64,000 nt of DNA from a virus, in the IMG/VR virus record IMGVR_UViG_3300022928_002150, positions 31,809 through 95,808 of that record, one strand, 5' to 3'. The notes under the pieces are model-generated. The model ran no database searches, was not told the DNA's origin, and saw nothing but the letters and a program-made list of their open reading frames with translations. A program made the position numbers and the translations under genes. Below are positions 1 to 64,000 of this stretch, one piece after another; within the stretch, counting starts at the first letter, position 1; the number at the start of each line of letters is the position of its first letter.

Positions 1-1
1 G

Positions 2-1009
2 GCAGCTGCAGTAAATAATAGGTCTCATAAAGACTTTGGACGAGCTAATTTTAAACAACAAGCTTACACCTTAAAAAAGCTTTTTCCCGAGCTTGCAGAA
101 GGTCAAGAGTTGGGACATAAGAATATCAGCGTACTTAGAGCGTCTCTTTCTTCCGTACTTGCATCAATGGATACTAAAGATCCTAGAAGACAATCTATCA
201 AAGCTTTATTTATTCTTGCACAAAATATAGATCGCATTACAGAAGTAGGTGAAATGAGTTTTGACGACTTATTGGATCAGCTAGAAATGAGCGTGTCCAA
301 GGGTTATGAGGTTAAAGCTGAGTATACAAAAGATGTAAAATTACTCTCAGGCATCTCAGGTAGTTTAGAGCTAGAGTTTGAACCCAAAGACCTTAATCAA
401 TATAAAGGACGCTTATCAGGTAAAGTAGGAGAGTTATTTAGGAAAGTAATTACTGACGCATCTTTTGATTTAGCTTCACATGAAGGATTTAGTAGTAATA
501 TAGCTAACATTAAAGGGTCTCCTTCTATGATAGAGGATATAACAGCTCAGAGTCTTCAGCTAATAGACCCTACTAAAAAATATGCTCCTGGGAGAAAAAC
601 AAAAGCAAAGTCCAAAACACAAAATATGCGAGGACCAAAAACTAAAATGAAGAGGAATAAAAAAGTTAAAGCCCGTAGCCCCTCTGGTCCAGGTCGAGGC
701 AAAGGAGCATCTAGTGCTCCTTTAGAGTTATTAGGTATATTGAATCAACAACTACCTAGAGTAGTTGCGAACAATATGGGAGACCCTAGATTGAATTATG
801 TTACAGGCAGATTCGCAAGTAGTGTCAATGTTACTGATGTTACTCAAACAGCTCGAGGTTTTCCAAGTATAGGATATACATATAGAAGGAATCCTTATGA
901 GGTATTCGAAAGAGATCCTGATAGAGATCCTAGAAAACTTATTGATTTATCTATACGCGAAATTGCTGCACAATTCGCTATAGGCAGATTCTATACTAGG
1001 AGAGTATAA
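2..1009 (+). CDS. Virion protein upstream of tail terminator, 5' end cut off
   Basis: This frame is open from the left edge of the window, so the gene is partial. A TTG at 110 is only an internal codon. About 336 residues are visible. The middle (roughly residues 190-235 of the visible part) is a very basic, Lys/Arg/Pro/Gly-rich linker. The C-terminal 100 residues look folded and rich in aromatic residues. It ends one base into the next gene (TAATG overlap), so it is translated with the tail terminator. In lambda-like gene order this place is held by head-tail joining or neck proteins, which makes a connector role likely. I do not recognise the family, so the role is inferred from position only. 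Confidence 0.75.
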   Translation, partial: AAAVNNRSHKDFGRANFKQQAYTLKKLFPELAEGQELGHKNISVLRASLSSVLASMDTKDPRRQSIKALFILAQNIDRITEVGEMSFDDLLDQLEMSVSKGYEVKAEYTKDVKLLSGISGSLELEFEPKDLNQYKGRLSGKVGELFRKVITDASFDLASHEGFSSNIANIKGSPSMIEDITAQSLQLIDPTKKYAPGRKTKAKSKTQNMRGPKTKMKRNKKVKARSPSGPGRGKGASSAPLELLGILNQQLPRVVANNMGDPRLNYVTGRFASSVNVTDVTQTARGFPSIGYTYRRNPYEVFERDPDRDPRKLIDLSIREIAAQFAIGRFYTRRV

Positions 1010-1464
1010 TGGCGTATCCAAGAGAGTACGCTACTAGAAGACAGTCTATTGTAGACGCACTTGTAGAAGCCTTAAAGACTATAGACGGTACAGGAGAGTT
1101 TTATACAAATGTGTATAATAATGTAAGTCCGAGATTAAAATTCTGGGATGAGATTGATGACTTTCCAGCGATACATCTAAATGCGGGTTCAGAGAGAAGA
1201 GAGTATCAAGGAGGAGGATATAGAGATAGATTCTTATCGGTTGTTATTAGATGTTATGTAAAAGAAGAAGACGCTATTGAAGCGTTGGATAAACTTTTAG
1301 AAGACACTGAAACAGTATTAGAACTAAACTCTAGATTAGAATATCTTGATAAACTAGGCTCTAGACAATACACGCACCAAATCTCGCTCATTAGTATAGA
1401 TACTGATGAAGGAGTATTAGAACCTTACGGAGTAGGAGAAATATTAGTTGAGGTTCGTTATTAG
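1009..1464 (+). CDS. Tail terminator protein (lambda gpU-like)
   Basis: This 151-residue protein has the size, position and style of tail terminator proteins, which cap the growing tail tube and form the joint to the head. The N-terminus is helical (RRQSIVDALVEALKTI). Beta segments follow, including an FPAIHLN strand and a sequence ending in ILVEVRY, which fits the gpU alpha/beta fold. It overlaps the previous gene by one base and is followed by the tail tube gene, matching lambda order U-V. The assignment rests on synteny and fold-like pattern rather than on a catalytic motif. Confidence 0.75.
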   Translation: MAYPREYATRRQSIVDALVEALKTIDGTGEFYTNVYNNVSPRLKFWDEIDDFPAIHLNAGSERREYQGGGYRDRFLSVVIRCYVKEEDAIEALDKLLEDTETVLELNSRLEYLDKLGSRQYTHQISLISIDTDEGVLEPYGVGEILVEVRY

Positions 1465-1528
1465 AAAATGCTGACACGAATAAATATTCACGTTCAGGCC
1501 TTTTCAAGTTTCATAGGAGATTACAACT

Positions 1529-2689
1529 ATGGCATCAATATTACAATTTAGTAGAAATACTAAAGCCTATCTGCAAATGGGCGCCGATGTGTGGGAGCTG
1601 CCAATTCTTGACGGATTCTCATTTTCACAGGCAACAAATGCATCAGAAATTACTCTTAACGAAGCTGCAAACAGTGCAGGAGTATCAAGACGAGCTAGAC
1701 AAATGTTTACCGACTCTTACGCTCCTGCTGAGTGGAGTTTTACTACTTATATTCGTCCTAACGGAGGAGCTGATGGCGCAGCCGGTCTTGGTTGCATTGA
1801 AGAAGCTCTGTGGGCGAACATGATTGCTACAGGCCAAGCCTACGATGATACCACGGGCCTCTTTACTTTAGGTGTTGATAAGAGTACTGCAAACACTACT
1901 GTTTTTGACTTTACTAATTCTAACAAAACAACACTTAATACTTTTACACTGTGGATGGTTCTTGGAGCATGTGGTACAGATCCTACGGCTGCTAGCTTTA
2001 GTGAAGCCCAAGGTCAGACAGTATATAAAATTAGCAATAGTGTTATTAACTCTGCTGCTATTGATTTTGATATCGATGGGATCGCTCAAATTACTTGGTC
2101 TGGGTTCGGCTCTTTGGTAGAGGATCTTACAGATGTTGCAGAAGGATCAGGAGGCTGGCCTGATGTTACTGGAGGCGGTTCAAATAATCTTGTAACTACA
2201 GGTATTGACAGCACTGCTAACTTTATTAGAAACAGACTGACTAGTCTTTCTGTTGTGGGAGATTTAGGTGGTGGTAGTACTACATATTCCGTGGTACTGA
2301 CTGGAGGAAGTTTATCGATCGAGAATAACCTAACCTTCTTAACTCCAGAAACTCTTTGTAGTGTTAACCAACCTTTAGGTCATATTACAGGTTCCAGATC
2401 TGTTAGTGGAAGTTTCACTTGTTACCTTGACGCTGAAGGTGACTCAAGTGCTCAACTTTTCCAAGATGTACTATCTGCCAACACTATTGTTACCAATGAA
2501 ATGGCTCTTACATTTGGAATAGGAGGAGCTAGTGCTCCTGCATGTTCTGTTACTATGCCTCGCTGTCACTTAGAAGTGCCTAGTCATAGTATTGAAGATG
2601 TTATTTCAGTAGAGACGTCCTTCCACGCTTTGCCTAGCAGCTTAGACGGAGCGGATGAAGCAACGGTTACATATTTAGGTACTGCATAA
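1529..2689 (+). CDS. Major tail tube protein (lambda gpV-like)
   Basis: This 386-residue protein is beta-rich and high in Ser/Thr/Gly, starting MASILQFSRNTKAYL. The strong ribosome-binding site (AGGAG about 9 bases before ATG), the position between terminator and tape-measure chaperones, and the clean terminator directly after it all fit the abundantly made tail tube subunit. It is longer than lambda gpV (246 residues), so an extra surface domain is likely in the C-terminal half (about residues 200-386), as in gpV itself, which carries an Ig-like domain. The gene has its own downstream hairpin, so it can be expressed above the level of the genes after it. Confidence 0.85.
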   Translation: MASILQFSRNTKAYLQMGADVWELPILDGFSFSQATNASEITLNEAANSAGVSRRARQMFTDSYAPAEWSFTTYIRPNGGADGAAGLGCIEEALWANMIATGQAYDDTTGLFTLGVDKSTANTTVFDFTNSNKTTLNTFTLWMVLGACGTDPTAASFSEAQGQTVYKISNSVINSAAIDFDIDGIAQITWSGFGSLVEDLTDVAEGSGGWPDVTGGGSNNLVTTGIDSTANFIRNRLTSLSVVGDLGGGSTTYSVVLTGGSLSIENNLTFLTPETLCSVNQPLGHITGSRSVSGSFTCYLDAEGDSSAQLFQDVLSANTIVTNEMALTFGIGGASAPACSVTMPRCHLEVPSHSIEDVISVETSFHALPSSLDGADEATVTYLGTA

Positions 2690-2715
2690 AATTTAAATAG
2701 GTATTTTTAAATAAT

Positions 2716-2744
2716 AAAAGGGGCGCTCAGCCCCTTTTATTTAT
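2716..2744 (+). terminator. Rho-independent terminator after the tail tube gene
   Basis: A perfect 9-bp stem (AAAAGGGGC at 2716-2724, GCCCCTTTT at 2730-2738) with loop GCTCA runs into TTTTATTTAT. The stem has T-runs on both sides, so it could work on either strand. It separates the abundant tail tube gene from the chaperone/tape-measure unit, which has a new promoter 20 bp further on. Confidence 0.85.
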
Positions 2745-2764
2745 CCCCACCCCAAAAATTTTTC

Positions 2765-2793
2765 TTGACTTTTATGTTGCCATACTTTATACT
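2765..2793 (+). promoter_or_regulatory. Sigma70-type promoter for chaperone/tape-measure operon
   Basis: TTGACT (2765-2770), 17-bp spacer, TATACT (2788-2793), preceded by an A5T5 tract that resembles an UP element. It lies between the terminator and the G-like chaperone gene and would start transcription near 2800. Confidence 0.8.
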
Positions 2794-2844
2794 ATGTGGT
2801 AAGAAAAATCAATTTCTTTTCTACATATACAAGGAAAATACTTA

Positions 2845-3267
2845 ATGACAGATAAACCTATTTCACTTGCTAGCTTAATGACTCCTAGCAAAACTGTGTC
2901 TATTTCTTTTCCAGGATGTCCTGGGATGGAAGTAGATCTGTGCTATTTAGCACGAGAAGAATTATTAAAACTTAGAAAAAAATGTCTAACAACTAAATTT
3001 GACAAACGCACTCGTCAGCCCGAAGAAATCCTAGATGATGATAAATTCTTAGAAGAATATGTTAGTGCGGTAATTAAAGGGTGGAAAGGCTTCAAACTAG
3101 ATTATCTAGAAGAGCTCATCCTAGTAGATGTATCTTCTCAAGATGAGAATAGTGAACTCCCTTTTACACAAGAAAATGCACAATTGCTAATGAAAAACTC
3201 AGGTACATTTGATACATGGGTTACAGAAACTGTCGGTGATTTAGAAAATTTTACGGGGAACAAGTAA
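2845..3267 (+). CDS. Tail assembly chaperone, short form (lambda gpG-like)
   Basis: This 140-residue acidic protein sits directly before the tape-measure gene, where siphoviruses encode the chaperone that coats the tape measure during tail assembly. The ribosome-binding site AAGGAAAATACTTA precedes ATG at 2845. The last codons form a slippery sequence, and the TAA stop at 3265-3267 lies inside a perfect hairpin stem, so part of the ribosomes are expected to slip by -1 and make the longer G-T form. Sequence identity between gpG-type proteins is low in general, so the assignment is by position, size and the frameshift signal. Confidence 0.85.
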   Translation: MTDKPISLASLMTPSKTVSISFPGCPGMEVDLCYLAREELLKLRKKCLTTKFDKRTRQPEEILDDDKFLEEYVSAVIKGWKGFKLDYLEELILVDVSSQDENSELPFTQENAQLLMKNSGTFDTWVTETVGDLENFTGNK

Positions 3268-3689
3268 CGAAAATAATATCGTTACTTGAGCGTTATACGA
3301 GAGAAGCAGATAGTACAATAGATATAGAAAAGTATTATGCTATATGTGAAAAACTAGGACAAGAACCCGATCCGGAAAAGCTGCCAATTACTTTAGATAA
3401 ATTTCCTGAAGAGGTACAGACTGCGATCGTAATATACGATCTGCTGCCTGATCGGTGGGAAGGAATGTCAGGGAGCTATCTAGGAAAAGAGTGGGCATCT
3501 GTTAATCTTTTACTAGATATTTATGAAGTGCCCTATCGTAAAGACGTAATATATTTTTCTAAGGTTTATGAAAACATAAAAGTGCGATATATGTCTGAAA
3601 AGGCAGAACAAACTAGAAAGGCCGAAGAACGAAAAAGTCGAGCGGCAGGAGGCAATGGAACAAATTTTGCCCATAATGTATCTGGATAA
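2845..3689 (+). CDS. Tail assembly chaperone, frameshifted long form (gpGT-like)
   Basis: A -1 shift at about 3252 joins the 136 codons of the short form to an open frame of 145 codons that runs from before the slippery site to the TAA at 3687-3689. The fusion is about 281 residues: join(2845..3252, 3252..3689). The T part has no good start of its own near its beginning. An ATG at 3465 is internal to a continuous coding sequence that begins YGEQVTKIISLLERYTREA. The T part is helical and its tail is charged (EKAEQTRKAEERKSRAAGG). The known role of GT proteins is to bind the tape measure and recruit tail tube subunits. The stop overlaps the tape-measure ATG. Confidence 0.85.
3246..3288 (+). promoter_or_regulatory. 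Programmed -1 frameshift signal in tail chaperone gene
   Basis: The slippery heptamer A AAT TTT (3246-3252) fits the X XXY YYZ rule in the zero frame. Eight bases downstream there is a perfect 10-bp hairpin: CAAGTAACGA (3261-3270), loop AAATAATA, TCGTTACTTG (3279-3288). The zero-frame stop codon is inside the 5' arm. Both elements are standard stimulators of -1 frameshifting, and the -1 frame stays open for 145 more codons. Confidence 0.85.
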
Positions 3690-6600
3690 TGGCTAAAAGA
3701 AATAAGGTATATATTGATGTAGTAATTGATGATAAAGGCACTACCAAAAAAGTAGCACTTTCCCAGAAACAATTAGGAGAAGCAGCTGCAGCTGCAGGTA
3801 ATCAAGTACAAAATACTGATAGGCGCCTTAAAGGAGCAGCACAGGCTTCTTCAAATGCTACTAAGAATTTTTCAAAAATGTCCCAGGGGATCTCGGGGGG
3901 TCTCGTTCCTGCTTATGCAACCCTGGCCGCTTCTTTATTTGCTGTATCTGCTGTCTTTCAATTCTTAAAAGACGCAGGAAATCTCGAAACTCTGCAAGCC
4001 GGACAGGTTGCCTATGCAGGTGCTACCGGTATTGCCATGCGCACCCTCACAGAGGACATCATTCAAGCAACTGATGCTCAAATCGCTTTTCAAGATGCTG
4101 CAAGCGCAGCATCTATAGGTGTTGCTGCAGGTCTTAGTGCCGATGTACTAACCCGACTTGGAGCGGCTGCAAAGTCTACTTCAGTAATTCTAGGTAGAGA
4201 TGTTACTGACTCTTTTAATCGTCTTGTTCGAGGTGTTACAAAAGCAGAGCCAGAATTACTAGATGAATTAGGTATTATTCTAAGATTAGATACCGCCATG
4301 GAGAATTATAAGACTCAGCTGGGGTTGGGTGAAGTAGAATTAAATGCTTTCCAAAGATCTCAGGCAGTAGCAAACGAAGTATTGGACCAAGCCGAAAACA
4401 AGTTTGGACGAATACTTAAAATTACAGCGGTTGCTCCAAATAAATTTAATAAATTAGGTAAAGCCTTCGATGATATCTTAATACAAATTAAAGGTGTGGC
4501 AGCGGCTGTTGCTGGACCTTTTGCAGATGTTTTAATAAAAACACCAGAATTAGCAGGAGCTGCTATTTTATTATTGGTATCAGGGCCCTTAAAGGCCGCC
4601 ATTCCCGGCCTCCAGAACATGGGAGAGAAGACTAAAGAAGTAGCAAAGCTAGCAGAGGCATCCTTTACAAAAGCTTCTGACGAGTTAGAAAGATATAAAA
4701 AATCCGCTTCGAACTTTGAATTGCTAGGAACAAAAGGTGCAGGCGGTCTTAAATCGGCAGCGGCCGGAGATGCTGCTGATATTCTGAAAGCTGCTAATGC
4801 TGGTGGCGGAAAAAGAGGCCCCTTACGTAAGCTCACAGGCGACGTAGACAAAATTACTAACGAAGTTGCACTAAAGATGAAAAAAGGCGCTATGGCTGGA
4901 GAAGGCGCTTATAAAAAAATGAGCCTTAAAATACGTCGTGACTTCATATCTGCAATGGACGATATAATAGCTGCTAATGATATAGCTGCGGGCAAAGTAT
5001 CGAGTAGATGGGAAATAGCCACTAAAAAAATGCAGATTGGTATTAAACGAACTGAAGTCGTATTTAAGGGCGTATTTGCTAGTATAAAAGCGGGTGCTGC
5101 AATTGCGGCTCGCGCTGTAAGCATTGCCTTTTCAGCTATTGGTTGGATAGGCATAATTTATACTTTGTATGAAGTTATAGAAGGATTTAGAAAGACAGAG
5201 GAAGTCGCTAAGAAATCTAACGATGTATTTGCAGTACAAAGAGATAGAGTCGCAAGACTAGTAGAAGACTATAAGAACTTTTCAGCTATCCAGAAAATTT
5301 TATCTGAAGAGGGAGGAAACATAATTTCTACCTATGCAGCTTTCGGAAACCTAGCAAACTCACTTTCCAATTCAGCTTTCAAAAATTTTGGTAAGGCTCT
5401 TAGCGAATCCTCTGATGATCTTACAGCAGCCAGAGAGAAGGCGGAGGATGAGGTAAAAAGATTAGAGAGGGCTCGGGATAGGGTGCAGGGCCGGCGCTCA
5501 CTTTCGTTCATAGAGGACAGGTCGGCCTTTGATTATGGAGCTGCAGTTGATCTTGAAAGAATCCAAGAACTTACTGAAGAAATAGCAGAAGCTCAAAAGA
5601 AAACTACAGGTAGTACTATAGCTCTTTTAGCAGAAATGAACCCAGAAAAATTCGGAAAATTCAAAGAGTTTTTAGATATTCAAATAGATTCATTTAATGC
5701 TCAAGATGAATCCTTAATTAAGAATTCTAGATCAGCTAACGAGTATTTTAACAAGCTCCAGGCACTAAGAACCGCGAAAGTTATTGAAAAGAGTCAGATT
5801 GAAGAATTGCTTCAAGCTAGAGAGCTATTTGTTGAAGTAAGTAAAGGCGTGGCAGCTTATGATAAAGCTATTACAGACGTAACAAAAAGCGGAACTACTT
5901 TAGTTAATAAGATAATGCCTGTTTCTGAGGCACAGAAATATTTAACAGCTCTTAACAACCTTGATACAGCTATACAGAAACTGGAAGCAGATCAAAACAA
6001 TCTTAATACAAATGATCCAAGAATAAAAGGGATACAGGACAGAAAAGCTAGGTTAATAGAAGAGAGAGACCTAGTAACAAGCATAATATCTTTTGAGGGA
6101 AAACAGGCTACAGAGTTATTAAATAAACGACAACAAATTACAGCAAATTTACGAAATGCAGATGGTATTACAAAGTCCAGACTCAATACAGAGCTTAAAA
6201 TATTTGAAAACGACCAAAAGAAATTAAAGCTAGAAAAAGATATTGCTACGTTAGAGGAAACAGCCCGGATTAATACCTTGAAATTGTCACCAGAGGAATT
6301 GCAGAAAATAAAAAATTTACGAGTTGAAATACAACTACTAGGGGATAGAAATAATCTTGCTAGAGATGCTTTGGCACTTCAAGAACTAAATAACGAAATT
6401 AGAAAAATAGATACGGCTGCAGATATAGCTAAGACTCAACGACAGGCAGGGTTTTTAATTACTACTCAAAGCTTAACAGGACTACAAAAGCAGCTTGCTG
6501 CCGAAGCAAAGAAAGAAAGCGATCTAACTGCTATCATAGAAACTAATAGGCAAAAGATACTAGAAACAACCGTGGATGAAAACGGTGAGCTTAGGGTGTT

Positions 6601-8098
6601 ATCTGACACACAGCAGGAGCTCGTTGATAAACTAAGAGCTGCTAATGTTCTGAGACTAGCGGAACTGAGTCTTCTACCTCTAACGAAAGAAAGATTGGAG
6701 CGCCAAAACGATCTTGCAGATCTTAATAACGCACAAAGTATTAAAAAAATAAAACTACTAACCCGACAGAAAATACTTGAGGCGGGTCTTACTGCAGGGC
6801 AATCACGTCGTCAACAGATAATAAATCAACAAAGACTATTAGAGTTAGAGATTAGACAAAGTAAAGAAAAAGAGCTAGAGCTGCGTAACGCTATAGACGA
6901 GAATACTGTCTCGAATGTCGAGAATTCAAAGAGAACCTTAGCGATCGCCACAGCTACAAGAGAGCAGAAGCAGGCTGAACTTGATATTTTAATGCGTTCT
7001 ACTGAAGCAATGGAGCAGTATAGACTAGCCATTGCTAACGGTTTTGAATCAGGGCTACAACAGGCTATAAATGATTTATTAACAGGAGCCGAAAGCAGCT
7101 TCAGAGATAGTTTATTAAACTTAACAAAATCTGTATTTGAAACTTTAGCGGGTAAATTTTCGGAGATTATGGCCGATTCGATGATAGATATGATAGCCCG
7201 TAGTAATTTGGGGTCTAAAATTTTTCGTGGAATGACTTTAACAGATAAAGTTGCAGAAGGCCATAGAAAGGGTGCAAAAATACTTGACACACAACTCGAT
7301 ACAACTAGTACTAATATGGCCACAACACTTAAAGACGCCTTTACAAACGGAGCAGCCGCACTTGCGGAGACTATTAGAGCTGCTTGTGCTTCTTGTGCCT
7401 GTGATAAGGCAAACGACAGTAACATGTCTGAGATACTTAATCCGTCTCCGGCGAACCCTGTAAAAACTGCCCAAGATGTAGGAGAAGCAGCGGCAAAGCC
7501 TTTAGAAACCGCTACTAACGAAGTAAAGAAAGTACTAAACGAAGAGACAACTTTTACAGAAACGATTAAAACTTCTTTTTCTAAGTTTTTTGAAGGTGCA
7601 AAAGGATTAGGAAGTGATCTTGCTGGATTCTTGAAAGGGTTCGGGACAGGTCTAGCAAGTTTCTTGAAAAGCTTTTTAGCTAGTCTTACAGGAGTAGCAT
7701 CTGGTGGAGGAAGTATACTTAGCACTGTTTTTGCAGTAATAGGTTCAATATTCACAGGAGGAGCAGCGCCGGTGCCCTTAGCTAATGGAGGTGTAGTAGA
7801 TAAGCCGACCTATGCACTAATAGGAGAAGGTAGGTATAATGAAGCTGTTATTCCTATGCCCGATGGGAAGAGAGTCCCTGTAGAGTTAAAAGATAAAAGA
7901 ATAGGGTCAAACCAGAATAATAATGTTACAGTTAATGTTAGTATGGGAGAAGGGGGCAGAACCTCTACTTCCTCAACGCAGGAAGAGTCTGGTAGAGACG
8001 CTGTTAAACTAGGAAATATAATAGCTAAGGCAGTACAAGAGGAACTTCAAAATCAAAAGCGCTCTGGAGGGATACTTAGCCCATACGGAGCTGCATAA
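3689..8098 (+). CDS. Tail tape-measure protein (lambda gpH-like)
   Basis: This 1,469-residue protein is the largest in the replication-proximal half of the tail operon. It sets tail length and is injected or released at infection. It is mostly alpha-helical, with Ala-rich hydrophobic stretches near residues 70-95, 290-305 and 465-500. Long charged coiled coils follow (about 570-1150). A C-terminal segment has amphipathic Gly/Leu repeats and ends with a typical tape-measure tail (LANGGVVDKPTYALIGEGRYNEAVIPMPDG, here cut for clarity to its GGVV, IGEG and EAVIPMPDG motifs). An unusual cysteine cluster CASCAC sits near residue 1232. Start and stop overlap both neighbours (TAATG). Confidence 0.95.
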   Translation: MAKRNKVYIDVVIDDKGTTKKVALSQKQLGEAAAAAGNQVQNTDRRLKGAAQASSNATKNFSKMSQGISGGLVPAYATLAASLFAVSAVFQFLKDAGNLETLQAGQVAYAGATGIAMRTLTEDIIQATDAQIAFQDAASAASIGVAAGLSADVLTRLGAAAKSTSVILGRDVTDSFNRLVRGVTKAEPELLDELGIILRLDTAMENYKTQLGLGEVELNAFQRSQAVANEVLDQAENKFGRILKITAVAPNKFNKLGKAFDDILIQIKGVAAAVAGPFADVLIKTPELAGAAILLLVSGPLKAAIPGLQNMGEKTKEVAKLAEASFTKASDELERYKKSASNFELLGTKGAGGLKSAAAGDAADILKAANAGGGKRGPLRKLTGDVDKITNEVALKMKKGAMAGEGAYKKMSLKIRRDFISAMDDIIAANDIAAGKVSSRWEIATKKMQIGIKRTEVVFKGVFASIKAGAAIAARAVSIAFSAIGWIGIIYTLYEVIEGFRKTEEVAKKSNDVFAVQRDRVARLVEDYKNFSAIQKILSEEGGNIISTYAAFGNLANSLSNSAFKNFGKALSESSDDLTAAREKAEDEVKRLERARDRVQGRRSLSFIEDRSAFDYGAAVDLERIQELTEEIAEAQKKTTGSTIALLAEMNPEKFGKFKEFLDIQIDSFNAQDESLIKNSRSANEYFNKLQALRTAKVIEKSQIEELLQARELFVEVSKGVAAYDKAITDVTKSGTTLVNKIMPVSEAQKYLTALNNLDTAIQKLEADQNNLNTNDPRIKGIQDRKARLIEERDLVTSIISFEGKQATELLNKRQQITANLRNADGITKSRLNTELKIFENDQKKLKLEKDIATLEETARINTLKLSPEELQKIKNLRVEIQLLGDRNNLARDALALQELNNEIRKIDTAADIAKTQRQAGFLITTQSLTGLQKQLAAEAKKESDLTAIIETNRQKILETTVDENGELRVLSDTQQELVDKLRAANVLRLAELSLLPLTKERLERQNDLADLNNAQSIKKIKLLTRQKILEAGLTAGQSRRQQIINQQRLLELEIRQSKEKELELRNAIDENTVSNVENSKRTLAIATATREQKQAELDILMRSTEAMEQYRLAIANGFESGLQQAINDLLTGAESSFRDSLLNLTKSVFETLAGKFSEIMADSMIDMIARSNLGSKIFRGMTLTDKVAEGHRKGAKILDTQLDTTSTNMATTLKDAFTNGAAALAETIRAACASCACDKANDSNMSEILNPSPANPVKTAQDVGEAAAKPLETATNEVKKVLNEETTFTETIKTSFSKFFEGAKGLGSDLAGFLKGFGTGLASFLKSFLASLTGVASGGGSILSTVFAVIGSIFTGGAAPVPLANGGVVDKPTYALIGEGRYNEAVIPMPDGKRVPVELKDKRIGSNQNNNVTVNVSMGEGGRTSTSSTQEESGRDAVKLGNIIAKAVQEELQNQKRSGGILSPYGAA

Positions 8099-8736
8099 TG
8101 TCAGTAGGATTTGATATAGGGTTTATTATAATTGCAGACGATATTTCTTTTACTAGAATAAGCGGGACAAATGATGGAACTATAGATTCAATAACTACAA
8201 ATTTATCTGTATTTGAACTGGGAGAAATAGTAACTATTGTAAATAGTTTTGAGAGTCAAAATGACGGAACTTTTTTAGTTACTTCATCAAATGAATTTAC
8301 ATTAGGAGTAACTAGGTTAACCCCTATAGATAATCAAGGTGTAGAATCTGTACCTGTAGTTCCAATGGTCGCGTCTGCAAGCCCTAGTATAAACTTGAGA
8401 AGAGTAGACATAATATGTCCTGATAGAAATTTTAAAAAAATAATTACACCACAGATATTATCAGTAAATTTTGGAGATGGATATCAAAGCAGAATTAAAG
8501 ACGGAGTATTTACTAGAAATGAAGAGTACTCCGTTTCTTTTATAAACAGAAGCCCAGAAGTTATAGAAAAAATAGTAAGATTTTTTGAAAGAACAGAAGG
8601 AGTAAAATCTTTTCCCTATGTAGTAAGAGACGAACCCTTTTATCAGATACCTGTCATTTGTCAAGAATTTTCAGTAATTTACATTAGTGATTATCATTCT
8701 GGCTGTGATGCCAAGTTTAAAAGAGTAAAAAGTTAA
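8098..8736 (+). CDS. Minor tail protein, gpM-like, copy 1
   Basis: The protein has 212 residues. Residues about 100-212 carry a gpM-type domain marked by CPDR, VNFGDGYQSR, the VSFINRSPEVIEKIVRFFERTEG helix region and SFPYVVRD followed by VICQEF. The first 90 residues are an extra beta-rich extension. In lambda, gpM sits between tape measure and gpL and is needed to build the tail tip. This gene is the first of three consecutive genes with the same domain; the others are at 9051 and 9508. It is coupled to the tape measure by a TAATG overlap. Confidence 0.8.
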   Translation: MSVGFDIGFIIIADDISFTRISGTNDGTIDSITTNLSVFELGEIVTIVNSFESQNDGTFLVTSSNEFTLGVTRLTPIDNQGVESVPVVPMVASASPSINLRRVDIICPDRNFKKIITPQILSVNFGDGYQSRIKDGVFTRNEEYSVSFINRSPEVIEKIVRFFERTEGVKSFPYVVRDEPFYQIPVICQEFSVIYISDYHSGCDAKFKRVKS

Positions 8737-8737
8737 T

Positions 8738-8833
8738 ATGAGAAAAATCAGTAGAAAAGGATTACAGCAGTATATTTTTTTATGTGTACTAGGTTTTTTC
8801 TTTGGTATAATAATAGGACTTGTTCTTTACTAA
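8738..8833 (+). CDS. 31-residue single-helix membrane peptide in tail operon
   Basis: MRKISRKGLQQY is followed by a hydrophobic segment (IFLCVLGFFFGIIIGLVLY) that reaches the C-terminus. The positively charged N-terminus predicts an N-in orientation. The ATG begins one base after the stop of the gpM-like gene, and AAAAAG serves as a weak ribosome-binding site. Its place inside the tail operon beside another tiny membrane protein suggests a lysis or membrane-access role, but no family was recognised. Confidence 0.55.
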   Translation: MRKISRKGLQQYIFLCVLGFFFGIIIGLVLY

Positions 8834-8854
8834 GTAGAGAGGCACGTAAAGTGT

Positions 8855-9022
8855 ATGGAGAAAAGTGTGAGCGCTTTAGAAGTTGTAAATACGGGCTGGC
8901 CTATAGCGGTCGCTTTCGTTACGCTAGTAATTGTACTGGCGAAAATGCACGCTGATATTGAGCAAATAAAAGAGAAAGTAAAAGTTCTTTTCGAGCTTTG
9001 GAATAACAGAAACAATAGCTGA
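8855..9022 (+). CDS. 55-residue membrane protein with coiled-coil tail
   Basis: MEKSVSALEVVNTG is followed by one transmembrane segment (WPIAVAFVTLVIVLAKM) and then a charged heptad-like stretch (DIEQIKEKVKVLFELWNNRN). GAGAGGCACG precedes the start. The shape (short N-terminal helix, coiled coil afterwards) is seen in small holin-like and hemolysin-XhlA-like proteins, but the match is only structural. It follows the 31-residue membrane peptide by 21 bases and precedes the second gpM-like gene. Confidence 0.6.
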   Translation: MEKSVSALEVVNTGWPIAVAFVTLVIVLAKMHADIEQIKEKVKVLFELWNNRNNS

Positions 9023-9050
9023 GATAGATAATGATTAAGAGTATTAAATA

Positions 9051-9497
9051 ATGCCAGTTGGATTTAATATTAGAACTGTTACTAAGCCTAGATATGTCTG
9101 CCCAGATAGATCTTACACTAGGTCGGCATCTTTTAATGTTCTTAACTCTAAATTTGGAGATGGGTATACTCAAAAATGGAAAAAGTCTCTGTTAAATCGG
9201 CAGGAAACTATTATTTTAAAATTTGAAAATAGGCCTAAAGAAGAAATAGATGCTATTTTTAGGTTTTTTCAGCTATACAAAGGTACATACCCGTTTCCTT
9301 ATAGAGTTCCTGTATCTGTAGAAAGTGAGAAAACTATATCTTGCATATGTGAAAATTATGAGGTAGAGTGGACTTCTCCAGAACTAGGTACTATAACAGC
9401 ACAACTAAAAGAGGTATTTGAACTACCTCTATTTATAGATATACAGCCCTACGTTACTGATGGATTTGTAACTACGGCGTATGTAGAAACAGGATAA
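9051..9497 (+). CDS. Minor tail protein, gpM-like, copy 2
   Basis: At 148 residues this copy is essentially the bare gpM-type domain: CPDRSYTRSASF, NSKFGDGYTQKW, a strand with ILKFENRPKEEIDAIFRFF, YPFPYRVPV and ICENYEVEW. It aligns by eye with residues 105-212 of the protein at 8098 and with residues 15-130 of the protein at 9508. It has no N-terminal extension and only a short C-terminal tail. Confidence 0.8.
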   Translation: MPVGFNIRTVTKPRYVCPDRSYTRSASFNVLNSKFGDGYTQKWKKSLLNRQETIILKFENRPKEEIDAIFRFFQLYKGTYPFPYRVPVSVESEKTISCICENYEVEWTSPELGTITAQLKEVFELPLFIDIQPYVTDGFVTTAYVETG

Positions 9498-9507
9498 CAT
9501 AACTTAA

Positions 9508-12438
9508 ATGTCACAAGAACTAGGCATTAATATAGGATTAGCTTCAGAACGATATATTAGATATGATCGTGGTATTTCTTCGTCTATAAAACAGCGAGTA
9601 AGGTCTATTAATTTAGGTGGTACCTACGAAGAAAGAACCCCCGACGGTATAAATATTATAGAAGAGACCTTCTCAGCCTCTTTTTCAAATAGATCTTACG
9701 ATGAAATTACGGATTTGATCGATTTTTTTGATTCTAAAAATGGGGTCGAATCTTTTCTACTACATGTAAAAGACTCATCCAGTGTTGATGGAGCTCGTAG
9801 TGTTCCGGTTGTATGTGAAAACTATAATGTAACCTATATTAATAAAGCTATAGCAACATTGACTTGTTCTTTTATTAAAGTAGTTACTACAGAGTTTAAT
9901 GATGATATAATATACCAGAATTTAACAGAATTTACACAAGGCCAGTATACAGTATTATCCTCGACTTCTGAGGCGTATCCTGGACAAGAAATAACATTTA
10001 CTATTAATACTATTAATGTACCTAACGGGTCCGAAGTGGCTTTCCAGGTAGCGGGCGTATCAGTTAGTGATTTTACTACTGATTTTGAAACTTTTCAGGT
10101 TTTTGATGGCACTGCAAGCATAGTATTAACTCTTGAACAAAACTATCAAGGGTCTCTTCCTACTGAATTGGTATTTTCACTATCAGACTACCCTACAGCC
10201 AGTGTAACTGTGTCTATATTTGAATTATTACCTGTTGTTCCTACTTTTGAAACAACAAAACAAGGCAATTCCCCGCAGCAAATTGATATTACATTTAAAA
10301 GTGACGGACGCGTATTGTTAGACGGAGCCTTCCAGTCTTTTTGGATAAATAATCCAGATAGTTTTGATGCGAGCAACTATCAAATAAAATTTGATGAAGA
10401 TGTATCTTCAAGTACAGATGCTACCTCTTCTTCTACTCCGGTAAGTGCGATAGGGTCTTACACCTCTCTATCTTCTGATGTAACATTAAGTGTAGTAGCG
10501 AGTGCTCCCAATAATACACAGTATACGGAAATCCATAACGTATCCATAAAAGATATAGCTAGCCAGCTCGAGTATTCGGGAATATTAACTAGAATACTTA
10601 AGGGCTCTGATTTTGTTACTCCTACGTATACTCTAGAGTTGAGAAACATAGTAGAAAACACAACTGATGCATTATTTGAAGGTTCTACGGTAGAGATAGA
10701 TTTAACAAGTAACCAATATAATACGTTATTTAAGTGGGACATCACGCCAGGCACAGCAACTAGCCCCGACTATACCGGTACTATAGCAGGAGAGATAACA
10801 ACAGACGGAGCCGGATATGCACTCATAGAAGGGCCTTCATTAGTTGATGATATTGATACAAGTGATGAAGCATTTACTGTAAATTTAAGAGACTACAATA
10901 TAAACACTATTCTTGCAACTCAGCAGGTAACTATTAGGGAACTTGAAGGTGGAATAGTTGCGCCTCCAGCCCCTAAGCTGTTTTATGTAAACTTTACTAT
11001 GTACAACTCTTCCAACCCAAATAAGTCTCCAGAGGCTGGTGATGTATTGTACCCTGTTTATAGTGATGCAGGAATAGGTAATTATACTAGCTTTAGAGAG
11101 ATGACAGTAACTGATGAAACTGAGATTTATTACTATATCGGAGAGGGAGATCTTGATATAGCTGATTTTCTAGAACCTGGATTTCCGACTGCGACAAACC
11201 GTGGAACGATTACTTTAGCTCCGGGCGGGAATGTAACTGCAGGGACTGTTACTGTAAAAAATCCTATACCAGAAGATGTAACAATTAAAGTATATATTAG
11301 CACACCTAACACTCTTGCTTCAGGTACTTTTGCAATGAAATCTTTTGATCTTAAACAGCTTGCCACTGTATCGCCAGGAACTATTACATTTCCACCGTTC
11401 CCTTTTTATTTGGCCGCAGATACTACTACAGTCGCCCCAGGAGTGGGGGGTTCGGTAGGACTAACTTTTAAATTTTCGGAAACAACATTTGGCAATATTA
11501 TAACTGCTCAAGCCATCGCCGATGGTCAAAGCTATCTTCTTGCAACAGCTGTCAGCGGAACAGCTACTGACTGGTTTATATCAAGAACTTCTTCAAATAG
11601 CGTTCCTAATAATTTCACTGAAGTTGCCGGCTCATTAGGCATAAATAAAAAAGTTGCTCTTAATTTAAACCCTAAAATTAAATATAATTATGAAAGCAGT
11701 ACAGCCGGCGGGCTAGAGTCTTTCGGAGGTTTAATAAAGTTATATCATATAAGCGATCTTAACACTCCTTTAGATATACCTACTAGTCAAGATGGCGCTA
11801 CTGATTGGAACTACATATTAAGTGCAGAGGCCAAAGTAGAAAGACGTACTGTATCCACGCCCATAACCTTTAATATTAGCACTAATGTATCAGAGGCAGG
11901 ATATATACAACTAGATATATGGCTATTGAATAACGGGACCTTAGTCGCAAAAGCAATCTATGACTACTTAACATTACCCACTAGCGAAATAGCACGCCAA
12001 TTGGGTGTACCTTGGGATTCCGATCCAGACGCGGGGATCAACAGTACTCTTTCTCAGGGTAATGACTTTAGAATAGTATCTACCAGTGCTAATGTTAGTG
12101 ATACTGAAGTTACTAGGCAGGCTAGTGCAAATACTAAATCTCTATATACTCCTCCTGCTTCGAACCTTGCCTTCCCCTCTCAGCTTCCACACTTAAGTTA
12201 TAGATTTACAATGAATCCAACAATATCTGAGGCTAGAAGCGCCAAAGTATCGGACGTGCTTACAATAGATAGTGCTTCTTACGGTGCTGCTAATACGGTA
12301 CAGTTTGTAGTAAATTTTAGGCAAAACGAATTAAGTACAGTAGACGACTCAAGTACACCAGCGTCTACTCCCACCACCGACACAAGTCAGGCGGCCGGAT
12401 TTACAGTATCAACCCCGACAAACACAGGACTAGGATAA
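9508..12438 (+). CDS. gpM-like domain fused to long beta-rich tail-tip protein, copy 3
   Basis: The first 130 or so of 976 residues repeat the gpM-type pattern (SINLGGTYEERTPDG, FSASFSNRSYDEITDLIDFFDSKNG, ESFLLHVKD, VVCENYNVTY). The remaining 850 residues are Ser/Thr/Gly/Val-rich with several repeats of Ig-like or fibronectin-like character (for example EAYPGQEITFTINT near 155 and SPEAGDVLYPVY near 500). No enzyme motif is visible. Adding an extended beta region to a tail-tip scaffold suggests a surface-exposed adhesin or tail-tip decoration. It follows copy 2 by 10 bases and precedes the gpL-like gene by 6. Confidence 0.75.
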   Translation: MSQELGINIGLASERYIRYDRGISSSIKQRVRSINLGGTYEERTPDGINIIEETFSASFSNRSYDEITDLIDFFDSKNGVESFLLHVKDSSSVDGARSVPVVCENYNVTYINKAIATLTCSFIKVVTTEFNDDIIYQNLTEFTQGQYTVLSSTSEAYPGQEITFTINTINVPNGSEVAFQVAGVSVSDFTTDFETFQVFDGTASIVLTLEQNYQGSLPTELVFSLSDYPTASVTVSIFELLPVVPTFETTKQGNSPQQIDITFKSDGRVLLDGAFQSFWINNPDSFDASNYQIKFDEDVSSSTDATSSSTPVSAIGSYTSLSSDVTLSVVASAPNNTQYTEIHNVSIKDIASQLEYSGILTRILKGSDFVTPTYTLELRNIVENTTDALFEGSTVEIDLTSNQYNTLFKWDITPGTATSPDYTGTIAGEITTDGAGYALIEGPSLVDDIDTSDEAFTVNLRDYNINTILATQQVTIRELEGGIVAPPAPKLFYVNFTMYNSSNPNKSPEAGDVLYPVYSDAGIGNYTSFREMTVTDETEIYYYIGEGDLDIADFLEPGFPTATNRGTITLAPGGNVTAGTVTVKNPIPEDVTIKVYISTPNTLASGTFAMKSFDLKQLATVSPGTITFPPFPFYLAADTTTVAPGVGGSVGLTFKFSETTFGNIITAQAIADGQSYLLATAVSGTATDWFISRTSSNSVPNNFTEVAGSLGINKKVALNLNPKIKYNYESSTAGGLESFGGLIKLYHISDLNTPLDIPTSQDGATDWNYILSAEAKVERRTVSTPITFNISTNVSEAGYIQLDIWLLNNGTLVAKAIYDYLTLPTSEIARQLGVPWDSDPDAGINSTLSQGNDFRIVSTSANVSDTEVTRQASANTKSLYTPPASNLAFPSQLPHLSYRFTMNPTISEARSAKVSDVLTIDSASYGAANTVQFVVNFRQNELSTVDDSSTPASTPTTDTSQAAGFTVSTPTNTGLG

Positions 12439-12444
12439 GACAAA

Positions 12445-13557
12445 ATGACAAACATCATAGCAACAGATGTACAAGGTACTGAAGTAAATACAGGTATTGT
12501 TGAACTTTACGAGCTTTACCTTTCTAATAGTGATAACGACGATCCTTTCTGCTTTCATGCTGGAGTTGACTATTCGTTACGAGAATTACAATTTTATAAT
12601 GCACGAAATCCTAACAAAGTAAATATTTATACTCCTATACCAGTTAAAATGGAAGGACTTAATATTGCAAGTGATGGTGCCTCTTCAAGACCCACTATAA
12701 CTATAGCAAATGTAGAACAGGTATTTACATCTACAATAGAAAGTGCTACCGGCAAATATCTAAGGTTTAGAGACCTAGTAGGTTTAAAACTAGTTAAAAG
12801 ACAAACTTTGGAAAAATATTTGATAGGGCAGCCCTCTACTTCAAATGTGGAATTTCCTATACAAAGCTACTATATAGATAGGGTAAAAGAGGAAACAAAT
12901 ACAGAAATACAATTTGAACTAGCAGCACCATATGACTTAGAGAATATACAAATACCTGCAAGAGTGATTATAGGAAAATTCTGTCCTTGGATTTATCAAG
13001 GCCACGCTCTAGATAGGGTAGGAGGCTGTTACTGGCCTGCTAATAACGAGAAGATAGGAGCTGCAGGTTCCATTCCTATTTTTCTTAATGTCTATGATGA
13101 GCCTTTAATAGAATTAGCTGCACTTACATCAGTTAGTGCCTTTTCGGCAAACACAACCTATGCTATTGATAGTATTGTAACGTTCAATGGGGATTACTAC
13201 AGGGCTGAGACTTTGGCCGTCGGAGGCACTCCAGACGACAATAGAGGCTTTTGGCAGATTATAAGAACCTGGACCCTATGGGAGGATGAACAATCATATA
13301 ATGCTGGTGACTATGTTAGATACGGAAATAATATATGGCGGTGTAGTACCTCTCACGAATCATCTCTTGCCGAGGGGAGGATACCCACTACGAATAGTAG
13401 GTGGTGGTCTAGAGAAGATTATTGTGGAAAAACTTTAAAATCCTGCAAAGCCAGATTTCAGGCTTCTGCAACAGCAAACGGAGTAGTATCTGCTCGCAGA
13501 AATACTACTGTAAAATTACCTTTTGGAGCGTTCCCAGGCAGTGCAAAATTTAGCTAA
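12445..13557 (+). CDS. Tail-tip protein gpL-like, Fe-S type, with inserted carbohydrate-binding modules
   Basis: This is a 370-residue homolog of lambda gpL, a tail-tip hub protein known to bind a [4Fe-4S] cluster through four C-terminal cysteines. Candidate ligands here are C180 (KFCPW), C195 (GGCYW), C327 (DYCGK) and C334 (KSCKA). The CPW/GGCYW/YCGKTLKSCKARF layout is the family signature. Lambda has 22 residues between the second and third cysteine; here about 130 lie between them. That insert (about 225-325) contains two copies of a TYAIDSIVTFNGDYYRA / SYNAGDYVRYGNNIWRC pattern with W/Y-rich ends, which looks like CBM5/12 chitin- or glycan-binding modules. Confidence 0.85.
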   Translation: MTNIIATDVQGTEVNTGIVELYELYLSNSDNDDPFCFHAGVDYSLRELQFYNARNPNKVNIYTPIPVKMEGLNIASDGASSRPTITIANVEQVFTSTIESATGKYLRFRDLVGLKLVKRQTLEKYLIGQPSTSNVEFPIQSYYIDRVKEETNTEIQFELAAPYDLENIQIPARVIIGKFCPWIYQGHALDRVGGCYWPANNEKIGAAGSIPIFLNVYDEPLIELAALTSVSAFSANTTYAIDSIVTFNGDYYRAETLAVGGTPDDNRGFWQIIRTWTLWEDEQSYNAGDYVRYGNNIWRCSTSHESSLAEGRIPTTNSRWWSREDYCGKTLKSCKARFQASATANGVVSARRNTTVKLPFGAFPGSAKFS

Positions 13558-14257
13558 CCATTTAATAGATATAGAAACCCACTTTAGAGAAGAGTACCCT
13601 AAAGAGGGTTGTGGACTTTTAGGTATAAAAACGGGACAATTACATTGGTTACCGTGTACAAACCATGCCACTACAAACACAGATTTTCAAATGGACTCTG
13701 TTCAATATTTGAAATACAGTATGGAGTACACTATAGTAGGAATAGTACATAGCCACCCAGACTTAGACTCAACTCCATCGGAGACAGATATAAAAGTTTG
13801 CAATGCGGTATCTATACCTTATTATATTTTTGGCTATCCTGATATGGATCTAACTGTATTAACACCCGAACACGATAATACTGAGTTATATGGTAGAAGT
13901 TATGAGTTTGGAGTTACAGATTGTTTTGAAGCAATGAGAGATTATCTAAAATCTGTTAATATAGAGTTAAAGCCAAGAATTCTATTTGAGGCTAACTGGT
14001 GGGAAAAAGATGAAAAAATAGACTACTTTAGCCCTGAAGTAATAAAAAACTGGGGAGGAATAGAAGTTCCTCTTAATGAAGCTCAGGAAAATGATGTTTT
14101 TATATTCTCAGTATATTCTGACGTTGCCAACCACTGCGCAGTATATCTAGGTAATGATATTATTTTTCACCATGCTGAGAACAGATTATCAACAAAAGAA
14201 AATTTATACCCATACTGGGCTAAATTTCTAACAGGAGTATATAGATATGAAACGTAA
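13541..14257 (+). CDS. Tail assembly protein gpK-like: JAMM peptidase plus NlpC/P60
   Basis: Two hydrolase domains are seen, with residues numbered from an upstream TTG at 13523. The N-terminal JAB/MPN domain has the JAMM zinc motif H76-x-H78-x7-S86-x2-D89 (HSHPDLDSTPSETD) and EGCGLLG. The C-terminal NlpC/P60 domain has the Cys in GVTDCFEAMRDY (C134) and the His in ANHCAVYLG (H204). Lambda gpK has the same architecture and probably processes tail-tip partners or cell wall. The longest frame starts at TTG 13523. GTG at 13541 gives a shorter overlap with gpL and is preferred, without strong evidence. Confidence 0.9.
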   Translation: MQNLANHLIDIETHFREEYPKEGCGLLGIKTGQLHWLPCTNHATTNTDFQMDSVQYLKYSMEYTIVGIVHSHPDLDSTPSETDIKVCNAVSIPYYIFGYPDMDLTVLTPEHDNTELYGRSYEFGVTDCFEAMRDYLKSVNIELKPRILFEANWWEKDEKIDYFSPEVIKNWGGIEVPLNEAQENDVFIFSVYSDVANHCAVYLGNDIIFHHAENRLSTKENLYPYWAKFLTGVYRYET

Positions 14258-14897
14258 AATACATCTACAAGGCGAGCTTAAGCATTTATATGTAGATAGT
14301 ATACTCGCCGATGTTAGTTCGGTACACGAAGCCATTAAACTACTAGAAGCAAATTTTCCTAGCATTAGAAGGTATTTCTTAGATTGCCATGAAAAAGGAA
14401 TAGGATTCGAGATAATAGATGGATCAAAAGTTTTAGAAGAAGAAAGTGATTTAGTGGTTGATCTTAGCTCTACAGATTTATATTTAATCCCCGTAGTTTC
14501 GGGCTCTAGTGGTGGTGTTGGTAAAATATTTACTGCCATATTGCTTGTAGCACTCGCATTTACTCCCATAGGGGGTATTGCTATTTTAGGCACCACACTT
14601 GGCTCAATTTTAGTGGGTGTTGCTGTTAATCTTGCTTTAACTGGTATAGCAGAGATTTTAGCTCCAGATCCTTCTGTCGATGCCTCTGCTCCGCAAGCAT
14701 ACTTATTTAGTGGGTCTGAGCAAAATATTATAGAGGGAGATCCTGTGCCTGTTCTATATGGACAACTAGAAATTCCTGGCAGACCCATAAGTTTTTCTGT
14801 AATTAATTCTGCCGCTAAAAATAGTAACAGCCAGAGCTTCTCTGATTCGACCATAGATCCAGATGGAAGCATAAGTATTGTTGGAGGGGCTCCCTAA
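14247..14897 (+). CDS. Tail assembly protein gpI-like
   Basis: The protein has 216 residues. The N-terminal half is ubiquitin/beta-grasp-like, as in gpI (HLQGELKHLYVDSILADVSSVHEAIKLLEANFP in outline, with the GELK and EAIKLLEANFP motifs). A hydrophobic Gly/Ala-rich segment follows (about 90-135), then a C-terminal sequence with EGDPVPVLYGQLEIPGRPISF. It sits between gpK and gpJ as in lambda and overlaps both neighbours, which implies coupled translation. gpI is needed for tail-tip assembly but is not found in mature lambda virions. Confidence 0.85.
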   Translation: MKRKIHLQGELKHLYVDSILADVSSVHEAIKLLEANFPSIRRYFLDCHEKGIGFEIIDGSKVLEEESDLVVDLSSTDLYLIPVVSGSSGGVGKIFTAILLVALAFTPIGGIAILGTTLGSILVGVAVNLALTGIAEILAPDPSVDASAPQAYLFSGSEQNIIEGDPVPVLYGQLEIPGRPISFSVINSAAKNSNSQSFSDSTIDPDGSISIVGGAP

Positions 14898-17800
14898 TGA
14901 GTGCAAGAGACCAAAAAATAGCAGATAAAAATAGAGGCGTACTTAGCACTTCGTTTAGACCTGATAGGTCACAGATAGTAAATATTACTGATATGCTATC
15001 GGAGGGCCCAATTGAAGGCTTGGTTAATGGCGAAGGGTCTATAAAGTTAAATAAAGACCCGATTAAAGATATATTAGTTGAAGGTACTATAGCTACCAGC
15101 AGTTACACTCTTATTAAAGATGGTTCTCCTAGGGATGGTGTTATTACTCCTGCTATATACACAGATGCTATACCAGGAATTACAAAGACAGCAATTCAAA
15201 TTCAAGTAAATAATGCCTATGATAGTAATGTTGGCACAAGTGCCCTTATATTTCCAGGAGGCATGGCACAAGCGCAATCCTCTTTTAAGCCCTATATAGA
15301 ACTAGATACTACTATCAGCTTTGCTTTCCCTAGCTGGATTAATAATGTTCGCATAGTAAAACAGTACTCTATGAGGTTGGCTCGTGAAGATTCTCCAAAA
15401 ACATATTTAAAGGGCAAATTTGAAAGATACTCTGATACAACTGGAAGATTTTATTTCAAGGATACAAATACTTCACTTATACAAGTATTTTTAGATGAAG
15501 CCGAGGAGGCAGGGTCTCAGTTAAAACTACAACTAGATTATGACAATACTGTTATAGCCTCTCTTAACGATACGAATGTACTATTTGTTGCAGATTGGGA
15601 TTTAGGCCCAGGAAACTTTAGTAATATAACGATCACTAGAATACTAGCGGGTAGAGGCAACGCTTCTGTTAGTGCGGGTTCAAAGTATAAAAGTGTATCT
15701 ACTCAGTTTAGGCCAGGTACGTTTGAACAAGAGCCTATGCTTAATTATGGGAATTCTACAGGGGTATCTTTTGCTCAAGGCCCTTCTTTCCAGAACCAAG
15801 CATTAGAATTCTGGGATGTTTTAAGTCAGGAATATAAAGATTTAGTAGAAGTAGGAGGGGATACTTCTGGTCTTAATCTGAATAATGTTAATCCTGTATC
15901 TTTTAGAGCCACGTCTCCTACGGGATTTGGTCTAACATATGAACAAGCTCCAGAAGTTGATGAGATTAGATTTACTTTCTCATATAATTCTTTGTACACT
16001 TACCATGCAAAAGACAATGATTATAAAGATGCGGGCGTTTTCTATAATACAAAGCTCAAGTTGTATAGAGGGGCAGATATTTCAGAAGTAAATCTTCGAG
16101 CAGGAGATACCCAGCTATTACACTCAGCGGGAAAGAATGGCTCTAGAGGCCCCCTTTTAATTGAGGAGAGGGTATGGTTGGAGCCTTTTAAGCCTTTTGA
16201 CGATTTTGAATTAATTATTGAAAGAACTACTCGACAAGAGGGAAGAGGCGTGTATCCTAGTGGAAAGAATAGCGGAAGAAGCACAACAATGCACGCATCG
16301 TCTGCCATTACTAATATATCTTCTATTATTAAAGAACCCCTGAACTACCCCTACACTGCGTATGCTAATGTACGATTCGATAGTACGGAATTTACATCTG
16401 CTCCTCAGCGAACGTATGAATTAAGGGGTATGAGAGTTAAAATTCCTTCAAATTACAGCACCCGAGAAGAAAATAATACTGATGTTGCAACCTATGAAGG
16501 CCTCTGGGATGGTAGTTTTAGGACTGAATTAACTTATACCGATAATCCAGCTTGGGTTTTCTATGATCTAGTTACAAATAACAGGTATGGATTAGGGGGT
16601 TGGATAAAGGATACTGATATAGATAAGTATGCTTTGTATAGAATTGCAAAATATTGCGATGATTTAGTGCCTGATGGTAAAGGTGGATTAGAGCCTAGGT
16701 ATAGAGCTAACCTCTATCTTACTAAAGCGGTTGATGCCTATAAACTTCTTAAAGACATAGCGTCTATATTTGTAGGTCTAGTTTATTGGCTAGATGGAAA
16801 AGTTACTCCTATTGCTGATCAGGCGTCTTGGCCTGTATATACTTTTACAGCCTCCAACGTAGTAGACGGTAAATTTAATTATACTGGTACAGGGGCTAAA
16901 ACACGACCAAACCAGATAGTTATAGGATATAATAATCCAGATAAAGACTATATAATAGACCCTATTATTGTAGAGGACAGAACCCGTATATCTCAAGAAA
17001 ATAGAGTACAATCAAAGTACGTTAATGCTTTTGGAGCTACTAGTGAGGGACAGGCGCAGAGATATGGAAGATATAAATTATGGACTAGTAATTATCAAAC
17101 AGAGCTTGTAAGCTTTAAAACTTCTTTAAATGCAGCTTTTATTAGGCCGGGAGATGTAATACAAGTACAAGATCAAGCCAGGGATAGACTTATTTCCAGC
17201 GGTAGGGTAAGTGCTGCCACATCTACTACTATTACTTTAGACAGGAAAGTACCTTTACAAGACGATATAACATACTCTTTATATGGGCTTATAACAACTA
17301 GTGCAGCTTTTTGTGCGCAAACAACCGCTGAAATTGATGGTGTTGTATATAATAACGCAGAGGTATTACCATTAGAACTATATGTCGATGAAACTACCGC
17401 ATCTAATATATTAGATGATTCTGGTGTTCCTGTAACTGTAAGGTGGGCACCTTATACATTTATGGAAGAACGTAGTATAGACTATGCAACAACTACTGGA
17501 GGAGTAGCAGGGTCGTATGATGTAGTTACTATTACTAGCCCATTTACGGCTTCTTTAATTCCTTCAAGTATATGGTCTATCGCTCAACTAAATACAGAAT
17601 ACCAGCTTGACATTATCGGAAGTCCTCGTCTTTACAAAATTTTATCTATGTCGCAAGAAGATGTGAATATATACTCGATTACTGCAGTCGAACATTATAA
17701 TGAGAAATATGAAGATGTAGAAAGCGGGTTTGATATTTATCAAGCTGATAGATTTGATCCTCCGATAGAGAGGGCGGCCTTACGAGTACCTGCCCCTACT

Positions 17801-20521
17801 GCGATTTATGTTGCACAAGACTCTGATTTCAGAACAAGAGCAGATGAAGTAATTGTTAAATGGCTTCCCCCTATAGTAGATGGCGAAGAGTATCAGTATC
17901 TAGCTGGATACAAAATTAGTCATAATATACCTGGAGCACCTAATCCTATATTTACAGAGAAGGGGCTAGATGCGTACTCGTTTACTGGTTTATCGGAAGG
18001 TACGTATCAAATAGGGGTTCAAACCATTAGTACTTTAGGTACTAGCTCAACTATGACTACAGTTACTTATGCTTTAAATGACCCCTTCTCCCTTTTAATA
18101 CAACGACTGGCGGATGGAGTAGGCGTAGGAGGCACTAGTTTAAAAAGTCCTTTTATAACTGCTGGAGCAACACCAACATTTAAATTTAACTCCCCTCAAG
18201 AACTTATTGTATTTCCTTCAGCAGCGCCCGAATTACCGTTGTTGATATCAAATACAGACACGCTAGACTTGACTTCGACAGGAATAGAAGAGGATAAAAC
18301 ATATTATGTTTTAGCCAAAAGCGGTGGCGCTTTACAACCGGATGACGATAGTAGTGTCGCTAGAAATGGATCATTGAAGTTGATTGATTTTTACACTGAG
18401 GGAGGATTTTGGTATGATGTTATAGATACTGCAGGAGTTCCTGCCGATAATTTTTCTAATACTTCTCTGACTTCTCCCAGCGCTATATCTATTAAAAGAG
18501 GTGAGGTGTATTTACAAGGAACTGGCACAAGCTTCTCTTCCGAAATAGAGGCTAGAGATTATATAAGAATTATAGATACAAACAGCTCTGAAGTAGTGCA
18601 TGACGCTAAGGTTTTAGCAGTAATATCAGATGAATTATTAATCTTAAATAATCCAGCAACTTCTAATTATGATACAGGGTACGAAATAAAAAAATCTAGT
18701 CTTAACTTTCTTTTTGAAGAAGATACTGTAGTTGCTAGTGTGCGTAAAAGTTCTGCAACTAGTGAGTGGACCATTGTTAATTATTTAACCAATGACCCAG
18801 ATGTCGATAAAGCACGTCTAGTAAACATTATCAAGGATGGTGGAGATGCCATAGAATATGATGTTACCGGTACTGCTTTAAGTGACCAGGTTGTTCTTAA
18901 CATTGATACTACGGGATACACTAACCCCATAGTTACAGTTACTGGAGACGCTTTTAATTCTTTAGACGAAAGCGAAGATACTGTAGGTACTGCCGGGGAT
19001 AATCAGACAAGAACTTTTACTCTATCTGATACTTCCTATGACGCTAGTACTTTAGAGTTTAATGTATCTATAGTAGAGGGCGGAGACCCCGATAATGTTA
19101 CGACTGCAATTGATACTAACTATTATATTAAAAAACAGTATGATGCTAGTAGTTTTATAAGGTTCGAAGACTTAGAAGTTACTGTAGCAACAGCTTCCGG
19201 TACAGGTAATTTAACGTATGATGATGCGGGATTGTTTACATATACTCCTCCAGCCATAAGCACACCTGCAATACTAAGTAATGGAACTAACCCTTCTTTA
19301 AATACAAATATTACAGATTTAGAGATTCGTACTTTAATAGGGGCAGGAACATCTAACTTAGCTCTGGGAACTACAGCGGGTACGGCTTTGGAAGGAGATA
19401 CAGCTCTTCTTCAATTGGGAACTACAGCTGGTACAGCTTTAGCTGGAGATACCGCTCTTCTTCAATTGGGAACTACAGCGGGTACGGCTTTGGAAGGAGA
19501 TACAGCTCTTCTTGAATTGGGAACTACAGCTGGTACGGCTTTAGCTGGAGATACAGCTCTTCTTCAATTGGGAACTACAGCTGGTACGGCTTTAGCTGGA
19601 GATACAGCTCTTCTTCAATTGGGAACTACCAGTACAACGGCTTTAGCTGGAGATACAGTACTGACTACAACTTTACTTTCTTTAACTGATGTTGGGGCAG
19701 ATGGTACTAGTGGACAAGTGTTAACTACTGATGGTAATGGGTCTTTTACTTTTGAAGATGCCGAAGGAGGGGTCACAACTGAAACAGATCCAATATTTAA
19801 TGCACACACTACTAGTAATATTTCAGACGGTACCGGGTTTTTAAAAAACACTGCAGGTACTTGGAGCTATGATAATAGTACATATTTAACTACGGAAACT
19901 TCTCATGCGGATGTAGTTGTAGATGGTGACTTTACTTCGCAAGGGTTCATGGTAAGGGGTGCTAGTGCGGGAACTTATTCGATTGATAATACTACGTACT
20001 TAGGCAATATTGTAGAAGATGTAACTCCTCAACTGGGGGCAAATTTAGATGGACAAACTTTTAATATAACTACCACGGGAGATCTTAGTGCTACGGATAT
20101 AACAGCTACTAAAGGTTTATACGTAGGAAACTCTACAGCTACTTTTTCACAAGATGACATTAGAGCAGAAGGAAATATCTATGCGTATTGGTCTTCGGAT
20201 ATTAATATGAAAACTGACATTCATCCTATGGAAAACGCCCTTTCGAAAGTAATGAATATTAGTGGCGTTAACTTTAATTGGAAAGATAAAACTATTCAAG
20301 ACAGGGGCGGGGAAGACGGCTACTTTGTTAAAAAGAGAGACGTTGGAATTATCGCACAGGAAGTAGAAAAAGTCTTACCCGAAGTAGTAAGTACCCGTAA
20401 GGATGGTACTCTAGCAGTACGATACGAAGGGCTTGTACCTTTGCTCATCGAAGCAATTAAGGATCTCGAGAAAAAAGTAAGACGTTTGGAGGGTAAAGAT
20501 GCCGAATATACCGAAGACTAG
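14897..20521 (+). CDS. gpJ-like central tail protein with C-terminal S74 chaperone
   Basis: This 1,874-residue protein joins a gpJ-type N-terminal hub (LSEGPIEGLVNGEGSI, RGMRVKIPSNYSTR, and NPAWVFYDLVTNNRYGLGGWI near 550, which is the classic J motif) to a long fibre region. Fibronectin-like sequence occurs near 970-1060, a 17-residue repeat at about 1490-1591, and an S74 peptidase/intramolecular chaperone at about 1768-1874 (SSDINMKTDIHP, VGIIAQEVEKVLPEVV, LLIEAIKDLEKKVRRLE). S74 domains trimerise fibres and then cut themselves off at the Ser of the SSD motif. It should determine receptor specificity. Fusing the chaperone to J is unusual, because S74 is more often at the end of separate fibres. 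Confidence 0.92.
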   Translation: MSARDQKIADKNRGVLSTSFRPDRSQIVNITDMLSEGPIEGLVNGEGSIKLNKDPIKDILVEGTIATSSYTLIKDGSPRDGVITPAIYTDAIPGITKTAIQIQVNNAYDSNVGTSALIFPGGMAQAQSSFKPYIELDTTISFAFPSWINNVRIVKQYSMRLAREDSPKTYLKGKFERYSDTTGRFYFKDTNTSLIQVFLDEAEEAGSQLKLQLDYDNTVIASLNDTNVLFVADWDLGPGNFSNITITRILAGRGNASVSAGSKYKSVSTQFRPGTFEQEPMLNYGNSTGVSFAQGPSFQNQALEFWDVLSQEYKDLVEVGGDTSGLNLNNVNPVSFRATSPTGFGLTYEQAPEVDEIRFTFSYNSLYTYHAKDNDYKDAGVFYNTKLKLYRGADISEVNLRAGDTQLLHSAGKNGSRGPLLIEERVWLEPFKPFDDFELIIERTTRQEGRGVYPSGKNSGRSTTMHASSAITNISSIIKEPLNYPYTAYANVRFDSTEFTSAPQRTYELRGMRVKIPSNYSTREENNTDVATYEGLWDGSFRTELTYTDNPAWVFYDLVTNNRYGLGGWIKDTDIDKYALYRIAKYCDDLVPDGKGGLEPRYRANLYLTKAVDAYKLLKDIASIFVGLVYWLDGKVTPIADQASWPVYTFTASNVVDGKFNYTGTGAKTRPNQIVIGYNNPDKDYIIDPIIVEDRTRISQENRVQSKYVNAFGATSEGQAQRYGRYKLWTSNYQTELVSFKTSLNAAFIRPGDVIQVQDQARDRLISSGRVSAATSTTITLDRKVPLQDDITYSLYGLITTSAAFCAQTTAEIDGVVYNNAEVLPLELYVDETTASNILDDSGVPVTVRWAPYTFMEERSIDYATTTGGVAGSYDVVTITSPFTASLIPSSIWSIAQLNTEYQLDIIGSPRLYKILSMSQEDVNIYSITAVEHYNEKYEDVESGFDIYQADRFDPPIERAALRVPAPTAIYVAQDSDFRTRADEVIVKWLPPIVDGEEYQYLAGYKISHNIPGAPNPIFTEKGLDAYSFTGLSEGTYQIGVQTISTLGTSSTMTTVTYALNDPFSLLIQRLADGVGVGGTSLKSPFITAGATPTFKFNSPQELIVFPSAAPELPLLISNTDTLDLTSTGIEEDKTYYVLAKSGGALQPDDDSSVARNGSLKLIDFYTEGGFWYDVIDTAGVPADNFSNTSLTSPSAISIKRGEVYLQGTGTSFSSEIEARDYIRIIDTNSSEVVHDAKVLAVISDELLILNNPATSNYDTGYEIKKSSLNFLFEEDTVVASVRKSSATSEWTIVNYLTNDPDVDKARLVNIIKDGGDAIEYDVTGTALSDQVVLNIDTTGYTNPIVTVTGDAFNSLDESEDTVGTAGDNQTRTFTLSDTSYDASTLEFNVSIVEGGDPDNVTTAIDTNYYIKKQYDASSFIRFEDLEVTVATASGTGNLTYDDAGLFTYTPPAISTPAILSNGTNPSLNTNITDLEIRTLIGAGTSNLALGTTAGTALEGDTALLQLGTTAGTALAGDTALLQLGTTAGTALEGDTALLELGTTAGTALAGDTALLQLGTTAGTALAGDTALLQLGTTSTTALAGDTVLTTTLLSLTDVGADGTSGQVLTTDGNGSFTFEDAEGGVTTETDPIFNAHTTSNISDGTGFLKNTAGTWSYDNSTYLTTETSHADVVVDGDFTSQGFMVRGASAGTYSIDNTTYLGNIVEDVTPQLGANLDGQTFNITTTGDLSATDITATKGLYVGNSTATFSQDDIRAEGNIYAYWSSDINMKTDIHPMENALSKVMNISGVNFNWKDKTIQDRGGEDGYFVKKRDVGIIAQEVEKVLPEVVSTRKDGTLAVRYEGLVPLLIEAIKDLEKKVRRLEGKDAEYTED
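19364..19669 (+). repeat. Six tandem 51-bp (17-residue) repeats in gpJ-like gene
   Basis: Unit LGTTAGTALEGDTALLQ is repeated six times in register (19364, 19415, 19466, 19517, 19568, 19619). The last copy has diverged. Copies are nearly identical in DNA, so length change by slippage or recombination is expected. In the protein it should form a regular rod just before the terminal fibre and S74 chaperone. Confidence 0.9.
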
Positions 20522-21473
20522 TGGAAATGGATCGGACAGCGTTGACTTAAACCTAAGAGGTATTTACAATATAACCCGAGGGGCAACTTATGATGCCGCT
20601 ATTAGTTCAGGATTTGATATAGAAGGAGGTGTATTCCCACATATTAGAAGGGGCATAAATCTTACACCCGATTATTATTATGCAGGAGGCTCTTTGACTG
20701 CAGCTGGAACGTCGGATATGGTTAATAATTGGAGAAGATTTGATCATCGTACTGGTAGTTATCAATCTGCTTTTAGTTCAGACCCTAGTTTAGTTGGCCA
20801 AGCAAGCGGTTGGGATGCCGCTCCAAGTGGTATTGGAATTACTCAACCTACAAATAGCGCTGGCCTAATAGGTTTTGTATCTCCTGATAGTCAGGCACAG
20901 CAAAAGTATTATATACGAACTAAGATAACTTCAACTTCCAGCGATAACGATTCTATAGGGGTTATTCTTGCATGGAGAACTGATGGTACTACTGAATATA
21001 CTCTTTATGCTCAGAGGTCTAATAGCGATCTGGGAGGATTAGATGCCTGGTCTATTGTTGAAAATTTCAGAGGGAGTTCTAGTGGGTATAGTGCTAAGGC
21101 TGTGGGTACTTATAACTACGCCACCCCGAGTTCTTGGTCGAATTACACTAATGGTACTGTTATTGAGGTTATTAGTTCTATAGATGATGATGGAATGGGT
21201 AATTTAAGTCGTACTTTTACTTGTAGATCCACCGCTATGAACTCCTCTACTTTAGGTGACGAAATATCTTTCACAGTAAATAGTAGCAGTGTTTGGTATC
21301 CTGCAGCTCCTTATGGTTTTGCGGCTTTTTCTCAAGAAGATTGTGAATTTGGTGAAATCTATATAGGAGAAAATGAGACAGCTGCTACGGCTAGACCTAT
21401 GGGCTTTGACCCAGTTGGAACTACTATAGATCCTTGGGATTTAGGAAGATATAGAAATGCTTTTTATACATAA
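20499..21473 (+). CDS. Accessory tail fibre/lectin-like protein
   Basis: The protein has 324 residues and overlaps the gpJ-like gene by 23 bases. It is the last gene of the tail operon. It is rich in Ser/Gly/Tyr and lacks membrane segments. A middle region (about 100-290) has alternating strands with IRTKITSTSSDNDSIGVILAW and SIDDDGMGNLSRTFTC patterns that look like a concanavalin-type beta sandwich. A role as a receptor-binding or tail-tip accessory protein is inferred from position and composition. Confidence 0.75.
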   Translation: MPNIPKTSGNGSDSVDLNLRGIYNITRGATYDAAISSGFDIEGGVFPHIRRGINLTPDYYYAGGSLTAAGTSDMVNNWRRFDHRTGSYQSAFSSDPSLVGQASGWDAAPSGIGITQPTNSAGLIGFVSPDSQAQQKYYIRTKITSTSSDNDSIGVILAWRTDGTTEYTLYAQRSNSDLGGLDAWSIVENFRGSSSGYSAKAVGTYNYATPSSWSNYTNGTVIEVISSIDDDGMGNLSRTFTCRSTAMNSSTLGDEISFTVNSSSVWYPAAPYGFAAFSQEDCEFGEIYIGENETAATARPMGFDPVGTTIDPWDLGRYRNAFYT

Positions 21474-21475
21474 TT

Positions 21476-21503
21476 AAAAAAGGGGCTTGCGCCCCTTTAG
21501 TTT
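21476..21503. terminator. Bidirectional terminator between converging operons
   Basis: The stem AAAGGGGC (21479-21486) / GCCCCTTT (21491-21498) with loop TTGC has A-runs on the left and T-rich sequence on the right. On the minus strand it is followed by six T. It lies between the end of the plus-strand tail operon and the end of the minus-strand replication operon, so it can stop both. Confidence 0.85.
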
Positions 21504-21771
21504 AATTAACAACAGCCTCTGGAGGGGCTTCTTCTGTTTTTGGTTCCGCAATCTCCTTTCGGAGTAGCTCCATAAACCCATTATTTGTTACTTCATATTG
21601 AGTAATTTCAAACTTTAAGTTCTGAATTTTAGCGGCAACAGATTGCAGGTGACTAATGTAATACTTAGCCAACTCTGATAAATCTGCGATTTTATGGGGA
21701 GTTCCATCAATATTAATTGATTCTGGCTCTTCCCCTTCTGGTACTTTAGGTACCGCTTGTAGATCTGTCAT
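21502..21771 (-). CDS. Small conserved phage protein, DUF6447-like
   Basis: This 89-residue acidic protein has INIDGTPHKIADLSELAKYYISHLQ followed by a helical segment (VAAKIQNLKFEITQYEV; motifs shown in outline). A short 'DG..Y/HKI.DLS..AK' head and a coiled helix is the pattern I associate with DUF6447-type proteins near phage RNR genes. The match is from memory and the function is unknown. The start is preceded by AAGGAAAAAAT. It ends inside the bidirectional terminator. Confidence 0.65.
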   Translation of the reverse strand: MTDLQAVPKVPEGEEPESINIDGTPHKIADLSELAKYYISHLQSVAAKIQNLKFEITQYEVTNNGFMELLRKEIAEPKTEEAPPEAVVN

Positions 21772-21780
21772 ATTTTTTCC

Positions 21781-22740
21781 TTATTTAAAAATGTCTTGCC
21801 AGTTTCCAGTTGTGCTTGCTCTAGAGTACTCTGTTGCTCTATTCTCAAAGAAATTAGCATGCTCAACTCCGTTTAACATAAAATCTAACCAGGGTAAAGG
21901 ATTATCTTTGCTGGAAAAGATTTTTTTCATACCCAAACCTAATAGTCTACGATCTGCAATATATCGAATATAGCTTTTTACTTCGTCCGGTGTTAGGCCT
22001 GGGACTACCGCGTCTTCAAAACACAAGTCAATAAAAGCGTCTTCTAGATCTACTGTGCGCTCTGCTGCACAATAAATTTCATATTTTAAATCATCATTCC
22101 ATAAGTCTGGGTTTTCTTGAATGAAAGTTCTAAACAACTGAGACATTCCTTCTACATGAAGAGTTTCATCTCGTATTGACCATGTTACAATTTGTCCCAT
22201 GCCTTTCATTAAGTTATGGCGAGGAAAGTTTAGCAAAATAGCAAAACTACTAAATAACTGAACTCCCTCGGTAAACCCTGAGTAGATAGCCATTGTTTTA
22301 GCAATATCTATAGGGGTATCCATTCCGAAGTTACTTAGATGTTCATGCTTGTCCAGCATAGCTTTATGTTCAAAAAACTTTTGGTATTCGTCGTCTCCGA
22401 AACCTAGAGTTTCAAGAAGCAAAGAATATGCTTCTTGATGAACCGCTTCCATAGCTGCAAAAGCTGATAGCATCATTCGTACTTCGGGTTGTTTAAATGT
22501 AGGTAGATAATGCTTTGCATATCCACAACATACATCAACATCTGCCTGGGTGAAAAACCTAAAAATTTGATTAATAAGTTTTCTACTTTCAACAGGTAAT
22601 TTTTCTCTATAATCTTTTAAATCATCGGCTAAGTTGACTTCATCCGGCAACCAATGCATGTGCTGTTGAGTTTTATAGTGCTCAAATGCCCAAGGATAAT
22701 TAAAAGGCTTATAATAAGACCTTTCTTCTAATAAACTCAT
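21781..22740 (-). CDS. nrdB: Class I ribonucleotide reductase small subunit
   Basis: The 319-residue R2 subunit makes the tyrosyl radical used by NrdA. All metal ligands and the radical Tyr can be placed: D67 (TQADVDV), E98 and H101 (AAMEAVHQEAY), Y105, E158 (SGFTEGVQL), E192 and H195 (SIRDETLHVEG). The ribosome-binding site AGGAG precedes ATG by six bases. It is the partner of the NrdA at 22912 and lies in the same minus-strand operon, with a small membrane-protein gene in between. It should supply dNTPs for phage replication together with ThyX and the NTP diphosphohydrolases. Confidence 0.96.
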   Translation of the reverse strand: MSLLEERSYYKPFNYPWAFEHYKTQQHMHWLPDEVNLADDLKDYREKLPVESRKLINQIFRFFTQADVDVCCGYAKHYLPTFKQPEVRMMLSAFAAMEAVHQEAYSLLLETLGFGDDEYQKFFEHKAMLDKHEHLSNFGMDTPIDIAKTMAIYSGFTEGVQLFSSFAILLNFPRHNLMKGMGQIVTWSIRDETLHVEGMSQLFRTFIQENPDLWNDDLKYEIYCAAERTVDLEDAFIDLCFEDAVVPGLTPDEVKSYIRYIADRRLLGLGMKKIFSSKDNPLPWLDFMLNGVEHANFFENRATEYSRASTTGNWQDIFK

Positions 22741-22757
22741 TATATTCTCCTAAACTG

Positions 22758-22922
22758 TTACCAGTTGTGTACTACATTTGTCATGATGAAAAAACACGTT
22801 AAAAAATTTACAAATACAATAGCTGTTCTTATTATAGCTACTATATTATCATATTCCTCTGTTTTTTCATCCGAGAAACTTCCTATTGTATACTTCCAGA
22901 TAATCCAAGCCTTAGCCCTCAC
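22758..22922 (-). CDS. 54-residue membrane protein between nrdA and nrdB
   Basis: The frame starts at a GTG inside the last codons of nrdA, behind AAGGATGTCTAGCTT, and ends 17 bases before nrdB. It carries WKYTIGSFSDEKTEEYDNIV and then one membrane helix (AIIRTAIVFVNFLTCFFIM) and VVHNW. The GSFSDE...YDNIVA-RT...HNW pattern is one I recall from small membrane proteins next to RNR genes in marine phages. It is too short for standard gene calling. The function is unknown. Confidence 0.7.
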   Translation of the reverse strand: MRAKAWIIWKYTIGSFSDEKTEEYDNIVAIIRTAIVFVNFLTCFFIMTNVVHNW

Positions 22923-24696
22923 AAGCTAGACATCCTTCATCATCTAAGCTATCAAATATATACTGACGAAGAGCCTCATCAGATACATTTTCTGCTCTTT
23001 TGTACGCTTCACTTCTGAGATAGTAAAGAGTCTTTACACCTCTTTTCCATGCCATCATATGAATAGCGTGTAGTTCTTGCTTGGATACATTTGCAGGAAA
23101 GAATACGTTTAATGACTGACTCTGACATATAAACTCCTGCCTATCGGCTGCAAGATCAATAATCCACTTCTGGTCTATCTCTACTGCTGTTTTAAAAACA
23201 TCTTTAGTCCAATCATCTAGAAATTCTAGATGCTGCACAGAGCCTCCGTTCGTAGTAATACTTTTCCAAACTTCTTCAGTATCTTGATTTAGCTCTTGTA
23301 GAAGATTTTCAAGATATTCGTTTTTAAGTAAACTGCTACCGCTTTTAGTTTTTTGAGTAAAAGCATTAGCACGATATGGCTCAATAGAAGGAGATGTATT
23401 CCCACATATAATACTACTAGAGGCATTAGGAGCAACGGCCAGCAGATGTGCATTACGGACACCATGGCCCTCTCCATCAGGACACTCTCCTCGTTCGATG
23501 GCGAGTCGTTTTGTTTCATTTACAGCCTCTTCTTTAATTCTCTTGAACATAGTCATGTTCTTTCCTTTTGCCATTGCGCTTTCAAAAGGTATATTCTGCC
23601 TTTGTAAGTAGGCATGAAACCCCATAGCACCTAGGCCAATACTTCTTTCATTTTCCGCACTAAAGGACGCTTTCCATAGCTGTGGAGGAGCGCTCTTAAT
23701 AAAGTGGGTGAGAACATTATCGAGCATTCTTACTAAGTCTGGTATAAATTGGTCGTTGTTTTTCCACTCGTCAAATTCTTCCAGATTTACACTTGATAGA
23801 CAACATACTGCTGTTCTCTCTTCATTTGTAGGTAAAGTAATTTCCGAGCATAGATTAGATTGATGCACTCGTAACCCAAGTTTTTGTTGAAACTCAGGTA
23901 CTGCTTTATCGACTGTATCCCGAAACACAATATAGGGCTCTCCTGTCTCTACGCGATTTTGAATTAATTTTACCCACAGTGTTTTTGCAGATACAACTTT
24001 CTTAACTTCTCCTGAGTGTGGATCAATTAGGGGCCATGAGTCATCAAACCCAGGCTCCCGTGTAGCACCTTCGATGAGTTGCATAAAATCATCCCCAACC
24101 ATAATACCATGATGAAGATTGGTAGATTTACGATTAATGTCTCCACCCGTAGGTTTACGAACATCCAAAAATTCTTCTACTTCAGGGTGAGAAATATCAA
24201 GGTATGCTGCATAGCTTCCACGACGTGTTACGCCCTGAGAGAAAGCAAGCATCTCAGCATCAACAACTTTTAGAAAAGGAATTACACCCGTACTTTCGGA
24301 GCCATTGCTCGTTTTCGAGCCGACACTCCGAACCCCGGTCCAACAACCTCCGACCCCGCCACCGACTGACGATAAGAAAGCATTTTCAGTATAATGGTCT
24401 GTTATACCTTCCCTACTATCATCCACATAATTTAAAAAACAACTAATTGGTAGCCCTCTCTTTGTACCTCCATTAGATAGAAGCGGAGTAGAGAACATAA
24501 ACCACAGCTTACTAGCGTAGTCATATAATCTCTGTGCGTGCTCCTTATCGTCAGCAAAAGCACAAGCAGCTCTGGCGAAAGAATCTTGTGGAGAAGTCTC
24601 GCCCTCAATCATATATCTATCTTCTAGTGTTTTTAAACTAAACTCGGATAGATAGTTGTCTCTTTTATAGTTAATATTTATATTGTACTTAGGCAT
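22912..24696 (-). CDS. nrdA: Class I ribonucleotide reductase large subunit
   Basis: The 594-residue catalytic subunit reduces ribonucleotides. Key residues are visible: C86 (LPISCFL), N280 and C282 and E284 (SNLCSEI), C297/C298 (AVCCLSSVNL) and the C-terminal redox pair C589/C592 (GCLACEG). It begins directly in the catalytic barrel region and lacks an N-terminal ATP-cone, so it may not be shut off by dATP, a common trait in phage RNRs. The GGAGAG ribosome-binding site supports ATG at 24696. It overlaps the exonuclease gene upstream by eight bases. Confidence 0.96.
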   Translation of the reverse strand: MPKYNININYKRDNYLSEFSLKTLEDRYMIEGETSPQDSFARAACAFADDKEHAQRLYDYASKLWFMFSTPLLSNGGTKRGLPISCFLNYVDDSREGITDHYTENAFLSSVGGGVGGCWTGVRSVGSKTSNGSESTGVIPFLKVVDAEMLAFSQGVTRRGSYAAYLDISHPEVEEFLDVRKPTGGDINRKSTNLHHGIMVGDDFMQLIEGATREPGFDDSWPLIDPHSGEVKKVVSAKTLWVKLIQNRVETGEPYIVFRDTVDKAVPEFQQKLGLRVHQSNLCSEITLPTNEERTAVCCLSSVNLEEFDEWKNNDQFIPDLVRMLDNVLTHFIKSAPPQLWKASFSAENERSIGLGAMGFHAYLQRQNIPFESAMAKGKNMTMFKRIKEEAVNETKRLAIERGECPDGEGHGVRNAHLLAVAPNASSSIICGNTSPSIEPYRANAFTQKTKSGSSLLKNEYLENLLQELNQDTEEVWKSITTNGGSVQHLEFLDDWTKDVFKTAVEIDQKWIIDLAADRQEFICQSQSLNVFFPANVSKQELHAIHMMAWKRGVKTLYYLRSEAYKRAENVSDEALRQYIFDSLDDEGCLACEG

Positions 24697-25531
24697 TGAC
24701 TGCTACTCTCCTTCCAATATCCCTTAAATTGTCTGTTCCAATAGCATCATCACAATATGTTAATAAGTCCATTAGTTCATAATTTAGTAAAATTTGTTCA
24801 TAATTTTCATTAAGTGACTGAATATATTTATAGCTACCCGGAATGGGGCACGCGTCATAAATATTTAAAGCACTTCCAAACTCTTCTATAAGTCCTATCC
24901 CTCTTTTTGGGCCAATACCAGGAATTCCTGGTACATTGTCACCTTTATCCCCAGTTAAACACTTTAAAGAAATATATTCCTCAGGTTTACAATCATAATG
25001 CTCCCCCCAGTTATCTAATGTTACTTCTTTTCTGGTAACATATGAAAATCTAGATACATTACTGCCTATAAGAAGGTCCCAATCCCTGTCGCTAGAGACT
25101 AGCCAGATGTTATCTAAATTGTATTTATCTTTATTTTTTACTAAGTGAGCTGCTATATCATCTGCTTCGACTCCCTCATAGCGTAAAATAGGGTATTTTT
25201 CACTTAAAGTTTCAAGAGTTGCTTCATACTCCTCAAAAAACTCCTCAAAAGCAAGTTTCTCTGCTTCTGTTTGATCTGCAAATTTTTCTTTTCTGTTCAT
25301 CTTATACTCGGGCAAGATCATCTTTCTATAAGATGAAGAACCCCAATCCGCAGTTATAATAATATCTGCACATTTATAAGACTTTGCTAGACTTTCTACA
25401 GTCTGAACATAATCATATCTAAAATCAGATCGACCTTGATGTTTCCATCTAAAGGCTAAATTTAAAGAGTCAACTACTAGTGTTGACCCCGCTGCAGGTT
25501 TTTCTACAGTATCTTTAAAATTAAATGCCAT
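24689..25531 (-). CDS. 5'-3' exonuclease/flap endonuclease (FEN/PIN-like)
   Basis: This 280-residue stand-alone version of the Pol I 5' nuclease should remove RNA primers and flaps. Seen motifs: VVDSLNLAFRW (first Asp), YEGVEADDIAAHL (EADD core), VSSDRDWDLLI (SSDxDxxQL-like) and the helix-hairpin-helix LTGDKGDNVPGIPGIGPKRG. The polymerase at 32460 lacks this domain, so the two proteins complement each other. The start at 25531 is chosen because AAGG lies before it and its ATG shares the A of the upstream TAA. The longer frame to 25564 has no ribosome-binding site. Confidence 0.92.
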   Translation of the reverse strand: MAFNFKDTVEKPAAGSTLVVDSLNLAFRWKHQGRSDFRYDYVQTVESLAKSYKCADIIITADWGSSSYRKMILPEYKMNRKEKFADQTEAEKLAFEEFFEEYEATLETLSEKYPILRYEGVEADDIAAHLVKNKDKYNLDNIWLVSSDRDWDLLIGSNVSRFSYVTRKEVTLDNWGEHYDCKPEEYISLKCLTGDKGDNVPGIPGIGPKRGIGLIEEFGSALNIYDACPIPGSYKYIQSLNENYEQILLNYELMDLLTYCDDAIGTDNLRDIGRRVAVNA

Positions 25532-25968
25532 TATATAAACCTTATTTCTTCTTTTTCTAACCACTCATCGGCTAATAGTATATAGCAACCCAAAAAATTA
25601 ATATACATATAATCGATAGTATTTACAGGCTTTTCTGCGGTTACTACAAACACAGGGGATCTATTATACTTGAAAAACAACAGAGGTTCTTGATCACCTC
25701 CCGCAGCTTGTTGTAAAAGTTTTACCCACCATCTAACAAGATTGTTTGTTTTTCTTGCAGTAAAAACCTTATCAGTAAGAGGGGATTCTGCATAGTTTTT
25801 TACTTCTATACAGAATCTATTCTTTTCGTGGGGTATATATAGATCCCCCTTTAAGTACTCCAAAGCGCCTGAGTTTGGTACTCTCTCAAATTTAAGATCG
25901 GTACATTCCCTCAGCATATCTCTAACGAGGTACTCTCCTCTTGCACCTTTAGCCCTGCTATCTACCAT
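25531..25968 (-). CDS. PDDEXK nuclease, probable Holliday junction resolvase
   Basis: This 145-residue basic protein has the pattern RAKGARGEYLVRDMLRE (E near 13), PNSGA, KGDLYI (D near 42) and CIEVKNY (E-x-K near 55-57), which is the PDDEXK layout of Hjc-like and related resolvases. It sits between recombination genes (SbcC/SbcD) and the flap exonuclease, with overlapping starts and stops on both sides, so it is part of one replication/recombination unit. Other PDDEXK roles, such as a VRR-NUC or restriction-like nuclease, cannot be excluded. Confidence 0.75.
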   Translation of the reverse strand: MVDSRAKGARGEYLVRDMLRECTDLKFERVPNSGALEYLKGDLYIPHEKNRFCIEVKNYAESPLTDKVFTARKTNNLVRWWVKLLQQAAGGDQEPLLFFKYNRSPVFVVTAEKPVNTIDYMYINFLGCYILLADEWLEKEEIRFI

Positions 25969-26183
25969 TATGTTAACATCATTTCATAAAACTGATTTAC
26001 AACTTCTAGCTTTTCTTGGCACTCTGCCATTTTTTGTATTTCAGTCTCTATAGCTCCCAACACATCTGGGTGCTCCCCAATCCCTACAGGGTTATTTAAG
26101 TATACTAAAATATTTGCTTTATGGTACGCTATCTCTCCTTCAAATTTATGAGATAGAGCGTCCAATATAACTTCTTGGTGCAT
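25968..26183 (-). CDS. 71-residue helical protein, unknown
   Basis: The protein is wholly helical and acidic (HQEVILDALSHKFEGEIAYHK; IETEIQKMAECQEKLEVV), with no membrane segment. A stop/start overlap with the nuclease gene and one base spacing from SbcC show that it is part of the recombination operon. It may be a small partner of one of these enzymes. No family was recognised. Confidence 0.7.
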   Translation of the reverse strand: MHQEVILDALSHKFEGEIAYHKANILVYLNNPVGIGEHPDVLGAIETEIQKMAECQEKLEVVNQFYEMMLT

Positions 26184-26184
26184 T

Positions 26185-27981
26185 TTATTTCTCCAATCTA
26201 CTGATATTATTATCTTTTACTACTTCTACTTTTTCTAGTAATGGGTGAGTCCACCCATGGCTTACTATATAAGTATTTAATGGTTCTTCAAGAAGCACTT
26301 CTACCAACTTTTCTCTACCTGTTTCATCTAATACATTTATGACTTCATCCAAGAATAGTATATTTATTCTTGATTTTGATATACTACTCATTAACTTTCT
26401 TATGGCTATTAGAGTGGCTGTGTTTACCCTAGCCAGCTCTCCTGACGAAAGTGCTTGTATATCAACTACATTACCATTATCCGTCACTTCTACATTTAAC
26501 TTATCGTTTTGTACTACAAACTCTAAGGTAAACTTACCGTCAGAAAGTTCCGCCAAATACATATTAGTCAAGTCTTCAAGTTCTTTTACTAAATTTTCTA
26601 TCTTATAAGCTACTAGGCCATTAGTGCTAAAAGCTTTTTTCAATACTTCTAGATTAGAAGAAACTTCTACTTGAGTCTTTAAATTAGTTTTTAACTCAGT
26701 TAACTCAGCTTGCATTTCCTGAGTCTGCTCTAGTATAACTTCTATTTTAGTGTTTTGGCGAGTTCTTCTTTCATTTTCTCTTGCTGTTTTTTCCAGCTCA
26801 GTTCTTGCTGCTCCCAAGCGTCCGCGAACGCTGTTGATGCGATCTTCAAGCTCTTTGCCATCCACAATAGATGTTGGTAAATCTTTATCGATTGAACGAT
26901 AAATTTCTTCCCACTCTCTTTGAATTTTAGCTTTCCTAGAGAAGTCTCTATTGTTTCTTTTAACATCTTCAATTTTTGTTTCAATGTTTGTAGCTTCTTC
27001 ATTTAAAATCTCCACTAGACGCTCTTCGCCATGTATTATATGTGCTTTAAATTCTGCGTCTATCTCTTGCTCACATGTAGGACAATTATTGCCGAGAGAC
27101 TGCATTTTTTGCAATAACTTTTTAGAAGCCTGGAGTTTACCGGAAATAGTCCCCATAGACTCCTGTAAACTATCATAAGACAGCGTCTCCTTTGCCTCTA
27201 TCTTTTGTACCTCAACTATATTTATCTTACTGAGCAGTTCTTTATATTGAATATTCTTTAAAATTTTATTATTATTTTCGGAAATATTTTCTATTTCTTT
27301 CGTAAGAAAGCGTAACTCCTTTTCGTCATCTTCCGTAGAAATTTGTAAATCTAACATTGGAAGTAGGGTAGTATCCTCCAATTTATTGTTTGATAACCAC
27401 TTTTCAATTGTAGCTACTTTAGCTTCAATTGTAGTCAAATTAGCTACACATTCACGACAAGCCTCTTTAAAAATATCAAAATAATTAACATAAATTTCTA
27501 GGTGCAACAAGTCAATAAGAAACTTCTTCCTATTGGTATCTGTCGCAGTAAGAAACTGTAAACTTGCATTAGTATTTTGATACACTAGCTGAGAGAAAGT
27601 CTTAAAATCTACTCCAAGGATTCCCTGAAGAGTTTTGTAAGTATTAGTAGCTGTATGGCTACTAATATCTTCTCCGTTTTTTGTAAGAACAATTTTAATA
27701 GAAGTTTTTCTGTCTACACATACCTTGTATTGTGTACCGTCTTTACTAAAATCTAGTTCTATAGAATATCCACTATTGGTATATCTATTAGGTATATCAG
27801 CTTTTTTAATGCCTTTAGAGTTTTTATTATAAAGAGCTTCTTCAATAATTAATGGTATGGACGATTTGCCCATACCATTAGTTCCAACTATTTGAGTAAC
27901 TGGACTCTCTGTTAGAATTAGCTCATTGTCTTTTCCGTAACTAAAACAGTTACTCCACTTCAACTTTTGCAGCGTAATCAT
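26185..27981 (-). CDS. SbcC/gp46-like ATPase of recombination nuclease
   Basis: The protein has 598 residues and the SMC/Rad50 plan: Walker A GTNGMGKSS (33-41), coiled coil, zinc hook NCPTCEQEI (CxxC 300-303), second coiled coil, ABC signature LSSGELARVN and Walker B INILFLDEV near the C-terminus. With the SbcD-like nuclease it forms the gp46/gp47-type complex that resects DNA ends for recombination-dependent replication and host DNA breakdown. The gene overlaps the nuclease gene by 32 bases. Confidence 0.95.
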   Translation of the reverse strand: MITLQKLKWSNCFSYGKDNELILTESPVTQIVGTNGMGKSSIPLIIEEALYNKNSKGIKKADIPNRYTNSGYSIELDFSKDGTQYKVCVDRKTSIKIVLTKNGEDISSHTATNTYKTLQGILGVDFKTFSQLVYQNTNASLQFLTATDTNRKKFLIDLLHLEIYVNYFDIFKEACRECVANLTTIEAKVATIEKWLSNNKLEDTTLLPMLDLQISTEDDEKELRFLTKEIENISENNNKILKNIQYKELLSKINIVEVQKIEAKETLSYDSLQESMGTISGKLQASKKLLQKMQSLGNNCPTCEQEIDAEFKAHIIHGEERLVEILNEEATNIETKIEDVKRNNRDFSRKAKIQREWEEIYRSIDKDLPTSIVDGKELEDRINSVRGRLGAARTELEKTARENERRTRQNTKIEVILEQTQEMQAELTELKTNLKTQVEVSSNLEVLKKAFSTNGLVAYKIENLVKELEDLTNMYLAELSDGKFTLEFVVQNDKLNVEVTDNGNVVDIQALSSGELARVNTATLIAIRKLMSSISKSRINILFLDEVINVLDETGREKLVEVLLEEPLNTYIVSHGWTHPLLEKVEVVKDNNISRLEK

Positions 27982-28909
27982 TAAATAATCCTACTATATT
28001 TGATACGTTTGATTGATCTATTTCTAGTATATAGAGTAGATACTCCATAAGTTCTTCTGAAATAGACATATCTTTATCCATTATAAGTGCTGCCTCAGAA
28101 TTTCTTTTAACAATTTTTTTGTCTAAAAGTTCTGAGTTTTTTATGTCTGCAAGTTGTTGTATGTCTCCCTCTATCTCATAAATTGTATGGTCATACTCAG
28201 AGGAAATCATCTCTTCTTCAGTTAAAACTGTTTTTCTAAGCAACTGAGGAAGATCAAAGGGATCCCACCTCCAGCTCCAGTCACTCTCATTAATAACAAT
28301 ATAACCCGTTGATACTTTATTTCTATGAAAAGATGTAGTCATTGGACTACCTGGGTATACTATATTTTTCTGAGTATTACTATGAGCGTGTAGGTCTCCC
28401 GCAAATACAACAGGAAAATCCTCTAACCTCTGTAAGTCCACCTCTGGCTTAACATGGGGAGGTATTTCACCGCGAACGTGAGTAAATAATGGAAATCTTG
28501 AATTAAGCCTCTCTATGCTACCAGGTCTATGTAAGTCTGCATATGGCAGAATACTAAAACCTAGGCTTTCATCAAAATAGGCAATATCTACTATTTGTAC
28601 TAATGGGTTTACATCTCTTGATACTTGTTTAAGCTGCGAGAAAAATGTAGTATTTTTCTTCGTAGCTTCGTGGTTACCATCATATATTATTGTTGGTATT
28701 TTTACATTTTTTATGAAACTGAAGTATAACTGTAGTTCTTCCATATTGGGAAGACGATCAAATAGATCGCCCCCAATAATGTGCATGTTACATTCCAGCT
28801 CTAGCGAGTAGATTTGACTGAAAAATAGTTTATATCTATTTAAAGCCCAATCTTTAGGTACATTTTTCTGCCCTAATTTTATATGCCAGTCTGCTGTAAA
28901 CAGTATCAT
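27950..28909 (-). CDS. SbcD/gp47-like Mre11-type nuclease
   Basis: This 319-residue calcineurin-type metallophosphoesterase shows the motifs in order: FTADWHIKLG (D7, H9), GGDLFDRLP (D48 region), YDGNHEATK (GNH), and FAGDLHAHSNTQ (GDxHxH). It pairs with the SbcC-like ATPase. It overlaps the SSB gene start by four bases and the ATPase gene by 32, so the three are translated together. Confidence 0.95.
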   Translation of the reverse strand: MILFTADWHIKLGQKNVPKDWALNRYKLFFSQIYSLELECNMHIIGGDLFDRLPNMEELQLYFSFIKNVKIPTIIYDGNHEATKKNTTFFSQLKQVSRDVNPLVQIVDIAYFDESLGFSILPYADLHRPGSIERLNSRFPLFTHVRGEIPPHVKPEVDLQRLEDFPVVFAGDLHAHSNTQKNIVYPGSPMTTSFHRNKVSTGYIVINESDWSWRWDPFDLPQLLRKTVLTEEEMISSEYDHTIYEIEGDIQQLADIKNSELLDKKIVKRNSEAALIMDKDMSISEELMEYLLYILEIDQSNVSNIVGLFNDYAAKVEVE

Positions 28910-29541
28910 GCAATTTTAAACTCGTCTTCAATGCTTTCATCTATACCCGTATCTGATCGAGAATTATTAATTCTGTCTAAAAGCTCTTTCTGCGCATCTG
29001 GAGTAGGACGGGGCATAACATCATCCATTGACTTAAGATTTGCTACTAAAGATTTTTCAGTATCATCTAGGGGGCGCTTAGCTTGTTGGCACTTAATCTG
29101 CTGCAGCTGATACTCTACATTGTAGGGCATGGGGCCTGTTTTTACTCGCTTAAAGCAAATGTCCCAACCATCTTCAAAATCAGTAGGATCGCCTAAGTCT
29201 TCTGCTACAGTGATAATTTGTTCCCACAGCTTCTTCTTGAGATTAATTACTTTTAATTCTCCATTGACCAAGCACTGAGTAGCATAGCTCCAGCCGCACT
29301 TTAAGTCAGGATAAAAGTCTTTAACCCAATCTTTTTCTTTGTTGTTAAAAGCTTCTGCGTTACGGTCAAATGACAGACACTCCAGAGGAATATCTTTATC
29401 GTTTTCACCTTTTACCCAATACACGTATCTAGCGAGAATATCTCCTACTAAACGTAGTTTATTATCCCCTTCTACATACTGGTAGCTTGAAATTGATGAT
29501 TTTTGTGCGGAACCTTTTTGCTTGTTAAATGAAATTGCCAT
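28906..29541 (-). CDS. Single-stranded DNA-binding protein (gp32-like)
   Basis: The 211-residue protein has a beta-rich N-terminal OB-like region with NKLRLVGDILARYVYWVKG and aromatic residues, Cys/Trp in KCGWSYATQC, and an acidic C-terminal tail (GIDESIEDEFKIA). The acidic tail is what gp32/SSB proteins use to contact replication partners. Position between the nuclease pair and helicases fits. The OB fold is inferred, since no diagnostic motif exists. Confidence 0.75.
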   Translation of the reverse strand: MAISFNKQKGSAQKSSISSYQYVEGDNKLRLVGDILARYVYWVKGENDKDIPLECLSFDRNAEAFNNKEKDWVKDFYPDLKCGWSYATQCLVNGELKVINLKKKLWEQIITVAEDLGDPTDFEDGWDICFKRVKTGPMPYNVEYQLQQIKCQQAKRPLDDTEKSLVANLKSMDDVMPRPTPDAQKELLDRINNSRSDTGIDESIEDEFKIA

Positions 29542-29542
29542 G

Positions 29543-29947
29543 TTAGTGTATCTCCTTTTTTGTAACTTCTTCGTATTTAAAGTGAACTATGCCACGATCG
29601 TCTATACTAAGTAGTCTGTTTTCTATATATAAATTCCTATCAAGAGGCAGATTTACTGCTTTAATAGTAACGGTTTGTTGCGCTATGTATAATGAAGTAA
29701 GCCTAAAAGCGGCTATTCCAAAATACTGTACGACTTCTTTTTTTGTATACTTATAACTATTATAAAATACTACTTCAGGGTGCAACATAAAAGACTGACC
29801 CTTAAAATTTATATTTGCCCATTTGTAGAGCCTGTCAAATTTATTGTTAGGTATAGTCTTATGCGTTAACATATCTAACACGTCGAATACATCATTGACG
29901 TTTTTATTGCACGTTTCTATTATCTTTTCAAAGTCATAAAGTAACAT
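29543..29947 (-). CDS. 134-residue unknown protein behind an early promoter
   Basis: A soluble protein with many Lys/Asn/Tyr residues and no known motif. A strong promoter (-10 at 29950-29955) lies just three bases before the ATG, so a transcript from it would start about four bases inside the start codon. Either the ATG is used only on read-through transcripts from the helicase gene, or translation starts later (for example ATG 29872). The exact N-terminus is open. It is followed after one base by the SSB gene. Confidence 0.65.
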   Translation of the reverse strand: MLLYDFEKIIETCNKNVNDVFDVLDMLTHKTIPNNKFDRLYKWANINFKGQSFMLHPEVVFYNSYKYTKKEVVQYFGIAAFRLTSLYIAQQTVTIKAVNLPLDRNLYIENRLLSIDDRGIVHFKYEEVTKKEIH

Positions 29948-29949
29948 AT

Positions 29950-29978
29950 ATTATACCAAAAGTTTACCATATTGTCAA
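29950..29978 (-). promoter_or_regulatory. Sigma70-type promoter before 29,543-29,947 gene and SSB/SbcCD unit
   Basis: Read on the minus strand: TTGACA, 17 bp, TATAAT, both hexamers perfect, preceded by an A7-TATT tract. Predicted start is near 29943, inside the first codons of the next ORF. Confidence 0.8.
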
Positions 29979-29989
29979 GCAATATTTTT

Positions 29990-31273
29990 TTAAAGCTGTT
30001 TAATATTGTAGCCTTGTTTTATGTAGTGTCCCATTCTCTGTGATGCTTGGTTCGACGCAGTTTTTCCTACCAAGTGTATATCTAAAATTACGGGGGTTAA
30101 TTTACCTTCCTCTTTTCTAACTACTCGTCCTATTAACTGGGTCAATAAAGGCTCATTATTTATAGGAGTACCTAAAATTAGGCAACTTAAGCAGTTTAGT
30201 GAGATACCTTCAGAGAAAATAGCTTGTGTACCAAATAATACATTAAACCGACCAGCCTCCACCTGAGACATGATTGTTTCTCTTTGATCTTGTGCTACCT
30301 CACCCGTAACACAAGCAGCATTATCCCCAACCAGTTCGGCGCAAGCTTTTAAAAAGCTCACGCGGTCGCTTACTACCAGCACTTTGTGCCCTCGGGCTGC
30401 GTAACTAGAAGCTAACAGGGCTACCGAGTGTCTGTACTCTTCATTATTAGTTAGATTGTTTACTCTATTAGCCCAGGGTATGTTAGCTCCGTCCATAAAA
30501 CGCGTTTGAGACCTAAATATATGTATTTCTGGTTGCATAAAGTTTTCTTTGGGTGGTTTAAATACTTTTGATCCAAAGTAATCTTTGAAAACTATATGCT
30601 TACCGTCTTTTCTTTCAATAGTTCCTGATAGGCCTATTTTATACCTTGCGTGGTTAGCATCTATAATTTTAGCAAAAGTAGGAGAGGACACATGGTGCAT
30701 CTCGTCTAGTATAATACAGCCAAACTCTTTAGAGATTTCTGGCAGTTTTCTATACAGACTTTGAGTATTGCCTATTGTAATTAGATCTCCTATTTCAAAA
30801 TTACCACTACCTATAATTCCTGGAATTATTCCAAATACTTTCTCAACCTCTTTAGCCCATTGAGTCCTTAACGGTACAGTATGAACTACAATAAGAGTTT
30901 TTTGTTTTAGCTTTCCTGCTATAGCGAGCGCGGTAAATGTCTTACCCCAGCTTACCCAAGCATTAATAATTGAACTATCGTCAATTTCATCATAAACATC
31001 CTGCTGGCTTTTTCTCAGTGAGAAACGAAACTCAGGAAATTCTACTGGTTTATACACCCTTCTATCTACTATTTCATGGGTTTTAGGGATTAGATCCTCT
31101 CTGCCAGAAGGAATAGATACTAACTCAGAACTAACTCTGCTCATATTTTTAATTACAATGGGAGGGTCTGTAGGCATAGGAGCAGGCACAACATACGTTA
31201 GCTGTTTATTGAGCCACTCTTTGTATCTCCCATCTACTGAGAGAAAAATTCTATTGCCTAGTACTGCTTTCAT
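29990..31273 (-). CDS. Superfamily 2 DNA helicase, UvsW-like
   Basis: The 427-residue protein carries Walker A (AWVSWGKTF, 105-113), motif Ia (VVHTVPLRTQW), DEAH-type box DEMH (190-193), motif III LSGT and motif VI QLIGRVVRKEEG. UvsW-type helicases branch-migrate recombination forks and unwind R-loops to switch from origin to recombination replication. The Trp in Walker A instead of the usual small residue is notable. It ends just before a promoter and is two bases behind the PhoH gene. Confidence 0.9.
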   Translation of the reverse strand: MKAVLGNRIFLSVDGRYKEWLNKQLTYVVPAPMPTDPPIVIKNMSRVSSELVSIPSGREDLIPKTHEIVDRRVYKPVEFPEFRFSLRKSQQDVYDEIDDSSIINAWVSWGKTFTALAIAGKLKQKTLIVVHTVPLRTQWAKEVEKVFGIIPGIIGSGNFEIGDLITIGNTQSLYRKLPEISKEFGCIILDEMHHVSSPTFAKIIDANHARYKIGLSGTIERKDGKHIVFKDYFGSKVFKPPKENFMQPEIHIFRSQTRFMDGANIPWANRVNNLTNNEEYRHSVALLASSYAARGHKVLVVSDRVSFLKACAELVGDNAACVTGEVAQDQRETIMSQVEAGRFNVLFGTQAIFSEGISLNCLSCLILGTPINNEPLLTQLIGRVVRKEEGKLTPVILDIHLVGKTASNQASQRMGHYIKQGYNIKQL

Positions 31274-31275
31274 AA

Positions 31276-31980
31276 TTAAAGTCCCAAGGTTTCTTTTGAA
31301 GTTATATATTCTTTTACGAAGTCACTTCTAACTATATCTTTTATTTCAAAATCTATAAAATCGAAACATTCCATAGCTTTAAGTATTCGTATAAAGTCTC
31401 TTAAGCCGCTCTGACGTAAATCAGACTGTCGAAAGTCTCCACATAATATTACTCTGCAATTCTCTCCTATTCGAGTAATAATTGAGTCTAGCTCGTGAAA
31501 AGACATATTTTGACACTCATCTATAAGAATTGTAGCATTTCTTAGTGTAATGCCACGCACAAAAGAGGTTGTCATAAAATGAACTACGTACTTACTTTTT
31601 AAAACTTCGTATGCATCGCCCCTCTCAAACAGATCTATACATATATCCTTATATGGCTCCTCATATACGGAAGCCTTATCTTTTTCTGTACCTGGTAAAA
31701 AGCCTATATCCCTAGTAGATACTGCACTTCTAACTATCACTAGTTTTTCATACAACCCCTTGAATATATCGTCAAATGCCAGATATGAGGATATATAAGT
31801 TTTACCCGTTCCAGCGACTCCATGTAAGATTAAGTTTTTTTCGCTCTCAAATGCGAGTACTTGGTTTCTTGTTAGAGGTTCTACTGTTTTTAATTTTAAA
31901 TTAATAGCATTTAAGGTTTTAGGCTTGTGGCGTCTAGCGCCTCTATTTTGGCCTTTTACATTATTTATTTTGGATACCAA
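31276..31980 (-). CDS. phoH: PhoH-like ATPase
   Basis: The 234-residue protein has Walker A HGVAGTGKT (53-61), VRSAVSTRDIGFLPGTEKDK, Walker B ILIDECQNM (D154, E155) and VILCGDFRQSDL. All are PhoH family hallmarks. PhoH is very common in marine phages, and the family has RNA-helicase/ATPase features, but its role in infection is unsettled. The N-terminal 30 residues are basic. It lies in an operon between two replication genes. Confidence 0.93.
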   Translation of the reverse strand: MVSKINNVKGQNRGARRHKPKTLNAINLKLKTVEPLTRNQVLAFESEKNLILHGVAGTGKTYISSYLAFDDIFKGLYEKLVIVRSAVSTRDIGFLPGTEKDKASVYEEPYKDICIDLFERGDAYEVLKSKYVVHFMTTSFVRGITLRNATILIDECQNMSFHELDSIITRIGENCRVILCGDFRQSDLRQSGLRDFIRILKAMECFDFIDFEIKDIVRSDFVKEYITSKETLGL

Positions 31981-31984
31981 TTTA

Positions 31985-32476
31985 TTATACCTTTCTGCGC
32001 GTATCTTTTTTCGGTCCTTCAGAATACTCGTAGAGCATATAAGGCCATTCTTTTAAATACAAAATCCCTGCGTATCGTTGGCCCGTTTCAGGAGGCCTCG
32101 GTACTCTAAAAGGAGGTATTTTTTTGCATATAATAAAAGAACTACCCTCTGCTTTATGTACTTTGTTAATATGTTTGTATTTTAAAGTACACATTTGCGT
32201 TTTTTGATAGATAAAAGGGATGCCCTTGCTATCTATAAAATACGGTGTAGCCTGCTTCAGTAATCCTTGTACGGAAATTATCTGTTTATTTAGTTTTCCT
32301 AGTCTAGGATCTGATGTTTGAACTCTCCGTAGGCCAAGAGTGTTTCCTGGCATATTCCGATCGTCTATTATTTCATTATCTAGAAATAATAAACCATCCG
32401 TATAGCTCCAATTATCAGATCTTAATCTATATATAGGAAAAGTAATATTTTTTATCGTTTTATATGTAATTACCAT
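31985..32476 (-). CDS. 163-residue unknown protein next to DNA polymerase
   Basis: A basic protein without membrane segments, with a beta-rich first half (FPIYRLRSDNWSYTDGLLFLD) and a C-terminal run containing CTLKYKHINKV and FIICKKIPPFRVPRPPETGQRY. It overlaps the polymerase stop by 17 bases, which implies coupled translation. I do not recognise it. A DNA- or polymerase-associated role is a guess from position. Confidence 0.7.
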   Translation of the reverse strand: MVITYKTIKNITFPIYRLRSDNWSYTDGLLFLDNEIIDDRNMPGNTLGLRRVQTSDPRLGKLNKQIISVQGLLKQATPYFIDSKGIPFIYQKTQMCTLKYKHINKVHKAEGSSFIICKKIPPFRVPRPPETGQRYAGILYLKEWPYMLYEYSEGPKKDTRRKV

Positions 32477-34727
32477 ATATTTTCTTAAATTTACCCATTG
32501 AATAGTCCTCGCCTATTTCAAAATCACACCCAACAGGTGCTCCAGGTATACTCAAGCCTCTATCCATTTGAATGTACTTACGAAGAGAGCTGACATAGTT
32601 GTCAACATCTTCGTCTGCAACCTCTGCTAAGATAGAGTCATGTACAAGCGCAAATATTTTAGCTTTCATAGAATGGGTTTTAATATGTTGATTCATATCT
32701 ATAGCGCCCAATAAGTTAATATCAGAAGCAGCAGACTGGACCAAAAAATTAAGACCACTCCTAATCGAATGACTTTGGATTTGTGGATCCGCCGATTGTA
32801 CATTTGGTAATCTCCTCTTTCTACCAAAGAAACTGTATATAAAACCATTAGCTTGAATAAACTTTTGGTTTTCTTTGATCCATTTATCCAATTTATGAAA
32901 AGTTTTAAAATAATCTTCAATTACATCCTTTGCTTCTCCAACTGTAAATACGGTTCCTGAATCTTTGGTAACTTGCTCACTTATCTTTTTAGGGCCAGCA
33001 CCATACATAATACCAAAAGTAACAGCTTTAGCAGCCTGCCTCTGAGTAGTATACATGTCTGCTATATCCTCTACAGGACAAGTTAGCTTAAAAACTGTTT
33101 TTGCAATACTAGAGTGAAAATTTCCTCCACTTTTAAATACGTCCATTAAAGCCGTGTCTTTTGCCAGAATTGCTGCAACATAAACTTCAGCAGTTGTTAA
33201 ATCCATAGCAACTATTTTATTACCCTCACTTGCCTTAATACAACCCTTTACAATAGGGTTATCTCTTGGCAGTTGCTGCATGTTTAGCTTGCCTGAACTG
33301 CTAAGACGGCCACTAGTAGTAGAATGCAAATTAAAACCGGTTCTGAGATGTGAGTCACGATCCAGCTGAGGAATAATTTTATCCAAATATGTATTTTTAA
33401 TCTTAGACTTTTGCCGTATATTAAGAATGTGGTTAGGTACTTCATGTTCTTGTCCTAGTATTTGTAGAACTTCAGCGTCTGTTGACCAAGCGCCTGTCCC
33501 CGTTTTTTTCATTACTGGTTGCAGACCTATATAATCATATAGCAAGGATCGTAGTTGTACTGTACTATTTGGATTAAACTCCTTTCCTTGAGCCTTCTCA
33601 AATAACTTAATGGCGTTTACTTTATATAGTTCCTCTACCGCGCTATCTATGTCATCTTGCATGAGCTCCTGGGCGATACGCAGCCTTTTAGCGTCGAAAG
33701 GAACACCATTGTTTTGGACATCAATTAGAAACCTAGTTCCTGGTATAAGAATATTATCATATACAGATAGTAGCTTATGGTTTTCTTTAATTTTTTTAAA
33801 TTTTTGGTATAAAGTAAACGTACACACAGCATCCATTGCTGCATATGTTTTCATTATATCAAACGGAATAGAGCTCCATTGAAAATCGCCCTTTAATATT
33901 CCATGCTCTTTTCTATACTGATCCATCCAATCATACATCGGCTTCTCATAGTCTCCGTAGATTGTATACTTTAAAGAAAGGGGCTTTAGTCCATGGCCTC
34001 CAGGATTCTCATCTATTAAATAATGAAGCAACATAGTATCTTCAAAATCTGGAAAAACCCACCCAAAATGATACTCAAAGAAAGCTATATCAAACTTTGC
34101 ATTATGAAAAACAACTTTGCTAGACTTAAACAAGTCAGCAAGCATAGATTCTAACTCATCATCAAAACATTCAGTATCTATGTATACACCGTCGTCCCCA
34201 TTATATGACATGGAGATTCCTAGCACGTGACCATCGCGCGGGTATAGTCCCGTTGTTTCGGAATCTAAAGCAATTACAGGATGCTGTGCTGCCTGCCTAA
34301 CCCATGCTTTAGCTTCGTCAGTATCTTGTATGCCCCGAGCAATATTATCATCTATTACAGTGTCCTCTAGTTCTCCACTAATATACTTAATAATATTATC
34401 CTTAGAGGACTCCCAGGTCTTTTTAGCCTCGGGCTTAAACTTAAGCATACCAGGATTGATTACAGGAAGGAACTTTCCTTCTACTTTTTTACCTGAGTAC
34501 TCTGTAACAGAATTAATTTTTGTAAAGTATTTTAGTGCATCGCTACCCACTAAAATAACCCAATCATATTGGTCTGTATCAATATCAATATCGCAGTCTC
34601 TTTTCAGGACTTTTTTAACGCTCGCGTCTGAGCACAAATGATATGTATCAAACGCAAAAGAGCCGTCGAACAATTCTTTAAAATTTGAACGACTCGGTTT
34701 AGTTTCTACTAATGCAACTTTAGGCAT
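32460..34727 (-). CDS. Family A DNA polymerase with proofreading and UDG-like N-terminus
   Basis: This 755-residue replicative polymerase has a 3'-5' exonuclease with DSE (D155, E157), FHNAKFD (N209, D213) and Y295/D299. Polymerase motif A contains D509 (AMDLTTAEVY), motif B is RQAAKAVTFGIMYG (R563, K567, F571, Y575), and motif C is VHDSI (D697). F571 corresponds to E. coli Phe762, so it should discriminate against dideoxynucleotides. Motif A lacks the usual Arg after Glu (EVY instead of ELR) and motif C has HDS instead of HDE. The first 110 residues (VILVGSDALKYF, FLPVINPGML) look like a degenerate uracil-DNA-glycosylase domain. The 5' nuclease is separate. Confidence 0.95.
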   Translation of the reverse strand: MPKVALVETKPSRSNFKELFDGSFAFDTYHLCSDASVKKVLKRDCDIDIDTDQYDWVILVGSDALKYFTKINSVTEYSGKKVEGKFLPVINPGMLKFKPEAKKTWESSKDNIIKYISGELEDTVIDDNIARGIQDTDEAKAWVRQAAQHPVIALDSETTGLYPRDGHVLGISMSYNGDDGVYIDTECFDDELESMLADLFKSSKVVFHNAKFDIAFFEYHFGWVFPDFEDTMLLHYLIDENPGGHGLKPLSLKYTIYGDYEKPMYDWMDQYRKEHGILKGDFQWSSIPFDIMKTYAAMDAVCTFTLYQKFKKIKENHKLLSVYDNILIPGTRFLIDVQNNGVPFDAKRLRIAQELMQDDIDSAVEELYKVNAIKLFEKAQGKEFNPNSTVQLRSLLYDYIGLQPVMKKTGTGAWSTDAEVLQILGQEHEVPNHILNIRQKSKIKNTYLDKIIPQLDRDSHLRTGFNLHSTTSGRLSSSGKLNMQQLPRDNPIVKGCIKASEGNKIVAMDLTTAEVYVAAILAKDTALMDVFKSGGNFHSSIAKTVFKLTCPVEDIADMYTTQRQAAKAVTFGIMYGAGPKKISEQVTKDSGTVFTVGEAKDVIEDYFKTFHKLDKWIKENQKFIQANGFIYSFFGRKRRLPNVQSADPQIQSHSIRSGLNFLVQSAASDINLLGAIDMNQHIKTHSMKAKIFALVHDSILAEVADEDVDNYVSSLRKYIQMDRGLSIPGAPVGCDFEIGEDYSMGKFKKIYGNYI

Positions 34728-35556
34728 ATAATTTAATCCTTAGATCATTTACTTGAGAATATTTAAGGGCTCCAGGATCTACGTTTTTATTACCGTACTT
34801 AATAACTCTGGAAGTGAGACCAACTTTCTCACATAACCCCTCCACACGGGAGGCTTGGGCTTGACCCGCCTCATCATTATCAAAAAATATATCAATATTA
34901 CTTACTCCTTGCATACCTAGAATTGCTAGTCTGTCCTCTGTAACGTTTTTTACACCGAAACAGCAGATAGCGTTTTCTAGGCCTTTGTCATGTAGATTAA
35001 GCATATCAAATATACCTTCCACTAATATAACAGACCCTAAGTTAGGTTTAACTACGGGAAACAATGGCATTTTTACTCCGGCAGGACTATTTAAATATTT
35101 GGGAGTTCCCATTGTGGTATGTCGTCCTACAAATGCTACTATTTTTAGTGTTCTATCGCGGATAGGGAACACAATTCTGTTTTGATACTCTTTTAAAGAT
35201 TGCTGCTGAAACGCCTCAAACTTTCTATAGGTTTCTGGTTTTATATCTCTCCAGTTACCTACATACGGCATAGAATTTTTAGGAAAGGCTAATCCTATAT
35301 TCTCTGCTCGTACTTCTTGTATTTTCTTCTTTAACATCTCTCTTCGAACCTGCATTTGATTCTGTCGTTCGCCGTAAAGAGTAAACAAATTGCCCTTATA
35401 CTCACACGAAAAACAATTGAATATACCAGTTATCTGGTCTATTCTCATACTAGGGTTTTTGTCTGGGTGCGCAGGGTTTAAACAGCTTACTAGAAAGTCT
35501 CCACCTTTAGGTATGAAGGCAATTTCTTTACTTCTTAAAAGATCTTCTACGTTCAT
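34720..35556 (-). CDS. DNA primase (zinc finger plus TOPRIM)
   Basis: This 278-residue compact DnaG-like primase has a CHC2 zinc finger (C25, H30, C48, C51; motifs SCLNPAH and CFSC), a TOPRIM domain with E180 (ILVEGIFDML) and D226-N-D228 (FFDNDEAGQA), and YLNSPAG before it. It is shorter than DnaG because the helicase-binding C-terminus is absent. Its start overlaps the gene before it (TAATG) and its end overlaps the polymerase start. It works with the DnaB-like helicase at 36170. Confidence 0.93.
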   Translation of the reverse strand: MNVEDLLRSKEIAFIPKGGDFLVSCLNPAHPDKNPSMRIDQITGIFNCFSCEYKGNLFTLYGERQNQMQVRREMLKKKIQEVRAENIGLAFPKNSMPYVGNWRDIKPETYRKFEAFQQQSLKEYQNRIVFPIRDRTLKIVAFVGRHTTMGTPKYLNSPAGVKMPLFPVVKPNLGSVILVEGIFDMLNLHDKGLENAICCFGVKNVTEDRLAILGMQGVSNIDIFFDNDEAGQAQASRVEGLCEKVGLTSRVIKYGNKNVDPGALKYSQVNDLRIKLYA

Positions 35557-35819
35557 TAACAGTCCGAATCATAGTCTTGCCACTCGTCATATTCAGTGGG
35601 CTCATAATAGTTATCATACTCTTCGGAGAGGCTGCCCGTTTCTATGATTAGCTCATATTCTTCAAACTTACTTATCTCCTCCTCTGTAAAAAAGGAGTAG
35701 TATTTAGAAAGCCTAGCCATGCCAGTTTGCATCCACTCAAAGTCACCAACATCTACAGCGGCCTCTAAAACAATAAAGTGCTCTTCAATTTTACTTCTAG
35801 CATCGTCCTGTTTAATCAT
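35556..35819 (-). CDS. 87-residue acidic protein, unknown
   Basis: A strongly acidic protein with a Tyr/Asp/Glu-rich C-terminus (EEYDNYYEPTEYDEWQDYDSD) after a helical N-terminal part. Overlapping stop/start with primase and with the gene upstream shows one translational unit. Acidic tails of this kind can mimic DNA or dock to replication proteins, but nothing more can be claimed. Confidence 0.65.
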   Translation of the reverse strand: MIKQDDARSKIEEHFIVLEAAVDVGDFEWMQTGMARLSKYYSFFTEEEISKFEEYELIIETGSLSEEYDNYYEPTEYDEWQDYDSDC

Positions 35820-36106
35820 CGTCCTATGTCCTCTACTTCGCTTCTTGGTATAACCATGTAAGCTCCTTTATTATAGGCAGGAGCTACGGTAAACTTATGC
35901 TGTGTCTTATATGAAGTATCCTTTGCGGGCCTGTAAGGAGTCATCGGAGCGCTTGGGTACTTATTCACTTCGTCTATGCGACTATTAGTAAACAGTGGTT
36001 CTTTCATTTCTTTGAAAGGTCTCTTTGTTTTAGTTACTTTATTAACTTTACGTGTATTACGCTTTCTACCTGTATAGGTATAATTAATTGACCCTGATAC
36101 TATCAT
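35816..36106 (-). CDS. 96-residue basic protein, unknown
   Basis: Very rich in Lys/Arg/Thr/Pro (YTGRKRNTRKVNKVTKTKR), likely partly disordered, with no family recognised. Preceded by GAGGATAACAC and by a strong promoter 27 bases upstream, so it is the first gene of the primase/polymerase/PhoH/helicase unit. It may bind nucleic acid. Confidence 0.65.
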   Translation of the reverse strand: MIVSGSINYTYTGRKRNTRKVNKVTKTKRPFKEMKEPLFTNSRIDEVNKYPSAPMTPYRPAKDTSYKTQHKFTVAPAYNKGAYMVIPRSEVEDIGR

Positions 36107-36132
36107 GTGTTATCCTCGCTAATTAAGAGTAT

Positions 36133-36161
36133 ATTATACAAGAAAACAACTAAATAGTCAA
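36133..36161 (-). promoter_or_regulatory. Sigma70-type promoter for primase/polymerase unit
   Basis: Minus-strand TTGACT, 17 bp, TATAAT. An AAATTTCTC tract lies upstream. Predicted start is near 36126, giving a leader of about 20 bases before the ATG at 36106. Confidence 0.85.
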
Positions 36162-36169
36162 GAGAAATT

Positions 36170-37525
36170 TTACCCGATGTTGTCATTAATTTCTTCTCCT
36201 GTTTTCTCTGAGGAGTCCTCCCGCTCTTTAGGTGTTAGTGTACTATCAGGACCTATCTTTAGGGTATCCCAATTCATGGTTGAAGTAAAGCTGTGCATTG
36301 GAGCTGATCTCATTTTTACACAATTAAAACTTATGCAGTTATCCTCCTCACTCCAGGCTTCTAAAGAGTATGCAGCATCTGCGGCATCCAGAATACCTTT
36401 AGCAAATCTTGCCTCTCCTGTAGCATCGGTTTGATATGGACTAAATACACACACCTCGTACTCTTGGGCCATAGATTTTAATGCTTTACTTACTTCTATT
36501 TGTTCAGTCCAATCATACTGGCCACCAAACCTACTAGGTATATTTGATCTTTTTACCTGGTTAATATAGTCTACAATAATTACTGAAGGCTTAAGTATAG
36601 ATACTTTTTTATCTAACTCTGCTCTTATCTTTCCTATAGTAAGTGAAGGGTCATATATTACGTCTACCTGTTGTTCAGGGGTAAGATCTCCAAGACTAAG
36701 TTTTTGGTGAAACCTGTCAAAATCTCGGTGTTCTCTATACTCATCCAAACGCTCCTGGCCTTTAGTAAATCGTGCAGCCCACCAAGAAGCTATCTTCTCC
36801 CATTCTGTGATACTTAAATTTTTGTTTTTAATTCTATTGGCAGGCACACCCGTTGAGATTGAACATATTCTTTGCAGAATTTCTCTACTACTCATCTCGA
36901 TTGTAAAGTAGAGAGAAGACTTACCTGCTAAGTACGAAGCCGCTGCAACGTTGGCACAAGCAATAGATTTCCCCGCCCCTCGTCTACCACCAACAAGCAC
37001 CAGGTCTCGGGGGGAAAACGAAATGCTTTGATCATAGTCTGAGTTGAGACCGAGGGGCAGGTACTTATCTAAATCGTCTTCAGAGTCGAACAGAGATATT
37101 CTTTGCATACTTTCGGATGGGACTTCTAAGTCTACCTTATCCTGAATATCTAGCACGATCTGATGTAGTGCTTGTACTGATTCTTCGGCTTCTGCAAATA
37201 AAACTGTACTATCAATATAAGTATCTAACGAGTTAAATATTTCTTTTTGTGTAAACTCATTTTTTAAATACTGCAATAAAGTAAAAGCATCTGCCTCTAC
37301 TTCAAGAGATTGTATTGCTAGTACCTTTTCTTTTGTCTGAGCGTGCCGTAGTGAAAGGGTTAAGTCCTCAAAGGTAGGTAATCGGGAGTAGTTATCAAAA
37401 TAATTATCAATATAGTCAAATACTTTATGGTACTCGGAAGGGAGGTACTCTTTTTTAACATACGACCAAGTTTCGAGGTCTGCCTCCTCAATCGTCTTTT
37501 TAATTAAAGCACTTGCTATATTCAA
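36170..37525 (-). CDS. Replicative DNA helicase (DnaB-like)
   Basis: The 451-residue RecA-fold helicase has Walker A GGRRGAGKS (179-187), ASYLAGKSSLYFTIEMS (DnaB H1a), Walker B IIVDYINQV, and FSPYQTDATGEARF. The N-terminal 150 residues are the helical primase-interacting domain. The start appears to be TTG at 37525 behind GGGGGAACGATAG; the next in-frame ATG would remove conserved helices. An insertion near 250-300 between motifs (WWAARFTKGQERLDEY) is longer than in E. coli DnaB. No helicase loader was recognised nearby. Confidence 0.92.
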   Translation of the reverse strand: MNIASALIKKTIEEADLETWSYVKKEYLPSEYHKVFDYIDNYFDNYSRLPTFEDLTLSLRHAQTKEKVLAIQSLEVEADAFTLLQYLKNEFTQKEIFNSLDTYIDSTVLFAEAEESVQALHQIVLDIQDKVDLEVPSESMQRISLFDSEDDLDKYLPLGLNSDYDQSISFSPRDLVLVGGRRGAGKSIACANVAAASYLAGKSSLYFTIEMSSREILQRICSISTGVPANRIKNKNLSITEWEKIASWWAARFTKGQERLDEYREHRDFDRFHQKLSLGDLTPEQQVDVIYDPSLTIGKIRAELDKKVSILKPSVIIVDYINQVKRSNIPSRFGGQYDWTEQIEVSKALKSMAQEYEVCVFSPYQTDATGEARFAKGILDAADAAYSLEAWSEEDNCISFNCVKMRSAPMHSFTSTMNWDTLKIGPDSTLTPKEREDSSEKTGEEINDNIG

Positions 37526-37540
37526 CTATCGTTCCCCCGA

Positions 37541-37577
37541 ACATTAAAGAAACAGCTACGAGAGACCCCGTAGCTGT
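37541..37577 (-). terminator. Terminator-like hairpin between HTH-repeat gene and helicase gene
   Basis: A perfect 9-bp stem ACAGCTACG (37552-37560)/CGTAGCTGT (37569-37577). On the minus strand it is followed by TTTCTTTAA, a modest T-tract. It could lower read-through from the HTH gene into dnaB. Confidence 0.65.
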
Positions 37578-37609
37578 TCTGGTTTTTACATAATATTATG
37601 TATATGCTA

Positions 37610-38338
37610 TTAGCTAGCTGCGGCTTTTTGTGCCCGAGCTTCGCCATCATAGTCAGAGGCTGTGAGGCCACGACGAGTCAGCATAGTTTTTACTCCACGG
37701 GGAGTTTTGCCAATCGCCTCTGCAATCTCTTCTACAGTCATCTCGGCTAGGTTGCCAAGAGAGGCAAAAGGATCTGCAGTTGCTGCACCTTTGGTGTTCT
37801 GCTGGCGGGGGATAGCGTCAATGTCGCCTGAACGGAGCAAGCTAAGAGCTTTACCACGTACTGAGTTGATTTCTCGACCCAAGGCTTCTGCGATATCCTC
37901 TACGAAAGAGCCCTTGTTTACCATTGCGATAAACGTAGCTTCTTCGTCTGCACTGTACGTTCGTACAGGCTCTACTTTAGGCATAGCTGCAACATGAGAA
38001 GTCAATTCCATAGACAAGATTTTGCCTTGGATAGACTTAGCAGAGAACTTACCGCCTTCAAAATGCTCAGCAATTTGTGCGTAGTTATATTCACCGCTGT
38101 TTTCTGTTACAAAAGCACGCAAAGTTGCTTCTTGCTCATCTGAGAAAGACTTACCTGCGGCTACTGATGCCAATTCTACTTCGAATCCCATTTTACGCAA
38201 TTTGCTAGAAACGGAACGAGGAGTTGTTTCAAGAGTAGAAGCTGCTTCTGCAACTGTACCTTGAGAAATAGGACTTTCGTCACCAACGAAAGCTGTTAAT
38301 TGAGCGGTTCGCTCATCTGTCCACTTAGGAAGTGCCAT
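37610..38338 (-). CDS. Four-repeat Myb/SANT-like HTH protein
   Basis: The 242-residue protein is built from four divergent HTH modules. They are recognised by W/F-[ST]-[DA]-[DE]-E starts (PKWTDERTAQ, KSFSDEQEAT, RTYSADEEAT, then EMTVEEIAEAIG) and by RSV-KL, KSI-GK, NSVRGK and RGVKTM recognition-helix positions. Other single-module relatives are at 40908, 61108 and 63029. It overlaps the ligase C-terminal gene by one base. GC content and codon use look higher than in neighbours, possibly because it is highly expressed. A role as DNA-coating or transcription factor is inferred. Confidence 0.8.
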   Translation of the reverse strand: MALPKWTDERTAQLTAFVGDESPISQGTVAEAASTLETTPRSVSSKLRKMGFEVELASVAAGKSFSDEQEATLRAFVTENSGEYNYAQIAEHFEGGKFSAKSIQGKILSMELTSHVAAMPKVEPVRTYSADEEATFIAMVNKGSFVEDIAEALGREINSVRGKALSLLRSGDIDAIPRQQNTKGAATADPFASLGNLAEMTVEEIAEAIGKTPRGVKTMLTRRGLTASDYDGEARAQKAAAS

Positions 38339-39093
38339 TATATCTCCAATAATTCATAAATGTTTGTTGAAATTTTAATGCCAGAGTCTCTGGCTTGTTT
38401 AGTTTTACTGGACTCTACCGCACTTTCGTTTAATAGAATCGTTACTTGCTTAGTAAGGCTACTTTTTACCTCGTAACCTGCACTATTCAATGCTGTTGTT
38501 GCTTCAGCTTTGGTTCTGAAACTCTTCAGCTTACCACTGATACAAACAACACCCTTTTCTAGAGTTACTTTTTCTTGTTCAGAAAATTTGAAAGAAAAAG
38601 GCAGAAGGCCGTCATAGAAGCAGTAATACTCCGAGTCTAGCCAGTTACACAGGCTCTCTGTAGCTTTAGGGCCTAGCCCTGCAAGCGTACAAGCGTCTCT
38701 ATTAATCTCGAACATAGTTGATACAATAGCAGACAGCTTTTTAGTTGCCGTATTCCCTATTAGGGGGATTCCAAAAGCAGGAAGGACTAAGTCAAGAGGG
38801 GCAGAACGAGAGTTCTGAATCTCTGCGTATAATTTAGAAGCTAGCTTTTCTGAGTCTAGGCGAACAGCGATATCCTCTTCTGTCATAGAATAGATTTCAT
38901 CAAAGTCTTGTATGTCTAGTTTTTTGATAGCTGCAGGGCCAAGTCCTTTTATTTTAAGGGCCTTAGCAAAGTGCTCTATCTTTTTTCCTGTTCTGGCATC
39001 ACACATATTATTCCTACAATACAAAACATTATTAACCCATGTTAGAGGGCTAGAGCAACTAGGACAAGTTTTTGGGGCTTGTATAGTAGTCAT
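38338..39093 (-). CDS. NAD-dependent DNA ligase, C-terminal half (zinc finger, HhH, BRCT)
   Basis: The 251-residue protein covers the zinc finger (CPSC...CRNNMC), helix-hairpin-helix repeats (IKGLGPAAIKKL; LAGLGPKATESL) and a BRCT domain (VVCISGKLKSFRTKAEATTALNSAGYEV in outline, about 175-251) of bacterial LigA. The adenylation and OB parts are in the separate gene at 39183. The same split exists in phage T5 (ligA/ligB). It has its own promoter at 39130, so the halves may be made in unequal amounts. Confidence 0.92.
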   Translation of the reverse strand: MTTIQAPKTCPSCSSPLTWVNNVLYCRNNMCDARTGKKIEHFAKALKIKGLGPAAIKKLDIQDFDEIYSMTEEDIAVRLDSEKLASKLYAEIQNSRSAPLDLVLPAFGIPLIGNTATKKLSAIVSTMFEINRDACTLAGLGPKATESLCNWLDSEYYCFYDGLLPFSFKFSEQEKVTLEKGVVCISGKLKSFRTKAEATTALNSAGYEVKSSLTKQVTILLNESAVESSKTKQARDSGIKISTNIYELLEI

Positions 39094-39129
39094 AATGATA
39101 AGTATAGTATTCCTAAAAAGTGAAAGATT

Positions 39130-39159
39130 ATTATAATATAAAAATTAGCTGAGTGTCAA
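39130..39159 (-). promoter_or_regulatory. Sigma70-type promoter for ligase C-terminal gene
   Basis: Minus-strand TTGACA, 18 bp, TATAAT, both hexamers perfect. It lies in the 89-bp gap between the two ligase genes. Confidence 0.8.
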
Positions 39160-39182
39160 GTAATATTTTTCTTCAGGTGACC

Positions 39183-40142
39183 TTATAGGTCTACCCGTCG
39201 TAAAATACGAGGTATAATTTCCCCGCTTCTTATTACTTCGACAGCACAGCCAATTTCTAAGTTTAGCTGGTGTATATACTCTATGTTATGCAGAGTAGCA
39301 CGAGAAACTTTCGCATCTCCAATAAATACAGGTGTCAATATTCCTACAGGACTTACTGCACCTGATTTACCTACTTGCCAAACTACATCTTCTAAAGTTG
39401 TTACTACACCTTCTTTTTCTTGCTTAAGCGCGACTACACCTCGAGGGTGATGAGACGTAAAACCTAAGCTATAGTATTTGCTTATGGATTCAACTCTACA
39501 AACTACACCATCCGTAGGGTAGTTTGTTTCATCGAAACATGTAACTACATCAAATCCTTGATGCTGTAGAAACTCCATAAGCTCAGTGTACTGCTCTATT
39601 TCAAGGATATGTCCTCTACTAGCCTGTGCATCGTATGCAACAAACTGTATTGGACGCTCAGCAAATTCTTCTAAACTTTTTAAGTTTAGAGCACCCGCTG
39701 CAGCATTTCGAGCGTTAGGAACACTCAGGGGGCATACTACTTCCCCTGTAATTTGTACTGTACCCTGATGGTCAATAGAAGCCGGAACGATAGTACTGAG
39801 TTTGTCAGTAATATCCCGTCCTAGATTACCATCTCCTCTAGTTAAGCCTAGAGCAAAATGCCCTTTGACATAAACTAGAGATACGGCAGCACCGTCTAAT
39901 TTTGGAGTACAGACCCTGCCTTCGTTCCTCAACGAGGAGATTCGGGCATCAAGACAGCTAGTGTCTTTATAGATTTCTTTTTCTAGCGAAAACATTTTAT
40001 AAAGGTGTGGAATGCCGTCAGTAACGACATGGCCTACTGAATTATAATTATATTTAGCCGCCAGAGAGTCAAACTCTGAGTCAGACAACAGTGGCACACC
40101 ATTATAGTATGCGTCTGCTGCTTTTTCTAAAAAATCTTTCAA
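39183..40142 (-). CDS. NAD-dependent DNA ligase, N-terminal half (adenylation, OB)
   Basis: The 319-residue protein holds a short NAD-binding Ia region (YYNGVPLLSDSEFDSLAAKY), the nucleotidyltransferase lysine in CTPKLDGAAVSLVY (KxDG), GDGNLGRDIT, the conserved Arg/Glu region GEVVCP, and a C-terminal OB fold (WQVGKSGAVSPVGILTPV). It ends where full-length LigA would continue into the zinc finger. With the protein at 38338 it should rebuild a working ligase for sealing Okazaki fragments. Confidence 0.93.
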   Translation of the reverse strand: MKDFLEKAADAYYNGVPLLSDSEFDSLAAKYNYNSVGHVVTDGIPHLYKMFSLEKEIYKDTSCLDARISSLRNEGRVCTPKLDGAAVSLVYVKGHFALGLTRGDGNLGRDITDKLSTIVPASIDHQGTVQITGEVVCPLSVPNARNAAAGALNLKSLEEFAERPIQFVAYDAQASRGHILEIEQYTELMEFLQHQGFDVVTCFDETNYPTDGVVCRVESISKYYSLGFTSHHPRGVVALKQEKEGVVTTLEDVVWQVGKSGAVSPVGILTPVFIGDAKVSRATLHNIEYIHQLNLEIGCAVEVIRSGEIIPRILRRVDL

Positions 40143-40169
40143 GTCTGTATTTCCCTAAATTGAACATAT

Positions 40170-40198
40170 ATTATACTGGAAAAAGTTAATAAAGTCAA
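40170..40198 (-). promoter_or_regulatory. Sigma70-type promoter for ligase N-terminal gene
   Basis: Minus-strand TTGACT, 17 bp, TATAAT. An AAAAAATTC tract precedes the -35. It makes the two ligase halves separately promoted. Confidence 0.85.
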
Positions 40199-40224
40199 GA
40201 ATTTTTTACAGTTCCGTTATGAAA

Positions 40225-40527
40225 TTATTTTGAATAAAGATCTACAAGTAAATCTTTAAAATGCTCCTCTATAACGTCTCTGGACTCTGCCAGGGACAAA
40301 ATTTCGGTGAGCCCAATAAATAACTCTCGGGAATTGTCGAAGTCGATCGGCATTGTAACACCATTTCTGGTAGGTTTCCATTCTTCATGGAAATCCAGAT
40401 AAAACTTTCGGACACTAATATACTCAACACCACGAAAAGTGCTAACAGTAAGTCGGACCTGTTCGTTTTTGACTTCATCTGTGTGTATTATTCTCTCGTA
40501 AATACTAGGCTCTTCGAATAATTCCAT
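40225..40527 (-). CDS. PC4-like ssDNA-binding/transcription coactivator protein
   Basis: The 100-residue protein contains the PC4 (p15/SUB1) pattern: VRLTVSTFRGVEYISVRKFY, then EEWKPTRNGVTMPIDF, then a final helix. The F-[KR]-G-x-x-[YL]-[IV]-[SD]-[IV]-R-x-[FY] and W-K-P-x-[RK]-x-G-[IV] positions match. PC4 proteins form dimers that bind single-stranded DNA and melted promoters. It lies between the early promoters and HTH regulators, so a role in phage transcription or replication is plausible. The similarity is by eye. Confidence 0.75.
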   Translation of the reverse strand: MELFEEPSIYERIIHTDEVKNEQVRLTVSTFRGVEYISVRKFYLDFHEEWKPTRNGVTMPIDFDNSRELFIGLTEILSLAESRDVIEEHFKDLLVDLYSK

Positions 40528-40529
40528 AT

Positions 40530-40799
40530 CTAACCTCTCGAGTTTTTAAGTATCGAGGCTAGCGGAACAACACTGGTAATATTTTTCGGTTTCATCAGCC
40601 GAAAAGAATCAGTATCCCAACAAAACATTAATAATGTGTCGTCGTCTTCTTTAGCTCTATTTTTCTTGTCTTGGATATAGCCAGTGCTAAAATCTAAAGT
40701 ACAAACATTATACTTTAATTTATTAGAGTTCTGGCTTCTATAGCTAATTACAGCATCGCCATACAGATCCATTAGTTGTGTGAGTTCTTCTTTTTTCAC
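40530..40799 (-). CDS. 89-residue unknown protein
   Basis: A soluble protein with a mixed alpha/beta pattern (DAVISYRSQNSNKLKYNVCTLDF; SFRLMKPKNITSVVPLASIL, in outline). It lies two bases upstream of the PC4-like gene and is preceded by a strong hairpin. It looks like a small regulatory-protein fold with a 'MFCWDTDSFR' core, but I do not recognise the family. Confidence 0.65.
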   Translation of the reverse strand: MKKEELTQLMDLYGDAVISYRSQNSNKLKYNVCTLDFSTGYIQDKKNRAKEDDDTLLMFCWDTDSFRLMKPKNITSVVPLASILKNSRG

Positions 40800-40855
40800 A
40801 GGTTGCTCCTATAAAGCAGGTTAGCAAAATCTTTTGCTGTACTGATATAGGAATA

Positions 40856-40885
40856 GAAGCTACCCGCTCCGAAGAGCGGGGCTTC
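40856..40885 (-). promoter_or_regulatory. Strong hairpin downstream of an HTH gene
   Basis: A 7-bp GC stem CCCGCTC (40863-40869)/GAGCGGG (40874-40880) with CGAA loop is extended by GAAGC/GCTTC (40856-40860, 40881-40885) with two unpaired bases. There is no T-run after it, so it is more likely an mRNA-stabilising or processing element than a full terminator. Confidence 0.6.
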
Positions 40886-40907
40886 ATACTGCTTAGGAGA
40901 AAAATTT

Positions 40908-41354
40908 TTAGTTGTTTACAGCCGCAATAACACCTGCAAAGTACATTGCAGCTTTACCTGTCAGCTTGCCGACAATCTCATCGTCAACATCCTGCCCAGC
41001 ATCTGTTAGTGCTTGAGTGAGTGTTTCAATAGCTGCTGCTTTTGATACTCGGGTACTACCACCTGTGCTGCCAGAAGATTTGCTTGCGCCAGTTGCTGGA
41101 GTCTTTTTTACATATACTCCGGCTTTAGTAAGAATCATTCGAACACCGTTTGCGGTTTCTCCAAGTTCGTCAGCAATATCTTTTACGATTTCTACTGAAG
41201 TTTCGGGGGTAGGGTCAGCTTCTTCATACATTGATACTGCCTGTGCTTTTTTGTCGTCATCCCACGCCATTGGTCTTTTCCTTTTTGGTTTTCCATAGTA
41301 TCCTGGGCATGTACCCAGAGTTTCAAGTTGTTGTCTATAAAATCGGTCTCCCAT
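40908..41354 (-). CDS. HTH protein of the phage Myb/SANT-like family
   Basis: The 148-residue protein has an N-terminal basic part, an HTH module (WDDDKKAQAVSMYEEA, ending NGVRMILTKAGVYVKK), a Ser/Gly linker, and a C-terminal helical region (SKAAAIETLTQALTDAGQ) like that of the paralogs at 61108 and 63029. The start is placed at ATG 41354 (behind GAGGGAAACC) because the longer frame's ATG at 41384 touches the -10 box of its own promoter and cannot be in the mRNA. Confidence 0.8.
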   Translation of the reverse strand: MGDRFYRQQLETLGTCPGYYGKPKRKRPMAWDDDKKAQAVSMYEEADPTPETSVEIVKDIADELGETANGVRMILTKAGVYVKKTPATGASKSSGSTGGSTRVSKAAAIETLTQALTDAGQDVDDEIVGKLTGKAAMYFAGVIAAVNN

Positions 41355-41384
41355 TTTCTGGTTTCCCTCATTTCTTAAAAACAT

Positions 41385-41413
41385 ATTATAATAGAATTTA
41401 GTAAGAATGTCAA
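41385..41413 (-). promoter_or_regulatory. Sigma70-type promoter for HTH gene at 40,908
   Basis: Minus-strand TTGACA, 17 bp, TATAAT, both perfect, with an A7 tract upstream. Predicted start is near 41378, 24 bases before the chosen ATG. Confidence 0.85.
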
Positions 41414-41422
41414 GATATTTTT

Positions 41423-42139
41423 TTATAAACGTTGTAAATCAATTCCGATATTTTTCAAATGTTCTAAACTTCCGAGTTCACATGCCAGTGCGTAGGCATT
41501 GAAACCTCCCATGTTAGGAGTTTGAACTATAAAATCATTAGAGGTCTCCATAGGTTTCATAATATATATGGTATAGCACTTTGATGAGTATTTCTTTTCA
41601 TAGTTAACATCACTATACCCAGGCATCTCTGCCTGGTAGTCTATGGATACTTCGTTTAAAATTTCTGCAGGGCTGTGGTACTTTGCAGACCATACAACTT
41701 GTCCTGGCATAAAAGAGTCTGCTACACAATCGTCAGGAAGATATGCAGGATCTTTTCTTTCTTGCCTGCTACTTGGTCGTTGGGGTACCCCCAGCCTTTC
41801 TATAATAGCTTTTACGAACGAGGGAGACCTGTATAAGCCTTTTGCGATTACTGATATGCTCTCTCCGTGTAGATACTCTGTGACTACGCTTTGTATCTCT
41901 CCCTCTGTAGCTTTTTTACCTTTATTTATACTTTTTCGTTTTAAAACATATTCTTTATGGTCAAGGTATTCTGCAAATATTTTATCAAGCCTAGACACAT
42001 TGTATGAGATGCGTAAAATCTCACATGCCTCTTTTTTAGTTATTGGTTTCTTCCCATCCGTTGGATTCAGTAAGTCTAAAACTTTTTGAATATTCGTATC
42101 CGTTATCTCTTCGTAATCTCTTTTCTTTACTCTCGGCAT
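41423..42139 (-). CDS. DNA-binding protein with two HTH regions
   Basis: The 238-residue protein has helical HTH-like segments at about 30-65 (ITKKEACEILRISYNVSRLDKIF) and 80-120 (IQSVVTEYLHGESISVIAKGL followed by RSPSFVKAIIERLG). A C-terminal domain of about 110 residues contains CYTIYIMKP and ends HLKNIGIDLQRL. The ATG at 42139 lies 104 bases inside the preceding gene, with GGAG before it; no later good start exists before residue 140. It is likely a regulator, with its target unknown. Confidence 0.7.
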   Translation of the reverse strand: MPRVKKRDYEEITDTNIQKVLDLLNPTDGKKPITKKEACEILRISYNVSRLDKIFAEYLDHKEYVLKRKSINKGKKATEGEIQSVVTEYLHGESISVIAKGLYRSPSFVKAIIERLGVPQRPSSRQERKDPAYLPDDCVADSFMPGQVVWSAKYHSPAEILNEVSIDYQAEMPGYSDVNYEKKYSSKCYTIYIMKPMETSNDFIVQTPNMGGFNAYALACELGSLEHLKNIGIDLQRL

Positions 42140-42419
42140 TTTCTAATTCAATCTCCAATTTAAATAATAAACAGCATATGGCGTGTGCTAGATGTGATAT
42201 CCCAGAATCCAAGTCTATTTGTTCGTTATCCATGTGTGCAAATATGTGCCGAAGTGCACCGCCTGTGTAACGATTCTGCAAATTATCTAGTTTTCTCCAG
42301 TTTTGCTCATCGTATTTTTCTGCCCCAAAAGTTAAAACCTTAGACACTTCTATAGTTGCTTTCGGAGGTAACAAATACATTTTTGGTTTTTCTGTATCAA
42401 ATTTTAGTCCTTCGCTCAT
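42036..42419 (-). CDS. MazZ-like dATP/dGTP diphosphohydrolase (DUF5664-like)
   Basis: The 127-residue protein has the family pattern LKFDTEKPKMYLLPP, VSKVLTFGAEKYDEQNWRK, YTGGALRHIFAH and DSGISHLAHAICCLLFKLEIE (motifs in outline). MazZ proteins cut dGTP or dATP to the monophosphate. In phages with 2-aminoadenine genomes MazZ feeds PurZ. No PurZ-like gene is in this window, so this copy more likely trims dNTP pools. The start at 42419 overlaps the stop of the upstream small gene (ATGA). Confidence 0.82.
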   Translation of the reverse strand: MSEGLKFDTEKPKMYLLPPKATIEVSKVLTFGAEKYDEQNWRKLDNLQNRYTGGALRHIFAHMDNEQIDLDSGISHLAHAICCLLFKLEIELENAESKEKRLRRDNGYEYSKSFRLTESNGWEETNN

Positions 42420-42610
42420 ACAATCATAATCCCTACCGATATACCTATTGCCATCATACAAATCCACCCCATAATTTTAATTGCTCTCATTATTCTGTCT
42501 TCCACTTCTTCAAATCCTGTTATTGGGTTGGGCATAGACTTCTTTCTACGATCATAAGCCCCGTTCCTCCACTTAGAGCCCTTTCTTCTCTCTACGCTTC
42601 TAGTTGTCAT
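42416..42610 (-). CDS. 64-residue membrane protein between thyX and mazZ-like genes
   Basis: A basic cytoplasmic N-terminal half (TTRSVERRKGSKWRNG) precedes one C-terminal membrane helix (IMGWICMMAIGISVGIMIV). The ATG at 42610 lies within the last codons of thyX and the TGA overlaps the next ATG, so it is coupled on both sides. It is a tail-anchored small protein of unknown function. Confidence 0.65.
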   Translation of the reverse strand: MTTRSVERRKGSKWRNGAYDRRKKSMPNPITGFEEVEDRIMRAIKIMGWICMMAIGISVGIMIV

Positions 42611-43280
42611 GTTGTTCGACCGCCTTGCATACACTGGGAAAGTGTACTTCTAAGATCTCCCAGCATTTATCTGCAACTTCCATGTGCTCCGGTTGTGTTC
42701 CGTGACCTCGTCTTAGGTCACAGTAATGAATCCAAGATCGAAGAGTACCAGACATATACAGTGTTGTCTCTGTCAACCCCTCTGGAAGAAGCGCTCTCGC
42801 CTGTTCTTTGGCTATACCGTTATGAAGGGCCATCTCATAATAATCTTTTGCAGTTTGAGCGACTTGAGCCTGCATCTCACTGAATACTTCTTGGGCCTTT
42901 CTTTGGCGATCAGCATCTTCGTCTACTTCACTAAGCTGCCTATTGGTAGGGTGTTGTTTTCGTGCTTCCCTATTTGTAACAAACGACTCGCTCACAGCAT
43001 ATCTCTGAGAAAACTCTTGGAAAGAGAAACTTCTGTGCCTTAAGATTTGTCTACTAATGTCTCTAGTAGTTTTGATTTCCATTGTAACACTAACCATCTC
43101 AAATGGGCTCCAGTGATCCTCTTTGATAAGATAGCCCAGTAGTTTGCTGGAAGTTTTAGTGTTATTCTGGTTTGCGGGATTGCTAACCCGAGCTGCAAAA
43201 GCAATAAGATCTTCTGCATTGTGACAACCTGTTTGAGCACTAGGAGTTGTCATCCCTACTAAACTTACTTCACTTCTCAT
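42600..43280 (-). CDS. thyX: Flavin-dependent thymidylate synthase
   Basis: ThyX makes dTMP from dUMP using FAD, NADPH and methylene-folate. The signature RHRSFSFQEFSQRY (RHRxxSxxExSxRY) is complete. FEMVSVTMEIKTTRDISRQILRHR and the C-terminal LRSWIHYCDLRRG region also fit. The start at 43280 is behind AAGGATAAG and overlaps the iscU stop by 11 bases. The longer frame to 43334 lies inside iscU. It gives 226 residues, a normal ThyX length. Confidence 0.95.
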   Translation of the reverse strand: MRSEVSLVGMTTPSAQTGCHNAEDLIAFAARVSNPANQNNTKTSSKLLGYLIKEDHWSPFEMVSVTMEIKTTRDISRQILRHRSFSFQEFSQRYAVSESFVTNREARKQHPTNRQLSEVDEDADRQRKAQEVFSEMQAQVAQTAKDYYEMALHNGIAKEQARALLPEGLTETTLYMSGTLRSWIHYCDLRRGHGTQPEHMEVADKCWEILEVHFPSVCKAVEQHDN

Positions 43281-43650
43281 TCTTATCCTTATAATCTTTA
43301 ATTGCTGCTTTAATAGCATCCTCTGCGAGAACACTACAATGAATTTTTACCGGAGGTAGTGCCAATTCTTCTGCTATATCTGAGTTGCTAATATCATTAG
43401 CAGAATCCAAGGTTCTTCCCTTAACCCACTCAGTGAGTAGAGAAGAGCTAGCAATTGCACTTCCACATCCGTATGTTTTAAACTTTGCATCTAAAATTAC
43501 TCCTTCATCAGATACTTTTATCTGCAAGCGCATAACATCCCCGCAAGCAGGAGCGCCTACCATGCCGGTACCAATATCTTCGGCATCATCAAATCTTCCT
43601 ACATTTCTAGGATTTTCATAGTGATCCATTACTTTATCTGAGTATGCCAT
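43270..43650 (-). CDS. iscU: Fe-S cluster scaffold protein IscU
   Basis: This 126-residue, full-length IscU retains all catalytic features: YSDKVMDHYENPRNVG, GAPACGDVMRL (first Cys and the Asp next to it), YGCGSAIASSS (second Cys), LPPVKIHCSVLAEDAI (LPPVK chaperone-binding motif and third Cys). IscU assembles [2Fe-2S] clusters with host IscS and passes them on. No other isc or suf gene is present, so it must use host partners. It lies in the operon with thyX and overlaps its neighbours, so it is a phage gene and not host flanking DNA. Confidence 0.93.
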   Translation of the reverse strand: MAYSDKVMDHYENPRNVGRFDDAEDIGTGMVGAPACGDVMRLQIKVSDEGVILDAKFKTYGCGSAIASSSLLTEWVKGRTLDSANDISNSDIAEELALPPVKIHCSVLAEDAIKAAIKDYKDKNEK

Positions 43651-44237
43651 TATTTTTGTCCTGATATTCTATTATCATAGTCTGCGAGATTCTCATCCCA
43701 CCAGTGGGGTTTACCCCGTACTTTCCAGTGTGCACCCTTACCGATAGCGGCCTTATCCTTCATGTAGAACATGCGATAGGATTCTACGGCATCCTCTGAC
43801 TTGAGTTCTTCTGGCATGGCTTGGGCAAATGGGGTAAGTCCCGTTGCTGGTAAATGTACCATGTCTGGCAAGCAACGGATAACTTCTTCGAAGGATTTGT
43901 GATTGGCACCACCTCTGTAGATGTGCTCTTGATTGAGGGCGTGTGAATAGCAGAAGAGCCATTCATAGTTTTGTTGTGACTCACGAGCCCATATAGTACA
44001 GGGGTGATTATACATAGTAGGAAGATAGGGAAAATCCCTAATTGGGTTTTTCTTGGCTTCTTTGAGTACACTCCATTCCTCCGAAGTTAGTTTTCTAGGT
44101 ATATATCCTAGGTATTTATCTACCCAGTGATTTGTACAGAGCATCTGCGCAGCTTCTAACTGCATTTTACCTGAGTGTGCATCAATATGGTATTGAGCAC
44201 AAAGATCTATGTCGTGGTCTAAAATAAATATATTCAC
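43650..44237 (-). CDS. Conserved phage protein, His/Cys-rich (unknown)
   Basis: The 195-residue protein starts MNIFILDHDIDLCAQYHIDAHSGK (in outline, with motifs LDHDI, AQYH and HSGKM) and continues LEAAQMLCTNHW, NHPCTIWARESQQNYEWLF, TPFAQAMPEELKSEDAVESYRMFY. I know this arrangement as a widespread phage family of unproven function. The ordered His, Asp, Trp and Tyr residues suggest an enzyme or nucleic-acid-binding site. It has its own promoter and overlaps iscU by one base. Confidence 0.8.
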   Translation of the reverse strand: MNIFILDHDIDLCAQYHIDAHSGKMQLEAAQMLCTNHWVDKYLGYIPRKLTSEEWSVLKEAKKNPIRDFPYLPTMYNHPCTIWARESQQNYEWLFCYSHALNQEHIYRGGANHKSFEEVIRCLPDMVHLPATGLTPFAQAMPEELKSEDAVESYRMFYMKDKAAIGKGAHWKVRGKPHWWDENLADYDNRISGQK

Positions 44238-44262
44238 TGGTAGTTCCCTAAGTTAAGAATAT

Positions 44263-44291
44263 ATTATACAGTATTCTACATATAAAGTCAA
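44263..44291 (-). promoter_or_regulatory. Sigma70-type promoter for the iscU-thyX unit
   Basis: Minus-strand TTGACT, 17 bp, TATAAT. Predicted start near 44256, 19 bases before the ATG at 44237. It would serve the 195-residue protein, iscU, thyX, the small membrane protein and mazZ-like genes. Confidence 0.85.
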
Positions 44292-44301
44292 GCACTATTT
44301 A

Positions 44302-44550
44302 CTAAGAGTACTTTGGGTTTGACATTTTTGCTAATCTTTTTTGCACCAGGTTTTCTGTCATGCTTCTATCTAACCCGTAGGCTTGTTGCAGAACCATTAT
44401 CATAGCCTTTACATCGGCCATTTCTTCTTGCAGATTTTGTAGATATTTAGGATCATCTACTCCGTGTCTCATTACTTTTGAGCAGGCGCGGATTAATTCT
44501 CCGCACTCTTCCATTGTAATTACTAAGGTTTTTAGTTTCTCTAGATCCAT
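44302..44550 (-). CDS. Small MazG-like NTP pyrophosphohydrolase
   Basis: This 82-residue single MazG half-domain has TMEECGELIRACSKVMRHG (EExGE-like metal site) and LQEEMADVKAMIMVLQQAYG (E-x-AD). Such proteins hydrolyse NTPs or dNTPs to monophosphates plus pyrophosphate. A second, different MazG-like gene lies at 48806. The small size fits MazG-like dimers that build the four-helix bundle from two chains. Confidence 0.85.
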   Translation of the reverse strand: MDLEKLKTLVITMEECGELIRACSKVMRHGVDDPKYLQNLQEEMADVKAMIMVLQQAYGLDRSMTENLVQKRLAKMSNPKYS

Positions 44551-44563
44551 GTCTTTTATTTTA

Positions 44564-45052
44564 TTACTCCTGGTTTTGCTGTGTGGGATCGTCTAATGTA
44601 TTAATATAAGAGTCAAGAAGCCGGGACACTGCCTCCGGCTTCTCGTCTGCTTTAAAGCGCACTTTTATTTTAGCGAGCCCTGAATTTTTGGATTTAGAAC
44701 TGTCCACAGATATAGATTTAATATTATGTTGATATCCCACCTCTTTGTCTGCAAATAAGCCTAGAACATCTTTTTTCACTTGAGAGACATCGTCGTCAAC
44801 ATCTCCAAAATGAAGGCGTGCCTCAAACTCTACATCTAACTGATCCAGCCCTATAGAGGAATGGTCTGCAAGAATGTAGAGAGGAAAAACTATGTCTTTA
44901 TCGTCAACTTTAAACTTTACAGTTTTAGGGGTACCATCATCATTAAAATAATTCTTCAGTGAATTAATATGCTGACGCTGACTAATACTTTGAGCAACCA
45001 TAGCACTTTCTAGAAGTCCTGATACTAGCTCATCTATATGTAATTTTGCCAT
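44564..45052 (-). CDS. DUF2589-associated protein, 162 residues
   Basis: The N-terminal helix (IDELVSGLLESAMVAQSISQRQH) resembles the start of the neighbouring DUF2589 protein. A beta-rich body ends in GLAKIKVRFKADEKPEAVSRLLDSYIN. The gene is 21 bases downstream of the DUF2589 gene and 13 upstream of MazG. Bacterial DUF2589 genes often occur as pairs or triplets of related proteins, which fits here. Function is unknown. Confidence 0.7.
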   Translation of the reverse strand: MAKLHIDELVSGLLESAMVAQSISQRQHINSLKNYFNDDGTPKTVKFKVDDKDIVFPLYILADHSSIGLDQLDVEFEARLHFGDVDDDVSQVKKDVLGLFADKEVGYQHNIKSISVDSSKSKNSGLAKIKVRFKADEKPEAVSRLLDSYINTLDDPTQQNQE

Positions 45053-45073
45053 TCTTTACCAAATTTTTAAATT

Positions 45074-45670
45074 TTAGGGGCCACTTGTATTAGTAGAAAG
45101 AGGAATAAGGGAGGGCTCTAGCATCTGTGTTAGGTAATCTGATAACTTAAGCATCCCCTCTGTAGCAGGAAGCTGTTCCGCGTGTACGGCCACTTCATAC
45201 TTAGCAGAGTTATCTGTCTTTCGTACATTTTCTCGATTAGTAGCTACTTTTCCAGAAATATTTGCTTTATACTTTGCTCCCCAAAATCCACCAGAGATAG
45301 AAGCACTTACTGAGCTTTCTGTAGAGGTGGAAGAAGTATCTTGCGTTGACGTTTGAACTTCCATAGAAAAATTAATATCTGCGGAGGTAATAGCCAAGGA
45401 GGGCAGAGGCACTAAAGGAAGCATAGGTACTTTACTGTATAAAGTTTGTACAGACTGCTCTCCAGTATCCCCGTCTGTCATGACTCTATTCATTTCAACA
45501 TCTAAAGATCGAGCTACAGTCTTTCCGTCGTCTCCTTTTGTGAACGCTACTTCCTGAATGTATTGCCAGGTAACATCATTGAGCTGTGCCTGACCTTTAG
45601 CCATTCCAATAATAGGGGCTGTAATCAGTTGCTCAATGGGTAAACCTGTAAATTTGTTAGCTATACTCAT
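45074..45670 (-). CDS. DUF2589-family protein
   Basis: The 198-residue protein has LPIEQLITAPIIGMAKGQAQLNDVTWQYIQEVAF at the N-terminus and VPMLPLVPLPSLAITSADINFSMEV in the middle, given here in outline by the PIEQLI.AP, ALNDVTW-like and PLVPLPSL..T..DI.F motifs. These are the marks of DUF2589. The region after them is Ser/Thr-rich (STEST-like). It may assemble into a larger structure. It forms a unit with the protein at 44564 and the zinc ribbon at 45679. Confidence 0.78.
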   Translation of the reverse strand: MSIANKFTGLPIEQLITAPIIGMAKGQAQLNDVTWQYIQEVAFTKGDDGKTVARSLDVEMNRVMTDGDTGEQSVQTLYSKVPMLPLVPLPSLAITSADINFSMEVQTSTQDTSSTSTESSVSASISGGFWGAKYKANISGKVATNRENVRKTDNSAKYEVAVHAEQLPATEGMLKLSDYLTQMLEPSLIPLSTNTSGP

Positions 45671-45678
45671 TTTTTTCC

Positions 45679-45879
45679 TTAATTAAATGTTACCAAACCT
45701 TGATAACGCTTTTTGATTTTATCAATATCATTTAATGCTGCTTTCATTTTGCCCTTTACTTCGTCTTCAACATCAAAGTTAAAGACAGTTTTACACCCTG
45801 GACAAGCAGAGATAGGGTTCTTCATTATGAAGTCTAGAGATAGTCCCAAAGGGCTAGCACATACGGGGCAGGGCAGCAT
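45679..45879 (-). CDS. 66-residue zinc-ribbon protein
   Basis: Two knuckles, LPCPVCASPLG and ISACPGCKTVF (C4, C7, C26, C29), form a zinc ribbon. A charged helical tail follows (VKGKMKAALNDIDKIKKRYQG). It is eight bases upstream of the DUF2589 gene. It may be a nucleic-acid- or protein-binding adapter of that unit. Confidence 0.75.
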   Translation of the reverse strand: MLPCPVCASPLGLSLDFIMKNPISACPGCKTVFNFDVEDEVKGKMKAALNDIDKIKKRYQGLVTFN

Positions 45880-45894
45880 GGGGTCTCTCCTTGT

Positions 45895-46065
45895 CTAGAT
45901 TCTGTTAATTTTATAGAAAGATATGTGGTCTTCCCAGGTATTGAATTCTTTTCGAATATGGCAGTAAAATTTTCCTTCGTAACACCTACCTACGCTTTTT
46001 CTTTGTTGCTGTCTAGCATGTACGTTACGTTTGCTGCCGACACGTTGGGATTGTCTCTTATACAT
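45895..46065 (-). CDS. 56-residue basic protein (tentative)
   Basis: The frame begins MYKRQSQRVGSKRNVHARQQQRK and ends CYEGKFYCHIRKEFNTWEDH...YKINRI, here named by its parts. The Arg/Lys/Gln-rich head and the Tyr/Trp-rich tail look like real coding sequence. AGGAG lies 13 bases before ATG and four before a GTG at 46074. An overlapping 42-codon frame (45990-46118) is also possible. It lies between lysozyme and the zinc ribbon and fills an otherwise empty 277-bp gap. Confidence 0.45.
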   Translation of the reverse strand: MYKRQSQRVGSKRNVHARQQQRKSVGRCYEGKFYCHIRKEFNTWEDHISFYKINRI

Positions 46066-46156
46066 ATTCCGCACTTATCTCCTATTTTATGGGCTAAAAA
46101 AGAATTATTTTCTAGCATTTTTTCTGTTATTTTGTTACATATACATATATACACCG

Positions 46157-46624
46157 CTAGGATACTGCAGTCATTCTATTTACTAATCTTTTTGACCTAT
46201 CGCCCACTTGATGATACCACCTACTATCTTTCATTTCTATTGCGGCCTTTTTCCAATCTGCGGTATTTAACGCATTAGTCATGTTCTTAAATTTAGATAA
46301 TCTAGGTCTTCCTAGGTTGAACATCATATTGGCTAAAATTTCTTTTACTTCTCCTGGGTAAGAATCCCAGTGACTATCATATAATATTTTACACTCGTCT
46401 AAAACTACTTGTAGATCTTTTTCAAAAACTTCCTCAATCCGCTCCTCTGATACTGCTGTTCCAACTTTGCACCCAAATTCTGGATCGTCTTCAATAATAA
46501 GATGGCCGATACCAAAAGTAGCATACCCAAGATGGTCAAGATATATTTCAGTTTTGATTCCTTCATCTACTTTTAGTTGCTCTATTAGTCTTTCTTTGTT
46601 TATATTAAGATCTTTTTCTTTCAT
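46157..46624 (-). CDS. Endolysin, T4-lysozyme-like (GH24)
   Basis: The 155-residue muramidase has the catalytic triad E21, D30 and T36 with the same spacing as T4 lysozyme (E11, D20, T26): DEGIKTEIYLDHLGYATFGIGH in outline. NMMFNLG and WYHQVGDRSKRLVNRM fit the C-terminal lobe. It has no signal peptide, so it needs the adjacent holin. ATG at 46624 overlaps the holin stop (ATGA); the longer frame lies inside the holin gene. Confidence 0.93.
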   Translation of the reverse strand: MKEKDLNINKERLIEQLKVDEGIKTEIYLDHLGYATFGIGHLIIEDDPEFGCKVGTAVSEERIEEVFEKDLQVVLDECKILYDSHWDSYPGEVKEILANMMFNLGRPRLSKFKNMTNALNTADWKKAAIEMKDSRWYHQVGDRSKRLVNRMTAVS

Positions 46625-46998
46625 TTTTTTGCTTTCATAAAACCGATGGCGGATCTTACCCCAAAGGAAGCGGCCACAATTACACTTAGTGTATACTGAT
46701 ACCAATCTGGCATAATTTCTAATACTTTGAACCCCTCATGTACGTATGGCACCATGCTAGGTATAAATGCCATTATTAGTGGAATACTGAAAAGAAGCGT
46801 TAACCACTCGTCTTTCCACGAGCTTCCGCTGTTTTCAGCCATAATTTTTTCCCAGTCGCCTTCTTGTTCTACGGATTTAACTATTACTGCTGCCTTTGCA
46901 TCTGCTTTAGCTTTACTTACCGCATTTTTCCCTTCAATATAGGTTTGTCCTAACCCCGCTACTGATTTAAATAATTCTCCAATTATAGGTATACCCAT
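46621..46998 (-). CDS. Holin, GTA-type three-helix family
   Basis: The 125-residue protein has a cytoplasmic N-terminal helix rich in Ala/Lys/Glu, EGDWEKIMAENSGSSWKDEW before the membrane region, and two to three hydrophobic segments (LTLLFSIPLIMAFIP; YQYTLSVIVAASFGVRSAIGFM) with a conserved WYQY. The SWKDEW and 'GF..L..MP.WY' features are those of the GTA_holin_3TM family found with gene-transfer agents and alphaproteobacterial phages. It is directly coupled to the lysozyme. Confidence 0.85.
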   Translation of the reverse strand: MGIPIIGELFKSVAGLGQTYIEGKNAVSKAKADAKAAVIVKSVEQEGDWEKIMAENSGSSWKDEWLTLLFSIPLIMAFIPSMVPYVHEGFKVLEIMPDWYQYTLSVIVAASFGVRSAIGFMKAKK

Positions 46999-47015
46999 AT
47001 TTTTTCTCTAAAGTA

Positions 47016-47031
47016 GGGGGCTTACGCCCCC
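47016..47031 (-). terminator. GC hairpin before holin gene
   Basis: A perfect 6-bp stem GGGGGC/GCCCCC with loop TTAC, in the 42-bp gap between the small membrane peptide gene and holin. No clear T-run on the minus strand, so at best a partial terminator or a leader structure timing holin expression. Confidence 0.5.
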
Positions 47032-47040
47032 ACCCTACCA

Positions 47041-47154
47041 TTAGACCATTAAAGGGCTGATGATATATGCTAAAGTGCCAGTAAGGCCTACCAAGACTGC
47101 AACAATTTCTGCTACATCTGCGATACCTTCTTTCTTGGCCATAATATTTTTCAC
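47041..47154 (-). CDS. 37-residue membrane peptide upstream of holin
   Basis: Starting at GTG 47154 (AAGGAG six bases upstream), the peptide is MKNIMAKKEGIADVAEIVAVLVG...AYIISPLMV, a single amphipathic-to-hydrophobic helix. An ATG 12 bases later is the alternative start. Its place between Hsp20 and holin suggests a lysis-related role such as a second holin, but this is inference. Confidence 0.6.
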   Translation of the reverse strand: MKNIMAKKEGIADVAEIVAVLVGLTGTLAYIISPLMV

Positions 47155-47164
47155 ACGTTTCTCC

Positions 47165-47590
47165 TTAGTTAATTGCAATCTTCTTAGGCTGCAATTCTTC
47201 AGGGACTTCTTCATGCAAATCAATGCAAAGCAGGCCCCGCTCCATATAAGCGGAAACTACTTGAACGTGTTCAGGAACGCCAAAAACTCTTTTAAATGTT
47301 TTACCACTCAAGCCTTTGTAAACGTATGTTTCAGATTCTTCTTTTGTCTCTAACTTTTTTCTTCCCTCTACAGTTAGAACACCCTCGTGGAGGAAAATAT
47401 CGATATCCGCTTTATTCCACCCGGGCACAGCAATCTCAACCCTTTTATCTCCATTCTTGTTGGCGATAATATTAAATCTAGGGTAAGTACCATCAAAGTT
47501 CTCTTGGAACAGTGCCGTGTTGTTCATGAAACGGTCAAAACCAAACATTACTTTTGTTAGGTCTGCCATAGCTAATTTTGAATTTGTCAT
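47165..47590 (-). CDS. Small heat-shock protein (Hsp20/IbpA-like)
   Basis: The 141-residue alpha-crystallin-domain protein has YPRFNIIANKNGDKRVEIAVPGW, IDIFLHEGVLTVEGRK, VYKGLSGKTFKRVFGVPEHV and GLLCIDLHEEVPEELQPKKIAI, a complete IbpA/HspA layout including the C-terminal IxI-like motif. Such chaperones hold unfolding proteins. Phage copies are known in cyanophages. A phage copy may protect enzymes or assembling structural proteins. Confidence 0.92.
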   Translation of the reverse strand: MTNSKLAMADLTKVMFGFDRFMNNTALFQENFDGTYPRFNIIANKNGDKRVEIAVPGWNKADIDIFLHEGVLTVEGRKKLETKEESETYVYKGLSGKTFKRVFGVPEHVQVVSAYMERGLLCIDLHEEVPEELQPKKIAIN

Positions 47591-47681
47591 AAATGTCTCC
47601 TCATCTTATGATTTCATGCCATCTTTCGATTAGCGGGGAGGCTTTCGCTCTCCGGTTTATAGTATGATAGTTATAGACGTA

Positions 47682-47837
47682 TCAGTCTTCAAAATCTTCG
47701 TCAACCTCAATTACTCCGTTATCAATAAAGTATTGAACGGCATCTTCTACACCCTCTTTATGCCCTAGGTACCAAGTAGATATACCACACCCTAGTAAGC
47801 AAAAGATAAAAATAAGTGTATCAACGCCAATAATCAT
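47682..47837 (-). CDS. 51-residue membrane protein with acidic tail
   Basis: MIIGVDTLIFIFCLLGCGISTWYLG is one membrane helix (in outline), followed by a soluble acidic tail (EGVEDAVQYFIDNGVIEVDEDFED). The start is set at 47837 because the longer frame to 47903 includes the promoter at 47875-47903. CAATCTCCGAGG-type sequence gives a GGAGA ribosome-binding site before it. It is the first gene after the divergent promoter. Confidence 0.7.
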   Translation of the reverse strand: MIIGVDTLIFIFCLLGCGISTWYLGHKEGVEDAVQYFIDNGVIEVDEDFED

Positions 47838-47874
47838 ATGCAATCTCCGAGGCTTGGTTTTGTGAATTTCTATT

Positions 47875-47903
47875 ATTATACATAAATATGACTTAAAAGT
47901 CAA
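47875..47903 (-). promoter_or_regulatory. Sigma70-type promoter, leftward arm of divergent pair
   Basis: Minus-strand TTGACT, 17 bp, TATAAT. It fires toward the Hsp20/holin/lysozyme genes. It is 31 bp from the rightward promoter, so both share an AT-rich centre. Confidence 0.85.
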
Positions 47904-47933
47904 GAAAAATTTTTTGCTAACTAAAAATTCTTC

Positions 47934-47962
47934 TTGACTTTTTAGGTTAAATGTTCTATACT
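47934..47962 (+). promoter_or_regulatory. Sigma70-type promoter, rightward arm of divergent pair
   Basis: TTGACT, 17 bp, TATACT, preceded by AAAAATTCTTC. It drives the short plus-strand unit HTH, SleB-like hydrolase, bS21, MazG. Confidence 0.8.
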
Positions 47963-47988
47963 ATATATCAAATAAAGGTAACAGGTTC

Positions 47989-48171
47989 ATGAAAATATAT
48001 AAGAAAAGACCGTGGACACACGAAGAAAGAAAGCTTCTTAGTAAGATATATCACAAAAGTAATAGAACCGAATTAGAAAACTACTTCCCGGACAGGAGCT
48101 ATAACGCTTGTGTAAAGCAGGCCAAGTATTTGAAGGATAGAGGATGGTATTTTGTAAAGGAAGTAAAATAG
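47989..48171 (+). CDS. 60-residue Myb/SANT-like HTH protein
   Basis: This single-module protein KRPWTHEERKLLSKIYHKS...LENYFPDRSYNACVKQAKYLKDRGW has the W-[ST]-x-[ED]-E start and the R-[ST]-x-x-A-C/V-x-x-K-A recognition helix of SANT/Myb-type HTH domains. It is related in style to the four-repeat protein at 37610. It has AGG before the ATG and is first in its operon, right behind the divergent promoters, so it could regulate them. Confidence 0.75.
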   Translation: MKIYKKRPWTHEERKLLSKIYHKSNRTELENYFPDRSYNACVKQAKYLKDRGWYFVKEVK

Positions 48172-48623
48172 TAGCTTTCAGTATTTTAATGTATACTACC
48201 TCAGCTTTTGCCTCACATACAGAAGAAAAAGAAATAATCTGCCTAGCAAATAATATATATTTCGAGAGCAGAAACCAACCTATAAAGGGCAAACGTGCGG
48301 TAGGGGAAGTTGTTATAAACAGAGTTGCATCTAAGAAATTCCCTAATACAATCTGTACTGTAGTTACTCAACGAAAAACAAATATATGTCAATTTACTTG
48401 GTATTGCAAAGAAAATGTATATAAAATTATTACTGACTTTTCTTCATATGAAGAAGCATTAGAAATAGCATATGTGCTGTATCACGGTAGTACTAAGAAC
48501 ATAACGCAGGGAGCTCTTTGGTACCATGCTGACTATATAAAGCCACCTGGATGGACTAAAAGTATGCGCGTTACTGCACATATTGGAAATCATATCTTTT
48601 ATGTGGAGAAATTTAAGGAATAA
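48144..48623 (+). CDS. Secreted cell-wall hydrolase, SleB/CwlJ-like
   Basis: The 159-residue protein has an N-terminal signal sequence (KIVAFSILMYTTSAFA, cleavage after AFA) and a Hydrolase_2 domain: NNIYFESRNQPIKGKRAVGEVVINRV in outline with the catalytic Glu in YFESR, ICQFTWYC, GALWYHADYIKPPGW and IGNHIFY. Such enzymes cut peptidoglycan. With the signal peptide it could act without holin. It is separate from the GH24 lysozyme, so the phage has two wall enzymes. It overlaps the HTH gene by 28 bases. Confidence 0.88.
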   Translation: MVFCKGSKIVAFSILMYTTSAFASHTEEKEIICLANNIYFESRNQPIKGKRAVGEVVINRVASKKFPNTICTVVTQRKTNICQFTWYCKENVYKIITDFSSYEEALEIAYVLYHGSTKNITQGALWYHADYIKPPGWTKSMRVTAHIGNHIFYVEKFKE

Positions 48624-48624
48624 A

Positions 48625-48822
48625 TTGAAAATAACTGTAAAAAATGGTAATGTAGAAAGAGCATTAAAAATTTTTAAAAGAAAAAGTTCCGAAATTATAT
48701 GGGACTATAGAAAAAATGAGTACTATGAAAAATCAAGTACTAAAAAACACGTATCTCGTAAAGCAGCAGTTAAACGAGAGCAAAAAAGACAAGGAGTCAA
48801 TAAACATGTCAAACGGTACTAA
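48625..48822 (+). CDS. rpsU: Ribosomal protein bS21
   Basis: The 65-residue protein starts at TTG 48625 behind AAGGA, one base after the hydrolase stop. KITVKNGNVERALKIFKRK, RKNEYYEKSSTKKHVSRKAA and VKREQKRQ match the bS21 family plan: an acidic/neutral 'V..N..VE.AL..FKRK' helix, the YYEKPS-like turn and a basic C-terminal helix. bS21 sits at the anti-Shine-Dalgarno region of the 30S subunit and affects initiation. Viral copies are known from metagenomes. The longer frame from 48583 lies inside the hydrolase gene. Confidence 0.88.
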   Translation: MKITVKNGNVERALKIFKRKSSEIIWDYRKNEYYEKSSTKKHVSRKAAVKREQKRQGVNKHVKRY

Positions 48823-49189
48823 TTTCGAGCTTGTAGGAGACTTTATGCAAATCTTCGGGCAAGACGTGAAGGATGTTCCAGATTTTCCAGATCTTAAAAC
48901 ACAGGAACTTCGATACGATTTAATTTCCGAAGAGTTAGCAGAGCTTAGAGAGGCTATGGATGCCGATGATATTGTAGAAGTTGCTGACGCTTTAACAGAT
49001 ATCCTATATGTAGTATACGGGGCGGGACACGCCTACGGAATTGATTTAGATTGCTGTTTTGCTGAAGTACACGCCAGCAATATGAGTAAGCTAGGAGAAG
49101 ACGGTAAGCCTATATATAGAGACGATGGAAAAGTTCTAAAAGGCCCTAAATATTTTGAACCAAATCTAGAATATGTACTGGATTTCTAA
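48806..49189 (+). CDS. MazG-like nucleotide pyrophosphohydrolase
   Basis: The 127-residue all-alpha NTP-PPase has FMQIFGQDV, RYDLISEELAELREAMDADD (EExxE) and IVEVADALTDILYVVYGAGHAYGID (E-x3-D helix), then CFAEVHASNMSKLGEDGKP. This is the phosphoribosyl-ATP-like/HisE-type MazG form common in phages. Start ATG 48806 has AAGGAGTCAATAAAC before it and overlaps the bS21 stop; the longer frame runs through bS21. Confidence 0.9.
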   Translation: MSNGTNFELVGDFMQIFGQDVKDVPDFPDLKTQELRYDLISEELAELREAMDADDIVEVADALTDILYVVYGAGHAYGIDLDCCFAEVHASNMSKLGEDGKPIYRDDGKVLKGPKYFEPNLEYVLDF

Positions 49190-49232
49190 ACTATCTCCCC
49201 CTAAAAAATAACCACCTTTCAAAAAATAGTTC

Positions 49233-49261
49233 TTGACATAGTAGGTGCAACTTGCTATAAT
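49233..49261 (+). promoter_or_regulatory. Perfect-consensus promoter for second structural block
   Basis: TTGACA, 17 bp, TATAAT, with A6 upstream. A small hairpin GGCCA (49282-49286)/TGGCC (49295-49299) lies in the leader before the first gene. Confidence 0.9.
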
Positions 49262-49317
49262 TTGTACTAAATGTTTTACTAGGCCAAAAATAATTGGCCA
49301 GGAACCTTGAGCCTACT

Positions 49318-49674
49318 ATGTCATTTACAGCCAAAGACTTAAACCCTCTAGTACGTGGAGACGACTGGACTATTAAACTAGTCGTTAGCTCTGATGGGGC
49401 TATTACGAATGTAACAAACTACACGTACACTCTTACTTTAAAAAGTAATGTTGACGATCCGGACCCCGGAGATTTACAAGTATCCGTCGTTCCTACAGGC
49501 CCTGATGCTTTATTGGGTGTTGTCTACCTAAACGCTCCGAAAGCTCTTACTACAGTTCTTGAGGCTCGAACCTATAACTACGACATCCAACAAGTTGACG
49601 ATTCAGGAAATGTCCAAACTCTTTTAATAGGAAAAGTAAAAGTAGTAAAGGACATTACTAGAACTGTAATCTAA
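49318..49674 (+). CDS. Beta-rich virion protein, 118 residues
   Basis: MSFTAKDLNPLVRGDDWTIKLVV begins a small Ig-like beta protein with YTYTLTLKSN, VVYLNAPKAL and YNYDIQQVDDSGNVQTLLIG strands (shown in outline). The pattern 'L..G.D..I.L.V......ITN.T.YT.T.TLK' is seen in phage fibre-associated small proteins. The ATG at 49318 is preferred to an upstream TTG. It overlaps the next gene by one base, so both are made together. Confidence 0.7.
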   Translation: MSFTAKDLNPLVRGDDWTIKLVVSSDGAITNVTNYTYTLTLKSNVDDPDPGDLQVSVVPTGPDALLGVVYLNAPKALTTVLEARTYNYDIQQVDDSGNVQTLLIGKVKVVKDITRTVI

Positions 49675-51344
49675 TGGCATTTGGTAGTAGGTCTGTATCA
49701 TTCAACTCTTTAGATTCTACTGGTTGGGACGAATACTCTCCAGGGGGAGGAAACGCTCCGATTGCCACAAATAATGCTGATGGATATGAGCTTGAAGGAA
49801 CAGGCTGTGGGGAGTTTCGTATTGATAGTGAAACTAATACAATTAAAGGTTGGAGTCAAAATCCTGCTTCTTCTGTAGACCTTTCTTCTAGTGGAAGTGC
49901 TGCGATTTATTGGTTTAATACCTCTGTAGGCGCTACGCTTACCGACTATGACTTTTTAATGTATGATGGTACTACAGATGGTTTGGTTAATATTGGAGCA
50001 GGCTTTTACCCTGGAAGTGGCGGTTATGTTCCTATCTGGTGTGATGCGAATCAGCTATCAGCAACTATTACTCTTTCGGCGGTTACTACATTAGGTTTTA
50101 GAATTAATAATGGAAACGCAGGATCAGGAAATAAAGTAAACAGTTTTGTAGACTCTTCTTGGTATTTTCAAGGAAGTCAAGTATCTCCATTTTATTTAGA
50201 TGGCACAACAAATAATACACTATCATTTATACGTACTACTGAAACAGCTAAGACAGGAGGCTTTAAAGGGCTTCTTACTTCAGGCGGCGGCGTTGACTTT
50301 TTCTATGCCCGCCTTACGATAGGGGAGGGAGCTACCGCAGGAACAGCAGTTGCTACTACATTTAATGAAAGTGATAGCACCCTTATCTTTGTTGATCAAG
50401 CCGGAATTACCTCAACGTGGTTGGGGTGGAGCGTTAATTTAAATAACGCTAGCACTAGCTTTAGTTTATCTAACTCTAACTTTCAATCTTCTAGTGTAGC
50501 TAGTGCAACTAATCGTCCTGATTTAGTTTTTTCTGGGACTACCGGAACAGCAACTATAACGGACTGTGCTATTTTAGGCTTAAGAGAGCTTACTCTTACC
50601 TCTGCCTGTACCATAGATGGAGGAACGATAGACGGTTTATCTGTAACACAAGGCTCTGCTGAAATTAAAAATTCAGAAATACGTGCAAGAACTGCTGCTG
50701 GCGTAGCTTTAATCGACGACGGTAGTTTTAGTACGGGAGGCATACATGACTGTCTTTTTATACAAAAAGGATCGGGACATGCTATAGAGCTAACAAGTGC
50801 TACGTATACAACTACGTCCTCTATAGACTTTGAAAATATAGTTTTTGATTCCACTGAATCATTTGGGGCAGACGGCACAACTTCGGCTGCTGTACATAAC
50901 TCTAGTGGACAGGCAATAACAATTAATGCTAATGGTGCTAGTACAATTCCTACTATTAGAAATACCAATGGATCTACTACTACTGTTGTACAGACTAAAA
51001 CTTTAAGTATATCCAATATTGAAGAAGATACTGAATTAAGAATATACTCGTATACGGATGTTAATGATCCTACTACATATACGGAGCTTGTCGGAGCAGA
51101 AAATATAGCAACCAGCCCTACAAGTAGCACATTCACAACTGTTGTAGCTGATACAGTTAATACCGGTAATTTTGTTGCCACTTTTTTATACGATGTATCA
51201 GGGGGAGCTATACCCATAGTTTTAGTAGCACACAATTTAAATTTTGAATTCTTTAGAATTCAAGAAACTTTAAGTGGTACTGAGAACACAAGCATATCCC
51301 TCTTTCAGAGTTCTGATAGACAATATGACAGTGGCTCAGTTTAA
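49674..51344 (+). CDS. Large fibre/adhesin-like virion protein
   Basis: The 556-residue protein has high Ser/Thr/Gly/Asn and few charged residues. Residues about 200-430 show short repeated turns (ITDCAILGLRELTLTSACTIDGGTIDG in outline, then SAEIKNSEIRARTAAG) that look like a right-handed beta-helix, a fold common in fibres and tailspikes. No catalytic motif was seen. It follows the small beta protein and precedes another large structural gene. Confidence 0.75.
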   Translation: MAFGSRSVSFNSLDSTGWDEYSPGGGNAPIATNNADGYELEGTGCGEFRIDSETNTIKGWSQNPASSVDLSSSGSAAIYWFNTSVGATLTDYDFLMYDGTTDGLVNIGAGFYPGSGGYVPIWCDANQLSATITLSAVTTLGFRINNGNAGSGNKVNSFVDSSWYFQGSQVSPFYLDGTTNNTLSFIRTTETAKTGGFKGLLTSGGGVDFFYARLTIGEGATAGTAVATTFNESDSTLIFVDQAGITSTWLGWSVNLNNASTSFSLSNSNFQSSSVASATNRPDLVFSGTTGTATITDCAILGLRELTLTSACTIDGGTIDGLSVTQGSAEIKNSEIRARTAAGVALIDDGSFSTGGIHDCLFIQKGSGHAIELTSATYTTTSSIDFENIVFDSTESFGADGTTSAAVHNSSGQAITINANGASTIPTIRNTNGSTTTVVQTKTLSISNIEEDTELRIYSYTDVNDPTTYTELVGAENIATSPTSSTFTTVVADTVNTGNFVATFLYDVSGGAIPIVLVAHNLNFEFFRIQETLSGTENTSISLFQSSDRQYDSGSV

Positions 51345-51422
51345 CACTTAAATTTATATAATACCTTTAGGTATTTACTATATGCCCAGAAATTGGGCAA
51401 AGCTAATTAGGGGAAAAACTAA

Positions 51423-53624
51423 ATGGCTAATTTTTTTCAAAACGCAAATGTGCAAAAAGACCCAGATGCGTTAAGTGTTCACGTGCCTTCGGTCAACACA
51501 CCCATCGCTAGTAGCATTGATGGTGATGTGATTAATGGACAGACGGAAGTTAACTATGATAATACCGGTAATAACGGTACTTTCAGCGCCGGCTCGCTTC
51601 ATGCAGTCGACGACGAAATTACTTTAAGTGATGGTAGTAAGGTTCGAGTAGATGCAGTGTCAACTGGTGCAGTTACAGAATTTACTGTAATTTTGGTTGG
51701 TGGAAGCTCTACTGCTGCTGCTGCTACGCTTACGCAAAGCAGCACTACAGGTAGTGGAACTGGCTTTGATCTGACTACTGGTACAGCTAACATTTCGACT
51801 CCTGTTACCGCCGACGAAGTTATTATCGACTGGGGTCTTAAAAAGATCGCTTTGGTAGTTCAAGGCAACCTTTCAGACGATGGAGCATCTCTTAAAGCTG
51901 TATACTCCGCATTGAAAGATGCTTGGCGAGACGATACGTTACTTATCAAATTCCCTTTCCCAATGGGTCCAATTACGGATGAGCAGTTTGAGATGATCAA
52001 CGGCTGGAACTGGGATAAAGTTGAGGTTTCTGGAACAGTATCTGCTACTACCGTAGAATTGATTCGTGATGGTGGTTGGTCTGTAAAAGATACTTCAAAC
52101 GTTGTTCAAGAAGAGTGGTCAAGTGTTATCTCTCTGGGACTCTTGGGTAATACTGACCAAGTTTACTACCAGCAGATTCAGGATGAAACTTCAACAACGA
52201 ATACCTCTAACTTTAAGCAGTTTGGTGCAGTTAACCAAGCAGTTCAAATGTTCGACAACGGTGTTTTCAACTACAAAGACCAAACAGGCTCTACTAACGT
52301 CTTTAAGTTGTTTGTTAGAGAGTGGCAATCTACTTATGGAACATCTAAGTTCTCAGATATTGGTGTTGACTCGGTAACTTTCCAAGCTTATCGATTCCCG
52401 CTCACCACTTCTGTAGACTTGAAGGTTCCTCATTTAGAAGGCTTTGTTGCTGGTGGTGTTTCTGTTACTGCTTCTTCAGATGGAACAATTCACACCTATA
52501 CGACTCCTTCGGCTCACGGTCTAGCAATTGGTGAGAAGCTTACTATTACTGGTTTTACTACTGAAACTGATTTTAATGAGACTAACCTAGCTATTCTTTC
52601 GGTCCCAAGTGATACCACATTCACTATGACTCCTACTGCTGTTACGACCAATGGTACCACTGATACTGGCGGTAGTGCAGTTCGTCCTTCTTATGATCTT
52701 ACAACTATTACGTATCTTCGAGATGCAAACAGTGATATTGTAACCAATGATAATATCAAAGGTGCTTGGAGCTTCTCCACAGCAGGTGATTATGCAATTG
52801 GTGATGTAGTAAGTGATTCTGGAGAGTGGTATATCAATAAGACTGGTACTAATACTGCTACTGCACCTGGATCTGATGCTACTAACTATGACGTATTTGA
52901 TGGTTCTAGAGAAATTGCAGGGGTTAATTATCCGTTTACTGTTATTATTGATGGCGACACAAATACTGCAGGTGAAGGTTCTGGCGGTGTCAATAGTACT
53001 ATTGATATCTATGAAAAAGTTCAGTACTCACTACGATTAGTAAGTGATATCGATGCAAGTGCTGGTACTGTTGTAGGTAATACTGCAGACAGTTTACTGC
53101 GATTTATTGGTGATACTTTGGTAACTTCTCAAGGTGTTTACATTGATTCGTTCACTGAAGCAGATACTAACAGTATTGAATTCACGGATGCACAGAACAA
53201 TACTCGTGTATTTAACTTCTTGGCTACGCTTACTCTCAACTTTGGTGATACTTTGCAGGATGACGAGTTTGCTAAGTTCTTCGTATTCTTCGAGAACGAC
53301 TTAGCTGCTACTGCTCCCACTGGAAAAGATTACAACACTCCAAACGCTGTAATCGCAAAAGACAAAGATGACACAGACATGTCAGGGGCAGTAAACCCTT
53401 CATGGCCTACTAAGAGAGAGTCTGTTACTTTCTCATATGACTTTGATGGTAATGTCCAACGAGGTGCTGGTTCAGCAGGTACTCCTGCACCAGTTATCGT
53501 TGTAGCCCTAGGACTAGAAGAGGCACAATATGTATCCTCTCCTGGTACGATTAACCGCTCTAAATCGAACGTTGTTTCGCTAATTGCGGCACTGGAACGT
53601 AACTACGATACAGGTACTGTATAA
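51423..53624 (+). CDS. Large virion structural protein, 733 residues
   Basis: Preceded by two small leader hairpins (AATACC/GGTATT and GCCCA/TGGGC) and by AGGGGAAAAACTAA. It has better codon use and fewer rare codons than neighbours (many GTT/ACT/GGT), which suggests high expression. N-terminal part FFQNANVQKDPDALSVHVPS; later WNWDKVEVSG, LRDANSDIVTNDNIKGAW, EIAGVNYPFTVIIDGD. The terminator after it resembles that after the tail tube. An abundant virion component such as a fibre shaft or decoration protein is likely. I do not recognise a named family. Confidence 0.78.
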   Translation: MANFFQNANVQKDPDALSVHVPSVNTPIASSIDGDVINGQTEVNYDNTGNNGTFSAGSLHAVDDEITLSDGSKVRVDAVSTGAVTEFTVILVGGSSTAAAATLTQSSTTGSGTGFDLTTGTANISTPVTADEVIIDWGLKKIALVVQGNLSDDGASLKAVYSALKDAWRDDTLLIKFPFPMGPITDEQFEMINGWNWDKVEVSGTVSATTVELIRDGGWSVKDTSNVVQEEWSSVISLGLLGNTDQVYYQQIQDETSTTNTSNFKQFGAVNQAVQMFDNGVFNYKDQTGSTNVFKLFVREWQSTYGTSKFSDIGVDSVTFQAYRFPLTTSVDLKVPHLEGFVAGGVSVTASSDGTIHTYTTPSAHGLAIGEKLTITGFTTETDFNETNLAILSVPSDTTFTMTPTAVTTNGTTDTGGSAVRPSYDLTTITYLRDANSDIVTNDNIKGAWSFSTAGDYAIGDVVSDSGEWYINKTGTNTATAPGSDATNYDVFDGSREIAGVNYPFTVIIDGDTNTAGEGSGGVNSTIDIYEKVQYSLRLVSDIDASAGTVVGNTADSLLRFIGDTLVTSQGVYIDSFTEADTNSIEFTDAQNNTRVFNFLATLTLNFGDTLQDDEFAKFFVFFENDLAATAPTGKDYNTPNAVIAKDKDDTDMSGAVNPSWPTKRESVTFSYDFDGNVQRGAGSAGTPAPVIVVALGLEEAQYVSSPGTINRSKSNVVSLIAALERNYDTGTV

Positions 53625-53642
53625 TAGGCTACGCATTAATAC

Positions 53643-53670
53643 AGGGGGAGACTTCGGTCTCTCCCTATTT
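53643..53670 (+). terminator. Terminator-like hairpin with TTCG tetraloop
   Basis: A 10-bp stem (A43GGG to CCCT66 in the last two digits of 536xx) containing one G-T pair, closed by loop TTCG, followed by ATTTTAAGTTA. It would reduce transcription after the abundant 733-residue protein. Confidence 0.75.
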
Positions 53671-53698
53671 TAAGTTATAATAAGGAAATAATTAAACT

Positions 53699-54280
53699 AT
53701 GTTTTCAAGAAAAAAAGTAAGACATACTGCATACACTATGAAAGGCGGAGTCACTCAGCATACACCTGAAATTAATAGTATTATTGCTGAAATTGAAAAA
53801 GTAATGGAGCCGGGCGATAAATGGGAGGAGTTCTCCTTAGAATGGGATTTATTTGTTACTCCTAATAATATCGTAAGAGTTACCCCAGAAACAGACAGGA
53901 CATTTATTCACTCTACATTAATTGAGATTAAAACTAAAGTGGAAATGGGCCTTGAAATTGAAAAAATTCTAGAGGGGCTTCCCGCAAGAAAAAGAAACGT
54001 ATATCAAATGGTTGATCTAAATTACTTAGGAGATACGATAGACTGGGAGAAATACCAGACAGGCTGGGATATAGAAATTAACTATGCTAGCAGACGTCTT
54101 GAAGTAATAAGTTTAGCCACTAAAATTAACAAACCAGTAATTCCGGTCCCTGTCTCGGAACCAGAATTAAAACCTTTAGCAGAAGCAACCAAACAAGAAT
54201 TCGATATGAAACCTTTAGACGAGTTTGATGATGATTTTAAATCAAAAATTATGGCGCTGCTTAGCAAAGAAAATAAATAA
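53699..54280 (+). CDS. 193-residue virion-associated protein, unknown
   Basis: A soluble alpha/beta protein beginning MFSRKKVRHTAYTMKGGVTQHTPEI, with EEFSLEWDLFVTPNNIVRVT and an acidic C-terminal tail (EFDDDFKSKIMALLSKENK). It stands between two large structural genes in the same direction, so it is probably a virion or assembly protein. Proteins ending in a charged tail of this type can be assembly chaperones, but nothing specific was recognised. Confidence 0.65.
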   Translation: MFSRKKVRHTAYTMKGGVTQHTPEINSIIAEIEKVMEPGDKWEEFSLEWDLFVTPNNIVRVTPETDRTFIHSTLIEIKTKVEMGLEIEKILEGLPARKRNVYQMVDLNYLGDTIDWEKYQTGWDIEINYASRRLEVISLATKINKPVIPVPVSEPELKPLAEATKQEFDMKPLDEFDDDFKSKIMALLSKENK

Positions 54281-54291
54281 GGAGTTAAGTA

Positions 54292-56634
54292 ATGGCAGGC
54301 GAACGAAAATATACTCGTATACCTCCGGAAAGCACGGGTGATCGTGTATACATGATTCACACTGCCGAACTAAGGTATGATAACAAAGACGTAAACCACT
54401 TGTGGGATGTTGGAGCAATCTATTATCTTACTGGAGCCGTTTTTGATTCAAACTCAGATTTTACTGTACATATACACGGAGTGCAGGAAGAATCAACTAC
54501 TGCTGGGGTACTGTCTGTTCATTACCAGGCTTTAGCTCGACACAATGGGTTTTCTCCAGAGGATGATCAAGAGATAAGAGTGGGCGGAATTGATGGACAA
54601 ATCGTAGCATATGTTAACGGCCCCGCCGAAGACATCTATATCCCCGCACAAAATATTATGAGTTTTGATAATCCTGAGTATGGACTAAATGTTGATAGAT
54701 TTGGTTCGGCAAACATGCGGTTTGCTGAAGGGCCTGCTCAAGTTAGTGCTTTTGGGGGACTAAGAACTACAGAATCTACTTTGCTTGGGCAATATAATTT
54801 TGATAAGAGTATTCTTCCCAGCGATTTTGCAAATACTCTTATAGGAAGTGGAACAATTGCTCACGACCCTGATTGGGGATATGTTGTAGAATCTGTAGGT
54901 GTAGAAACCGGTGCTTTAACTACTCAAACTACTAATCTTTATCATCCCTCAATTCCTGGTGCTTCCAATCTTTTTGTGATTGGAAATAAACTAGGGGATA
55001 TTGGAACCCCTGGTCTTGTAAGAAACTGGGGATGCTTCGATGCTTCTCAAGGTTTTATGTTTAGATTAAACGGAACTACATTGCAAGTAGTCCATAGAAG
55101 AACCTTCTCTGTAGGAGCTTACAACGATGCAGCTGATGGATCTGAGGATGGGAAGTCCGAAGGTGTAGTACCTCAGTCTTCTTGGAATAGAGATAAACTC
55201 GATGGAACCGGTGGTTCTGGTATGGCTCTTGACCTTACAAAAGCAAATAGTTATTTTATTGATTATCAAAACATCGGTGGTGGAACTATTCGCTGGGGTG
55301 TTTATCATGAAGGGGAACGTATCGTATGCCATGAAATGGACATGGGCAACGGCGGCCCTCTAGGTATCTGGGTAAGTAATGCTATTAGACTTCCTAGTCG
55401 TCCTATCTGTTGGTCTATGAAAAGAATTGATGGAGGACAGGGAGATGTTCAGACTAGATATCAATACCCTCTCGGAGCAGCAGCTTTTATTGAGGGTGTA
55501 AATGTAGATGTAATGGCAGAAGCAGATGTTCGAGGCTATGACGGACAATTTGATGTTGACGTAAATGCTCCTAGAACTCAAGGAGCCTACTATTTAGTAT
55601 CCCTTCGACCTAAGCTCGACATTTTATCTTCTGATGGAGTTACTCTTATTTCAAATCATAGTCTTTACACGCCAACTAATCTGTCTATTTCTGCAAGAGA
55701 TTCTGTTACTGCGACTAAACTTCCTGGTGAACTTCGCATATTCTCCCGATGCTTGTTAAAAAATGAAAATTGGGTAGATATACCCTCCACGAACCTACAA
55801 CAAGATAGGGATGCCTTTCATGAGGGGCATGGTCCAGAAATTTTTAGAAAGGGTTTTGACGGTTTTGGAGAGATTGATTGGACAAACATTTTTAAGACTA
55901 TTCAGAGCGGTTCGTTAAAACCAAATGCAGAAAAAAATACCGCAAAAACCAAACAAGCTATTGCGGAAGTATCAGATAGAAATGGTTTTGTTTACATAAC
56001 TGTAGGGATTGATTCGAAGACTGGAGCCTCTACTCATTTATTTGAAGACGGTACTAGTTTAACTATTGCGGGACTCACTACAGATGGGCCTGCAAATTTA
56101 AATAATGTTTCGTATCTTTTGGGGATTGAATCAAGCGATGATGCTTATTTATATGCAAGTCAATCAGACTATGACGACGATAGAACCTGCAGAGTAATTA
56201 CTTATAGTGGATTAACTGGAACTTTAAATATCGGGGACACTATTACTTTAGGTGCTGATACCTGTGACATTCAAAAATTTGACGGAACGCAAATTAAAGT
56301 TCGCAAGAGAAGTGCAGATATTGATGCCTATACAGGTGTAGCTACTACAGACGCTGGCGCAACGTTTAATGTAGATTCAATAGGCCTTGCAAATACTACA
56401 GCCGATGATGATGATATCGACTATCTCTGGCCGAAGGATCATTTTACAGTGCTTAAAGCTGTTACTAATGCTGGTTGGGCAAATACTTCTCAGGTTGGGG
56501 GAGACGGAACATTAGAAGGCAATCCTCCAAAAGCTCCTGTATGGACTTTTATGTGGGCACCCTTTATAACCCCTACGGGCGCAGAAGTGCATAAGGTTAA
56601 TATGAATATGAACTGGAAAGAAAGGCTGCAATAA
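54292..56634 (+). CDS. Large virion protein, 780 residues
   Basis: Preceded by AAGGAGTTAAGTA. The N-terminal 150 residues (TAELRYDNKDVNHLWDVGAIYYLTGAVFD; DFTVHIHGVQEESTTAGVLSVHYQALARHNG, in outline) look like a beta domain. The middle has RLNGTTLQVVHRRTFSVG and WGVYHEGERIVCHE, similar to phage concanavalin-like attachment domains. The C-terminal 200 residues include VTNAGWANTSQVGGDG. It is probably part of an appendage. It overlaps the next gene. Confidence 0.75.
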   Translation: MAGERKYTRIPPESTGDRVYMIHTAELRYDNKDVNHLWDVGAIYYLTGAVFDSNSDFTVHIHGVQEESTTAGVLSVHYQALARHNGFSPEDDQEIRVGGIDGQIVAYVNGPAEDIYIPAQNIMSFDNPEYGLNVDRFGSANMRFAEGPAQVSAFGGLRTTESTLLGQYNFDKSILPSDFANTLIGSGTIAHDPDWGYVVESVGVETGALTTQTTNLYHPSIPGASNLFVIGNKLGDIGTPGLVRNWGCFDASQGFMFRLNGTTLQVVHRRTFSVGAYNDAADGSEDGKSEGVVPQSSWNRDKLDGTGGSGMALDLTKANSYFIDYQNIGGGTIRWGVYHEGERIVCHEMDMGNGGPLGIWVSNAIRLPSRPICWSMKRIDGGQGDVQTRYQYPLGAAAFIEGVNVDVMAEADVRGYDGQFDVDVNAPRTQGAYYLVSLRPKLDILSSDGVTLISNHSLYTPTNLSISARDSVTATKLPGELRIFSRCLLKNENWVDIPSTNLQQDRDAFHEGHGPEIFRKGFDGFGEIDWTNIFKTIQSGSLKPNAEKNTAKTKQAIAEVSDRNGFVYITVGIDSKTGASTHLFEDGTSLTIAGLTTDGPANLNNVSYLLGIESSDDAYLYASQSDYDDDRTCRVITYSGLTGTLNIGDTITLGADTCDIQKFDGTQIKVRKRSADIDAYTGVATTDAGATFNVDSIGLANTTADDDDIDYLWPKDHFTVLKAVTNAGWANTSQVGGDGTLEGNPPKAPVWTFMWAPFITPTGAEVHKVNMNMNWKERLQ

Positions 56635-57254
56635 TGCCAAATATTGTTTTCAATTACGGAGAATGGACTTACTGGGCTCCTCGGAACTTGCCAGAGTACC
56701 CAGGGGCTATGAAAGTTACGTTTGATGGTATTAACAGGCTTATTCTTGTGAATAAGGGCGAAACCTCAATTAACGTAAAAACAGATATCTATGGTAATTG
56801 GAAAGAGTGGGTGCTGCAGAGAAAAAACGCAGAATGGTACAAAGCTATCAATACCACTGGAGGAGACCCTATTACTGCAGATACACTGCTAGGCGATTCG
56901 TACTTTCTTGAGAACGGATGGAGAATACAGCCGTGGATTCCTGCTGATGAAAACTTAAATGGATATGTACTTGATATGGTAGGTAATATCTATACTCGAG
57001 AGGCAGGAGGTAATCCTGTAAACCCCGTGGGAGGTGTCACAATTTCTCTTACGCGATCCTCTCTTCCAACTGTTTCTATTGCGGGAGGTAATGCTACCGA
57101 AATACGACTTCGTGAGATTTGGACACATCTTGGTCTTGATGTAAACAATCCGCAAGTTATCAGAGATGAGAGTATTACTACTGGAGACGAGATTAAGATG
57201 AATATTACTAATCCTACTGATAAGATAACCCTGGTGTCACGAGACCCAGAATGA
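56634..57254 (+). CDS. 206-residue virion appendage protein
   Basis: The sequence NYGEWTYWAPRNLPEYPGAMKVTFDG, TSINVKTDIYGNWKEWVLQRKN and FLENGWRIQPW belongs, by recollection, to a family found with phage appendage genes. The strand pattern suggests a beta-sandwich. A helical end (IRLREIWTHLGLDVNNP) precedes a KITLVSRDPE tail. It overlaps both neighbours (ATGCC within AATAATG; ATGA-type at 57251), pointing to a fixed ratio with them. Confidence 0.72.
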   Translation: MPNIVFNYGEWTYWAPRNLPEYPGAMKVTFDGINRLILVNKGETSINVKTDIYGNWKEWVLQRKNAEWYKAINTTGGDPITADTLLGDSYFLENGWRIQPWIPADENLNGYVLDMVGNIYTREAGGNPVNPVGGVTISLTRSSLPTVSIAGGNATEIRLREIWTHLGLDVNNPQVIRDESITTGDEIKMNITNPTDKITLVSRDPE

Positions 57255-57559
57255 CTACTTCAGTAGGAATAGGAAGAAGGATTGCGCTTGCTACGAGAGG
57301 GCATAGAGGGGGTGTTTTTGATAGATATCATGTCGATCAGGTAATATCTATTCTTGACCCCCTTTATACTGCGACGGTTACTGCCGATCCTTCTAATCTT
57401 GAAGCAGCAATTACTGTTCGTAGTGATAACACTACATTTAATATAGATTCTATTCTTGTTGGGGAGTACGCAGTAGTAGCAACCACTCCTCAATATAAGG
57501 TAGAGCTGACATACATTTCAGAGGATAGTACTATTACTATACTGGATGGTGTTCCCTAA
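57251..57559 (+). CDS. 102-residue appendage-associated protein
   Basis: MTTSVGIGRRIALATRGHRGGVFDR (in outline) is followed by beta strands. It is the last gene of the plus-strand block, overlapping its upstream neighbour by four bases. Its TAA overlaps the stop region of the converging minus-strand gene, so there is no spacer between the two transcription units. Function is unknown. Confidence 0.68.
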   Translation: MTTSVGIGRRIALATRGHRGGVFDRYHVDQVISILDPLYTATVTADPSNLEAAITVRSDNTTFNIDSILVGEYAVVATTPQYKVELTYISEDSTITILDGVP

Positions 57560-57723
57560 TACCTCTCAAAATCGTTGCCTACTATAAAAAGCCAAGGCAC
57601 AGCCACTAAACCTGCCATAAGAATACATCCAAGAGCAAACTCAGTTCCTGTGTAGTGTCCAATAATACCAGGTGCAGATATGCAGACATAGAAAGTCCAC
57701 AAGAACCATACTAGCCACTTCAT
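57556..57723 (-). CDS. 55-residue membrane protein, two helices
   Basis: MKWLVWFLWTFYVCISAPGIIGH and ALGCILMAGLVAVPWLFIVGND form two hydrophobic segments (in outline). The ATG at 57723 overlaps the stop of the upstream peptide (ATGA), so it is translated by coupling. The last gene of the minus-strand block before convergence. The shape fits a small holin or antiholin, unproven. Confidence 0.65.
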   Translation of the reverse strand: MKWLVWFLWTFYVCISAPGIIGHYTGTEFALGCILMAGLVAVPWLFIVGNDFERY

Positions 57724-57824
57724 GAAAAAGCCTTGTGTACTAATAGTAAACCAAAAATACCTAGAAAATACCCTGTAATCACACCTTTCCAAAACATTGT
57801 TTGTAACTGTTGTTTATAGTCCAT
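57720..57824 (-). CDS. 34-residue membrane peptide
   Basis: MDYKQQLQTMFWKGVITGYF followed by LGIFGLLLVHKAFS is one membrane helix after a short polar head. It starts within the end of the upstream peptide gene (11-base overlap) and its TGA overlaps the next ATG. Too short for most gene callers, but the chain of overlaps and the hydrophobic pattern support it. Confidence 0.55.
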   Translation of the reverse strand: MDYKQQLQTMFWKGVITGYFLGIFGLLLVHKAFS

Positions 57825-57921
57825 TATTTATTATCCCAAAGAAAATTGATATTGATAGGGTAAGATTTACCGCTGTAAAAATAATTAAGTTTCTGTTTAT
57901 TCTTTTTTCTATTTCAACCAT
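57814..57921 (-). CDS. 35-residue membrane peptide
   Basis: MVEIEKRINRNLIIFTAVNL, then TLSISIFFGIINNGL: a charged head then a membrane helix. The start lies one base after the stop of the gene at 57923. First of three consecutive, mutually overlapping tiny membrane-protein frames. Confidence 0.55.
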   Translation of the reverse strand: MVEIEKRINRNLIIFTAVNLTLSISIFFGIINNGL

Positions 57922-57922
57922 G

Positions 57923-58105
57923 TCAATCATCTATTAGATTTCCTTCTTCGTCATAAAAACTGCTTTGGTGATTTTTTCTGAATTCTTCGTAACACTCTGT
58001 TAATTGACTTCCGTTAAGGTAGAGAAGTAACTCTTGAAATACATATCTCTGACCATATTCTTCTGATAACTTCATAAACTTATACCGAAGCTCTCTTGCA
58101 TCCAT
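57923..58105 (-). CDS. 60-residue helical protein
   Basis: An acidic, helical protein (ARELRYKFMKLSEEYGQRYVF; QLTECYEEFRKNHQ) without recognised family. It sits four bases downstream of the gene at 58110 and one base upstream of the first membrane peptide. Confidence 0.65.
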   Translation of the reverse strand: MDARELRYKFMKLSEEYGQRYVFQELLLYLNGSQLTECYEEFRKNHQSSFYDEEGNLIDD

Positions 58106-58109
58106 ATTT

Positions 58110-58370
58110 TTAAATTCCTGTCTTTAGATCGACAAGTTCTCCTTTTAACTCTTCTGCAAAAACTTGTGCGATCATAGGGTGATGAAAGTAAAAAGTATCT
58201 TGGTAGACATCTGTATATACACTCATGTGGTAATTATAACACTCTAGCAGCTCTTTTGCTACTAGGTTTTTACACCAGGCTTTTGCCTGCCCTCTTCTGT
58301 CACTATGAATTTGAACAGCGTATCCAGGCATCCACGACCTTTTATGATCTGTAATTTCAAGAGGCTTCAT
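58110..58370 (-). CDS. 86-residue unknown protein
   Basis: A soluble protein with many His and Tyr residues (YNYHMSVYTDVYQDTFYFHHPMI in outline) and a basic, Trp-containing centre (RRGQAKAWCKNLVAKELLE). Its ATG overlaps the stop of the upstream small gene (ATGA). No family recognised. Confidence 0.65.
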   Translation of the reverse strand: MKPLEITDHKRSWMPGYAVQIHSDRRGQAKAWCKNLVAKELLECYNYHMSVYTDVYQDTFYFHHPMIAQVFAEELKGELVDLKTGI

Positions 58371-58528
58371 GCTGAAGATGCACGTAGTTCAGTAATTCTT
58401 GAAAGAGCTTCCCCAAGTGTGAGGAACACTTCTTTATGGTGTGAGTAGTCTCCAACTTCATTGCGATACTCAATATATACTCCGTTATCACAAAATACAA
58501 CTTCTACTTGCGTTAGTTTCATTTCCAT
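58367..58528 (-). CDS. 53-residue unknown protein
   Basis: MEMKLTQVEVVFCDNGVYIEYRNEV...HHKEVFLTLGEALSRITELRASSA: three beta strands and a helix, a compact small fold. AAGGAAAAGAAAA precedes the ATG, and the TGA overlaps the next start. It fills what would otherwise be an empty 170-bp gap. Confidence 0.65.
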   Translation of the reverse strand: MEMKLTQVEVVFCDNGVYIEYRNEVGDYSHHKEVFLTLGEALSRITELRASSA

Positions 58529-58539
58529 TTTTCTTTTCC

Positions 58540-58842
58540 TTATATTTTAAACCATTCGGGCAGCGTGCCACTTGGAGCAAGATTTACATAACCGTCAGGG
58601 CTTATCGGAAGCTCTCTCCAGCCTTTTATAGTATCCCTTCTTACATCTCTCCACGCTTTTTTATCAAGGGACCACATTACAAATACGTTTGAAAGGGGAT
58701 CCTGTTTTCCAATAGAGAACCCAGTAATTTTATCCCAGGTTGTACAAGGCATCTCACGGATACCCTGTCCAAATCCAGGAAGTTTTTCAAAACTTAATAA
58801 AATTACTCCATGGTCGAGTTTTGAAAGCATTTCTTTGTACAT
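58540..58842 (-). CDS. 100-residue unknown protein
   Basis: A soluble protein with several Trp (TTWDKITGFSIGK, VMWSLDKKAWRDVRRD, KGWRELPIS) and a Pro/Gly-rich end. One-base stop/start overlap with the gene upstream. No family recognised; it may bind nucleic acid or protein through its basic Trp-rich middle. Confidence 0.65.
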   Translation of the reverse strand: MYKEMLSKLDHGVILLSFEKLPGFGQGIREMPCTTWDKITGFSIGKQDPLSNVFVMWSLDKKAWRDVRRDTIKGWRELPISPDGYVNLAPSGTLPEWFKI

Positions 58843-59279
58843 TACTCTTCAGACACTCCTATTCCTACTTTTGTTCGAACAGGTAGGGTCATTTTGACTT
58901 CTCTAACTCCCTCGTGATTTTCGGGAACAAGGTCTCCTAGGCTGATGGCCCCGTCCTGACCCCGCTGCGATTCTTCTGATAACTGATTAAGACCAGCAAG
59001 AACTTCTGCCCACTCTTCTTCAGTTACCTTCTTTTCTGGGTTGTGGTGCCCTGGAGCTACTCTAGAGTAAGATACGAGCTCTTCTCCTTCTCTACCTCTA
59101 TTTGTGTTGCCATCTGCGTTTAACTCTGTCATTTCCTGACAGGTCTCTTTGAAGTTCATGAAATCCTCCTTTTCATCAACTACTTGCACGTTTTCATCTT
59201 TCAGCGAAGAAAGAGTTTTATTGTACTTTTTATTTAAAACCTCTAATGCCTCTAGTTTGTTTTTAGTTCTTACTTTCAT
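58842..59279 (-). CDS. 145-residue acidic protein, unknown
   Basis: The N-terminal 45 residues are basic and coiled-coil-like (KVRTKNKLEALEVLNKKYNKTL). The rest is acidic with EEEWAEVLAGLNQLSEESQ. The start is set to ATG 59279, which overlaps the stop of the upstream membrane peptide; the longer frame would lie inside that peptide. Confidence 0.6.
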   Translation of the reverse strand: MKVRTKNKLEALEVLNKKYNKTLSSLKDENVQVVDEKEDFMNFKETCQEMTELNADGNTNRGREGEELVSYSRVAPGHHNPEKKVTEEEWAEVLAGLNQLSEESQRGQDGAISLGDLVPENHEGVREVKMTLPVRTKVGIGVSEE

Positions 59280-59371
59280 GCTACCTGTTCTACCATTAGA
59301 AATAGCGCATAAAAGCCTATAAAACCTACTGCTAGTACGTCTAGCCATTCTCTCCACGTCCAATCTTTCAT
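59276..59371 (-). CDS. 31-residue membrane peptide
   Basis: MKDWTWREWLDVLAVGFIGF then YALFLMVEQVA: a Trp-rich head and one membrane helix. ATG shares a base with the upstream TAA and its TGA overlaps the next ATG. The tight overlaps on both sides are the main support. Confidence 0.55.
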   Translation of the reverse strand: MKDWTWREWLDVLAVGFIGFYALFLMVEQVA

Positions 59372-59748
59372 TATAGTATTCCTTCTATCATATTCATTAA
59401 TACAGCAGTACCACTTACAGCACTGCCTATCATGATTGCTTTGTCATTCCAAACACTACCTACAAATACCCAGCTGCAAGCAGCCACGAAGTAAGCAAGT
59501 TGCCCAACATTTTCAAATCCTGCACTCATGAGAAATACGCCAGTCACTCCAAAGAGTGTAGCAGCCCACTTCACATAGCTATCAATAGTACCAGTAGGTG
59601 TTACTGGTGTCATGTCATCTACTTGAGCTTGCAGTTCCTCCATCTCATGCTTGAGCCGCTTCTTCTCTGCATTGAGCTCCATAGCAAGACGACCAGCTTT
59701 AGACATCGTACTGTCTTGAAACTTTTCTTTTATCTCTTTATCTTCGAT
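59371..59748 (-). CDS. Coiled-coil membrane protein, two to three helices
   Basis: A polar N-terminal coiled coil (MELNAEKKRLKHEMEELQAQVDD) precedes hydrophobic segments (AATLFGVTGVFLMSAG, LAYFVAACSWVFVGSV, AIMIGSAVSGTAVLMNMI). The start is uncertain: GTG 59748 has GGAG eight bases before it; ATG 59706 and ATG 59787 are alternatives. The arrangement resembles membrane proteins involved in lysis control or superinfection exclusion, but this is inference. Confidence 0.65.
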   Translation of the reverse strand: MEDKEIKEKFQDSTMSKAGRLAMELNAEKKRLKHEMEELQAQVDDMTPVTPTGTIDSYVKWAATLFGVTGVFLMSAGFENVGQLAYFVAACSWVFVGSVWNDKAIMIGSAVSGTAVLMNMIEGIL

Positions 59749-59938
59749 CACCGTCGTAAGCTCCTTCCATATACGTTCCTGGCACACTGAAATATGCTCT
59801 CACTACATGAAGCGAGCGTAGTAATGCGTCATCTTGCCAATAGTTTGGAGCTACTTCATCCATCGCCATCTCAATAGCAGCATCAAGTTCTTCTAGCACA
59901 ATCTTGTCCAGCCCTTCACTTGTAATATACTCTCTCAT
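59738..59938 (-). CDS. 66-residue helical protein downstream of tmRNA
   Basis: Starting at ATG 59938 behind AAAAGGCAAAAAA, the protein is acidic and helical (GLDKIVLEELDAAIEMAMDEV) with NYWQDDALLRSLHVVRAYF. It lies just after the terminator of the tmRNA transcript, so its expression would depend on read-through or an unseen promoter. No family recognised. Confidence 0.6.
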   Translation of the reverse strand: MREYITSEGLDKIVLEELDAAIEMAMDEVAPNYWQDDALLRSLHVVRAYFSVPGTYMEGAYDGDRR

Positions 59939-59957
59939 TTTTTTGCCTTTTGCTATT

Positions 59958-59996
59958 AAAAAAATTCGTCCCACACTTTGATGACAAGGCAGTGGG
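59958..59996 (-). terminator. Terminator of the tmRNA transcript
   Basis: On the minus strand CCCAC TG CCTTG TCAT CAAAG T GTGGG forms an interrupted 10-bp stem, then ACGAA and seven T. It lies directly after the tag-coding piece and gives the tmRNA precursor a defined end. Confidence 0.75.
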
Positions 59997-60282
59997 CTCC
60001 TCGCAAGATTAGGCCGCTAAGGCGAGCTCTTGTTCGTAAACGTCGTTTGCGTTTATTTTAGGTTTTCGTCCATTTACGGGAGGTTGCTGCCCGATTCTCC
60101 ACTTGCTTTTCGATTGCTTGTCGATACTGAGTTCAGCCCCGTCAAAAACACATAGGCTGCGAAACTGTTGAGTTTATCGACTTACTTTGTATTCCTATGT
60201 GCTTTTGGTGGAGCTGACGGGACTTGCACCCGTGTCCAAACTTTCTATTACAAGTTTCTACGAATATTTTAGTCTGCGATGC
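59997..60282 (-). ncRNA. ssrA: Circularly permuted two-piece tmRNA
   Basis: Read on the minus strand the order is acceptor piece (about 60282-60206), intervening segment (60205-60141), coding piece (60140 to about 59997). The acceptor piece ends GGACACGGGTGCAAGTCCCG then TCAGCTCCACCA: a T-arm and encoded CCA. The coding piece starts GGGGCTGA at 60140; GGGGCTG pairs with CAGCTCC in seven pairs, including the G3-U70 wobble needed for alanine charging, the same stem as E. coli tmRNA. A D-loop-like AUCGAC follows. P2 pairs 60106-60094 with 60265-60250, and TGCGA (60005-60001) pairs with TCGCA (60279-60275). The tag frame 60050-60009 reads ANDVYEQELALAA-stop, resuming at GCA after AAAUAAAC. The intervening segment is a hairpin with CACATAGG/CCTATGTG. 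It needs host SmpB and processing. Confidence 0.93.
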
Positions 60283-60451
60283 ACCAGTGTCGAACTGTCG
60301 AAGGCACGAAACCGCAGATATTTTTTACCCAGTCTAAAGATGCAGGGTCTATAGAATAGTCTCGTCCGCCGTAGCGTACTACAAATTTTTCTGGAACTTC
60401 ACAGGGAAATCCGTACTTTTCACCTTCGTCAAAGGTTAGAAAAACTCTCAT
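60269..60451 (-). CDS. 60-residue protein encoded just ahead of, and overlapping, the tmRNA
   Basis: MRVFLTFDEGEKYGFPCEVP, VVRYGGRDYSIDPASLDWVKN and CGFVPSTVRHWCIAD look like a small folded protein. The start is set at 60451 because the longer frame to 60568 contains the promoter at 60482-60510. Its TAA (60269-60271) lies in the GACUAA segment at the beginning of the tmRNA acceptor piece, so the mRNA and the tmRNA share one transcript and about a dozen bases. Cutting out the tmRNA would remove the end of the message. Confidence 0.6.
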   Translation of the reverse strand: MRVFLTFDEGEKYGFPCEVPEKFVVRYGGRDYSIDPASLDWVKNICGFVPSTVRHWCIAD

Positions 60452-60481
60452 TCTTTTCTTTCTCTTTTTTGATTTACAACT

Positions 60482-60510
60482 ATTATACCTGTTTTTATTT
60501 TCAAAGTCAA
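60482..60510 (-). promoter_or_regulatory. Sigma70-type promoter for the tmRNA transcript
   Basis: Minus-strand TTGACT, 17 bp, TATAAT, with AAAAAATATTC upstream. Predicted start near 60475; it reads the 60-residue gene, then the permuted tmRNA, to the terminator at 59958. Confidence 0.88.
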
Positions 60511-61107
60511 GAATATTTTTTAGCATAGCACAAATAAAATATTTTTTAGTTTCTGTATTCCCGCTCAACGCATTCTACCGATCACCTGGTCAAAAATATT
60601 ACTTGTAATATGCCAAAAGGTATGATAAAATTTATTTCTAATCGTAAGATTAATTCGGTAAGTCATTATTTCTTACCAACTCATACGAACAAATCATAAT
60701 GCATTATTTCGTACAAGAACAACGTCGAATCCTTGAAGAGAAGACGTTGTGCTACTACGGGATTTATGCAAGATATGATGAGTGAGTGACATCCACGTAA
60801 AAGCTAAATTTAAACTAAAACGAATTCGGTAACTATTTTGACCAAACTGTCTTGACCACGTAATGGTCAAATATATTCGTTTTAAACCCGCCTCAATTTC
60901 CTCTAACTTAACTCAAAATTTATACTTTTTTTCCAACATCCCCAATTTGATCCAATTCGCGATGGGTCGTTTTTTGCTTTTTAACTGCAAAGCTTTTTAA
61001 CAATTACTTTTAATTTGTTCTACTTGTGGTAGGGCCACTAGTTACATTAGAATTATACAAGAGGTGCTAGAACCCCGCTTCTATGTTCAGAAACGGGTAT
61101 TGTAGCT
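60511..61107. other. 597-bp gene-free region with repeats and hairpins
   Basis: No convincing gene on either strand. It contains four copies of TTGACCA/TGGTCAA (60587, 60838, 60852, 60864; the last two form an inverted repeat), a 10-bp direct repeat AATTCGGTAA (60652, 60823), a hairpin GGTAAG/CTTACC (60656-60677), a perfect 8-bp stem ACAACGTC/GACGTTGT (60719-60750), and T-rich stretches near 60920-61020. A fifth TTGACCA is in the promoter spacer at 62513. These could be operators, an origin, or an unprocessed RNA. A 28-codon frame at 60699-60785 is too weak to call. Confidence 0.55.
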
Positions 61108-61491
61108 CTAGGTGATTAAAAATTCGTCTGAAGGAGACCTGTAAGGGTCTTGAGGGGTATCAGTCTGTTGAGCACCCGCTGTAGCTTTAGTTAGGGCGTC
61201 TTCTAGTGCTTTTAATGAGGCTTTTGGAGCTTTATCAAGCCCTGTAAGGGACTCTGGCTCGCATAAGAGCATATCTGCAATTGAATTTACAATTTCTACT
61301 TTCGTGATCGGCACATCACCAGTCTTAGATCTATAGACTTCTCTTCGGTACACGCCTTCGCGTGAGAGTTTTCCGATTACTGATTTCGTACTTTTTCTAT
61401 ACTTTTCTGCAAGCGCAGACACAGTTTCCTTGCTTGGATTTCGCACATACTCTTGTATAAGAGCCTGAGCCTCCTCCTGGCTATAGTTCAT
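61108..61491 (-). CDS. HTH protein of the phage Myb/SANT-like family
   Basis: The 127-residue protein has an N-terminal module YSQEEAQALIQEYVRNPSKETVSALAEKYRKSTKSVIGKLSREGVYRRE (in outline). It shares the xxSVxxKLSREGVY recognition-helix end with the paralog at 63029, and the C-terminal ITKVEIVNSIADML...ASLKALEDAL segment with it and with 40908. The linker carries a KTGDVP turn. A hairpin of the CCCG-CTTCT type follows the stop. Probably DNA-binding and regulatory. Confidence 0.8.
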   Translation of the reverse strand: MNYSQEEAQALIQEYVRNPSKETVSALAEKYRKSTKSVIGKLSREGVYRREVYRSKTGDVPITKVEIVNSIADMLLCEPESLTGLDKAPKASLKALEDALTKATAGAQQTDTPQDPYRSPSDEFLIT

Positions 61492-61512
61492 ATTAGTATC
61501 TCCTTTTCAGGG

Positions 61513-61809
61513 TTATGGGTTGGGTATTTCTGGGGATTCTAGAGTAAAGTTACCTTCTTCATCTGAATAAACTGTTACGACCCCGTACTCTAGATAACGT
61601 ATCTCAGTATTCTCTAGCCCTACATGTGAGATATAATTATGTAGAATCTTTTTATATTCTCCTTCAAGCTCTATCGCCTTCTCTTCTATCTGCAAAGCTG
61701 CCATTTCTAGCTGTGCGAGTGCGTCGTAGTACTCCTCTAATTCAATAGATTTTTCGTCTAAGTTATGCTTTAGGGTTCGGTTAACAGGGAACGGGATTAT
61801 ATTGGACAT
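61513..61809 (-). CDS. 98-residue coiled-coil protein, unknown
   Basis: MSNIIPFPVNRTLKHNLDEK, then a long acidic coiled coil (IELEEYYDALAQLEMAALQIEEKAIELEGEYKKI in outline), and a C-terminal beta hairpin (EYGVVTVYSDEEGNFTLESP). One base from the AbrB-like gene. No known family. Confidence 0.68.
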   Translation of the reverse strand: MSNIIPFPVNRTLKHNLDEKSIELEEYYDALAQLEMAALQIEEKAIELEGEYKKILHNYISHVGLENTEIRYLEYGVVTVYSDEEGNFTLESPEIPNP

Positions 61810-61810
61810 T

Positions 61811-61990
61811 TTAACTCTCCAAAATTTGTATCACAATTTGTCCTTTTTCAACAAATATATCTACATCTGTGTTGTCAGACAAATTGAAGGTACTACAAAT
61901 CTCTGCGGGGATGTTAAATAATATATTCTCATTATCCCCTGGGATATTCTCAAACACCTCCTCAAAGGCATATTGATACTTCGTCTTCAT
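61811..61990 (-). CDS. AbrB/MazE-like small DNA-binding protein (tentative)
   Basis: The 59-residue protein has ILFNIPAEICSTFNLSDNTDV then DIFVEKGQIVIQILES: the 'i.iPaei...l.l..g..v.i.v..g.ivI' pattern of swapped-hairpin AbrB/MazE domains. The longest frame starts at a TTG (62002). ATG 61990 follows GGAAAAATTT and a promoter 35 bases upstream. It could be a repressor or an antitoxin-like factor. No toxin gene was recognised beside it. Confidence 0.6.
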   Translation of the reverse strand: MKTKYQYAFEEVFENIPGDNENILFNIPAEICSTFNLSDNTDVDIFVEKGQIVIQILES

Positions 61991-62024
61991 AAATTTTTCC
62001 AAAATTTTTTCAGGTGAAAAACAA

Positions 62025-62053
62025 ATTATATGATACTTTTGTTAAAAAGTCAA
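62025..62053 (-). promoter_or_regulatory. Sigma70-type promoter for AbrB-like/HTH unit
   Basis: Minus-strand TTGACT, 17 bp, TATAAT, with AAAAAAGTTC upstream. Directly follows the terminator of the structured RNA. Confidence 0.85.
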
Positions 62054-62077
62054 GAACTTTTTTCGTTGATGTGATAT

Positions 62078-62116
62078 AAAAAAAGACCCTCAAAGGAGAA
62101 AACTCCAAAGAGGGCC
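62078..62116 (-). terminator. Rho-independent terminator of the structured RNA
   Basis: On the minus strand GGCCCTC TTT GGAG TTTT CTCC TTT GAGGG TC then seven T (A-run at 62078-62084 on the plus strand). The stem pairs CCCTC with GAGGG and GGAG with CTCC around a TTTT loop. Confidence 0.88.
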
Positions 62117-62492
62117 ATAAACACAGCTATATGCTGTTTGTTTTAAGACTCGTAGCAGTCAATAGCAATTTTCGAGTCTGTTCCTGCTGGCTTTTTATAT
62201 ACCATTTAGGATTGGTATGTCCCCATCCTTCGTACATACCTGCTACTCCACACAATAGGTAGGGCTATATTAGAGTAACCCAATCGGTCTTTTGTTTGAT
62301 CCAGATACCGACGATGTGAAACTGGAGGGCAACTCTCAGTGTTGTCCCGCGACTGACGTACACAGTATTTTTCGTCTGCTGTACATGGCATTGACGTCCC
62401 GTTATAAAGCCCATAAGGGGATTTTTTGTCGTTGTTATAGTCTCCGACCTGACCCGTTAACAAACATTTCGTGTTGTTAACTCTTATCTCAT
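62117..62492 (-). ncRNA. Unidentified structured RNA, about 376 nt
   Basis: A consensus promoter and a strong terminator enclose about 376 nt on the minus strand without a good start codon or ribosome-binding site. Structures seen: hairpin GTACA-CAG/CTG-TGTAC (near 62385-62358); perfect 7-bp stem GGTATGT/ACATACC (62241-62235 with 62221-62215), whose loop AGGAT can pair with ATCCT just after it (62212-62208), giving an H-type pseudoknot; stem AGACTCG/CGAGTCT (62180-62174, 62153-62147); ACAGC/GCTGT near 62135. None of the RNase P, 6S or tmRNA signatures was found. An 85-codon frame crosses it but starts at TTG without support. Confidence 0.7.
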
Positions 62493-62498
62493 GTAACT

Positions 62499-62528
62499 AT
62501 TATACAAACATTTTGACCAAAATGTCAA
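62499..62528 (-). promoter_or_regulatory. Perfect-hexamer promoter for the structured RNA
   Basis: Minus-strand TTGACA, 18 bp, TATAAT. The spacer holds TTTTGGTCAAAA, a palindrome related to the TTGACCA repeats of the 60.6-60.9 kb region, so a regulator binding that motif could block it. Confidence 0.88.
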
Positions 62529-62542
62529 GAGAAATTTTAACC

Positions 62543-62752
62543 TCAGGTCAATAATTTCTTTTTTCGAAGGTTAAGCTCTTTTCGAGCTTTTACTCTGAGT
62601 TTTTTCTCGAGTCTTCGGAGATCAGAGTCTGGCTTATTACAAAGCTCCTCAAGCTCTGAGGTCTTTACTCCAGCAATAGAAAATACTTTTATAGTCTTCG
62701 TATTTGTTTTTCTGTCGAAAAAAATTTCGTTTGGTTTCCATTTTACAGCCAT
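62543..62752 (-). CDS. 69-residue basic protein, unknown
   Basis: AVKWKPNEIFFDRKTNTKTIKVFS begins the protein (in outline). The C-terminal third is a highly basic helix (RRLEKKLRVKARKELNLRKKKLL). AAGGAGATACTA supports the ATG. The basic helix suggests nucleic-acid binding. No family recognised. Confidence 0.68.
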   Translation of the reverse strand: MAVKWKPNEIFFDRKTNTKTIKVFSIAGVKTSELEELCNKPDSDLRRLEKKLRVKARKELNLRKKKLLT

Positions 62753-62762
62753 TAGTATCTCC

Positions 62763-62996
62763 TTAACTAAAGTCTAGTTCTAATTGTTGAGGCCCGAACG
62801 GGTAGTCAATTACTGGTAACATTACTGCTTTTGCAACTCTATCTACAAACCAGTTTAAATCATCACCAAGTTCGGGTATAATTGTCACTTCTGATGTTGT
62901 CATTAGTACTGGCTGCATATCCTCAAAATGTACTTCTCGCAGCTTTACTATTCCCGATTCTTTTACAAGTCTATAAGACCAAAAATTACCATTCAT
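62763..62996 (-). CDS. 77-residue unknown protein
   Basis: A mixed alpha/beta protein (FWSYRLVKESGIVKLREVHFED; VTIIPELGDDLNWFVDRVAKAVML in outline) ending in FGPQQLELDFS. The 10-base spacing to the gene at 62543 shows an operon. Similar short 'W.YR.......L.EV.......' proteins occur in phage early regions, but function is not known. Confidence 0.65.
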   Translation of the reverse strand: MNGNFWSYRLVKESGIVKLREVHFEDMQPVLMTTSEVTIIPELGDDLNWFVDRVAKAVMLPVIDYPFGPQQLELDFS

Positions 62997-63028
62997 ATAT
63001 TGCCTTCCATGAGAAAGTAAAAAAAGAT

Positions 63029-63331
63029 TTACGCGTTGTTGTTAAAGGTTAGCACCAATGCTTCTAGGTCGTTCTTAGAAGCTTTTGATAAGCTAGGCAA
63101 AGATACCCCTGTTACTTCTTCAATATGTCGTACTAAAGTCTCTTTGGTTACACCGTCGCTCTTGCGAACAGGAACCTGGGGTATATATACGCCTTCTCGA
63201 GAGAGCTTAGCAATAATGCTTCGTGGAGTTTTTTCGAATTGAACTGCGAGTGCCTCTACAGTTTCACGAGTTGGGTTTTGTACATATACGCTAGTTATCT
63301 CCAAAGTCATTTCTTCTGTGTAATTACTCAT
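63029..63331 (-). CDS. HTH protein of the phage Myb/SANT-like family
   Basis: The 100-residue protein has an HTH module ending TPRSIIAKLSREGVYIPQV, nearly the same as the module at 61108 (TKSVIGKLSREGVYRREV), and a C-terminal VTKETLVRHIEEVTG...ASKNDLEALVLTF helix pair as in the 40908 and 61108 paralogs. It is the shortest two-part member and has its own consensus promoter. Confidence 0.8.
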   Translation of the reverse strand: MSNYTEEMTLEITSVYVQNPTRETVEALAVQFEKTPRSIIAKLSREGVYIPQVPVRKSDGVTKETLVRHIEEVTGVSLPSLSKASKNDLEALVLTFNNNA

Positions 63332-63381
63332 TAGTTTTAATTTTTCCTTTAAATTTGTTTGTTTTCTTAATTTATGTAGCT

Positions 63382-63410
63382 ATTATAGTAGTATTTAGGT
63401 TATTTGTCAA
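63382..63410 (-). promoter_or_regulatory. Sigma70-type promoter for HTH gene at 63,029
   Basis: Minus-strand TTGACA, 17 bp, TATAAT, both perfect, with an A7 tract upstream. It overlaps the end of the metallopeptidase-like gene. Confidence 0.87.
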
Positions 63411-63832
63411 GAACTTTTTTTCTTTTGCTTATTAATTTTTTTCATTACTAAGTGCTCAAAAGCTCTTTCTAATCCACGAGCTTCTACTTCGTATGGATCA
63501 AACCAATAACCATATCGATGTGGAGGGAAAGTTTCTAAGCCTTCTTTTGTCATTTGAAACGCATGAACACACTCATGCGCTACTATGCCTATAAGTAGTC
63601 CTTCGTCTATATTATTTTCTACCATCCACAGCTTATTTAGTACAACAGTATACTCATGAAACGCATCTACAGTTTCTAACTCTGCATATCTATCTGGATC
63701 CATCCCACTAACGCCTAGGTTAATAATCGGCATATCAAATTTTTCGTACTTGTGGGCAAACCCGTCTATTACTTTCTCAAAATGTTTTACCACAACATCA
63801 ATAGTCAACAAGCATAAATCCATTTTATCCAT
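63407..63832 (-). CDS. Zincin-like metallopeptidase protein
   Basis: The 141-residue protein has LLIGIVAHECVHAFQMTKEG (HExxH-type, with Cys at the third x) and a later acidic stretch FDPYEVEARGLERAFEHL whose Glu could be the third zinc ligand. This resembles SprT-like or IrrE-like zincins and phage putative metallopeptidases. The start at ATG 63832 overlaps the upstream stop (TAATG); the longer frame runs into the neighbour. The C-terminus is very basic (KKINKQKKKSS). Confidence 0.78.
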   Translation of the reverse strand: MDKMDLCLLTIDVVVKHFEKVIDGFAHKYEKFDMPIINLGVSGMDPDRYAELETVDAFHEYTVVLNKLWMVENNIDEGLLIGIVAHECVHAFQMTKEGLETFPPHRYGYWFDPYEVEARGLERAFEHLVMKKINKQKKKSS

Positions 63833-64000
63833 TACCAATTTCCTTCCTTTAACCAATCCGCATCGTAGATGTGTCCAATCCAACCTCCATACATTTCTAG
63901 TACATCGTGGTCAGAACACCCTTCTGCTTCTTCAGCACCTAATTCTACTAACTCGTCTCTCAGCTCTTTCATAAACTTCTTGAGCTCTCGAAAATCAGGG
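63832..64000 (-). CDS. Unknown protein, 5' end beyond the right edge
   Basis: Open frame from the window edge to the TAA at 63832-63834, with at least 55 codons visible: DFRELKKFMKELRDELVELG, ending DHDVLEMYGGWIGHIYDADW and LKEGNW. It is helical and acidic. An in-frame ATG lies inside (near 63972), but the frame stays open before it, so the true start may be outside. It shares one base with the metallopeptidase start. Confidence 0.65.
   Translation of the reverse strand, partial: PDFRELKKFMKELRDELVELGAEEAEGCSDHDVLEMYGGWIGHIYDADWLKEGNW

Follow-up and report, generated by a model that had tools for sequence, protein, structure and literature searches.

The course of trans-translation is well established: two-piece tmRNAs are processed by nucleases, charged by AlaRS through a G3-U70 pair and brought into the ribosome in an SmpB-dependent manner, after which the stalled peptide is tagged, released and degraded. 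Permuted, two-piece forms are also encoded by phages. Buchholz et al. described one in 2022 in the Methylophilales phage Melnitz, and of 133 unique tmRNA structures from phages ARAGORN classed 53 as two-piece, 50 of these 53 coming from marine or aquatic samples (PMC9004378). The tmRNA database of 2025, in which the Rfam family RF04321 (tmRNA_permuted) was introduced, contains 79 unique phage sequences (PMC11915505). Our own pattern scan of IMG/VR matched at least 120 contigs, some of which may contain host DNA, and ARAGORN called a permuted tmRNA in 99 pattern loci among the matches listed. Two Brevundimonas phages isolated and sequenced to completion, vB_BgoS-Bajun (ON529858) and vB_BpoS-Kikimora (ON529857), likewise carry permuted tmRNAs, scoring 87.9 and 57.7 bits against RF04321. 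The suspicion, voiced in the original prediction for the locus described here, that a permuted tmRNA in a phage would be new is therefore contradicted by published examples (PMC9004378), by the tmRNA database (PMC11915505), by IMG/VR and by the Brevundimonas phages. The Kikimora gene (ON529857.1, 154566-154911, minus strand; L266) is absent from the annotation of its record and is missed by ARAGORN. Several viral loci in our scan (L043, L048, L067, L077, L100 and L033) yielded unusually long or odd ARAGORN tags, for example ANENFAPEAFTSLDMSMDRELLAA in two loci; either ARAGORN errors or genuine long tags may lie behind these.

The locus lies in a 64-kb window, bases 31809-95808 of a 95,808-base IMG/VR record that is a metagenomic assembly and may be incomplete. 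The phage encodes a terminase, tape measure, major tail and minor tail proteins, a D5-like regulator, an NAD-dependent ligase, a ribonucleotide reductase and ThyX, together with a family A DNA polymerase whose nearest relatives from isolated phages, at 43-44% identity, belong to Demerecviridae (Aeromonas phages TS3 and Akh-2, and Vibrio phages VspSw_1, Thalassa and phi 3). Judged by gene content and polymerase identity, the carrier is probably a T5-like siphophage. Beside the ThyX gene (42600-43334) lies a gene at 43270-43650 (minus strand) for an IscU/NifU_N iron-sulfur scaffold protein, with a nearly full-length Pfam match (1.7e-54). We found no integrase, SmpB or tRNA in the record. A near-identity search among isolated phages and a distant DNA search of plasmids returned no relative, while a distant search of phages gave mostly short matches, many in prophage-like records and consistent with ssrA attachment sites. 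A scan of genomes for the T-arm pattern matched many unrelated phyla and a few Alphaproteobacteria, and so pointed to no single host.

When the window was compared with all of Rfam, the minus strand from 60265 to 60009 matched RF04321 over its full length (model positions 1-213 of 213) at 107.8 bits (E 4.6e-20), against a gathering threshold of 47 bits. The alphaproteobacterial family RF01849 (alpha_tmRNA), a check proposed with the original prediction, also matched, at 67.3 bits against a gathering threshold of 50 bits, from 60272 and over model positions 40-270 of 355. ARAGORN, run independently, called a permuted tmRNA ('tmRNA*') and divided it into an acceptor half aaagtttggacacgggtgcaagtcccgtcagctccacca, followed by a 5' half ggggctgaactcagtatcgacaagcaat, the resume sequence aataaacgcaaacgacgt and the tag ANDVYEQELALAA. 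By its sequence, then, the locus is a permuted, two-piece, alpha-like phage tmRNA with a tag of its own, far beyond chance, much as had been predicted. The prediction had placed it at 59997-60282 and had given no strand; the gene is indeed there, on the minus strand, but it probably starts nearer 60272 and its end runs past 59997 to 59970. The features, in 5' to 3' order, are as follows.

60482 to 60510, minus strand: sigma-70-like site TTGACT-17-TATAAT, 11 of 12 consensus bases, a putative promoter by consensus match only
60269 to 60451, minus strand: 60-aa open reading frame (MRVFLTFDEG...) ending where the acceptor piece starts
60206 to 60272, minus strand: acceptor piece, the 3' half of the tRNA-like domain with a 5' extension (RF04321 from 60265, RF01849 from 60272, ARAGORN 3' tRNA domain); 5' end approximate
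60141 to 60205, minus strand: 65-nt intervening segment, a strong hairpin with 12 closing pairs, from its fold and the spacer length
60113 to 60140, minus strand: 5' half of the tRNA-like domain, with GGGGCUG, a D-like loop containing AUCGAC, and CAAGC (ARAGORN 5' tRNA domain and covariance model alignment)
60085 to 60112, minus strand: 3' strands of the inter-piece helices (GCAAGU/ACUUGU and GAAU/AUUC), from a cofold of the two full pieces and covariation of the outer helix
60009 to 60050, minus strand: tag frame GCA...UAA encoding ANDVYEQELALAA (ARAGORN and translation)
59970 to 59996, minus strand: 3' hairpin CCCAC-UGCCUUGUCAUCAAAGU-GUGGG after the tag, from fold position and a loop compared by eye
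59738 to 59940, minus strand: downstream open reading frame (MREYITSEGLDK...), start codon position approximate

The arrangement has the features of RF04321 members: the CCA-bearing acceptor piece lies 5' of the GGGG/tag piece, with the 65-nt spacer between them, and an open tag frame runs from the resume codon to a stop with a hydrophobic AA end (ANDVYEQELALAA*). The acceptor piece comprises a T-arm (ACGGG/CCCGU), the acceptor 3' strand CAGCUCC, and the discriminator A with an encoded CCA (60209-60206); it ends in ...CAGCUCCACCA at 60206. The coding piece starts with GGGGCUGA at 60140, and the acceptor stem GGGGCUG/CAGCUCC forms 7 of 7 pairs, including the G3-U70 alanine identity pair. The CAAGC of the 5' half pairs with GUUUG of the acceptor piece. 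Within the spacer, the 62 nt from 60205 to 60144 fold at -14.1 kcal/mol compared with a shuffle mean of -7.0 (z -3.16). The tag frame (GCA AAC GAC GTT TAC GAA CAA GAG CTC GCC TTA GCG GCC TAA) encodes the 13 residues ANDVYEQELALAA, and the conserved resume context AAUAAACGCAAACGAC starts just 5' of this frame and overlaps it. The encoded CCA, the tag frame, the G3-U70 pair, the hairpin-forming segment and the inter-piece helices had each been anticipated, and each was found. Beyond the tag, the RF01849 match ends at position 270 of 355, and the region appears as a diverged hairpin, a likeness judged by eye; its position and, to the eye, its loop CCUUGUCAUCAAA resemble those of the CCUWGYAACAGAA-loop hairpin found behind the tag of many related viral tmRNAs. 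A U7 tract at 59964-59958 follows the hairpin and is a possible terminator.

Set beside the alphaproteobacterial tmRNA of RF01849 (the Caulobacter type, within RF04321), the phage RNA has in common the piece order, G3-U70, the inter-piece helices, the resume sequence, a tag of the form AND...AA and, as far as its loop can be matched by eye, a hairpin 3' of the tag, but it differs in its lower score against that model, its diverged 3' part, its GGGGCUG stem and its own 13-residue tag. Like the tmRNAs of Melnitz and related marine phages, it is phage-encoded, permuted and of the alphaproteobacterial group (PMC9004378). Melnitz, however, is a myophage with a glutamine riboswitch predicted on its tmRNA, whereas the present phage is probably T5-like and no riboswitch scored above the Rfam threshold in the 64-kb window. 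Bajun and Kikimora differ as well, being jumbo phages (207 and 313 kb) whose tmRNAs lie beside tRNAs and carry a different tag. Among the five Demerecviridae isolates nearest by polymerase we found no permuted tmRNA, and no one-piece tmRNA above the cut-off. For T5-like phages, a tmRNA of this kind may be a new occurrence; the locus offers a clean and structurally intact example from a group whose five tested isolates are without one. It leaves existing knowledge of tmRNA unchanged and lends support to the view, already published, of ribosome rescue as an accessory function that recurs among phages.

We next consider selection on the structure. When cofolded at full length, the two pieces adopted the tmRNA fold with its inter-piece helices. 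The interaction energy of a truncated two-piece construct was matched or bettered by 444 of 500 shuffles, and since this construct failed to take the tmRNA fold, a covariation test was used instead. In this test the register was set by a GGAG anchor motif and not by pairing; of 38 aligned sequences, the 15 without the anchor were left out. Across the remaining 23 distinct viral tmRNAs, the outer inter-piece helix had standard pairs in 110 of 115 cells, compared with 19-60 when one strand was slid by 1-3 positions and a maximum of 88 in 5000 permutations. The acceptor stem of the pattern loci is mostly fixed by the search pattern, leaving only pair 5-68 free, and this pair was standard in 82 of 82 distinct viral loci among the matches listed, with several pair types represented.

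Conservation points the same way. A related contig (G049), with a DNA polymerase about 60% identical, carries a permuted tmRNA (L186) that was located by covariance model and not by pattern; it scores 99.3 bits against RF04321 and bears the tag ANDEIYALAA, and ARAGORN made no call there. Its acceptor stem, GGGCGAG/CUCGUCC, differs from GGGGCUG/CAGCUCC by three compensatory pair exchanges with G3-U70 kept. Because a diverged relative thus retains the gene with compensatory changes, the gene appears to be under selection. It was absent from most relatives searched, nearly all of which are short fragments. L186 lies among tRNA genes, of which at least four are clustered within 3.3 kb, a setting unlike the present record.

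On these grounds we consider it highly probable that the locus encodes a working two-piece tmRNA, that is, a complete and selectively maintained permuted ssrA of alphaproteobacterial type in a T5-like siphophage, which would be expressed early, under a strong sigma-70-like promoter, and would draw on the AlaRS, SmpB and proteases of its host. A more ambitious version, in which this is the first permuted tmRNA of the T5-like lineage, an early gene whose tag is adapted to change the course of degradation (for instance, towards particular host proteases or away from them) rather than to duplicate host rescue, we regard as unlikely.

The absence of a detected SmpB means that tmRNA function would rely on the host protein, and this sharing lends some weight to another proposal, in which the phage RNA is charged or bound by SmpB but mainly competes with or modifies host trans-translation, as does an RNA consisting only of a tRNA-like domain (phage DS6A). 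Such DS6A-like RNAs inhibit tmRNA (PMC11915505, PMC4131195). A pure inhibitor would nevertheless have no use for the tag frame, resume context and LAA end that are intact both here and in L186, which makes this proposal quite improbable. Very unlikely, and rejected, is a recent capture of host ssrA through imprecise excision of an ssrA-integrating prophage, which would leave the gene functionless in the phage. ssrA is a common integration site, and several prophage-like records match only an ssrA end, as attachment sites would; yet no integrase was found, the gene is complete and sits between phage genes on the same strand, it is unchanged in an independent contig, and the diverged relative keeps its counterpart with compensatory changes. 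Assembly chimerism, in which host ssrA was joined to a phage contig of metagenomic origin, is barely conceivable given a divergent homologue in the related phage and a separate IMG/VR contig of the same phage that matches this one at 99.5% identity over some 4.7 kb surrounding the gene, with 401 bp around the gene identical.

For the working tmRNA, we infer the following course from transcription to benefit for the phage. Transcription, probably initiated at the sigma-70-like promoter (60510-60482), would yield one RNA. Host tRNA-processing nucleases would cut out its spacer hairpin, RNase P would generate the GGGG end, and trimming by a 3' nuclease would leave the encoded CCA, while the acceptor stem and the inter-piece helices would hold the two pieces together. 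Host AlaRS would then charge the RNA via G3-U70 and host SmpB would deliver it to stalled ribosomes, where translation would resume on GCA, add ANDVYEQELALAA and end in release of the tagged peptide, its LAA end directing it to host ClpXP or ClpAP. The phage would benefit from ribosomes kept free during its takeover of the cell. The tag ANDVYEQELALAA can be searched for in proteomes.

The putative promoter lies upstream of both the 60-aa open reading frame and the tmRNA, and the two are probably co-transcribed. A second contig of this phage species carries the frame too, but no relative of it turned up outside the species, and the small open reading frames flanking the tmRNA gave no PHROG match. 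The region contains 20 sigma-70-like sites, compared with 12.4 expected from shuffles (sd 3.3), and these sites suggest early expression of the tmRNA, as has been proposed for Melnitz and its relatives (PMC9004378). Between 58400 and 64000 on the minus strand, near-perfect sites at 63410 and 62528 (each 12 of 12 bases) and at 62053 and 60510 (each 11 of 12) precede clusters of small open reading frames with no assigned function, an arrangement that resembles an early region. Two frames in this stretch, at 61108-61491 and 63029-63331 (minus strand), have clearly similar N-terminal halves (EEAQALIQEYVRNPSKETVSALAEKYRKSTKSVIGKLSREGVY and EEMTLEITSVYVQNPTRETVEALAVQFEKTPRSIIAKLSREGVY) and are probably paralogous DNA-binding proteins; the former has a weak match to phrog_1725.

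What the first reader, a model, noticed from the sequence alone, without database searches (positions are those of the whole stretch)
62117..62492. A large structured RNA of unknown class with perfect promoter and terminator
About 376 nt between TTGACA-18-TATAAT and a rho-independent terminator, with several hairpins and an H-type pseudoknot (GGTATGT/ACATACC plus AGGAT/ATCCT). No protein start is supported. It is near the tmRNA and among HTH regulators. Large structured RNAs in phages (GOLLD and ROOL are examples) are mostly of unknown function, and this one does not show motifs I know.
Basis: partly seen in the sequence, partly recalled or inferred. Interest (0 to 1): 0.82.

Follow-up and report, generated by a model that had tools for sequence, protein, structure and literature searches.

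The report
Modular structured RNA of marine phages
A marine phage carries a roughly 420-letter gene that makes a folded RNA instead of a protein; relatives keep different folded RNAs of the same building-block kind in the same place, often near their ribosome-rescue RNA, and none of these blocks was found in the public RNA catalogue.

Summary
On the minus strand a TTGACA-18-TATAAT promoter (62528-62499) and a terminator (62116-62078) bracket an RNA of about 416 nt with no supported protein and no Rfam family. A diverged homologue (267 of 440 alignment columns identical) lies in the same gene context in another viral contig; the two-sequence consensus fold beats 199 of 200 column shuffles even without the terminator. 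Related uncultured phages keep a promoter-RNA-terminator unit at this site, between two paralogous HTH-like genes: 48 distinct units in 61 of 140 overlapping loci. The units are mosaic. The window RNA shares a hairpin motif, [stem]-AAUU-GS-UANNAAUU-S'C-UA-[stem], whose S-S' pair covaries, and probably a second with a purine-rich, Shine-Dalgarno-like loop. A further domain, absent from the window, has 10 of 15 pairs with compensatory changes. A model of the first motif built without the window and its homologue has its best window hit inside this RNA (E 0.014 for 64 kb). Function is unproven; I favour early ribosome engagement, with RNA-only assembly as main rival.

The parts
62499..62528 (-). 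Promoter TTGACA-18-TATAAT of the RNA
   Evidence: conserved in position in L003
62078..62493 (-). Structured noncoding RNA, about 416 nt (start inferred from the -10 box, end from the T-run)
   Evidence: no Rfam match
62456..62481 (-). 5' hairpin GUUAACAA...UUGUUAAC
   Evidence: only about 4 pairs remain in L003 (read by eye)
62428..62454 (-). Conserved block GGUCA-GUCG-GAGACUAUAACAA-CGAC; two alternative pairings (GGUC/GACU or GUCG/CGAC)
   Evidence: consensus fold prefers GGUC/GACU; two compensatory changes for GUCG/CGAC are by hand alignment only
62397..62421 (-). Hairpin UCCCCUUAU-GGGCUUU-AUAACGGGA with invariant loop GGGCUUU
   Evidence: hand alignment with L003 UCUUGUUUAU-GGGCUUU-AUAAACAGGA shows compensatory change; not chosen by the automatic consensus fold
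62242..62279 (-). Hairpin GUUACUC...GAGUAGC with conserved loop UAUAGCCCUACC; AGCCC may pair with the GGGCU loop or locally with GGGUU
   Evidence: invariant between the two species, so the choice is open
62214..62240 (-). Hairpin GGUAUGU-ACGAAGGAUGGGG-ACAUACC with purine-rich, SD-like loop
   Evidence: same kind of hairpin in 24 of 48 slot RNAs against 7.05 in shuffles; L003 GUAUGA/UCAUAC
62208..62212 (-). AUCCU, proposed pseudoknot partner of AGGAU (not supported)
62146..62179 (-). AAUU hairpin: AGACUCG-AAAAUU-GC-UAUUGACU-GC-UA-CGAGUCU, the motif shared with other phages
62120..62142 (-). Hairpin AACAAACAGC...GCUGUGUU
   Evidence: C-G to U-A change in L003
62078..62116 (-). Intrinsic terminator
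   Evidence: conserved in L003
62025..62053 (-). Promoter of the next gene (TTGACT-17-TATAAT)
   Evidence: terminator-then-promoter order recurs in relatives
61811..62002 (-). 63-aa AbrB/MazE-like gene downstream
   Evidence: Pfam PF04014 E 0.01 (below cut-off), PHROG 4681 E 0.0023
61108..61491 (-). HTH1 small gene (anchor of the locus)
63029..63331 (-). HTH2 paralogue (other anchor)
59918..60298 (-). Permuted tmRNA, tag ANDVYEQELALAA

Best explanation
Shown by computation: the locus encodes a stand-alone, sigma70-type promoted, terminated, folded noncoding RNA of about 416 nt. It is one variant of a mosaic RNA unit that a clade of uncultured marine phages keeps between the HTH2 and HTH1 genes. 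It shares with other such RNAs the AAUU hairpin and, more weakly, the purine-loop hairpin. Inferred: it acts in trans, made early from a strong host-type promoter. The purine-rich loop (AAGGA here; GGAGG, AAGGAGG or GAGGUG in relatives) would be shown to the anti-Shine-Dalgarno end of host 16S rRNA, while the other domains fold into a compact body. The RNA would thus bind or titrate ribosomes alongside the phage's own tmRNA and tRNA genes. Domain swapping would retune it to different hosts.
For: Promoter and terminator conserved with the fold in L003. Consensus fold of window and L003: -54.95 against mean -28.2 (z -5.15, 0 of 200) and without terminator -34.5 against -18.7 (z -3.53, 1 of 200); pairs changed on both sides 9 against 4.2 without terminator (10 of 200). 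AAUU hairpin: core pairs formed in 30 of 30 cells over 15 rows, S-S' pair CG 7, GC 7, UA 1, score 0.600 against 0.142 (0 of 500). Model R2, made without window and L003, has its best hit of the whole window in this RNA (21.3 bits, E 0.014; next 13.2 bits, E 1.4) and finds L003 at E 6.5e-5 in 569 kb. Locus and mosaic. Purine-loop hairpin: 24 of 48 against 7.05. Loops match the SD string better than its permutations (6 of 5000 as good; 16 of 3000 when GG pairs are kept). GOLLD, a phage RNA of the same general kind, is reported to bind ribosomes in pull-downs (passage seen in PMC12286853).
Against: No expression or binding data. Single-sequence folding of the body is weakly significant (z -1.65). 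Only one clear full-length homologue; similarity of the whole window RNA to other slot RNAs is at noise level by alignment. The SD-like test rests on 20 related loops that I chose by a G-rich motif, and the window's own match is only 5 nt and L003's 4. The window loop departs from the AAUU consensus at two places (UAUUGACU for UANNAAUU). The host, and so its 16S sequence, is unknown.
Confidence: 0.4

Rival explanations
1. RNA-only assembly: the RNA oligomerises through kissing loops into a cage or scaffold, as GOLLD and ROOL do, and its contents or surface matter rather than ribosome binding.
For: Phage location near tmRNA and tRNA genes; a tRNA-like gene inside one slot RNA (L125:8337-8411), as reported for GOLLD linkers (PMC12286853 passages); loop GGGCU is complementary to the AGCCC of another loop.
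Confidence: 0.25
2. Antisense or sponge regulator: exposed loops base-pair with host or phage mRNAs or sRNAs, and fast module turnover tracks changing targets.
For: Mosaic, fast-changing content at a fixed locus; some phage and satellite ncRNAs are complementary to gene leaders (passage in PMC7567579).
Against: Invariant loops and covarying folded domains speak for shape rather than a long antisense stretch; no target search was done because the host is unknown.
Confidence: 0.15
3. AAUU hairpin as a general stem cap: the shared motif only stabilises RNA ends or leaders, and the slot RNAs have no common function.
For: The motif also sits in terminator stems (L240, L283) and just after -10 boxes or before start codons (L256, L269, L242).
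Against: It lies inside long noncoding RNAs in 17 slot contexts, in several together with other folded domains.
Confidence: 0.12
4. Cis leader or riboswitch of the AbrB/MazE-like operon.
For: It lies directly upstream of that gene.
Against: It ends in its own terminator and the gene has its own promoter (62053-62025); same order in relatives.
Confidence: 0.04
5. mRNA of a small protein (85-codon TTG frame, or a 36-codon ATG frame at the purine hairpin after a GGAG).
For: A short ATG frame exists at the same place in L003 and is 28 codons there.
Against: Changes in the 85-codon frame fall evenly on codon positions (32, 32, 33 of 84); in the short frame 7 of 9 changed codons in the parts compared are non-synonymous; no family match for the 85-codon frame.
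Confidence: 0.04

Closest known systems
GOLLD RNA
   Same: Large ornate noncoding RNA of phages and prophages, often near tRNA genes, function unknown; can hold a tRNA; variable and conserved regions (PMC12286853 passages)
   Different: No match in Rfam scans; about half the length; different motifs
ROOL RNA
   Same: Phage-borne, structured, near tRNAs, function unknown
   Different: No Rfam match
ICP1 transcript of about 800 nt in an orf-less space
   Same: Abundant long noncoding phage transcript (PMC7567579 passages)
   Different: Not compared in sequence here; another phage type
Permuted tmRNA (RF04321)
   Same: Neighbouring structured RNA in the same region of these phages
   Different: The finding itself does not match it

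Membership tests
GOLLD / ROOL (Rfam families) | Match to the family covariance model | tested here: not met
   Gathering scan of the window and E up to 10 scan of 62000-62600 list neither
GOLLD / ROOL (Rfam families) | Encoded by a phage near tRNA or tmRNA genes | tested here: met
   Virus record of 95,808 bases; tmRNA at 59918-60298
GOLLD / ROOL (Rfam families) | Homo-oligomeric RNA cage | not testable with these tools
   Needs cryo-EM or mass photometry
AAUU hairpin motif (defined here) | Sequence and S-S' pair as in other phages | tested here: met
   Best window hit of a model made without window and L003, E 0.014; pair count on 15 rows
GCC/GGC three-way-junction domain (defined here, model R1) | Match to R1 | tested here: not met
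   No hit in the window at E up to 10
Stand-alone sRNA gene | Own promoter and terminator | tested here: met
   conserved in L003
Stand-alone sRNA gene | Discrete transcript | not testable with these tools
   No transcriptome held
Riboswitch or leader | Transcript continues into the regulated gene | tested here: inconclusive
   Own terminator and a separate downstream promoter argue against; no RNA data
Protein-coding gene | Codon-biased conservation or family match | tested here: not met

The most novel reading that the evidence does not exclude
Marine phages keep a dedicated locus for mosaic noncoding RNAs built from interchangeable, independently folding RNA domains (AAUU hairpin, purine-loop hairpin, GCC/GGC three-way junction and others). 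This would be an RNA counterpart of the exchangeable host-takeover protein genes of phages, acting on host ribosomes or defences alongside a phage-encoded tmRNA and tRNAs. The AAUU hairpin would be a phage-wide RNA module reused in leaders, terminators and large RNAs.
Probability: 0.3. Interest if true: 0.85.

Novelty: new variant of a known kind. Interest (0 to 1): 0.68.

Why it matters
Large structured phage RNAs are few and unexplained. This locus gives a syntenic family with many natural variants, covariation-supported domains and an anchor (two small HTH-like genes) by which more can be found. That makes the question of what such RNAs do testable by comparing variants. The AAUU hairpin and the GCC/GGC junction look like RNA motifs missing from Rfam 15: nothing matched them in the scans, and no description turned up in paper searches.

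Tried and rejected
Rfam at gathering and at E up to 10: only chance-level sRNA matches, mostly to the terminator region. DNA search of phage records: no match; HTH1 protein: none in 50,697 phage records; DNA polymerase at best 44 percent, in Vibrio and Aeromonas phages. Pattern for the conserved AGCCC loop: only the two phages already known. Scans with HTH1 as single and pair query and with the 69-aa neighbour gave only those two, or one of them. L079 shared 12 letters with the RNA but inside a coding gene: rejected. Smith-Waterman of the window and L003 RNAs against other slot RNAs: weak scores (z 2.6-4.9) that I do not count as homology. The MAFFT alignment of the purine hairpins was not structure-aware, so I made no pair count on it. 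The genome scan with HTH1 gave one MAG contig, not followed. GGGCU-AGCCC kissing stays open because both sides are invariant. A9 and model R2 were built from rows that all have a complementary S-S' pair, so the pair count is not evidence; the fair counts are 17 of 18 distinct contexts, of which 15 were put into A6 (two near-duplicates and the one non-slot, non-pairing match left out), and 43 of 49 stretches.

Full report
Observation. The minus strand carries TTGACA (62528-62523), an 18-nt spacer and TATAAT (62504-62499), about 416 nt without a supported gene, and a terminator (62116-62078). The record is a 95,808-base virus contig and the window is its right two thirds. Single-sequence folding gives z -2.86 with the terminator and -1.65 without it, so folding energy alone would not prove a structured RNA. 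Rfam gives the permuted tmRNA at 60009-60265 and nothing at the finding.

Homologue. A neighbour-gene scan found two contigs. L002 is the same phage. L003 (IMGVR 3300006803_000046) is a diverged relative with the same order: 69-aa gene, RNA, AbrB-like gene, 98-aa gene, HTH1. Its RNA aligns with 267 of 440 columns identical, terminator included; the promoter is conserved too. Against 200 column shuffles the two-sequence consensus fold has z -5.15 (0 as good) and, without the terminator, z -3.53 (1 as good); pairs changed on both sides number 10 against 4.3 (2 of 200) and 9 against 4.2 (10 of 200). By hand alignment, hairpins at 62397-62421 and 62214-62240 show further compensatory changes that the automatic alignment missed (by eye). 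The AGGAT/ATCCT pseudoknot loses one pair in L003.

Coding tested. The 85-codon frame has no family match, no relative in 286 loci beyond the same phage, and even codon-position changes, 32, 32 and 33 of 84. The 36-codon ATG frame at the purine hairpin has a 28-codon counterpart in L003, but 7 of 9 changed codons in the parts compared are non-synonymous.

The locus in relatives. A scan with the polyphosphate kinase 2 gene that lies upstream in relatives found 313 encoding places, 80 kept; a scan with 26 aligned HTH1 proteins found 468, 80 kept. The order PPK2, metallopeptidase-like gene, HTH2, gap, 98-aa gene, HTH1 recurs, with members missing in places, and 46 loci had an HTH2-HTH1 gap that I could cut out. 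In 140 loci with an HTH1-type match (overlapping loci of one contig counted apart, many truncated), 61 met my criterion of a promoter 200-900 nt before a terminator within 1300 nt of HTH1, giving 48 distinct units. A few of these were cut too long and include a gene (for example L075, L114). Median folding z of the 48 is -1.77 with 25 shuffles each. Permuted tmRNA or tRNAs lie in the same interval in many but not all: of 30 loci scanned, 13 have a tmRNA or tRNA.

Shared domain 1, the AAUU hairpin. A loose pattern that does not impose pairing found 18 distinct contexts in the loci then held; 17 are on the transcript strand of the slot and have complementary S-S', and one (L139, other strand) is elsewhere and does not pair. 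On 15 rows the S-S' pair is C-G 7, G-C 7, U-A 1, all paired; covariation 0.600 against 0.142 in shuffles (0 of 500) and at most 0.095 in slid versions. A model built from 24 other sequences, window and L003 left out, puts its best hit of the window at 62181-62143 (21.3 bits, E 0.014; next 13.2 bits, E 1.4) and finds L003 at E 6.5e-5. A scan of all viral contigs for a tight form (G or C allowed at S and S') gave 49 stretches, 43 with complementary S-S'. Of 8 that lie in frames of at least 190 codons 3 pair; of the other 41, 40 pair. Outside this clade the hairpin caps terminator stems (L240, L283) or sits in leaders (L242, L256, L269).

Shared domain 2, the purine-loop hairpin. By a fixed rule 24 of 48 slot RNAs have one, against 7.05 in dinucleotide shuffles; the window has GGUAUGU-ACGAAGGAUGGGG-ACAUACC, while L003 fails the rule, by one letter before the motif as I read it. 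Twenty such loops match the Shine-Dalgarno string better than its permutations (6 of 5000; 16 of 3000 with GG pairs kept). The loops are related and hand-picked, so this is a lead only.

Domain absent from the window. The GCC/GGC three-way junction was aligned in 30 distinct sequences (of 31 found; one near-duplicate left out). 97.8 percent of 449 cells pair, 10 of 15 pairs have changes on both sides, covariation is 0.528 against 0.174 (0 of 500) and at most 0.105 when slid; RNAalifold gives the same 15 pairs unasked. Model R1 finds it in 25 of 60 loci searched, training rows included, and not in the window. It shows that slot RNAs are structured as a class, of which the window holds another variant.

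Mechanism. Shown: gene-like unit, conserved fold, shared hairpins, mosaic locus. Inferred: early trans-acting RNA that engages ribosomes through the purine loop. Rivals are listed with their probabilities. What is known of the kind comes from passages of PMC12286853, PMC9004378 and PMC7567579; other papers were seen only in listings.

Noticed in passing
59918-60298 (-): Permuted (two-piece) tmRNA with tag ANDVYEQELALAA; permuted tmRNAs recur near the slot in relatives with tags such as ANDDVYSLAA and GNDDIYDIAA.
   Followed up: partly
L240, L242, L256, L261, L269, L283 and others: The AAUU hairpin occurs in unrelated phage contigs as a terminator cap, a leader hairpin just after the -10 box, or within a long noncoding stretch; no Rfam match.
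   Followed up: partly
L125:8337-8411: A tRNA-like gene with a predicted four-base anticodon (gtta) lies inside the slot RNA; the otherwise similar RNA of L128 lacks it.
   Followed up: no
L125:7325-7409, L128:7334-7418, L146:7291-7375, L148:7287-7371: Weaker R1 hits overlap or follow the predicted end of the permuted tmRNA, as if the junction domain were attached to it.
   Followed up: no
L115, L166, L173, L176, L183, L189, L205: Other slot RNAs share a further block like UAUAAAGYGUAUGG between paired strands, probably another module.
   Followed up: no
L002:842-1459: PPK2-type polyphosphate kinase gene (Pfam E 5.7e-42) is a conserved neighbour in this clade.
   Followed up: partly
63382-63410 (-): A second 12-of-12 promoter lies before the HTH2 gene; several near-perfect sigma70 sites in this small-gene region.
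   Followed up: no
L238: The only HTH1 relative in the genome collection is in a contig of an Aureispira MAG, a possible but weak host hint.
   Followed up: no
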